Positions 1-33,805 of a DNA stretch of 33,805 bases are shown piece by piece (within the stretch, counting starts at the first letter, position 1; the number at the start of each line of letters is the position of its first letter). A model generated the notes under the pieces. The model worked only from the letters and a program-made list of their open reading frames with translations, was not told where the DNA came from and did no database searches. This stretch comes from Herpetosiphonaceae bacterium. GTDB lineage: Bacteria; Chloroflexota; Chloroflexia; Chloroflexales; Kallotenuaceae. The DNA is taken from assembly GCA_036374795.1 (NCBI GenBank), contig DASUTC010000280.1:1-33805 (forward strand), written 5' to 3'. Both the position numbers and the translations under genes were made by a program.

Positions 1-63
1 GACGTGCTGGAACTCCCAACCGGCTTTGCCGCCTTGCACGACCACGTCGCAAAGCTTCTCCAT
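1..63 (-). CDS. possible partial gene fragment at the left edge (5' end)
   Basis: On the minus strand a frame reading MEKLCDVVVQGGKAGWEFQH runs off the window edge. The same frame stays open upstream to about position 135, with protein-like composition (ADRACLQDLHERIVRSCR before the Met), then meets a stop. I see no Shine-Dalgarno before the ATG at 63, so this may be the middle of a decayed gene rather than a true start. The family is not recognised. Confidence 0.2.
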   Translation of the reverse strand, partial: MEKLCDVVVQGGKAGWEFQHV

Positions 64-471
64 CCGGCATGAGCGCACGATGCGTTCGTGAAGGTCCTGT
101 AGACATGCTCGATCTGCGGGGGCCGAGCGGGCGACCTAAGCCTCAGCCGTCGAGTACACCCCATGCAGCGATGTCCTCCGTGCTGCTCGCGGCACCTTGC
201 GCGCGCAGGTGAACACCTGCGCCTCCCCGCGCACCACCCCATGACGCAGCCCCGCAACGCCAGCGCTGCCGGGAACAGGTGGCGGTATCCGCGCATCGCC
301 AAATTGTGCCCCTTTTTGTACCCCCTGACCCGTAGATTTCCGCCGTGATCTGTGGTTTACTCGTAGGGCATCGGTGGTTTAAACTCAGTTAAGACCCACC
401 ACGACGATCGTCGACCAGGGTCCCCTGCCGCCGTCGTCAGTCCGACGCTATGACCCACAGGAGGAACAGGC
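64..471. other. left-edge region without a convincing gene
   Basis: Apart from the upstream continuation of the edge fragment, no frame here has a good ribosome binding site together with protein-like composition. The last 20 bases carry the AGGAGG Shine-Dalgarno of the M23 peptidase gene. Confidence 0.5.
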
Positions 472-1029
472 ATGCTTGCCAGCCGCTCACCCAAACGCAT
501 CCGTCGCCGCTCTACCCTGTTCGCCGCACTCGCCCTGAGTGCTACGCTGCTGCTCTCCGCCCTGGTGCCGCAGAACGTTGCGCCGGCGCACGCCCGGCCC
601 TTGTTCCGCATGCCGTTTCGCTGTGGACAAACCTGGATCGCCAGCACACGCAGCAATCACAACCCGCTCTACGCCGTTGATTTCAACCGCGACAATGACT
701 TCGGCGATGCAGTGATCGCGAGTGCCGGTGGCACGATCTCCGTGATTCGCAACCTTGGCGATGAGAGCTATGGTCGCTATATGATCATCAACCACGGCGG
801 CGGCTGGACCACGCTGTACGCCCACCTGTCCGAAACCTTTGGGAGCGTGGGCCAGTCCGTGTCGATGGGCACGCGCATCGGCTCGGTCGGGAACAGCGGC
901 GGCAGCAGCGGCGCGCACCTGCACTACGAGCAGCGCTACAACAGCTCTGCCGTGAAGGCCATCTTAGGCAGCTACGAGGTCAAATATTTCGACGATTATC
1001 AGCCACTCACCAGCCATAACAGTTGCTAA
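472..1029 (+). CDS. secreted M23 family metallopeptidase (LytM-like)
   Basis: A 185-residue exported protein. The start is fixed by an AGGAGG about 8 bases upstream of the ATG. Residues 1-41 form a signal peptide: a very basic n-region (RSPKRIRRR), a hydrophobic core and an AHA cleavage site. The rest is one M23 domain. Visible zinc and catalytic positions are H63 and D70 (NHNPLYAVDF), H118 (LYAHLS) and the HxH motif H149/H151 (GAHLHYE), matching the LytM pattern. The family cleaves peptidoglycan cross-bridges or stems outside the membrane. There is no SH3 or LysM wall-binding domain, so it is a minimal stand-alone enzyme. It could be a cell-wall remodelling or bacteriolytic factor; the sequence does not decide. 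No functional partner sits beside it. Confidence 0.9.
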   Translation: MLASRSPKRIRRRSTLFAALALSATLLLSALVPQNVAPAHARPLFRMPFRCGQTWIASTRSNHNPLYAVDFNRDNDFGDAVIASAGGTISVIRNLGDESYGRYMIINHGGGWTTLYAHLSETFGSVGQSVSMGTRIGSVGNSGGSSGAHLHYEQRYNSSAVKAILGSYEVKYFDDYQPLTSHNSC

Positions 1030-1298
1030 TCGGCCACATTGTGGCACCGCAGGACCTTCGGGCGCGCTTGGCCGCGCCCCCTGACTTCTGCAGATCGCCT
1101 CAGGGCTTCCGCCGGTTCGTGCGCTGCCGGTTCCGGAGGGTCCAGAACCGGCGTTCCGTGATCCACGACTACCAGCACTCCGCATCGGGCTGGCGCACAA
1201 AAGCGTATGTGCTGCGGAGCCTCGGACGCCGCGCGTGTGAGGAAACGGGCCTCGATCGGCGAGTCTACAAGCCGGACCAGCCGCACCATGCTGTCCAT
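1026..1298 (-). CDS. doubtful small hypothetical protein
   Basis: A 90-residue minus-strand frame starts at an ATG preceded by AGGGGA at 7-base spacing. Its stop (TAG) overlaps the stop of the convergent M23 gene by a few bases. The N-terminus (MDSMVRLVRLVDSPIEARFL) looks protein-like. The C-terminal half is rich in Arg, Ala and Pro and could be chance coding in GC-rich DNA. Third-position GC looks lower than in the clear genes nearby. The family is not recognised; treat as tentative. Confidence 0.25.
   Translation of the reverse strand: MDSMVRLVRLVDSPIEARFLTRAASEAPQHIRFCAPARCGVLVVVDHGTPVLDPPEPAAHEPAEALRRSAEVRGRGQARPKVLRCHNVAD
1126..1152 (+). terminator. stem-loop about 100 bases after the M23 gene
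   Basis: Perfect 8-bp arms GCCGGTTC and GAACCGGC are separated by 11 bases. No T-run follows. It could end the M23 transcript, but it also lies inside a doubtful minus-strand frame. Confidence 0.3.
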
Positions 1299-1809
1299 TG
1301 GTACGTCCCCTATCATTCGCGATCACGGCGGGTATGTCAGCAAACCAGCGGCCAAGCCAGGCGAGTCTTCTCTTCCTACCCTGCTCCTGCTTTCCCCAGG
1401 AACGTGGTAAGGCACGACGCAGGACGAAACACACGAGCACGGCACGGGGATGCAGCGGTAGCCCCTCGCAGCGGTGTTGCCAGCACCCAGGCTGGTCGCC
1501 GCTGAAGGAGCTACCGCCCCAGGATGATGTCTGAGTCGCCACGTGGCACATCCATGCACTACGATGGCACGAGAGGTGCCGAGCGGTTGCTTACCCCAAA
1601 ATAATGTTATGTCAACCCCATGCGCGCCAGGTGATTACCTGCATCAACGATACATGTCACGACGCCCGGCGCGTGGCTGTGCGCTTCCGGCGCCTGAGTT
1701 TCGACATGACGCGCGCACATCAGTCGGGGTTCTCCTGCCGATGAACGCGGCATCCTTCCTCGTGTCACGGTGTCGTCTACCACGAACCGGCTAAATCGGC
1801 TGCACGACG
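1299..1809. other. intergenic region, nothing convincing
   Basis: No frame combines a ribosome binding site with protein-like sequence. A short inverted repeat CAGGT-GATT-ACCTG lies at 1628-1641; alone it is too weak to name. Confidence 0.45.
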
Positions 1810-1825
1810 CGCTCCTCCGGGAGCG
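1810..1825 (-). terminator. stem-loop right after the stop of the small minus-strand gene
   Basis: CGCTCC-TCCG-GGAGCG is a 6-bp GC-rich stem with a 4-base loop. It begins one base beyond the TAG of the 1827-2042 gene. No T-run follows on the minus strand. Confidence 0.4.
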
Positions 1826-1826
1826 G

Positions 1827-2042
1827 CTACATGATCGGTCGTGGCAACCGATCCTTCAGCGTAGCAATCTGCTCGTCTGATGCGACCAGTTGTTGGCGCA
1901 GGTGTCGGGGAAGGAAGCCCTGCTTCGCGTTTGGACTCGCCGTCGATTCGACCGACCAGCCTTCGCGCCCGAGCTGCTGCTCGTCCGTGGCGAATGCCTG
2001 CTGGTTGATGTATTCTCGAACCATCGTCGTCCTGCGCTGCAT
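1827..2042 (-). CDS. small hypothetical protein (71 aa)
   Basis: The start was chosen at the ATG giving MQRRTTMVREYINQQAFATD because GGAGG lies 8 bases upstream; ATG at 2048 would be too close to it. The first half (REYINQQAF...LGREGWSVES) resembles small Chloroflexi proteins in which a short strand/helix unit ending in a 'GW.V' motif precedes transmembrane segments. No membrane segment follows here, and the C-terminus is Gln/Arg-rich (LRQQLVASDEQIATLKDRL). The function is unknown. It is divergent from the 2228-2446 gene and its promoter region carries palindromic sites, so it is probably regulated. The family resemblance is from memory and weak. Confidence 0.5.
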   Translation of the reverse strand: MQRRTTMVREYINQQAFATDEQQLGREGWSVESTASPNAKQGFLPRHLRQQLVASDEQIATLKDRLPRPIM

Positions 2043-2061
2043 AATCATTCCCTCCAACGGA

Positions 2062-2074
2062 TGGGATCATCCCA
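2062..2074. promoter_or_regulatory. 13-base palindrome in the leader of the small minus-strand gene
   Basis: TGGGATCATCCCA is a perfect odd palindrome. It lies about 20 bases upstream of the start at 2042, between the inferred transcription start (about 2109) and the Shine-Dalgarno. It could be an operator or a small leader structure. Confidence 0.35.
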
Positions 2075-2104
2075 CACCGTTGTTCCAAAGCGTACCTTAT
2101 TAGC

Positions 2105-2114
2105 TGTATATACA
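2105..2114. promoter_or_regulatory. operator-like palindrome TGTATATACA, copy 1
   Basis: Perfect 10-base palindrome. It falls at the predicted transcription start of the minus-strand promoter, where a bound repressor would block initiation. Confidence 0.5.
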
Positions 2115-2115
2115 C

Positions 2116-2144
2116 ATTGTATCATTTTGTATATACAAATTCAA
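2116..2144 (-). promoter_or_regulatory. predicted sigma-70-type promoter for the small minus-strand gene
   Basis: On the minus strand TTGAAT (2144-2139) and TACAAT (2121-2116) are separated by exactly 17 bases. The spacer contains the 14-base palindrome at 2126-2139. The predicted start is near 2109. Confidence 0.5.
2126..2139. promoter_or_regulatory. operator-like palindrome TTTGTATATACAAA, copy 2
   Basis: Perfect 14-base palindrome sharing the core TGTATATACA with the other two copies. It sits between the -35 and -10 boxes of the minus-strand promoter. Confidence 0.5.
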
Positions 2145-2160
2145 CCAATAATCAATGCAT

Positions 2161-2190
2161 TTTACATTGATTTGTGTGGTATTATATATA
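2161..2190 (+). promoter_or_regulatory. predicted promoter for the small plus-strand gene
   Basis: TTTACA (2161-2166) and TATATA (2185-2190) are 18 bases apart in an AT-rich island that stands out in GC-rich DNA. The expected start near 2197 is inside the third palindrome. Confidence 0.45.
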
Positions 2191-2191
2191 G

Positions 2192-2207
2192 TAGTGTATA
2201 TACACTA
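2192..2207. promoter_or_regulatory. operator-like palindrome TAGTGTATATACACTA, copy 3
   Basis: Perfect 16-base palindrome with core TGTATATACA. It overlaps the predicted transcription start of the plus-strand gene and ends 20 bases before its ATG. Confidence 0.55.
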
Positions 2208-2227
2208 TTGTTCTTGGAGAAGACTGA

Positions 2228-2446
2228 ATGAAGATTACACGTCGATCGGATACGGGGAAAGGCGGGCATCTGCTGATCTCGGTTCCCGCCAACCGGATCG
2301 CCGAGGTTGAGGCGGCGCTCAACTTTCTTGAGGCACAGCGCCAGCAGCGGGGATCGCAGATCATCATTGACGTGATGCTTCGAGCGGCGAAGCGGAGCGG
2401 CTGGAAACCGGACTCTCAGGTGGACCCAGCGATGCCGAGGTCGTGA
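2228..2446 (+). CDS. small protein, possible DNA-binding autoregulator
   Basis: 72 residues with GGAGA 7 bases before the ATG. The order is a basic N-terminus (KITRRSDTGKGG), a likely strand (HLLISVPA), a long helix (AEVEAALNFLEAQRQQR), then a second helix (IIIDVMLRAAKRSG). A short strand followed by helices in a basic protein of this size would suit a ribbon-helix-helix-like fold, but I cannot assign a family. The case for a regulator comes mostly from context: three TGTATATACA palindromes lie in the divergent promoter region upstream. It is followed by a stem-loop. It could equally be an unrelated small protein. Confidence 0.6.
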   Translation: MKITRRSDTGKGGHLLISVPANRIAEVEAALNFLEAQRQQRGSQIIIDVMLRAAKRSGWKPDSQVDPAMPRS

Positions 2447-2462
2447 CTCGTCGGCCTGCCCT

Positions 2463-2500
2463 CCGTCTCGCCGCGCTCCTATCGGAGAGGTAGGAGACGG
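2463..2500 (+). terminator. stem-loop after the small plus-strand gene
   Basis: Arms CCGTCTC (2463-2469) and GAGACGG (2494-2500) enclose a second possible pairing, CTCCTA with TAGGAG. It begins 17 bases after the stop. Only a weak TTTG follows, so an intrinsic terminator is possible but not certain. Confidence 0.45.
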
Positions 2501-2754
2501 GGAGGTTTGAGAACAACCATTATCGGCATCACTCGAACCGATGGTGTTCCCGGTAGCAGAGCTTGATCGAGGAAGGCGAACGTCGTCGCGAGGATGCGAT
2601 TCCACTGGGTGCGGTACAGCCGCAGATCGGTCAGCGCCCGGTCGAGCACCTCGGCGGGCGATGAACCGCCAAACAGGATACAGAACGAGAGCCAGGGGAG
2701 CATTTCGCGCCCTGGGTCAGATCCAGGACCCATGCGGTGGTGGCATGATCGCAA
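2479..2754 (-). CDS. doubtful short frame downstream of the 239-residue protein
   Basis: A minus-strand frame of 91 codons contains a protein-like middle (AEVLDRALTDLRLYRTQWN, then ILATTFAFLDQALL). It lies just after the 2779-3498 gene on the same strand but in a different frame. No clear ribosome binding site was found. It might be a remnant of a disrupted gene. The family is not recognised. Confidence 0.2.
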   Translation of the reverse strand: MRSCHHRMGPGSDPGREMLPWLSFCILFGGSSPAEVLDRALTDLRLYRTQWNRILATTFAFLDQALLPGTPSVRVMPIMVVLKPPRLLPLR

Positions 2755-2778
2755 CGCGACGTGACGAGCAGCGGCTGC

Positions 2779-3498
2779 TTATCGTGCTGGCGGGGCCGAC
2801 AGGCCAGACCCCGGCCACGCCACATACGGGAGCGAGCGATTGAAGCTGCGCTTGACGTGCGAATACGGGAGAAACAGGTCCTGCGCCGGATCGTACTTGA
2901 GCGTCTGAGCGGTGATCAACGAACCATACTGGACCGCTGTGACCGCTTCGGGTAGGTGCGTCAGCACGGTACCACCCGCCATCTCTGCGTGCAGCCACAC
3001 ATACACCGTGTTGAGCGGCGTCAACCACGCCGCCTGGTCCGCCGACACGGCGTGCGCGCTGATGGGGATCGCTGGAGTCGGGGAGCTATTGATGATCGCG
3101 GCTTGCGTGAGGCCAAAGATCAAGGCGGGATACTGGGTGAGCGGGACCTGATTCTCGACGTAGAACTGCCGCGCACCAACAGCCCCAGCGCAGGGAAGGG
3201 GACCATGGAACCGCGCATCGGCGGCGAAGGCGTAGGCATGCGCGGGGCGTACTGGATAGGGCTGCGATTGGGTCGGCATGAGCCGCGCCCCGTGAACGAG
3301 CCGCGTGGGGGCGGCATAAAGGCCGTAGGTGTCCGACCACGCTACGAGGTTGTCCGCGCGCGGCGTGAAACTTTGCCAGACGACCGTGGGATGGTGGGGA
3401 TCGTTGACCGGCTTCGCGATGACGATCATACGGTTGGTGGCCTGGATCACGTGCAGATCGGCGGGATCAATAAGCAACTGGAGCGAACAGGTTGGCAT
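2779..3498 (-). CDS. unrecognised beta-rich protein, 239 aa
   Basis: The start was set at the ATG giving MPTCSLQLL because AGGAG lies 8 bases upstream. The sequence alternates short hydrophobic and polar stretches with many aromatic residues (TVVWQSFTP, VAWSDTYGLYAA, TVYVWLHAEMAGGTVL), which suggests a beta-sandwich. There is no signal peptide and no membrane segment. The layout recalls a scattered family of about 200-residue proteins of fungi and filamentous bacteria that have a 'V.W..F....N.V.W...Y..Y' block and a late 'VYVWLQ' block; no function is known to me for it. The last 25 residues (after KYDPAQDLFLPYS) look like an unstructured tail. Neighbours give no functional clue. Confidence 0.6.
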   Translation of the reverse strand: MPTCSLQLLIDPADLHVIQATNRMIVIAKPVNDPHHPTVVWQSFTPRADNLVAWSDTYGLYAAPTRLVHGARLMPTQSQPYPVRPAHAYAFAADARFHGPLPCAGAVGARQFYVENQVPLTQYPALIFGLTQAAIINSSPTPAIPISAHAVSADQAAWLTPLNTVYVWLHAEMAGGTVLTHLPEAVTAVQYGSLITAQTLKYDPAQDLFLPYSHVKRSFNRSLPYVAWPGSGLSAPPAR

Positions 3499-4004
3499 GG
3501 GGGGTACTCCTATCACGAGCTAAAATGCGTGCTGGGTGTGGTTGCACCGAACGTAGGACCATTTCATCATAGAGCGACCGGCATGATGGATCGGTTTCCG
3601 GTAGCAAAAGCGGTAGAGCAGGTGATACAGGGACAAGCTCAGGTTGCAGCCGACGCGATCGGGGTCATCGAGGAGGTGCTGGCACGGGTGGCGTCGTCGG
3701 TTGCGACGCAAGGACCGCACGGCGACGATGCGACGGGACCAGGACGGGGCAGACCGGTACGCCTGCTCCTGGCGACCCTCACGATCGATGTCCTATCTGG
3801 TGCTCCCCTGGTCGGCGGCAGGAGGTCAGGCACCATCGTCTCGCGCCGCGTCGCAGCTCTGCGCTACAATAGCATGCAGCCCCACACGCCGACACGCGCT
3901 CGATCCAGAAACCAGCGGTCGTCCTGATAGACGCGCAGATCGGTGATGTGACTCCTTCCGAGCACCAGGGTGGCGCGGGTACCTCCCCGCAACCTGCTGA
4001 CCGC
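3499..4004. other. region without a clear gene
   Basis: Both strands have open frames, but none has a good start signal and coherent composition. A stretch near 3864-4052 on the minus strand (TLVLGRSHITDLRVYQDDRW) looks protein-like and may be debris of another gene. Confidence 0.4.
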
Positions 4005-4260
4005 CGCTCCCTCCAGGATGCTGGACTCTCGCCGACCAAGCATGTGCAGCATGGGGCGTGGACGTTTGAGCAGCGCTATGCGCGGCTTGATCCCAACGAT
4101 CCGACGGATGCACTGGCGTAGACGCTCCTCGCCTATGTTGCCTGCTTCGCGCCGGGGGAGCCGGTGCCGCGCTGGTTAATGTACTCAAGGCTCAAGGGCA
4201 AGACACAGCCGCGCAGTACCACGCTGACGACCAGGACCGGGCGCGGCCTGCCACCCGCAT
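4005..4260 (+). pseudogene. remnant of an NB-ARC/TPR (STAND) regulator
   Basis: The plus strand reads SLQDAGLSPTKHVQHGAWTF, then EQRYARLDPNDPTDALA, an in-frame TAG at 4119-4121, then LLAYVACFAPGEPVPRWL. This is the hallmark stretch after the nucleotide-binding domain of large Chloroflexi NB-ARC/TPR proteins, in which 'LDP.D..DALA...L...ACFAPGEPIPR' is followed by a short winged helix and TPRs. A shift to another frame is needed after about 4195 (GQDTAAQYHADD). Neither the P-loop domain upstream nor the TPR array downstream remains. The stop, the shift and the missing ends make this a decayed fragment. Confidence 0.6.
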
Positions 4261-4520
4261 GCTGTCGGGCGTTGCGACACTCCAGGTGCTCCGTTCAGGT
4301 GTCCCGGACATTCGCGGCCTGCCGATCCACCTGGCCCCCGGCTGTCAGGTCTTGGCGCTCGCGCAGGGTTTGGTGCTCGGCCATGCGTCTGCGCCGGGCA
4401 TCGCGGATGCTGCCCTGCATTGGCTATGCGACAGACATCTAGACGAGTCGGGCAATCAGCGCGATCTTGATACCCAGGCGGCAGGAGCGTGCTCTTGGGG
4501 GGGGAGGTGAAACGGCATAC
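4261..4520. other. downstream debris of the STAND remnant
   Basis: A plus-strand frame (from MLSGVATLQVLRSGVPDIRG) stays open to about 4510 and may continue the decayed regulator, but no domain can be recognised in it. No independent gene is supported. Confidence 0.3.
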
Positions 4521-4557
4521 GCTGCGGCTCAATGGGATGCTCCAGTTGAGCCGCAGC
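4521..4557 (-). terminator. strong stem-loop after the LamG/discoidin-like gene
   Basis: Perfect 12-bp arms GCTGCGGCTCAA (4521-4532) and TTGAGCCGCAGC (4546-4557) with a 13-base loop. It lies about 100 bases beyond the stop of the minus-strand gene ending at 4659. No T-run follows on either strand. Confidence 0.45.
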
Positions 4558-4658
4558 CGTCATCGAGGCAGGCGTGCGCCGGATTCAGGCCATATCGCAG
4601 GCTATGTCCATGACCCGAATCGGGCACATCCGTACCATCGGCTATCCGCGAGTCCGCG

Positions 4659-6953
4659 TCATGGATAGACCTCGAACTCGTTGACACGAACGTACTGTGG
4701 TTGGTTCGATGGTCCACGGCGACCAAGGATACGCACCAGCCGTGCCGTTGTCGGCGCAAAGGTATGTGTCACCGTGAGGGCGGTATTCCCGGTTCTAGAG
4801 TCGACCGTGACCCAGGTGCTGCCGTCCCACACCTGAATATCGTAATCCTGGATGGGATATCCTGAGCTTGTGTACATGACCACCCTCGAGAACGTCTTGG
4901 TCGTTCCGAAGTCGAGCTGCACCCACTGTGGGAGGTAGCCGTCGGGAGCGTACCTATCCGCATTAACCCAGCTATACGCGCCGCCCACCGTGGTCGTTCT
5001 TGACCCATCGTTGACCCGTGATGGAGCGTATCCATCGTAGGGATAGGTCGAAGATGCGGCAGCAATCGCCGAGCGCGCGAGGTTCTCATCGCCGCTACCA
5101 CCCTCCCCGCCGACGCTACATACCATCCAGTCGACGGTCCCGGTGCCATACTGGATAAACGTGGACTCCTCGAATCCAACAACCGCAGCGCCCATGTCGT
5201 CGTATCTCTTCTCAATGATCGCTTTCACGCCGGCGGTGGCATCGATCTTCTGCAAGATCGTCGCGCTCAGACCCAGCGAGATCTCGACTTTCGGCCCACC
5301 ATCGATTTCAACCCACTTGTAGGCCCAGTAGTTGCCCCACGTTGCCCGGTCCCAGGTGGTGATGAAGAGATCGGTCGTATACCAGTTGCGAATGGTCCTG
5401 CGCTTGATCTTGCCAAAATACGCATTCTTGAGCTCTGCCCCTCCGTTGCCGACGATGACAAGCCGTGGCTCCAGCTTGCCAGCCGTCCAATGTTCGACGG
5501 AGGAGGGACTTGGAACCTTGAATTTCTGGAGGTATTCCATCCCCTTGTTATTCCTAATTCCCGTCGGATTGCATGCGATGGCCTGGGTAGACGCTTGCGT
5601 GATGGACATCGTCGATGATGCCGTGCGCATCTCGTCCCGGTCCGTGTCGCTCGCCTGCGCATACGGGGTATCCGGATCGATACGCTCATTCACGGATAGC
5701 ACCCAGACCTCATAGGTTTCTGTATAGGTTTCGTCGACCGGATCGGTCTTGGGACGAAGATTGCCCGTTGAGTCCACCTGATAGGCGGTCAGGTGCGTCT
5801 TGCTCAGATCCGTTTCATAGACGACCATCGACACGCCGGTGCTATCTGGGGCCACCTCCCCGAAGTTGGGAATGTAGATCTGCGGGTAATAGACGCTCCC
5901 GTTGACATCTTGGAACTGCGCAACTTGGGCTTTGAACGATTGCCAGTCTGGCGCGTTCGGGTCGACGATGCCTGCCTGTTCTGCTTCCTGGATGACCGTG
6001 CTGAGCAAGATATTGTCATCACCGTCGAACCTTCTCGCGATGCCGTTGTAGACCAGGTTGCGGAACTGGAGGTTCTGCGCATACGTGAGCACCGGCTGCA
6101 TCGTCTGCTGGAGGCGGGCTTTGAGCAAGACATCGTCGGAGAGCGCATACTTCTGGTGGAGATAGCTGTTTGTTCTATTCCTGTCTGCCTCGATCAGGGC
6201 CGTTGGGTAGATCAGGATTTCGGCGATATCCCCGGTCATGAAGGACGACGAGTAGTAGGCACCGATTTGCGCCAGGGTCCAGGGACCGGACGTCGTCAAC
6301 GTGTGCGAGGAGATCAGGCTCCCATCTCGATAGAAGGTGAGCGTAGCACCGTCGTAACGAACCATGAGAGCATGGTACACACGGGTATTGCCGATGGAAC
6401 TCCTCGTTGTCGGCAGGTTATTGCCGCTGCCCACAACCAGCACCTGGCTGCCATTTTCCCAGCGGAGCTGGTTGTTTGGTGAAGAACCGCCCGGACCCAG
6501 GATCATACTGTATGTTTCGGTAGACTTGCTGTTCTTTCCAACAATGAAAATCGTGAAGGTTCGAGGGCTGACCGGAGTACTCAGCGTGAGCGACTGTGCG
6601 CCGTTGAAGCGGAGCACAGGCAGGTTATTGAGCGTATTCTCGATCAGGGCCGGCTGTCGCGACGTCGTGGTCATAGAGGCGTGATTTCCCGCGCCGCTCT
6701 GATCAGCCCAGGCTGATACCTTGCCAGCGCTGGCGGTTACGCCTGCGTCCGCTCGTAACCAGAGTTGCGCGCCGGGGGTCGGAGGAGCGATGACCTGAGG
6801 AGATTGCGACATTGATGAGGCCGCCTGCATCGGTTGGGCGGTTGGCACCATCGTGATCCCGGTGATCAGGGCCAAAAGCATCAGCACAGTCCGAGCGAGG
6901 GGGGGCAGCATGAAGGCAGTCTTTTTCATGGCGTTTGTCATCCTGTTTCTCAT
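4659..6953 (-). CDS. secreted protein with LamG-like N-terminus and F5/8 type C (discoidin) C-terminus
   Basis: About 764 residues. Several starts are possible (6998, 6953, 6941, 6929) and none has a strong Shine-Dalgarno; 6953 (MRNRMTNAMKKTAF) is a compromise, and MKKTAF alone would also give a normal signal peptide. A hydrophobic core (TVLMLLALITGITMV) precedes the mature protein. Domain 1, roughly residues 60-255, is a concanavalin-like LamG domain (PGAQLWLRADAGV, WADQSGAGNHAS, then VRYDGATLTFYRDG and GDIAEILIYPTAL). Residues of about 265-610 form a middle region I do not recognise, containing FRNLVYNGIARRFDGDDNIL and TYEVWVLSVNERID. The last 140 residues are a discoidin/CBM32-like domain (NLARSAIAAASSTYP, PQWVQLDFGTTKTFSRVVMY, YVRVNEFEVYP). 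Both end domains typically bind glycans. No glycosidase or peptidase motif is visible. Confidence 0.8.
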   Translation of the reverse strand: MRNRMTNAMKKTAFMLPPLARTVLMLLALITGITMVPTAQPMQAASSMSQSPQVIAPPTPGAQLWLRADAGVTASAGKVSAWADQSGAGNHASMTTTSRQPALIENTLNNLPVLRFNGAQSLTLSTPVSPRTFTIFIVGKNSKSTETYSMILGPGGSSPNNQLRWENGSQVLVVGSGNNLPTTRSSIGNTRVYHALMVRYDGATLTFYRDGSLISSHTLTTSGPWTLAQIGAYYSSSFMTGDIAEILIYPTALIEADRNRTNSYLHQKYALSDDVLLKARLQQTMQPVLTYAQNLQFRNLVYNGIARRFDGDDNILLSTVIQEAEQAGIVDPNAPDWQSFKAQVAQFQDVNGSVYYPQIYIPNFGEVAPDSTGVSMVVYETDLSKTHLTAYQVDSTGNLRPKTDPVDETYTETYEVWVLSVNERIDPDTPYAQASDTDRDEMRTASSTMSITQASTQAIACNPTGIRNNKGMEYLQKFKVPSPSSVEHWTAGKLEPRLVIVGNGGAELKNAYFGKIKRRTIRNWYTTDLFITTWDRATWGNYWAYKWVEIDGGPKVEISLGLSATILQKIDATAGVKAIIEKRYDDMGAAVVGFEESTFIQYGTGTVDWMVCSVGGEGGSGDENLARSAIAAASSTYPYDGYAPSRVNDGSRTTTVGGAYSWVNADRYAPDGYLPQWVQLDFGTTKTFSRVVMYTSSGYPIQDYDIQVWDGSTWVTVDSRTGNTALTVTHTFAPTTARLVRILGRRGPSNQPQYVRVNEFEVYP

Positions 6954-6998
6954 GATGTAGAACGATCCAGAGAGAACACAGCACCATACGGGCCTCAT

Positions 6999-7640
6999 CT
7001 ACTCCACGCTAAGCGAACGTTTCCTCCTTTCTCTGGTCTATGCGGGCGTGAACTGCGTGGCACGCCGCACGCGCACCAAACGCACGTACGCCGGTCGGTG
7101 CCACGACACACCGGCGCTGGACCAGGACGCGAGCACAGGGGAGCCTGGTGGTGCCGGTGTTTGTCAATCAGGCCATCCATCGACACACAAACGTCCTCAA
7201 CGCCGACGATCCAGGGATCGTCCTCCAGGATAGGTGGATGTATTCCGCCAAGAACATCCGGCTGATCCCAGGGACATGGCATGAATCAATGCGATCTGAC
7301 ACCAGGCCCGCTTATTGAAATGCGACGAAGACGACCTGCGATGGGGGTATTAGAGCATACGGGGTGTCGCTACACAATTCCTTTGGGGTACAACGAGGGG
7401 ACCAAAAAGGGGACCAAAACGAACGTGAGAAACCCTGGCGGCCTGAGATGGTATCTCGATACGGACACAGGGATCGCTGGGTGCAGCCGTCCCGCTGGTC
7501 TTGATACGGAGGGGCGTGTCGAAGACCCGCACCACCTGCACAGCGGCGATTCTGCATCGGGACGGGGCATGCCTGGGGGGACGCCCCGGGCCGGGTGCCC
7601 CTGCCACACGGGCATGGCACCCTCCCGGCCTGACGGCACG
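6999..7640. other. intergenic region with one weak small frame
   Basis: This 640-base stretch separates two minus-strand genes. AAGGAGG-like sequence near 7018-7025 on the minus strand could serve a start at 6998. On the plus strand a 56-codon frame starts at GTG 7148, after AGGGGAG, and reads VVPVFVNQAIHRHTNVLNAD, then VLQDRWMYSAKNIRLIPGTW, ending at 7318. It looks protein-like but matches nothing I know and may be a remnant. Confidence 0.35.
7593..7622 (-). terminator. stem-loop after the XRE/NB-ARC/TPR gene
   Basis: GGGTGCC (7593-7599) can pair with GGCACCC (7616-7622); alternative pairings exist in the same GC-rich patch. It lies about 20 bases past the stop at 7641. No T-run follows. 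Confidence 0.35.
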
Positions 7641-10265
7641 CTAGGAAGCGCCCTGTGCGGAATCGGTCGCTAAAGCTATCGCCACTGCTTGCTCCATGGT
7701 CAGCTGGTAGCCTTCTTCCCAGAGCTCGATAAAGGCTATGTGGCTCAGATGTTCTCGAGCTGCTGCCAGCTGTTCCGTGTAGAGCTGATAGCGGGTATGA
7801 TCGGGGGATCGTCGTAGCCCACCTACCTTTTCCCGCTGGCGCGCCGCTGCTCCAAAAAGGCGGATGGCATATGCATGACGCCGACGCCGGGTAGCCGCTG
7901 CCGCTAATCCTTCCAGCGAGGCTACGATCTTCACAAGCTTATCAAGAGTCTGGGCTAGCTGCAGGCTCTCGGCGTACAGCGCATCCATGTGCTCATAGTC
8001 GTGTGCTGCAAACGCAAGATGCCCGAGGCTATGCAGCGTTTCAACGACCTTCTCAACCGCCCCGATCTCTTTCGCCAGGAGGAGGTTTTCAGACAGGTAC
8101 TGCTGAGCCCATTTGTATTTTCCCAGGAAGAGATATGAATCACCAAGAACCAGCAGCGTGTGGGCCAGGAGATGTTTAAATCCGTATTCGTGCGCATAAG
8201 GCAAGATACGTTTGCTGCGCTGAATGGCGTTTTGATACTCGCCTCTGGCGAACGCCACGGTCGCTAGATTATTCTGGATGATATTGCTTGCCTGGATTTC
8301 GCCCACCTTTTGAGCCACGGTGAGGCTTTCACAAAACCAGTATTCTGCGCGCTGGTAGTCACCTAAAGCCTCGGCGGTAGTTCCAAGGGTATTCAGAATA
8401 TGCACTAGATGGCGCGTATCGGGCAGCGAGCGCGCGAGCGCCAGAGCCTCCATGCTATAGTCGTACGCTTGCTGAAATTGCTCCTGCGACGTCACGCTGA
8501 TCGCCAGGTTGTTCAGGGTAGTGACCATCCCCAGGTGATCCTTGAGGCTCTGATAGACCTGGAGGGATTCTGTGAGCAACGCATGGGCCGAGTCACGATC
8601 CCCCTGAGCGTGAGCAAGCACCCCGGCGCTGTTCAGGGCCTTGGCCCGAGGCCCTGTTCCTTCATGTGGTGTCCGATCCAATACCAGGCCCAGCAAGCGC
8701 CGTCCCTCATCGAAATACCCGCGCATCAACCAGAAGCGTCCCAGCGATCCTACGAGACGAAGGGCCATATCGGGAGCGTGGTCCAACGACCACGTGAGGA
8801 CAGTGGAAAAGTTTGCCCGCTCGATCTCCAGGCGGTCTAGGCAGGATACCTGGTGTGGTCCTTTCAGTTCCGGCTCCAGTGTCTCGGCCAGCTGGAGATA
8901 GTAGGCTGCATGTCGCTGGTGGATGAGCGCCGCACTGGCATCCGCCGCAAGAATCGCCTCCGCGTATGTGCGGATCGTCGTCAACATGCTGATGCGTGGA
9001 TGCCCATCTGGTCCTGGTGATTGTTGCACCAGATGCTTGTCGATAAGCGTGAAGAGCCCGTCACGGATATCGATGCTGCGATCTTCAGGATCTTCACAGA
9101 TCGCGATAGCTGCCTCGGCGGTACATCCACCAACAAAGATGCTCAATCGCGCGAATAATCGCTGCGCTCCACGACCGAGCGTATCGTAGCTCCACGCAAT
9201 GGTACGCGTGATGGTTTGCTGGCGTTCGGGTCGATCGTGCGCCGTATCGACCAGAAGCGCGAGCGGGCTACGGAGTTGAGCGAGGAGTGCCGGGAGTGAG
9301 ACATGGGGCGCCCAGGCCGCTGCCAACTCGATGGCGAGAGGCAACCCATCCAAGTGCGTGCAGATGCCGACGACCGTAGTGACATTCTCTGGGAGCAGTG
9401 TGAAGTCTGGCTTGCGCTGCTGCACGCGCTCCACAAAGAGTGCTACCGCTGGGCTACGAGCGACATGGGTGATCGAAGGAAGGTGCGCCATATCTGGAAC
9501 TGCCAGCGGTGCCACAGGAACCTGCCATTCGCTGCGTAAATGCAGAGCGGTGCGGGAAGTGACGAGAATCGACAGCCGCCGACAGTGGGCCAGGAGGGTG
9601 CCGATCAGGGGTGCCGCGTCGATAATTTGCTCGAAGTTGTCCAGGACCAACAGGTGCTGCTGCTCGCGTAGGGCCTCCAAGATCTGTTGGAGCGATGTTT
9701 GCCGGTTATCCCCTTGCAGTTGGAGCGCCTGCTTGATCGTTGATGGAACCAGGATGGGATCACTGATAGGCGCGAGATCCACAAACGTAACGCTGCTGGC
9801 GAAATATGGCACGAGATCTATCGCAGCCTGGAGGGCCAGATGTGTTTTCCCGACACCGGGAGGCCCAAGGAGAGTCATAAGGCGGACATCGGGGCGCTGC
9901 AACTGTCGGCAAATGTGTGCCAGTTCGTCCGCCCGTCCGATCAGCGCTGTAGGCGGTCGTGGGATCTGGGCCAGACATGTGCTCGATGCGGGAAGCTGCC
10001 CATGGTCTACCCCGCGCTGTGGGAGTAGTGGATCTCGCTGACCGGTACGCGCAAAGCGGTTCAGCGCTGCACGCTCCGCGGGCGGTACACAGAGGCAATC
10101 CAGTAAGCGGATCAGGGTTTGTTTGCCAGGGCGGCGCACATTCTGCTCAATGCGCTTGATCGTCTCGATGGCACAACCGACGCATGTGGCGAGTTCAGCT
10201 TGCGTTAGATCCAGCGCACGGCGCTGCTGCTTGAGCCACGCTCCAAAGCTGGTCTCCTCTTCCAT
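7641..10265 (-). CDS. XRE-family / NB-ARC / TPR transcriptional regulator (STAND ATPase)
   Basis: 874 residues. The start at 10265 (MEEETSFGAWLKQQR) is supported by GGAGG 8 bases upstream; longer in-frame starts lack this. An XRE helix-turn-helix occupies residues of about 8-70 (LDLTQAELATCVGCAIETIK). An NB-ARC ATPase follows: Walker A GPPGVGKTHLAL near residue 130, Walker B LLVLDNFEQI near 205, then ILVTSRTALHL and a GLPLAIELAAAWA motif. The C-terminal half is a TPR array (ALNSAGVLAHAQGDRDSAHA, TTLNNLAISVT, ILNTLGTTAEALGDYQRAEY, IIQNNLATVAFARGEYQNAI). Such proteins are signal-responsive regulators in which ligand or partner binding to the TPRs releases the ATPase; the target is unknown. It is a single gene with no operon partner. 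It resembles the decayed fragment at 4005-4260 only in general architecture. Confidence 0.9.
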   Translation of the reverse strand: MEEETSFGAWLKQQRRALDLTQAELATCVGCAIETIKRIEQNVRRPGKQTLIRLLDCLCVPPAERAALNRFARTGQRDPLLPQRGVDHGQLPASSTCLAQIPRPPTALIGRADELAHICRQLQRPDVRLMTLLGPPGVGKTHLALQAAIDLVPYFASSVTFVDLAPISDPILVPSTIKQALQLQGDNRQTSLQQILEALREQQHLLVLDNFEQIIDAAPLIGTLLAHCRRLSILVTSRTALHLRSEWQVPVAPLAVPDMAHLPSITHVARSPAVALFVERVQQRKPDFTLLPENVTTVVGICTHLDGLPLAIELAAAWAPHVSLPALLAQLRSPLALLVDTAHDRPERQQTITRTIAWSYDTLGRGAQRLFARLSIFVGGCTAEAAIAICEDPEDRSIDIRDGLFTLIDKHLVQQSPGPDGHPRISMLTTIRTYAEAILAADASAALIHQRHAAYYLQLAETLEPELKGPHQVSCLDRLEIERANFSTVLTWSLDHAPDMALRLVGSLGRFWLMRGYFDEGRRLLGLVLDRTPHEGTGPRAKALNSAGVLAHAQGDRDSAHALLTESLQVYQSLKDHLGMVTTLNNLAISVTSQEQFQQAYDYSMEALALARSLPDTRHLVHILNTLGTTAEALGDYQRAEYWFCESLTVAQKVGEIQASNIIQNNLATVAFARGEYQNAIQRSKRILPYAHEYGFKHLLAHTLLVLGDSYLFLGKYKWAQQYLSENLLLAKEIGAVEKVVETLHSLGHLAFAAHDYEHMDALYAESLQLAQTLDKLVKIVASLEGLAAAATRRRRHAYAIRLFGAAARQREKVGGLRRSPDHTRYQLYTEQLAAAREHLSHIAFIELWEEGYQLTMEQAVAIALATDSAQGAS

Positions 10266-10537
10266 TGGCAAATCCTCCACAAGATAGCACATAGCCCTAT
10301 GGCGGTAGGTATGCTCATTTGAGCATTCGATACTGGTCGTGAGATGGTCTGCGAGGGTCGTCATCGCCAGCATGACCAGGCCAGGCCGAAGGCTACCGAT
10401 CGACCATAGCCCATGCCCAGCGACCGAGCGCGCGGCGCGTTTTGGCGGTGGGGATCTGGTCAAGCGCCTGCGTTGGAACGTCAACCCACGTATGCTTACG
10501 AGCGATTGCCGAGCGATGCTCGAAGGAGGCGGGATCG
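10266..10537. other. upstream region of the STAND regulator
   Basis: This holds the regulator's Shine-Dalgarno and, by position, its promoter, but no convincing -35/-10 pair or palindrome was found. The frame of the regulator stays open to 10484 on the minus strand. Confidence 0.35.
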
Positions 10538-10834
10538 ATGGAACACTCGCTCCTGCGGTTTATGCTTCCTCGCTCATGGCCTACCGTGGCGGAGGTTCTC
10601 TCCTCAACCAGACCTGAGTTGAGCCTATTCCCGCCAGTCACACGGGCAATGGCGATGGTCGCTGGCATGCTGCTGGCTCCAGGGAGCAAACACGCACACA
10701 GGACGAGCGTAGCATCAAGGCGGCGGCAAGGTGTGAGCCAGGTCATACCTTTTCTCGTGCAGAAAGAGAAAGGGGGGCTGGGACAAGTATACCGATTCTA
10801 TCGATACCTGCAAACTCATGAAGTGCGCTGGTAG
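10538..10834 (+). CDS. small unrecognised protein, possibly a transposase N-terminal fragment
   Basis: 98 residues, with a very good Shine-Dalgarno (GAAGGAGG, 8 bases before ATG). The sequence MEHSLLRFMLPRSWPTVAEV followed by hydrophobic (AMAMVAGMLLAPGSKH) and basic/aromatic parts (LGQVYRFYRYLQTHEVRW) recalls the N-terminal helical part of DDE transposases in which a 'LL.APG.KT' segment precedes the catalytic core. No DDE residues follow and no terminal inverted repeats were found. After the TAG the same frame stays open for 44 more codons (YVKVGLERTDEREGSIDGRA). It may be a broken insertion sequence or an unrelated small gene. Confidence 0.4.
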   Translation: MEHSLLRFMLPRSWPTVAEVLSSTRPELSLFPPVTRAMAMVAGMLLAPGSKHAHRTSVASRRRQGVSQVIPFLVQKEKGGLGQVYRFYRYLQTHEVRW

Positions 10835-11322
10835 GGCTACGTCAAAGTCGGGCTGGAACGGACCGATGAGCGCGAGGGGTCGATCGACGGACGCGCCATA
10901 CGTCCGTACGGCAGGGGCCGACCTCGATCGTGGGGCATGCGCGGCGCGGTACCCACCAGCGGTAGCAGCTGACAGGTACGCTTTTGGGTGAAGCCGGTTT
11001 GCAGAAGCGCCATCGGTCGCGGCAACCCGGGATCTGGACATACGCTGCGGGTCGGTTTCTGGGAGGCACACCTGATGCCAGCGGTTGACCGGCCACTTCA
11101 CCGCAGATCCGTGATGCCGCTGAGTCTGGTGCGTGGCATGAGAATCGCTATGCGTCCATCACCAGATCATCCATGTTGCGTTCTCGCCCCGTGCTGCACC
11201 GCAACCGCCTCCAGCGGCGCGACGAACGGACTGATCCTCGCATCATGGTTCAGCGCGTGGCATGAATGTTTATGCACATCAGCTCATACGAGGAAGGGTG
11301 GCCGACGTGCCGGAGGTATCGA
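10835..11322. other. region between the small gene and the hybrid kinase
   Basis: Frames are open on both strands, none with a ribosome binding site and protein-like composition. The last bases hold GGAGG, the kinase Shine-Dalgarno. Part may be decayed continuation of the 10538 gene. Confidence 0.4.
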
Positions 11323-13815
11323 ATGCAAGCTCCTGAGTCGCAGATCCCTGATCGCCTCGACACACAGGCGCAGCTGCACCATTTTCTTACCTGGCTCATC
11401 GGGACGCTTGCCGGTTTTATCATCCTGGACATCGGCGCCATCGTGTTGTTCGGCGACGGATGGACGGCGCTGACGATGGCAGCTACGGCCCTCTTCATCG
11501 GAATCCTGTTCGTCGCGCGGCGCTGGATGAGCCAAGACCGACTAAAACCAGCCGTGTTGCTGATCGCGATCAGCGCCTGGATCATGGACATCGCCGGCAT
11601 TCTGATCCAGCCCGCGTTTCTCTCCACGCTCGCCATCGCCCCGCTGCTCGTCATCGCCCTGGTCTTACCGTATGTCCACGGCACTACCCTCCGCTACCTG
11701 ATGGTAGCCTGCTGGAGCGTGACCATCCTGATTGCGGCGCTGGGCGAAGTGATCGAGCGGCCAAGCCCGCTCCCGCTCTGGCTCTTGACCGTTCTGCGCC
11801 TCAGCTCGCTGGGTGCCGCCCTTGCGCTGATCCTGCTGCTCCTCTGGCAGTTTCGCACCAATCTGCTCGTGCTCGTGAGTCGCATGCATGATGCGTACAC
11901 GGCGTTACAGGATCGCGAAACGCAGCTTCGGACGATCGTCACCAATGTGCCGGTCATTCTCTTCACCGTGGATGCGCAGGGTGCCTTTACCCTGGTGGAA
12001 GGCAAGTCACTCACCGCGCGCGGCTTCGACACAGAGTCGCTGGTTGGTCAGTCGATCGTGGATCGATATGCCGACGCATTTCCTGAAACGCTGGCGCTCT
12101 TCCGCCAGGCGCTCGCGGGAGAAACGGTGCAGTGGAGCGGGAAGCGGGACGATCGGCACTACGAGGTGTACCTGACGCCGCTGCCCGCAGCGCCTGGGCA
12201 GGGTCACGGGGTCATTGGGATAGCACTTGATAGTACCGAGCGAGTACGCGCGGAGCTGGCCCGCCAGGCGGCTGAGGCGCAGCTCCACACGGTGATCAAC
12301 CATCTCCCCATCGTCTTCTACGCCGTGAATCGGCACGGCATCATTACCCTCGCCGAAGGCAAAGGACTGTATGCGTTCGGGTTGCAGCCTGGGCAGGTTG
12401 TGGGAAAGTCCGCGCTCGATCTGTTTCCCGACTCGTCGATGATCCAGGACGTTGCCCGCCGGGGGCTGGCTGGGGAGGCGTTCCAGACGGAGATCGAGGT
12501 AGCCAACCATGTGTTTGCCCTATGGATTACGCCGCAACATGATGAGTCGGCTGCGTTCGTCGGGTATCTCGGAATCGCCACCGACATCACCGAACAGAAA
12601 CGCCTCACGGCCCAGATGCTGCACGTACAAAAGCTGGAAACCGTGGGACGCCTGGCCGGCGGCATCGCCCATGACTTCAACAACCTGCTCTCGGTCATGA
12701 GCGGGTGCGCCGCCCTTGCCCAGATGACTCTGCCACCCGATCATCCAGCCGTTGCGGATCTGGAGGAAATTCAGCGCGCGGTGGAGCGCGGGGCGAATCT
12801 CACCGGACGGCTGCTCACCTTTGCCCGCAAGCAGGTGACGCTGCCCGGCATGATTGATCTCAACAGCCAGATTGTTGGGGTGAGTCAGCTGCTCCGCCGG
12901 TTGGTCGGCAAGGAGATTGACGTAGTCACAGAGCTGGCGTCGGAGGTGAGGCCCGTCATCGCCGATTCGAGTCAGATGGACCAGGTATTGATGAACCTGG
13001 CGGTCAACGCGCGGGATGCCATGCCGGAGGGCGGCACCCTGACGATCACAACGTCCAATGTTACAGTTGAAGCGGGTGATGCGCTCCATAGCCTAGTGCC
13101 TCCGGGAGCGTATGTCCGCGTGGCGGTCCAGGATACCGGGTACGGGATCCCATCGGACGTGGTGGAGCATGTCTTTGAGCCATTCTTTACGACGAAACCA
13201 CCAGGGCAGGGGACCGGCCTGGGCTTAGCAACCTGCTATGGCATTATCAAGCAGCATCACGGACACATCGGGCTGACCAGCCGCCTGGGGTACGGCACCA
13301 CGGTCACGGTGTACCTTCCCGTGGCCCGCGACCACCACCCGGCGCAGGCGCACGCGCCGACGACAACCGGGCTGCCGTGTGGAACCGAAACGGTGCTGCT
13401 CGCCGAAGACGACGCAGCCGTGCGTGAGCTGATCGCAAAGGTGCTGACGGCGCAGGGCTACACCGTGCTGACCGCCGTTGACGGCGAGGAGGGGCTGGGG
13501 ATAGCAGCAACCTATCCAGCGACGATTCATCTGGCGATTACCGATATGGAGATGCCCAAGCTGAGCGGTGCTGCGCTCGTCAAGCATCTGATGGAGATGC
13601 GGCCCACCAGCAAGATCATCGTGATGTCGGGGGATACAGTGACCGTGATCGATGAAATCGGGCTGGTGGACCAGGTTGCGGCGTTCTTGCAGAAGCCGGT
13701 GACGCCGGAGCAGTTGACGCACACGGTGCGCGCCGTTCTGGATGGCAACCTTGCCAGTGCGGCCTGGCGGGTCGGCAATCAGGACAGCGACAGCGCGAAG
13801 CGGAGCGCGCCGTGA
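11323..13815 (+). CDS. membrane-bound PAS-containing hybrid histidine kinase
   Basis: 830 residues. The start at 11323 ([10 protein letters not shown]) follows GGAGG at 6 bases; an upstream ATG at 11266 lacks one. Residues of about 20-185 hold some five or six hydrophobic helices ([35 protein letters not shown]) with short loops. Two PAS domains follow (about 197-310 and 317-430; [17 protein letters not shown] and [16 protein letters not shown]). The dimerisation domain has the phosphoacceptor H450 ([11 protein letters not shown]), a variant typical of PAS-linked hybrid kinases. The ATPase domain has [14 protein letters not shown] and [16 protein letters not shown]. The C-terminal receiver has D741 (ITDMEMP) and K791 (LQKPVT). 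The autophosphorylated His is expected to pass phosphate to D741; no partner regulator or output domain lies nearby. The signal is unknown. It converges on the aminotransferase gene. Confidence 0.92.
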
Positions 13816-13864
13816 ACGCCGCCTGGCCGACGTATTCTCCGTGCCATCCGAGATCATTTCGGGG

Positions 13865-15211
13865 CTACGCTACCGCTCGATCGATGATCTCAAGGCCGCG
13901 GTCGATGATCGCCAGCCCTTCGCGCAGTTGCTCCTCAGTGATACAGAGCGGCGGGTTGATAAAGAATGTATTCCAACGCACAAAGGTAAACAGGCCGTTA
14001 TGCCGCAGAAATGCGTTGAATTCCGGCATCGGGCCGAGCTCATCCGGGCCGGGATTGAACGGTATCAGCGGTTCGCGAGTGGCGCGGTTTTTGACCAGCT
14101 CGACGATACTGAACAGCCCAATCGACCGGACATCGCCCACCGAAGGATGCCGCTCCTTGTACTGGTGCAGCTCCGCTGCGAGCACCTGGCCCAGCACCCG
14201 CGCATTTTCGATCAGCCGGTCCTCCTGGTACACCTTGATACAGGCGATTGCCGCCGCACAGCCGACCGGATGCGCGTTGTAGGTAAGCCCAGCCGAGAGT
14301 GGCCGGTCCTCGAAGTACTCGGCGATCGTATCCGTGACGATCGTCGCGCCCAGCGGCACGTAGGCCGAGGTCAGCCCTTTGGCGACCGTCATAATATCAG
14401 GTGTGACGCCCCAGTGATCCACGGCAAACCATGCCCCGGTTCTGCCAAAGCCGCTCATAACCTCATCGCAAATCAGCAGAATACCGTACCGGGTACAAAG
14501 TTCGCGCAGGCCAGGCAAATACCCGTCGGGCGGAATGATCAGCCCATTCGTGCCGACGACTGGCTCGACGATGACCGCGGCGATCGTGTGGGGTCCTTCA
14601 AATCGGATCACATCCTCGATATGGTTGAGACAATCCAGCGTACAGGCCGGTCGATCACCGCACCAGCGGCAGCGATAGCGATCCGGGTCCATCACGCGAA
14701 CAACTCCAGGAATGCCGGGCTCAGCGGCCCAGCGCCGAGGATCGCCAGTCAGCGTAATCGCGCCTGCCGTCGCCCCATGATACGAGCGGTAGCGCGCAAT
14801 GATCTTGTGACGGCCCGTGACCATCCGCGCGATCTTGATGGCGTTCTCGTTGGCCTCGGCTCCGCCGTTTGTGAAAAAGGCTTTGCTGAGATTACCAGGC
14901 GTGATCTCTTGGAGCAGCCGACCCAGCTCAGCGCGCGCTGCGGTCGTCGCAGCCGTGGGCGCAACATAACAGAGCTTGTCGATCTGCGCCTTGATCGCGC
15001 TCAGCACGCGCTCGTCGCCATGACCGATGTTGACGCACATCAGCTGCGAGTTAAAATCCAGGTAGCGCGTGCCGTCAACATCCCAGACATAGATGCCCTT
15101 GGCTCGATCGATCACGAGCGGCTTGATCGCCCGCTGAGCGGTCCACTCGTACAGCGTGGTTTCACGCGAAAGGTCAAGGATGTCCTGCCGTGAACGGGTG
15201 CCTGGTGTCAT
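13865..15211 (-). CDS. class III PLP-dependent aminotransferase
   Basis: 448 residues; AAGGAG lies 7 bases before the ATG. The fold-type I class III pattern is clear: WDVDGTRYLDFNSQ near the N-terminus, FFTNGGAEANENAIKIAR (phosphate cup), YRSYHGATAGA, VIVEPVVGTNG, CDEVMSGFGRTG (the Asp contacts the PLP nitrogen) and TVAKGLTSAYVPLGA with the Schiff-base Lys. A Cys-rich insert (CRWCGDRPACTLDCLNH) after the YHG block is notable and suits the taurine/beta-alanine-pyruvate-type branch. The substrate cannot be read from the sequence; omega-amino acids or taurine are possible donors. It is separated from the arabinose genes by 308 bases and an intervening hairpin, so it is probably an independent unit. 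Confidence 0.9.
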   Translation of the reverse strand: MTPGTRSRQDILDLSRETTLYEWTAQRAIKPLVIDRAKGIYVWDVDGTRYLDFNSQLMCVNIGHGDERVLSAIKAQIDKLCYVAPTAATTAARAELGRLLQEITPGNLSKAFFTNGGAEANENAIKIARMVTGRHKIIARYRSYHGATAGAITLTGDPRRWAAEPGIPGVVRVMDPDRYRCRWCGDRPACTLDCLNHIEDVIRFEGPHTIAAVIVEPVVGTNGLIIPPDGYLPGLRELCTRYGILLICDEVMSGFGRTGAWFAVDHWGVTPDIMTVAKGLTSAYVPLGATIVTDTIAEYFEDRPLSAGLTYNAHPVGCAAAIACIKVYQEDRLIENARVLGQVLAAELHQYKERHPSVGDVRSIGLFSIVELVKNRATREPLIPFNPGPDELGPMPEFNAFLRHNGLFTFVRWNTFFINPPLCITEEQLREGLAIIDRGLEIIDRAVA

Positions 15212-15275
15212 ACGCCAACTCCTTAGACCGGCAAGAACAGAAACCGATCCTTGCCTTTGCGTTATCGTACAGCGT

Positions 15276-15281
15276 ATTATA
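15276..15281 (-). promoter_or_regulatory. possible -10 box of the aminotransferase gene
   Basis: TATAAT on the minus strand, about 65 bases before the start codon, in a short AT-rich patch. No good -35 box lies 16-18 bases upstream, so this is tentative. Confidence 0.25.
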
Positions 15282-15461
15282 CTATCACGTCAGTTCGGAA
15301 TGACGGTCGCCGTGCTGGAGCCTGTGCCGTCGCTGCAGGTGCGCACTGACGACGGAGCCGCATCGATTCTCCTGCCATTCGCCCACAACGTACACGTCAG
15401 GAATCTCCAGGCATGTGCGGTGCCGCCTTTACCGATGCGCCCAATCAGCGGCACGGTTCGA
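15282..15461. other. rest of the gap between aminotransferase and GH51 genes
   Basis: No gene is supported here. It lies between the possible -10 box and the stem-loop that follows the GH51 gene. Confidence 0.4.
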
Positions 15462-15486
15462 TCGGGCACCGTGTGGTGGTGCCCGA
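15462..15486 (-). terminator. stem-loop after the GH51 gene at the end of the arabinose locus
   Basis: Perfect 9-bp arms TCGGGCACC and GGTGCCCGA with a 7-base loop, 34 bases past the GH51 stop. No T-run follows. The position suits the 3' end of the arabinose transcript. Confidence 0.5.
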
Positions 15487-15519
15487 CCATCACTTCAGCG
15501 CGGACGCGCATGTGCATGT

Positions 15520-17091
<1,572 letters not shown>

Positions 17092-17115
17092 TCACGCACA
17101 CCATCGCGCCTGCAA

Positions 17116-17177
17116 CGCCCCGGCCCGAAGACCGGCCATCGAGCGCGCGGGGCGCAGGTCGCCTGTCCGTAACAGGC
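17116..17177 (-). terminator. stem-loops after the transaldolase gene
   Basis: Two elements lie in the 160-base gap. GCCTGT-CCGTA-ACAGGC (17161-17177) starts 17 bases after the transaldolase stop. A longer-range pairing CGCCCCG (17116-17122) with CGGGGCG (17148-17154) follows. Neither has a T-run. They may attenuate, or protect the 3' end of, the upstream message. Confidence 0.35.
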
Positions 17178-17194
17178 ACGGTCCATCTCAGGTT

Positions 17195-18394
17195 TCAACG
17201 GCGTTGTTCGGCACCCAGCGCAACGTGTTGCCCGCCTGGACTCGCTGCCAGGATGGTGTCGCGCTTCGTGCGCAACTGATGGAGCAGCGTGTCGAACGAA
17301 GCCGTGAACGATCGCACCCCCTCCACCACCAGTCGGCGCTCCGTGATCTCCTGGAGATCGATGCCGACGTCCGCCAGCTCGCTCACCACCTGCTGCGCGT
17401 GCCCGATGTCCTCCTCGACGGTGGTCCCACGGACCACCCCGTGATCGGCAAACGCGAGCAGTGCGCTCTCCGGCACCGTGTTCACGGTATGGGGTCCGAC
17501 CAGCTCCGCCACATACATCGTATCGGGGTAGGCCGGATTCTTCGTGCTGGTGCTGGCCCACAGCGGTCGTTGGAGGTTGGGACCTTTCGCTCGGAGCGCC
17601 TCCCAACGAGGATTGGGGATCTCCTGTCCAAAGACACGCTTGAACGCCTGATAGGCCAGCTTTGCGTTAGCGATGGCCGCCTTGCCCAAGAGCCCACGCA
17701 GCCGCGCCTGCTCGGTCGCATCGTCCGACGCCTGGATCTGCGCCGCAAGCTCGTTGTCGACCATCGTGTCGACGCGGCTGACGAAGAAGCTCGCGACGGA
17801 GTGAATCCGGTCGATTGGTTGACCCTCCGCGACCCGGCGCTCCAGCCCCTTGAGGTAGGCATCGATCACCTGCTCGTACACTGACACCGCAAAGAGCAGC
17901 GTGATGTTGATACTCAGCCCCTCAGAGATTAGCTGCTCGACGGCTGGAATACCTTCCTGGGTACCGGGGATTTTGACCATCAGATTGGGCCTGCCCACCG
18001 TACGCCATAGCCAGCGAGCTTCCGCCACGGTTTCCTGCGTGTCGTGGGCGAGCCATGGACTCACCTCGATGCTCACCTGTCCGTCGATGTGCTGCGTCGC
18101 TTCGTAGAGTGGCATCAGGACATCGCATGCGCGACGAATGTCGTCGGTCGCCAGCCGCTCATAGATCTCCGGCGCGCGCAGGCCCGACTCGCTCAGGGCA
18201 CGAATGTCGTCATCGTAGTCCGCACTACCGCCAAAGGCTTTCTCGAAGATGGTCGGGTTGGAGGTCACGCCAACCACGGCGTAGTCATCGACCAGCTTCT
18301 GCAACTGGCCGGATGCGATCAGTCCCCGGCTGATGCTGTCGTACCAGATGCTCTGACCACGCTTGCGCAGATCGAACAATGGGTTTTTGGACAT
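17195..18394 (-). CDS. tal: transaldolase (long bacterial form)
   Basis: 399 residues; the ATG at 18394 (MSKNPLFDLRKRGQSIWYDS) follows GGAGGGG at 5 bases, while the frame is open much further upstream. Family marks: WYDSISRGLI, VGVTSNPTIFEKA, VSIEVSPWLAHDT, NLMVKIPGT with the Schiff-base Lys, INITLLFAV and SVASFFVSRVDTMVD. It moves a dihydroxyacetone unit from sedoheptulose 7-phosphate to glyceraldehyde 3-phosphate in the non-oxidative pentose phosphate pathway. Its place after araA suggests it helps drain the xylulose 5-phosphate made from arabinose. Length fits the 360-400 residue class seen in actinobacteria, cyanobacteria and Chloroflexi. No transketolase is present in the window. Confidence 0.95.
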   Translation of the reverse strand: MSKNPLFDLRKRGQSIWYDSISRGLIASGQLQKLVDDYAVVGVTSNPTIFEKAFGGSADYDDDIRALSESGLRAPEIYERLATDDIRRACDVLMPLYEATQHIDGQVSIEVSPWLAHDTQETVAEARWLWRTVGRPNLMVKIPGTQEGIPAVEQLISEGLSINITLLFAVSVYEQVIDAYLKGLERRVAEGQPIDRIHSVASFFVSRVDTMVDNELAAQIQASDDATEQARLRGLLGKAAIANAKLAYQAFKRVFGQEIPNPRWEALRAKGPNLQRPLWASTSTKNPAYPDTMYVAELVGPHTVNTVPESALLAFADHGVVRGTTVEEDIGHAQQVVSELADVGIDLQEITERRLVVEGVRSFTASFDTLLHQLRTKRDTILAASPGGQHVALGAEQRR

Positions 18395-18520
18395 GATTGC
18401 CCCTCCACACGACGTTAGAGCGCTCGGTCGCGGCTGGATGGCACCAGCGTGCGAGGCGCGGCGACAACGGTTTCCGATGTCAAATCGTAGATCCAGCCCA
18501 GGCTCGAAAGCTTCAAGTGA

Positions 18521-18555
18521 CCGGCCAGCGACGGCGTACAGGGTTGGCTGGCCGG
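18521..18555 (-). terminator. stem-loop after araA
   Basis: Perfect 9-bp arms CCGGCCAGC (18521-18529) and GCTGGCCGG (18547-18555) with a 17-base loop, about 40 bases past the araA stop in the 199-base gap before transaldolase. No T-run follows. It could separate or attenuate tal expression. Confidence 0.4.
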
Positions 18556-18593
18556 GAAAGCTGCAGCGTTCCGGCAGCGAGCGTCGCCACCGG

Positions 18594-20099
18594 CTACAAT
18601 CCTTTCGCCAGCGCATAGTACATATCGTTCCAGCGCAGCTCGTTCTTGAATGCCGAGATCCTGGTGTCCTGATCGATCAGCAGGAACTCGATACCGGCCA
18701 TCGCCGCGAAGTCTTCGAGATGCTCGGCGGTCAATGCCAGGCTGAAGCCGGTATGATGCGCGCCGCCGGCGTAGATCCAGGCCGTCGCCGCAGTTTTCAT
18801 GTCGGGCTGCGGCACCCACAGCGCGCGGGCCACCGGCAGCTTCGGCAGCGGCGCATCCTTGGGCACCACGTCTACGGCGTTGACGACCATGCGGAAGCGA
18901 TTGCCCATATCCATGATCGAGGCGTTGACCGCCGCTCCCGTCTGCGAATCGAAGACCAGCCGGACGGGGTCGGCCTTGCCGCCGATCGACAGGGGATGGA
19001 CCTCCAGCCGGGGCCGGTCGGCGGCGATCGTCGGGCAGACTTCGAGCATGTGGGAGCCGAGCACCTTGTGGCCGCTCGTCGCGAGGTGGTACGTATAGTC
19101 TTCCATAAAGGACGTGCCGCCCTCCAGCCCGGCGGCCAGCACCTTCATCGCCCGCACGAGCGCGACGGTCTTCCAGTCGCCCTCGCCGGCAAAGCCATAG
19201 TCGTCCGCCATCAGGCGCTGAACGGCGAGGCCCGGCAGCTGCGGCAGGCCATGCAGATCCTCAAACGTGTCAGTAAAGCCTTTGAACCTGCCGTCCCGCA
19301 GAAAATGCCGCAGCGCCGCCTCGATCCGCGCACCATCACGGAGCGACTGATGCCGATCACCGCCTGGGCGCAGCGGCTCCGCCACATCGTACGCTTCGAG
19401 ATACTCGCCGATCAGGCGATCCACCTCGTCGTCGCCGACCTGGCTCATGACATCCACCAGATCGCCGATCCCGTAGCCGTTGACGCTATAGCCGAGCCGG
19501 ATCTGCGCCTCGACTTTATCGCCTTCGGTCACGGCCACCTCGCGCATATTATCGCCGAAGCGGCAGAAGCGCGCGCCCTGCGCGTCGTGCCAGGCACACG
19601 CGGCGCGCGCCCAGACGCCGAGCTTGTGCTGCACATCGTCGTCTTGCCAGTGCCCGACGACCACCTTGCGCTCCAGGCGCATCCGGCTGCCGATGAAGCC
19701 AAACTCGCGGTCGCCGTGGGCCGACTGGTTCAGGTTCATGAAGTCCATGTCGATCTCGGCCCAGGGAAGGTCGCGGTTATATTGCGTATGCAGGTGCGCG
19801 AACGGCTTGTGCAGCGCGCGCAGCCCCGCGATCCACATCTTGGCCGGCGAGAACGTGTGCATCCAGGTGATCAGGCCGACACAGGTCGGCGCGGCGTTGG
19901 CCTCCAGGGCGAGCTGATAGATCTCGCCGGGTGTGGTCAGCACCGGCTTAAAGACGACCTGCACCGGCATGGCCGCCGCGTCGTTCAGCGCCCGCGCGAT
20001 CACGCGCGAATGGTCGGCCACCTGCTCCAGCGTCTCCGGGCCGTACAAGTGCTGGCTGCCGGTGACAAGCCACACCTCGAATTGCTTGAGGTCGATCAT
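18594..20099 (-). CDS. araA: L-arabinose isomerase
   Basis: 501 residues, the normal length. The start was set at the ATG giving [10 protein letters not shown], since AGGAG lies 9 bases upstream; an in-frame TTG six bases earlier is too close. The N-terminus [19 protein letters not shown] is diagnostic. Expected Mn ligands are visible: Glu in [13 protein letters not shown], Glu in [10 protein letters not shown], His in [11 protein letters not shown] and His in [10 protein letters not shown]. It converts L-arabinose to L-ribulose in the cytoplasm. It follows araD by about 25 bases and belongs to the araB-araD-araA cluster; this order differs from the E. coli araBAD. Confidence 0.97.
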
Positions 20100-20123
20100 G
20101 CTCAACTGCTCCTTTGCCCTACG

Positions 20124-20768
20124 TCATCGCTGACCGTAGACATGCATATACCGATCATGCAGTTTCGCGACAGCCTCAGCCGGAATCTCGTCGGGCGTGC
20201 CCAGTTGCAGCGCCAGCCAGACCGCCTTCGCAACGTCTTCGACCATCACCGCCGCCTTGACCGCCGCCGTAGCCGTCGGCCCGACCGTGAACACCCCGTG
20301 GTTCTTCAGCAGCACCGCCGCCGAGTCGCCGATGTGCGCGACCACCTGCTGGCCGATCTCCTCACCGCCGATCAGCGCAAAACCGGCGCAGGGGATCGGG
20401 CCGCCGAACTCATCGGCAATCGCGGTGAGATACACCGGGATCGGCTTGCCAAGTGCGGCAAAGGCGGTGGCATAGGCCGAGTGGGTATGCACCACGCCGT
20501 TGACATCGGGCCGTTGCCGGTAGATGTAGAGATGGCTGGCGGTGTCCGACGAGGGCTTGAGATGGCCCTCGACGATCTCGCCCTGGAGGTTGATCACGAC
20601 ATGATCCGCTGGGCGCAGGTCCGCGTAGAGCACACCACTGGGCTTGATCACCACCAGCCCGCTCTCCGGATCGCGCGCGCTGACATTGCCGCCGGTCCAT
20701 TTCACCAGCCCGTTTTTTGGTAGCTCCAGGTGCAGCTTCCAAAGCTGTTCTTTGAGTTGTTCGAGCAT
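20124..20768 (-). CDS. araD: L-ribulose-5-phosphate 4-epimerase
   Basis: 214 residues, close to the usual 230. Class II aldolase fold. Marks are LVKWTGGNVSARDPESG, IKPSGV, SSDTASHLYIYRQRP, the zinc-binding VVHTHSAYATAFA (two His), the Asp in AIADEFGGPIPCA, LLKNHGVFTVG (third zinc His) and the C-terminal HDRYMHVYGQ. It converts L-ribulose 5-phosphate to D-xylulose 5-phosphate. The start follows AGGAAG inside the 3' end of araB; araB's TGA is separated from this ATG by one base, so translation is probably coupled. Confidence 0.97.
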   Translation of the reverse strand: MLEQLKEQLWKLHLELPKNGLVKWTGGNVSARDPESGLVVIKPSGVLYADLRPADHVVINLQGEIVEGHLKPSSDTASHLYIYRQRPDVNGVVHTHSAYATAFAALGKPIPVYLTAIADEFGGPIPCAGFALIGGEEIGQQVVAHIGDSAAVLLKNHGVFTVGPTATAAVKAAVMVEDVAKAVWLALQLGTPDEIPAEAVAKLHDRYMHVYGQR

Positions 20769-20769
20769 A

Positions 20770-22407
20770 TCACTTCCTCGCTTGCTGATCGTGGCTCTGC
20801 TCCCTCAGCGCATCCACGGCGGCGCGTTCGATGCTGAGTCCCTGCGTGTAGCGCTCCATGAACGCGGTAAAGCCGTCCACATCCGCCGGATTGGGCGCGA
20901 TCGTCGTGCCGTGCTCTCCGGCAAAGACCGTATCGGCGAGATAGGTTTCCAGGGACTCATGGGGTGCCTTCTGGAGCATATAGGCGGCAAGCAGGGCAAT
21001 GCCCCAGGCGCCGCCCTCGCCTGCCGTCTCCATAACAGAAACGGGGACCTTCATCGCCGCGGCCATGATCGTTTGCGCCACGGCCGGGGTCTTGAAGAAG
21101 CCGCCGTGACCGACCACCTGGTCGATCTGCACGTGCTCCTGGGTAAAGAGGATGTCCAGCCCGATCTTCAGTGCGCCGAGTGCCGCGAACAGATGCACGC
21201 GCATGAAGTTCGCCAGCGTGAAGCGGCTGTCCGGGGTGCGGACGAACAATGGACGACCCGCTTCAAGGTGCGTGATATGCTCGCCCGACACGTAGTTGTA
21301 GGCGAGCAGCCCGCCGCCATCCGCATCGCCGACGAGCGCCGTAGTGTACAGCAGGTCAAACAGCCTAGCCTCGCTCAGCTCCACCCCAAGCGCCTGCGTG
21401 AATTCCCCGAACAGGTCAACCCAGGCATTGAGATCGGATGTGCAGTTGTTGCTATGGACCATCGCGACCGGCTTGCCGGTGGGCGTTGTCACCAGGTCAA
21501 TCTCGGGATAGACCTTCGACAGCGGTTTCTCTAACACGATCATGGCAAAAACGGAGGTTCCGGCGGAGACATTGCCCGTGCGCTCGGCCACGCTGTTGGT
21601 CGCGGCCATGCCGGTGCCCGCGTCGCCCTCTGGCGGGCAGAGCGGGATTCCCGCCCGCAGGTGGCCGGTGGGATCGAGCAATCGCGCGCCTTCCGCGGTC
21701 AGCGCGCCAGCGGCAGCGCCAGCGACAAGGACGTTCGGCAGGATGTCCTGGACTCTCCACACAATCTTTTCCGCCGTGAGGCGCTCGTTGAAGATCGCGA
21801 TCATGCGCGCATCGTAATCGTTGATCGTGCTATCGATGGGGAACATGCCCGAAGCTTCGCCGACGCCCACCACCGTGTGCCCCGTCAGCTTCCAATGGAC
21901 ATAGCCAGCCAGCGTGGTCAGATAATGAATATCCCCGACGTGGGGCTCCTTGTTCATGATCGCCTGGTAGAGATGGGCAATGCTCCAGCGCTGCGGAACG
22001 TTGAATTGGAACAGCTCGGTGAGCTCTTCCGAAGCCGGTCCTGTCATGGTGTTGCGCCAAGTCCGAAACGGGACGAGGAGCGTCCCACGGCGATCGAATG
22101 CCATATAGCCATGCATCATAGCGCTGAAGCCGATGGCGCCGATGGCTGTGTGCGGGATGGGGATGGCATACCGCTCGCGGACCTCGGCGCTGAGCTTCCG
22201 GTAGCTTTCCTGCACGCCCGTCCAAACATCTTCGAGCTGGTAGGTCCAGACGCCGCTTTCGTATCGGTTTTCCCAGGCATAGCTTCCTGAAGCGATCGGC
22301 GTATGCTGCTCGTCGATCAGCACCGCTTTGATGCGCGTCGATCCCAGCTCGATGCCAAGTACGGTCGTGCCGCGCTCAAGTGCTCGTTGGGCATCGTTTC
22401 GATCCAT
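20770..22407 (-). CDS. araB: FGGY-family L-ribulokinase (araB-type)
   Basis: 545 residues; GGAG lies 6 bases before the ATG. The FGGY fold is seen in [17 protein letters not shown] (phosphate loop), [28 protein letters not shown]-like [37 protein letters not shown] and the second ATPase half [14 protein letters not shown] followed by [17 protein letters not shown]. It is expected to phosphorylate L-ribulose. It belongs to the branch that lacks close similarity to E. coli AraB and is often annotated only as carbohydrate kinase; the assignment to ribulose rests partly on its junction with araD and araA. The araB stop and araD start are one base apart. Confidence 0.9.
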
Positions 22408-22496
22408 GTTCGTCTCCAGCCTGCCTGAGCCTCGCTAGAACCGATGCTCAGGCCGTGGTAGTGCCTGCTCCTTGATGGTCATGGCGCACACGTTCG
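22408..22496. other. short gap before araB
   Basis: Holds the araB ribosome binding site. No gene or clear operator is visible. Confidence 0.4.
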
Positions 22497-22649
22497 TCAG
22501 CGCGCTGCATGGGTGCGCCACGGCGGCAGGAAGCAGCGCGGCGTTCCATCCGCCGTGGTGGGCGGCATGCCATCGGGTTCCAGGCGAATGTCGGTGCCCG
22601 GCAGGCGGTCGTCGATCCCGCCGCTCGCGTAGCGATCCCGCGTGACGGG
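22497..22649 (-). pseudogene. in-frame continuation of the small gene beyond its stop
   Basis: Directly after the TAA of the 22650-23012 gene the same frame stays open for 50 codons (PVTRDRYASGGIDDRLPGTD, then IRLEPDGMPPTTADGTPRCF) to a TGA at 22497-22499. By eye most codons end in G or C, as in the neighbouring genes. It may be the original C-terminus cut off by a nonsense mutation, a readthrough extension, or chance. Confidence 0.35.
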
Positions 22650-23012
22650 TTAGTCGGGTGGCTCAAGCTGCCAGTAGCTCCCAGGATGCATCGGGACGAG
22701 ATGCTCCCCCATACCACCCAGTGCCGCCGGCGATGCCGTACCGCTCATGCCCGTGCCGGCCCCGATGCCGCCGAGCGCATTCGAGGGCTCGCCGAGGGCG
22801 GTGTTTGCACGCGATCCCGGTCGCCAGCGGATCGTGCGCGCGTGCTCCAGCTCGTCGACCAGCCTCCTGGCCTCACGAGCGGAAATGCGGAAATGCTGCC
22901 GGAGCGCGTCGACCATCTCATGGCGACCGTCGTCGTAGTCGGCCTCAAGCCGTGCGCCGAAGTGATCTTGCAGTACCGCCGCCGCCTCGGCCACGCCGAT
23001 AGGAACTGCCAT
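22650..23012 (-). CDS. small hypothetical protein between GH51 and araB
   Basis: 120 residues with a textbook AAGGAGG 6 bases before the ATG, 64 bases after the GH51 stop, hence probably in the same transcript. Residues 1-70 are helical and charged (VAEAAAVLQDHFGARLEADY, MVDALRQHFRISAREARRLVD), with a possible helix-turn-helix feel (FRISAREARRLVDEL followed by ARTIRWRPG). Residues 70-120 are Gly/Ser/Pro-rich and end YWQLEPPD. No signal peptide or membrane segment. The family is not recognised. A regulatory or enzyme-associated role is only a guess from position. The frame continues past the stop (see next feature). Confidence 0.65.
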   Translation of the reverse strand: MAVPIGVAEAAAVLQDHFGARLEADYDDGRHEMVDALRQHFRISAREARRLVDELEHARTIRWRPGSRANTALGEPSNALGGIGAGTGMSGTASPAALGGMGEHLVPMHPGSYWQLEPPD

Positions 23013-23076
23013 AGCCAGCCTCCTTGCGCAATGTTGCTCCTGCTTATGTCTGTGGCACAGCCCTGCTCCATCTCCG

Positions 23077-24609
23077 CTACCTCCCACGGAGCACCATCGT
23101 CGCAAGGGCATGCGGCGGCAGCTCCACGCGATAGGCGTTCCCGTCGCGCTGGACCGTGAGCGCCGCCGGGGCAACCCGGCTCGGATCGCGCGCGCTGTTC
23201 ACCGCGCTGGGACGATCCGCCGTCAGAATCTCAGCGCTTGCCTGGCCGCTGCCGCCGACGATCCGCACGTCGGCAGGCTGATCCCAGTGGCGATTGATGA
23301 TCGTCACGGCAACGCCGGTATCCTGCCGGGAGGCCGTGGCGCTCACGGCGGGCGACCCACCCGGCAGGCTGTCGCCCTGCGTTATGTCAACAGGAAGCGC
23401 GGTTGCGCCCAGGTGGGGCCGGTGCAGCCGCAGCACATGATACGTCGGCGTCAGCCACATCTCCGGTCCCTCGGTCATCACCACCGCCTGGAGCACGTTG
23501 ACGATCTGCGCCAGGTTCGCCAGCGTCAGCACGCCGCATTGACGGTGGAAGCCCTCCAGCGCAACGCCTGCGGCCAGCGCGTCGCGCAGCGTGTTTGCCT
23601 GCTCGTAGGTGATCGGCGCGCGGCAGGCGACCTGGCCGCGCGGTCCCCACGGGCGCGCTTCGGGATGCCAGACGCCCCACTCGTCCAGCGCAATCCCGAT
23701 GCGATGCTGCTTGCCCGGGCGCTGGTACGTAGCGGTGGCCTCCTGAATCGTCGCGGCGGTGCGCTGGACCAGGCGCTCGGTCTGCTCCGCCTCGTCCAGC
23801 AGGCGATAGTACTCCTCCTCGCTGAACTCGGTTTCAGGCCCGCCCGTGATCCAGTAATAGTGGATCGCGAGATGGTCGACCAGATCGATGTTCTTGCCCA
23901 GCGCTGCAAGCAGCCTGGCATTCCAGTCGGCCTCATGGCCCGAAGCAAAAAGGTTGGGGTCTTCGAGGCCGCAGGCAACCAGCTCGGTGTTCTCGTCGAC
24001 ATGCCGTAGCATCGTGGCGTAGCGCCGGTACTCGTGGGCGTAGCTGACGGCATCGTAGTTGCCGCCGCAGCCCCAGCTCTCGTTGCCGACACCCCAGAGC
24101 TTGACGCCGAATGGCGCGCGCGACCCATTGGCCGCGCGCTCGCGCGCCAGCGTCGTCCGCACCGCGCTGTTGCAGTACTCCACCCAGTCGCATAGCTCCT
24201 GCGGCGTGCCGCTGCCGACATTCCCCGCCAGATACGGCTCGGCACCCAGCAGCGTACACAGCCGTAGAAACTCGTGCGTCCCCAGGCTGTTGTCGTCTTC
24301 GACCTGGAGGCCGCAGGACATGCCGAGGCGAATCGGACGCTGCTCGGCGGGACCAATCCCGTCGCGCCAGTGGTAGTGGTCGGCGTAGCAGCCGCCCGGC
24401 CAGCGCAAGAGGGGGACCGGCAGCGCCCGCAGCGCGTCCAGCACGTCGGCGCGAAAGCCATCCTGGTGCGGGATTGCTCGCTCGCCGGGGCCGACCCACA
24501 GCCCCTCGTAGCAGCATCGTCCCAGATGCTCGGCGAAATGGCCGTAGAGCCGTGGTGAGATCGTTCCGATCGGCGCGTCGGCCCGAATCGTCAGGGTTGT
24601 TGCGTGCAT
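23077..24609 (-). CDS. intracellular alpha-L-arabinofuranosidase, GH51 (second type)
   Basis: 510 residues, no signal peptide; GAGGAG 4 bases before the ATG. The start TIRADAPIGTISPRLYGHFA and LLRWPGGCYADHYHWRDGIG are GH51 blocks. Acid/base Glu is in WGVGNESWGCGGN, and the nucleophile Glu is in IALDEWGVWHPEARP; IHYYWITGG and ANLAQIVNVLQAVVMTEG are also typical. The C-terminal 110 residues form the beta-sandwich. It releases arabinose from short arabino- or arabinoxylo-oligosaccharides after import. It follows the permease genes by 65 bases, consistent with hydrolysis of the transported sugar. It is only distantly similar to the GH51 enzyme at 15520-17034. Confidence 0.95.
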   Translation of the reverse strand: MHATTLTIRADAPIGTISPRLYGHFAEHLGRCCYEGLWVGPGERAIPHQDGFRADVLDALRALPVPLLRWPGGCYADHYHWRDGIGPAEQRPIRLGMSCGLQVEDDNSLGTHEFLRLCTLLGAEPYLAGNVGSGTPQELCDWVEYCNSAVRTTLARERAANGSRAPFGVKLWGVGNESWGCGGNYDAVSYAHEYRRYATMLRHVDENTELVACGLEDPNLFASGHEADWNARLLAALGKNIDLVDHLAIHYYWITGGPETEFSEEEYYRLLDEAEQTERLVQRTAATIQEATATYQRPGKQHRIGIALDEWGVWHPEARPWGPRGQVACRAPITYEQANTLRDALAAGVALEGFHRQCGVLTLANLAQIVNVLQAVVMTEGPEMWLTPTYHVLRLHRPHLGATALPVDITQGDSLPGGSPAVSATASRQDTGVAVTIINRHWDQPADVRIVGGSGQASAEILTADRPSAVNSARDPSRVAPAALTVQRDGNAYRVELPPHALATMVLRGR

Positions 24610-24674
24610 GAGTCTCCTCGTCCTCTCCTCATCTTCCGCGTGATCCGGCAGCGGCGATCATCGCCGCGCGTGCC

Positions 24675-25538
24675 TTACCGCCCGCCCATCCCGGTCAGCG
24701 TGATCCCCGCGACGATGCGCCGCTGGAAGATCGCGTACAGGAGCAGCGGCGGCGTGGTTGCGAGCGCCGCCGCCGCCAGCGTGATCCCGCGCTGGACGTA
24801 GTTGCCGCCGCCCAGCACTTGCAGGCCGACCGGCAGCGTCAGCCGGGTGCGATCGCTCATCACCACCAGCGGCCATAACAGGTCGTTCCAGTTACCAAGG
24901 AAGGTGAAGATGCCCAGCGCCACCATCGCCGACTTGACCAGCGGCAAGGCAATCTGCCAGTAGATACGGAAGCGCCCCGCGCCGTCGACGATCGCGGCCT
25001 CCTCAAGCTCCTTCGGGATACTCAAGAAGTGCTGCCGCAGCAGGAACACGCCGAACACGTTCGCGCCATGCAGCCAGATCAGCGCGTTGTAGCTGTCGAG
25101 CCATCGAAGGTTCCGCATCAGCAAGAAATTCGGGATGAACGTCACCGCGCCAGGAACCATCAGGCTGGTGAGCAGGACGAAGAAAATAATATCCCGGCCT
25201 GGGAAGTGCAGCCGGGCGTAGCCATAGGCCGTCAGCGAGCACATAAAGAGCACAAGCGCCGTGACGGCGGTCGACACAAAGATGCTGTTGAGCAGCCAGC
25301 GGAAGACCGGCAAGGTGGGATCGCTCAAAATCCTGCGGAAGTTGTCGATCGTCGGATTCAGCGGAATCCACTGGATCGGCCACGTCATCTGCTCCGCCTC
25401 CGGCATAAACGCGCGCGTATACATGTACACGATCGGCATGAGCGTCAGGACCGAGCCGATGACCAGCCCGATGTAGAGCAGGGCGGTGCCCACGGAAAAG
25501 CGCTGTGGTCGGCTGAGCCCACGTGTCAACGCTGCCAT
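24675..25538 (-). CDS. CUT1 sugar ABC transporter permease, MalG-like
   Basis: 287 residues with about six membrane segments (LLYIGLVIGSVLTLMPIVYM, STAVTALVLFMCSLTAYGYA, IIFFVLLTSLMVPGAVTFI). The EAA loop is clear: LEEAAIVDGAGRFRIYWQIA, the contact for the ATPase. AAGGAG precedes the ATG. It is the second permease, 13 bases after the first. With the binding protein it should import arabinose-containing oligosaccharides, judging from the GH51 gene downstream. Confidence 0.95.
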   Translation of the reverse strand: MAALTRGLSRPQRFSVGTALLYIGLVIGSVLTLMPIVYMYTRAFMPEAEQMTWPIQWIPLNPTIDNFRRILSDPTLPVFRWLLNSIFVSTAVTALVLFMCSLTAYGYARLHFPGRDIIFFVLLTSLMVPGAVTFIPNFLLMRNLRWLDSYNALIWLHGANVFGVFLLRQHFLSIPKELEEAAIVDGAGRFRIYWQIALPLVKSAMVALGIFTFLGNWNDLLWPLVVMSDRTRLTLPVGLQVLGGGNYVQRGITLAAAALATTPPLLLYAIFQRRIVAGITLTGMGGR

Positions 25539-25551
25539 TGCCTCTCTCCTT

Positions 25552-26484
25552 CTAGTCTGCTTCCTGGCGCAAGAGCCTGAACTGGATCAGTGTGACCACC
25601 ACCATAATCAGCGCAAGGACCACCGCCATCGCTGAGGCGTAGCCCATGCGGAAGAACGACCACGCCGTCTGATACAGATAGAACATGACCGTCTTGGACT
25701 CGTTGCCCGGCCCGCCGCCGGTCATAATCAAGGACTGACCAAACATCTGCATCTGGCCGATGAACTGCGTGACGCCGACGAACAGCAGCGTCGGCTTGAG
25801 CAGCGGCAGCGTGATGCGGAAAAACGACTGGCGGGCGTTGGCACCGTCGATCTTGGCAGCCTCGTAGAGCGATTCGGGAATGCCTTGCAATCCCGCGAGG
25901 AACGTCAGCATCGGCACGCCGAACTGCCACCAGACCGTGGCAAGGGTCAGCGAGGGAATCACGAGCTGCGGATCGCCCAGCCAGTTGATGCGCGGCCCGT
26001 TGAACACGTCGGTGATGTAGTAGTTCAGGAGTCCCCGCTGCGGGTCGAAGGAGCGCTGCAACACCAGCGCCATCGCCGAAACCGACAGCAGCACAGGCAG
26101 GTAGAACAGCGTCCGAAAGAGGTGGCGGCCACGGACCTCTTGTTTGACGGCGACCGCGGCGGCAAGCGACACGACCATGATCGCCGCCATCGTGAGCAGC
26201 GCGAAATAGACCGTGTTGCCCAGCGTCTTCCACCACAGGGGATCGCTCCAGAGGCCGATGTAGTTATCGAAGCCGATCCATTGCTGCGTCCGCGCCATGA
26301 TCTTCCAGTCGTAAAAGCTCATACGCAGGCCAAAGAAGATCGGCCAGAGCAGAAAGACCGAGAAGAAGATGAGATGCGGCAGGATAAACAGATAGTTCGG
26401 AAGCTGCTTGCGTAGCTCGCGTGTGCGCGGCGTACGCTCAACCTGCCGTGCCATGTCGCGCTGCGCCGGTGTCGAGGTAGCCAT
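25552..26484 (-). CDS. CUT1 sugar ABC transporter permease, MalF-like
   Basis: 310 residues with a cytoplasmic basic N-terminus ([12 protein letters not shown]), then some six membrane helices ([38 protein letters not shown]). EAA loop: [26 protein letters not shown] lies before the ATG, and the gene follows the binding protein by 54 bases. It pairs with the MalG-like permease. Family members carry di- and oligosaccharides or arabino-oligosaccharides. Confidence 0.95.
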
Positions 26485-26538
26485 ATCCGCTTCCTTTCAC
26501 GATGGGCGCGCGGCGTATCCCCACACACCCCACAACCG

Positions 26539-27963
26539 CTAGCCTCGGTCAAGGATCGACTGGACAGCGGTATGCGCCTCGTTCATCGCCTGATCCGCAG
26601 GCATCAGGCCCGACAGCGCCGAGCTGATCGCCGTCTCGTAGGCGACGACGATCTCGTTGATCGCGGGATGCGACGGACCGTTGCGCCCGATCTCGTTAAA
26701 CTCCGCCGCTGCGGTCTTCACCACCGGGATATTCTGCACGTCGGGCTGCTGCTGGACCGAAAGCCGTGCGGGTACCTGGCCGGAGGTGGCCCATGTTGCG
26801 CCGTTGTTGGAGAGCCACACGATCAGATCCTTGGCTGCTTCGAGATCGTCGCCCTCGACGCCCATCGGCACGACCATCGTATGCGCGTCGAAGCGGGTGG
26901 CCTGGCTGCCATCCGGCGCGAACGAGTTGAGGTAGCCCGGCTGCATCACCTCGGCGGCCTCTGGATTATCGTTGAAGAAATTGAGCTGCCAGCCGCCATT
27001 CCACATCAGCGCAAGCGAGTCCTTAAACATATCCCACTCGAAGGGAAGACCGGCGACCGGGGCAGGGACCACATGATGCTTGAAGATCAGATCGTGCCAG
27101 TATTGCACGGCGGCGATGGTTTTCGGATCGTTCAGCAGCGACGTCTTGCCGTCATCGCTGATAATCCCGCCCCCGAACTGCCAGATCGTCGAGACGACAC
27201 TGTAGCGCTGCCACCCGGTATGCGTCGCCCAGATCTTCACGCGGTCGGCGGCAAAGCCCTCCTCGTTCGGATGCTTGCCGCTCTCGTCGACCACGATCTT
27301 CTGCGCCCACTCGATGAATTCGGTCCCGTTCTTCGGCAGATTCTTGGGGTCGAGTCCCGCGTCCGTGATGATTTTGGTGTTGATGAAATTCAGGAACCCA
27401 TGATTGTCAAAGGGAATGCCCAGCACCTTGCCGTCGGCTGAGATCGTCTGAAGTAGGCCCTGGTTGAAATCGTCCTTGGCAATCAGCCCCGGCCCGAAGA
27501 AGAGGGTATCGGCATCCTGGAGCAGACCTTGCGCCGCAAACTGCTGCATGGCCCAGCTGTGAAAGATCGCCAGGTGCGGGGGTGTTCCGGCGGCAGTCGC
27601 GGTGGGCAATTTCTGGTACAGCAGATCCCAGGCATAGGTTTCCGAGCTGATCGTCACGTCTGGATGTTCCTGGGAGTATTGCTGGAGCATTTTGACCAGC
27701 GTGGCGCCGTCCGGCCCGCCAAGACCATGCCAGAAGGTCACTTTCCGATTACCCGTGCCAAGCACCACGGGAGTTGGCGTTGGCGCTTCGGTCGGTGAGG
27801 CTTCGGGTACTGCTGCTCCGGCTTCCGCGCCGGTTGTTGCGCCGGCAGGTGCTTCGCTGGTCCCCGCGCCGCAGGCGGCAAGCGCAAGGCTGCTGAGGCC
27901 GGCGGCGGTGGCGCTGAGAAACCGGCGTCGGCTGATGACGTGTGGGTCACGATGAGATGTCAT
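26539..27963 (-). CDS. sugar ABC transporter substrate-binding lipoprotein
   Basis: 474 residues. The N-terminus has twin Arg (SRRRFLSATAAG) followed by a hydrophobic stretch and a lipobox (LALAACG), so it is probably a Tat-exported lipoprotein anchored through the Cys. A Thr/Pro/Ala linker follows (EASPTEAPTPTPVV). The mature part is an extracellular family 1 binding protein (VTFWHGLGGPDGATLVKMLQ, LMWNGGWQLNFF, DLIVWLSNNGATWATSGQVP). GAGGAG lies 7 bases before the ATG. Its operon position suggests arabino-oligosaccharides as the ligand; the ligand itself cannot be read from the sequence. Confidence 0.93.
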   Translation of the reverse strand: MTSHRDPHVISRRRFLSATAAGLSSLALAACGAGTSEAPAGATTGAEAGAAVPEASPTEAPTPTPVVLGTGNRKVTFWHGLGGPDGATLVKMLQQYSQEHPDVTISSETYAWDLLYQKLPTATAAGTPPHLAIFHSWAMQQFAAQGLLQDADTLFFGPGLIAKDDFNQGLLQTISADGKVLGIPFDNHGFLNFINTKIITDAGLDPKNLPKNGTEFIEWAQKIVVDESGKHPNEEGFAADRVKIWATHTGWQRYSVVSTIWQFGGGIISDDGKTSLLNDPKTIAAVQYWHDLIFKHHVVPAPVAGLPFEWDMFKDSLALMWNGGWQLNFFNDNPEAAEVMQPGYLNSFAPDGSQATRFDAHTMVVPMGVEGDDLEAAKDLIVWLSNNGATWATSGQVPARLSVQQQPDVQNIPVVKTAAAEFNEIGRNGPSHPAINEIVVAYETAISSALSGLMPADQAMNEAHTAVQSILDRG

Positions 27964-28202
27964 GGCACTACTCCTCTGTATCCATTACCAGACAGGCTCC
28001 AGTCGATCTCGACCCTGGGATCTGGGACATCGAGAACGTGGATCGTGGACGTTCGCCGCCATCGTCGGATCACCTATGGCGACGCCCATCGTGAGCGTGC
28101 GACTCAAGCTCCGTATCGTCGTGGGTAGCCGTGGACGTGTCGTGCGCGTCCACCGGTCTTCTGCTCCGGCTGATCGGCCTTCATCACCTCGTTCTACGGC
28201 GA
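27964..28202. other. upstream region of the transporter operon
   Basis: The expected promoter region of the binding-protein gene. It contains an inverted repeat GTGGACG (28131-28137) / CGTCCAC (28147-28153), a possible operator about 170 bases before the start codon. No convincing -35/-10 pair was found. Confidence 0.3.
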
Positions 28203-28230
28203 GATAGCGCCGGGCTTAAGCCGCGCTATC
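28203..28230 (-). terminator. stem-loop overlapping the stop of the receiver gene
   Basis: Outer arms GATAGCGC and GCGCTATC (8 bp) enclose GGCTT/AAGCC (5 bp) with a 2-base bulge. The TAG of the receiver gene lies within the arm. No T-run follows. Confidence 0.45.
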
Positions 28231-28603
28231 GCTTACCAACTGCGCCAAACACACCCAATGCTGCCAACAACTGCTCTGGTGCGCCCCCTTTAATCACGAA
28301 GCTATCCGCTCCGGCTGTCAGCGCCGCCGCCTGCTGCTCGGCATAGATCGTCAGGACGATCACCTGGACTTCGGGCCACAGGCGCTTGATGCGTCGGGTA
28401 GCTTCCACGCCATCCATCAGCGGCATCTGCACGTCCATCAGCACGACATCGGGATGGAACTCCGCCACCAGGCACACAGCTTCCTCGCCGTTCGTCGCCT
28501 CACCCACCACCTCAACCTCAGGCGAGGTGGACAGCAGGGCGCGCAATCCATGCCGGGCACGCACGCTGTCGTCGGTAATGAGCAGCCGGATAGGTTGTGC
28601 CAT
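28226..28603 (-). CDS. receiver-only (stand-alone REC) response regulator
   Basis: 125 residues, one complete receiver domain: acidic pair DD at residues 11-12 (LLITDDSVRA), phosphoacceptor D57 (VVLMDVQMP), T85 (IVLTIY) and K105 (SFVIKGG). The pattern is of the NarL/FixJ subfamily, which normally carries a LuxR helix-turn-helix after residue 130; here the protein ends at once (FGAVGKR) and the stop is inside a hairpin. It probably acts as a phosphate sink or a protein-binding switch. It sits between the GH127 gene and the transporter operon, and the NarL-family kinase of the same locus (32371-33805) is a natural partner. Truncation of a once-longer regulator is possible, but no helix-turn-helix remnant was seen downstream. 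Confidence 0.88.
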   Translation of the reverse strand: MAQPIRLLITDDSVRARHGLRALLSTSPEVEVVGEATNGEEAVCLVAEFHPDVVLMDVQMPLMDGVEATRRIKRLWPEVQVIVLTIYAEQQAAALTAGADSFVIKGGAPEQLLAALGVFGAVGKR

Positions 28604-28858
28604 CGTGGTACCTTTGCCTCACGCGCACTGCGCCCATCGTCACGCAAGTATGACAGGCGGGGAAGACCTTGTCGTCAGCAGCGCGTGAATGGGGCATACG
28701 CAAAACTACCACTTTTTGACTATTGTTGGATGCACATCTGTGTAGTGGAGCTACACGAATTGCGTATGGTCGGCGCGTGCCCAGCGGCCAGCGCTGGCTC
28801 TCGCACCGCTCCTGGCTGCCGACGCGCCTCCAGCGCTCTCTGTGCTCCAGGCCAGCAT
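28604..28858. promoter_or_regulatory. AT-richer intergenic region with nested inverted repeats
   Basis: Lies upstream of the receiver gene. CATACGCAA (28695-28703) and TTGCGTATG (28760-28768) form a perfect 9-base inverted repeat 56 bases apart. Inside is GTGTAG-TGGAG-CTACAC (28740-28756). Likely to hold the receiver gene's promoter and operators; no clear -35/-10 pair could be assigned. Confidence 0.4.
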
Positions 28859-28901
28859 GCCAGTCGCCGAACCAGATCTGGCTACCGGTTCGGCGACTGG
28901 C
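28859..28901 (-). terminator. strong stem-loop after the GH127 gene
   Basis: Perfect 15-bp arms GCCAGTCGCCGAACC (28859-28873) and GGTTCGGCGACTGGC (28887-28901) with a 13-base loop, 28 bases past the GH127 stop. The arms are GC-rich and no T-run follows. It is the strongest hairpin I found in the window. Confidence 0.6.
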
Positions 28902-28928
28902 CCTTCACGCATTGTCCTGCCCCGCAGG

Positions 28929-30881
28929 TCACGAGGTTTCCGGGTTACTGTGGAGCTCGCGGACCCAGACCGTCATCGGACCGGCGGCGCGGTGGTCCCA
29001 CGCAACGTAGGGGATGGCGTGGATGGCGCACGGCTCAGTCTCCGGTGGGGTAGCTCGGTAGAGAGTAGCGTCCCACCCGGCGTCCGAGAGCGCAGCGCCG
29101 GGTGCTTCCAGAATCACCACCCCGCCAAGCTGCTCAGCGTCGAAGCGGGCGATGCACTCGGCCTGCCCGGGCAGCAGGAGGCGGTGCAGCGGCACCCGGT
29201 GGTCCGCCTGCTCCAGGCAGTACACGATCGGGCCACGCCGCAGCGCGACACTGCCTGCGTCGGCGCGCACATCGGGATGCGCGTACAGCCGCTCGACCTC
29301 CATCGGCAGATCCAGGGCCACCTCGTCACAGTCTTGCCAGGTCCGGTGGACGTACGCGTACCCGCCCTGCGCCATGTCTGCCACCTCGACCGCAACGCCG
29401 TTGATCGAGATGCGTGGTGTGCGGCACCAGGCTGGAACGCGGAGGCGGAGGCCGAAGGTCCTCGGCCCGGCGAGGCCGACACGGATCGTCACCGCGCCAT
29501 CCCAAGGGTAGTTCGTCGTCTGGCGCAGCGTCACCGCCTGCTCGCCGATGCGGAGCCGCGCCTCGCTCTGCACATACAGATGCACCACCGCCTCGCCATC
29601 GCCCTGCGCGTAGATGTAGCCGCCAAGCGAGGCGACGAGCCGTGCCAGATTCGGCGGACAGCAGGGGCAGCCAAACCACTCCGCACGATGATGAGTGCCG
29701 TCGCTCGCCAGGGGATTATCGTAGAAGAAGTGCCTGCCATCCATTGAGACGCCGCTCAGCACGGCATTGTACAGCACCAGCTCCATGACATCGGCATACC
29801 GCCGGTCGAGATCGATCTGGAGCATGCGCTGCGCCCAAAACACCAGCGCGATCCCGGCACAGGTTTCGGCGTAGGCGCTCTCGTTCGGCAGATCGTAGTC
29901 GTTGGTGAAGCCCTCGTTCTGCTTCGAGGAGCCGATCCCACCCATGACGTACATGCGCCTCGTCGTGAGGTGCCGCCACAGGCGGCGGCACGCCGCCAGC
30001 AGGTCACGGTCGCCATCCTCGGCGGCCAGGTCAGCCATAGCACTGTAGAGGTAGGCGGCACGCACGGCATGCCCGACGACCTCGTCCTGCTCGCGCACCG
30101 GGCAGTGCGACTGGCTGTACTCATGCGTGCGCGCCCAGAACTGCGCCGGGTCCTCGCCGCGCGCGCGGGCCTCCTGGTCGAAGTAGTGCGGCTGGCGACC
30201 GCGCTCGTCCACGAAGTAGCGCGCGAGATTCAGGTAGCGCTGCTCGCCGGTGGCGCGATACAGCCGCACCAGCGCCAGCTCGATCTCCGGGTGTCCGCAG
30301 TAGCCCTGCCGCTTGCCCTCCTCAGGACCAAACACCGAGTCGATGTAATCGGCATAGCGGCGAACCACGTCGAGCAGCGTATACCTACCCGTGGCCTGAG
30401 TGTGCGCCACACCTGCCTCGATCAGATGGCCGGCATCGTACAGCTCGTGCCAATCGCGCAGATTGGTCCAGCGCTTTTCCGGCTCGACAACGCCGAACCA
30501 GCTATTGAGGTAGCCGTCCGGCTGCTGGCCCTGCGCCACCGCCGCAATCACCTGATCCACCTGTGCCTCAAGCTGCGGGTCGGGATGGGTTGCCAGGCTG
30601 TAGCTGGCCGCCTCGATCCACTTCGCAACATCGGAGTCCCAGAACAGCACGGGAATGTTGCTGCCTCCGACGCCACCCCGTACAACCTCCGGGCTCCAGA
30701 CCCCACGCAGCGCATCGAGCCGACCGGTGCGCCGACACTGCTCATAGATGTGAGGAATGGTCTGCTCGCGATTGATGCGCTGTCGTGGTGCCCAAAACGC
30801 ATCATCGATGACTACCTCCGTGTGGGCCACAGGGGATAATGCGGGCGGCCCCGCTGTATTCCTCCGCTGCGTGCGTGTCAT
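28929..30881 (-). CDS. beta-L-arabinofuranosidase, GH127 (HypBA1-like)
   Basis: 650 residues, normal for the family, with no signal peptide, so cytoplasmic. AAGGAG lies 6 bases before the ATG. N-terminal block VVIDDAFWAPRQRINREQTI, then an alpha/alpha barrel. In HypBA1 the acid/base is E322 and zinc is held by E338, C340, C417 and C418, with C417 as nucleophile; here the corresponding residues appear as NEGF, AETCAG (16-18 residues later) and the CPCC motif (FGCPCCPPNLARLV). The C-terminal part is beta-rich (RTFGLRLRVPAWC). The enzyme releases L-arabinose from beta-linked arabinofuranosides, such as those on hydroxyproline-rich plant glycoproteins. It lies between the GH43-like gene and the receiver gene. 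Confidence 0.93.
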   Translation of the reverse strand: MTRTQRRNTAGPPALSPVAHTEVVIDDAFWAPRQRINREQTIPHIYEQCRRTGRLDALRGVWSPEVVRGGVGGSNIPVLFWDSDVAKWIEAASYSLATHPDPQLEAQVDQVIAAVAQGQQPDGYLNSWFGVVEPEKRWTNLRDWHELYDAGHLIEAGVAHTQATGRYTLLDVVRRYADYIDSVFGPEEGKRQGYCGHPEIELALVRLYRATGEQRYLNLARYFVDERGRQPHYFDQEARARGEDPAQFWARTHEYSQSHCPVREQDEVVGHAVRAAYLYSAMADLAAEDGDRDLLAACRRLWRHLTTRRMYVMGGIGSSKQNEGFTNDYDLPNESAYAETCAGIALVFWAQRMLQIDLDRRYADVMELVLYNAVLSGVSMDGRHFFYDNPLASDGTHHRAEWFGCPCCPPNLARLVASLGGYIYAQGDGEAVVHLYVQSEARLRIGEQAVTLRQTTNYPWDGAVTIRVGLAGPRTFGLRLRVPAWCRTPRISINGVAVEVADMAQGGYAYVHRTWQDCDEVALDLPMEVERLYAHPDVRADAGSVALRRGPIVYCLEQADHRVPLHRLLLPGQAECIARFDAEQLGGVVILEAPGAALSDAGWDATLYRATPPETEPCAIHAIPYVAWDHRAAGPMTVWVRELHSNPETS

Positions 30882-31031
30882 AGATCGCTCCTTCTCGCCC
30901 GAACCAAAGCAGGCAGCCAGGCCGACGCACGGGAGTCTTACGTCCCGCGCGTCTCGAACACCGTCACAAACGTTTGCCCGTTCTCCGTACGCATCGGTTA
31001 AATCTCGATCGTTGCACCCCGATAGCGCCGG

Positions 31032-31691
31032 TCATCTGCTCGCCGGTACACGTCCGTCGCTCGATTCCTCGGACGCCAGCTTGCCGGTCTTTGGATCGAT
31101 GCGGTACATTTTGATTCCGCTCCAGAACGATCCCCAGGCCAGCCAGGGCGCGCCGTCGGCATCGAAGGCCAGGGCCGGGTCGATCGCGTTCCAGGTGTTG
31201 GATGGCCGCGAGCGGATCACCATGCCCTGATCCACCCAGCGATAGTCGGGACTCGCCGGATCGAGCGTTACGTTGGTAGCAAGGCCGATCACGGAGTTAT
31301 TCGAGCCAGAGCGCGAGCCGACATAGTACAGATAGTATCTGCCGTTGACGTGCGAAATATCCGGTGCCCAGAGGTTCGGCGGCGTACTGCCAAGCTCGGT
31401 AGTGATCCAGGAGGGGATGGTGTCGAAAACGGTGCCGATCAAGCCCCACGTCGCGAGATCGCGTGACGTGCGGATCTGGATGTTGCCCTGGTTGAGGCCG
31501 CGCTCATCGCCGGTGGAGAACACATAGTACGTGGTGTCCTGCCGGATCATGCCCGGATCATGCGTCCGAATATCGCCCGCAAGCACGGCGGGGGCTGGGA
31601 CAGTCGCCGCGCGCCGATCCGAGGCACATGACGGCAGCGCCACGATCGCGAGCAGCAGGACGCGCAACAGCGACCCTCGGTGATGCCCCAT
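31032..31691 (-). CDS. truncated GH43 arabinanase-like lipoprotein
   Basis: 219 residues; GGAGG lies 6 bases before the ATG at 31691. A lipoprotein signal ends in LPSC. The mature part matches the first three fifths of GH43 endo-1,5-alpha-L-arabinanases: catalytic base Asp in RTHDPGMIRQD, then LWAPDISHVNGRYYLYYVGS, then the second Asp in NAIDPALAFDADG and LAWGSFWSGIKMYRIDPKTG. The frame then ends in a short unrelated tail (SSDGRVPASR). Homologues run about 100-150 residues further and carry the catalytic acid Glu ('EAP' block) there; it is absent, and only 150 bases separate this stop from GH127. It is therefore probably inactive, or a binding-only protein. It begins 14 bases after the response regulator stop, hence is likely cotranscribed with it. 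Confidence 0.85.
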   Translation of the reverse strand: MGHHRGSLLRVLLLAIVALPSCASDRRAATVPAPAVLAGDIRTHDPGMIRQDTTYYVFSTGDERGLNQGNIQIRTSRDLATWGLIGTVFDTIPSWITTELGSTPPNLWAPDISHVNGRYYLYYVGSRSGSNNSVIGLATNVTLDPASPDYRWVDQGMVIRSRPSNTWNAIDPALAFDADGAPWLAWGSFWSGIKMYRIDPKTGKLASEESSDGRVPASR

Positions 31692-31705
31692 CACATCCCT
31701 CCGAT

Positions 31706-32374
31706 CTACGCTGCCGTATCCTTATCGTCGAGCGATGTCAGGCCCTCGCGCAAGGCATACAGCGCCGCCTGCGTGCGGCTGGCGAGGTGCAGCTTGCTCC
31801 TGATGTTGCTCACATGCTTGCGCACGGTGGCCTCGCTGATCGTCAGCACGGCGGCAATCTGCTGGTCGCTCTGTCCATGCGCCACCAAACGCAGCACATC
31901 CACCTCGCGCTCGGTCAGCGGATCTGAGGTCGGTGGACGCTCCGAAGGGTGCGCCAGCTCGTGGAGCACTTTTCGGGCGATCGACGGATGGAGCGATGAC
32001 TCGCCACGGTGGACCCGATGGATCGCGCGGACCAGCTCCGCCGGTCCGGAGTCCTTCAAGGTATAGCCCAGCGCACCGGCTTTGATGGCCGGAAAGACCT
32101 TATCCTCGGCGTCGTAGCTGGTCAGGACCAGGATGCCGGCCTCAGGCTGGCTGGCGAGGATGCGCTGAATCGCTTCGATCCCGTCCATGTGCGGCATCAC
32201 GATATCCATCAGGATCACGTGAGGCCGCAGCCGGTTCGCTTCCGCGATGGCCTCCTCGCCGTCGGAGGCTTCGCCCACCACCTTAATGTCCGGCTCGGTT
32301 GCGAGCAAGGCGCGGATGCCTTTGCGGACGACGACGTGATCGTCAACGACGAGCACGTGGATTGCAGTACTCAT
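31706..32374 (-). CDS. NarL/FixJ-family response regulator (REC-LuxR HTH)
   Basis: 222 residues; start at 32374 (MSTAIHVLVVDDHVVV), where ATGA overlaps the kinase stop codon. Receiver: DD at 11-12, phosphoacceptor D57 (VILMDIVMP), T85 (LVLTSYD), K107 (YTLKDSG). LuxR-type helix-turn-helix at residues 153-195 (LTEREVDVLRLVAHGQSDQQ, ISEATVRKHVSNIRSKL). It is expected to bind DNA as a phosphorylated dimer and control transcription. Cotranscription with the kinase and position at the head of the arabinan genes make these genes the likely targets (inferred). Confidence 0.95.
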   Translation of the reverse strand: MSTAIHVLVVDDHVVVRKGIRALLATEPDIKVVGEASDGEEAIAEANRLRPHVILMDIVMPHMDGIEAIQRILASQPEAGILVLTSYDAEDKVFPAIKAGALGYTLKDSGPAELVRAIHRVHRGESSLHPSIARKVLHELAHPSERPPTSDPLTEREVDVLRLVAHGQSDQQIAAVLTISEATVRKHVSNIRSKLHLASRTQAALYALREGLTSLDDKDTAA

Positions 32375-33805
32375 ATTCCAATCTCCACCCGTACCTGCGT
32401 CCCGCCTCCTGGTGCGCTGTGCAGGGTCAATCGACCTCCGTGTTGGGCCACGCGCTCCTCGATTCCGCGCAGGCCCCACCCACCCCTTGTGCGAGCCGAA
32501 ACCGGATCGAATCCGACCCCGTCATCGATAATCTCAAGCATGATGCAGGTCGGCTCCTGCCGCAGCGCCACGCAAATGCGCGTGGCGTGGGCATGCTTGA
32601 GCACATTGTTCAGCGCCTCCTGGGCGATCCGATACACCGCCTGCTCGACAACGGGAGGCAGCCGACCCACGCCTGCTACGGTAAACTCGGTTTGCAGGTT
32701 GGCCCGCTCTTCCACCGCTTCCAGACGGGCTGCGAGGGCGGCCACCAATCCCTCCTGATCTAAGACCGTTGGACGGAGCTCAAAGATCAGGAGACGCATC
32801 TCCGCCAGGGCATCCTGAGCTGTCGTCTGCATCTCTCGGAGATAGTCGGCGACGGTCGCATCATCTCCCAGAGGCAGCACCCGTGTCGCCGCCTCGGCAT
32901 GCAGGATCACACTATACAAAGCTTGGGCTACGGAATCGTGGAGATCACGGGCGAGGCGCTGGCGCTCTTGCAGAATGGCCTTGCCCTGGGCTGCGACGAT
33001 CAGGCGAGCATTCTCGATAGCAAGCACGGCCTGATCGCTGAACGCCACTGCCAGTTGCACGTCCTCGTCGGAGAATGTCCTCGGCTCGCCGTAGTAGAGC
33101 ACGAGAGCACCGTAGACATCAGCTTTGATGATCAGCGGCACCACCAGCTGCGCACGGTAGCGATTGGCTAGCATGGTCAGGCGCGCCTCCCCGTGGGGCG
33201 CAGGCGCCCGGTGGTCCTGACCAGAAAGGAGGACCCGTGTGTCGGAGATCGCGGCTGGCTGGCGTTCGCGCACGGCCTGGCCGGCAACGCCCCAGGCAAC
33301 GGGCAGGTTCAGCGCCCCGTCACTGGGAGGCAGACCATACACGCCGCGAATATTGAGCATCGCCGCGTGGCTGTCGAGACGATAGATCGCACCGGCAGCA
33401 GCGCCGAGGAGTCGACATGCCTGCGCGCTGAGCTGGTCCAGAAGGTCATCCAGCGTGTGGTTCGAGTTCAGGATCGTCAGGATCTCGCGCAGGCTTGCGG
33501 CAACCTGATGCCGACGTTCGATCGCACGTGTCCGCTCGCGCACGCGCTGCTCCACCGTCTGCTGCGCCTCCACGCGATCGATCGACAGCGCCAGCAGATT
33601 GGCGACGCTCCGAAGCAGATCAGCGTCGTCAGGCGTGAACGCTCGGCATGTGGTGCTGTCGGCACCGAGGATACCAAAGAGGCGACTGGGCGCGTGGATC
33701 GTGGTACGCAGACTGGATATGACCCCGTGGCCGCGCAGAAGCGGCGGCTGAGGGAACCGAGTTTCACGCGGCCAGTCCTCGACAAGCACCGTCGTCTCGC
33801 TCAGC
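32371..33805 (-). CDS. GAF-domain NarL-family sensor histidine kinase (partial, 5' end beyond window)
   Basis: About 478 residues are visible and the frame runs open off the right edge; the GTG at 33789 is an internal codon inside a GAF domain (LSETTVLVEDW precedes it). Order: end of a first GAF (ILGADSTTCRAFTPDDADLL), a coiled linker (EQRVRERTRAIERRHQVA), a second GAF (ILTILNSNHTLDDLLDQLSA, VVPLIIKADVYGALVLYYG), the HisKA_3 domain with phosphoacceptor His in RQRLARDLHDSVAQAL, and the ATPase domain (IAQEALNNVLKHAHA, IIDDGVGFD, GWGLRGIEERV). No membrane segment is visible in the part present. It is translationally coupled to the response regulator by an ATGA overlap. The ligand is unknown. Confidence 0.93.
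   Translation of the reverse strand, partial: LSETTVLVEDWPRETRFPQPPLLRGHGVISSLRTTIHAPSRLFGILGADSTTCRAFTPDDADLLRSVANLLALSIDRVEAQQTVEQRVRERTRAIERRHQVAASLREILTILNSNHTLDDLLDQLSAQACRLLGAAAGAIYRLDSHAAMLNIRGVYGLPPSDGALNLPVAWGVAGQAVRERQPAAISDTRVLLSGQDHRAPAPHGEARLTMLANRYRAQLVVPLIIKADVYGALVLYYGEPRTFSDEDVQLAVAFSDQAVLAIENARLIVAAQGKAILQERQRLARDLHDSVAQALYSVILHAEAATRVLPLGDDATVADYLREMQTTAQDALAEMRLLIFELRPTVLDQEGLVAALAARLEAVEERANLQTEFTVAGVGRLPPVVEQAVYRIAQEALNNVLKHAHATRICVALRQEPTCIMLEIIDDGVGFDPVSARTRGGWGLRGIEERVAQHGGRLTLHSAPGGGTQVRVEIGI

Follow-up and report, generated by a model that had tools for sequence, protein, structure and literature searches.

Divergent region and its palindromes

The window analyzed here is a stretch of 33,805 nucleotides from a Herpetosiphonaceae bacterium (Chloroflexales; GCA_036374795.1, DASUTC010000280.1), which corresponds to contig C280 of a 7.75-Mb genome. 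Positions 2043-2227 of the window (185 bases) form an AT-rich divergent intergenic stretch, in which the GC content is 34% as compared with 62% for the window, and a small gene lies on either side. The features assigned to the region are as follows.

1827-2042, minus strand: divergent partner, a small protein of no known family (MQRRTTMVREYINQQAF...), with a paralogue beside the C49 copy and in G001
2105-2114, no strand: putative operator 1, TGTATATACA, exact match, overlapping the start predicted for the leftward promoter
2116-2144, minus strand: leftward promoter, -35 TTGAAT at 2139-2144, 17-base spacer, -10 TACAAT at 2116-2121, from the promoter scan and conservation in relatives
2126-2139, no strand: putative operator 2, TTTGTATATACAAA, exact core at 2128-2137, in the spacer of the leftward promoter
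2161-2190, plus strand: predicted regulator promoter, TTTACA at 2161-2166, 18-base spacer, TATATA at 2185-2190, register as in relatives
2192-2207, no strand: putative operator 3, TAGTGTATATACACTA, exact core at 2195-2204, overlapping the start predicted for the regulator's promoter
2228-2446, plus strand: candidate autorepressor gene, 72 aa, pI 10.8, with a paralogue in this genome and, in six others, homologues that have like operators

An earlier note on this DNA had described three palindromes with a shared core in the AT-rich region, one of them in the spacer of a minus-strand TTGAAT-17-TACAAT promoter and one at the predicted start of each promoter. All three were found as exact matches, and the promoter is present with the core of operator 2 in its spacer and operator 1 over its start; operators 1 and 3 occupy the two start points. 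The note had also called the divergent partner a protein of unrecognized family and the product of 2228-2446 small and basic, and both descriptions hold. The most likely start of the leftward gene is 2042 (ATG after GGAGGG), in line with the earlier interval, rather than the mechanically assigned 2057.

The number of palindromes was compared with that in shuffled sequences. Shuffles of the whole window gave a mean of 0.14 matches to TGTATATACA with one mismatch allowed, against three exact matches observed. When the 185 bases were dinucleotide-shuffled 20,000 times, one TGTATATACA appeared in 86 shuffles and two or more in none; three copies of any 10-bp palindrome appeared in only five. A LexA box was also considered. 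This box has CTGT-N8-ACAG arms and is present before many SOS genes. Since the arms here are TGT-N4-ACA and the motif is confined to two loci in the genome, the assignment was rejected.

Two other features of the window were observed. At 2479-3516 (minus strand), frames of 245 aa and then 91 aa lie on one strand in different phases, and a frameshift may have split what was a single gene. The segment 15520-30881 (minus strand) reads like a cluster for L-arabinose use (isomerase, epimerase, kinase, arabinofuranosidases and ABC transporter), the genes being named from translations only.

Association of the palindromes with homologues of the 72-aa protein

Five copies of TGTATATACA occur in the 7.75-Mb genome (three here and two on contig C49), where about 1.2 are expected from base composition, and all five lie just upstream of the 72-aa gene or its paralogue. 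On C49, the sites are flanked by paralogues of both proteins, that of the 72-aa protein being 74% identical and that of the divergent protein 77% identical. The 23-bp spacing is kept, and the third position is a degenerate site, TGTATATACT.

In a set of 60 genomes that comprised the window's own and relatives, homologues of the 72-aa protein were detected in seven. Kouleothrix aurantiaca, also of the order Chloroflexales, was added by a scan of named genomes; its contig corresponds to G439. A profile search of 400 genomes of the phylum gave clear members in this order only, with no clear homologue outside it. Among plasmids, one weak match inside a larger Nocardia protein was judged unrelated, and no homologue was found in phages or on viral contigs.

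The earlier proposal depended on the palindromes being conserved upstream of homologues. They are present at nine of the ten close homologues that were examined, and at most of these their register relative to the two divergent promoters is the same. Two or three copies with the GTATATAC core lie 5' of the gene in G001, G003, G004, G052, both copies of G013 and Kouleothrix. The set of three is incomplete at some loci, G052 being without the site at the regulator start and Kouleothrix without that in the leftward spacer. The G002 homologue has no sites, its protein is without the conserved Arg-Arg, and the genome has no TGTATATACA, as would be expected of a decayed copy.

Across 82 genomes of the order, the strict pair TGTATATACA-N(5-20)-TGTATATACA was located at three places, all of which are homologue loci. 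For the looser GTATATAC pair, nine places were found in these genomes, and seven of these are on homologue-bearing contigs. Counted by genome, the looser pair is found in 5/8 with a homologue and 2/74 without (Fisher p = 4e-5, the related genomes not being independent). The two further GTATATAC pairs (G433 and G046) are away from any homologue. That of G046 (L080, G046:C15:109593-109631) lies upstream of a GntR/LacI-type regulator gene, in a genome without the small protein, and probably serves as the operator of that regulator itself. Elsewhere in the relatives, single exact sites are mostly within genes and look like chance occurrences; they were set aside.

The motif can also arise without this protein, because the palindrome pair was found on 66 viral contigs and the fetched DNA encodes no homologue. 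This would agree with the palindromes being chance products of AT-rich intergenic DNA. However, the local shuffles never gave two copies, and conservation across genera in a constant register refutes this explanation, whose probability we regard as negligible.

Promoters and register of the operators

Operators in the window: The core of operator 2 lies wholly inside the leftward spacer, and the operator in its 14-base form shares one base with the -35. Operator 3 is centered 9 bases past the -10 of the regulator promoter. This promoter is weaker by sequence here, and operator 3 has the register seen in G003, G004 and Kouleothrix, where the promoters are stronger.

Operators in the relatives: The promoters are sigma-70-like. 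The leftward promoter is conserved at G001, at C49 (TTGCTT-17-TATAAT), at G003 and G013 (both TTGACT-17-TATACT) and before glsB in G052 (TTGCAA-16-TATAAT). In all leftward promoters compared (the window, C49, G003, G013 and G052 glsB), an operator centre lies 17-18 bases before the -10 end. A second operator is centered at +6 from the leftward -10 end at six loci, with G013 as the exception. At the regulator promoter, five loci (the window, G001, G003, G004 and Kouleothrix) have the operator centre at +8/+9 relative to the -10 end. The spacings between operators are 23 and 66-68 bp in C280, C49, G001, G003 and G004, and in a five-way alignment the three operator cores are invariant islands amid otherwise diverged DNA.

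Operators at such positions, in the spacer and at the start points, should block the polymerase. This argues against the idea that the small protein uses the palindromes as an activator or a DNA-organizing protein instead of a repressor. Furthermore, near-consensus hexamers with 16-18-base spacers at several promoters do not suggest dependence on an activator. Nothing specific favors activation, apart from the fact that some ribbon-helix-helix (RHH) proteins both activate and repress, as reported for AmrZ (PMC3325190). Thus, we consider an activating or organizing role quite improbable.

Remote homologue with a changed palindrome

G003 possesses a second, remote homologue at C179, with 35-38% identity. 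Upstream of its gene, three TGTACGTACA palindromes at -127, -108 and -50 are arranged in a similar layout around a TTGACA-16-TATACT promoter. The TGTACGTACA pair occurs once in the 82 genomes, at this locus. In the presumed strand of the protein, HLLISV is changed to RLYLSV, the main changes being at alternate positions; judging from this one case, these positions would face DNA in an RHH protein. As protein and operator change together, this single case of coevolution provides strong sequence-level evidence that the 72-aa protein would be the cognate autoregulator.

These observations also bear on whether another regulator encoded elsewhere, for example of the GntR, Phd or LexA type, binds the palindromes, with the small protein merely a target. 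DNA carrying TGTATATACA was used for the complex of the Enterococcus faecalis Phd antitoxin (PMC13034048), and the G046 pair precedes a GntR/LacI-type gene, both of which would fit such a regulator. In contrast, the sites accompany the 72-aa gene in different genomes and genera and are rarely found in its absence, the partner genes change while the operators and the regulator gene stay, and the operator sequence of the remote homologue is a distinct one. Therefore, regulation by another protein is unlikely, and the 72-aa protein is very likely the cognate regulator of these operators.

Product of 2228-2446

No family match to the 72-aa protein was obtained in Pfam, NCBIfam, PHROGs or PADLOC, in agreement with the earlier statement that its family is not recognized. 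RHH profiles of Pfam, NCBIfam and PHROGs gave no match, nor did ten members searched against Pfam at E values up to 10, and no solved relative was found by sequence. Two AlphaFold2 runs (from five sequences only) gave low-confidence models with an extended N-terminus followed by helices at 21-36/41 and 42/44-56, with pLDDT values of 65 and 67. These models had no structural match in the PDB. In an RHH protein, two strands pair in the dimer, hydrophobic and DNA-facing residues alternate in the strand, and helix B begins with Gly-x-Ser or Gly-Ser. The HLLISV pattern of the presumed strand together with the conserved G42-S43, and the hydrophobic moment of the strand (1.63 at 170 degrees versus 1.07 at 100 degrees), are suggestive only. 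The strand-helix-helix topology of the models is compatible with an RHH protein, and we give this fold about even odds.

Partner genes

Relatives of the window's partner protein were found next to the C49 copy (77% identical) and in G001 only, among the 82 genomes of the order. In its C-terminal third, the window protein differs from these relatives, which end in ...LVVTYHRP or similar; thus, the copy at 1827-2042 may be truncated or rearranged.

In other genomes, the partner differs. Both copies of G013 have Asp23 (PF03780, E = 1.5e-25) as the partner, and next comes a membrane protein whose end is weakly Asp23-like and which we read as AmaP-like. G052 has a second, three-operator region adjoining the regulator gene, 5' of a GlsB-like gene (PF04226, E = 2e-12). 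The partner in Kouleothrix is GroEL (PF00118, E = 1.8e-31) and that in G004 is a pentapeptide-repeat protein. The earlier note had described control of two divergent genes. This layout is present in the window, but the two-gene view is too narrow because the partner changes between genomes.

Several of these partner genes are stress or envelope genes. From the partners elsewhere, the window partner may also be a stress or envelope gene, although this is a weaker inference, and a stress role or stress regulon of the regulator is plausible. However, Asp23 genes away from the regulator in the same genomes had no convincing upstream operator, the best-scoring places being weak. The strongest candidate, L160, scored 14.6 bits, about that of the weakest accepted site; it was rejected, since the equivalent stretch in another genome (L165) scores as well and the place is probably inside the gene.

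Three further observations were made around these loci. At L060 (G052:C63), positions 8483-8583 carry a full three-operator region with 68 and 23 bp spacing that precedes a GlsB-like gene and has no regulator gene on its other side; it looks like a copied regulatory cassette. At L064 (Kouleothrix aurantiaca LJCR01000456.1), positions 2545-2620 carry a second TGTATATACA pair, 66 bp apart, between an uncharacterized 291-aa gene and an AAA-type ATPase gene, and this is probably a further target region. In addition, two related proteins of 128-132 aa without a known Pfam family are encoded at L058 8963-9349 (minus strand) and L063 3257-3655 (plus strand), less than about 1.5 kb from the regulator in G003 and G001.

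Many small basic DNA-binding proteins that regulate themselves are antitoxins, and hence the 72-aa protein could be the antitoxin of a self-regulating toxin-antitoxin pair. However, no co-directional neighbor is conserved, the next genes differing in kind at each locus inspected, and the divergent partners come from several unrelated families. A type II system, which has a conserved adjacent toxin gene, was rejected for the same variability of neighbors, and we regard an antitoxin role as very unlikely.

Proposed regulation

Based on these results, we propose, with a probability of roughly 0.8, that the 72-aa protein is a dedicated autorepressor of itself and its divergent neighbor through the three operators. 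The earlier note had put forward the 2228-2446 product as the candidate for a dedicated repressor, and this reading gains support from the operators tracking the homologues and from the changed operator of the remote one. The proposal is built on what the sequences show: operators, promoters, their register, the near-exclusive association with homologues, and an operator that changed with its protein. We infer that the product, presumably as a dimer, binds the 10-bp palindrome TGTATATACA, possibly with an RHH-type strand that reads the DNA, and that it likely represses rather than activates. At the leftward promoter, bound protein would fill the -35/-10 spacer and the start point. At the regulator's own promoter, it would sit on the start point. 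RNA polymerase would be excluded, and both genes would be kept low until a signal or loss of the protein releases them.

Tentatively, and with less than even confidence, the system may represent an undescribed, Chloroflexales-specific family of very small repressors that control envelope and protein-folding stress genes (Asp23 with AmaP-like, GlsB-like, GroEL). Such a family would gain new targets behind a standard divergent-promoter cassette, with at least one natural switch of operator specificity, from TGTATATACA to TGTACGTACA.

Comparison with known systems

A self-repressing small DNA-binding protein is an ordinary kind of system. In the literature searched, we found no earlier description of this one, and the 72-aa family and its operator code are undescribed there; neither did we find a regulator of Asp23 or GlsB genes in Chloroflexota. 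The present system offers one candidate regulator for such genes, together with its operator, the geometry of the promoters and a natural variant whose specificity seems to have changed. It would also provide two very small repressors, each with operators of its own, that are naturally orthogonal.

The closest likeness is to RHH autorepressors (Arc/MetJ/CopG), among them MobC of plasmid RA3, an RHH autorepressor whose operator lies between the -35 and -10 of its own promoter (PMC4175270). The shared features are a small basic protein, a presumed short strand with alternating hydrophobic residues, two predicted helices and a palindrome in the spacer. The 72-aa protein differs in having no sequence or structure match to any member. 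Further differences are the divergent promoter pair, the wide separation of the three 10-bp palindromes and the absence of a link to conjugation. As for Phd of Enterococcus faecalis, no similarity of the 72-aa protein to the Phd/YefM families was found, and it has no toxin partner.

Asp23/AmaP and GlsB genes are known from Firmicutes and others, and here the operators precede such genes in two relatives (Asp23 with an AmaP-like gene, and a GlsB-like gene). In Staphylococcus, Asp23/AmaP/GlsB-type genes are governed by an alternative sigma factor, whereas a small repressor is proposed for those in Chloroflexales.
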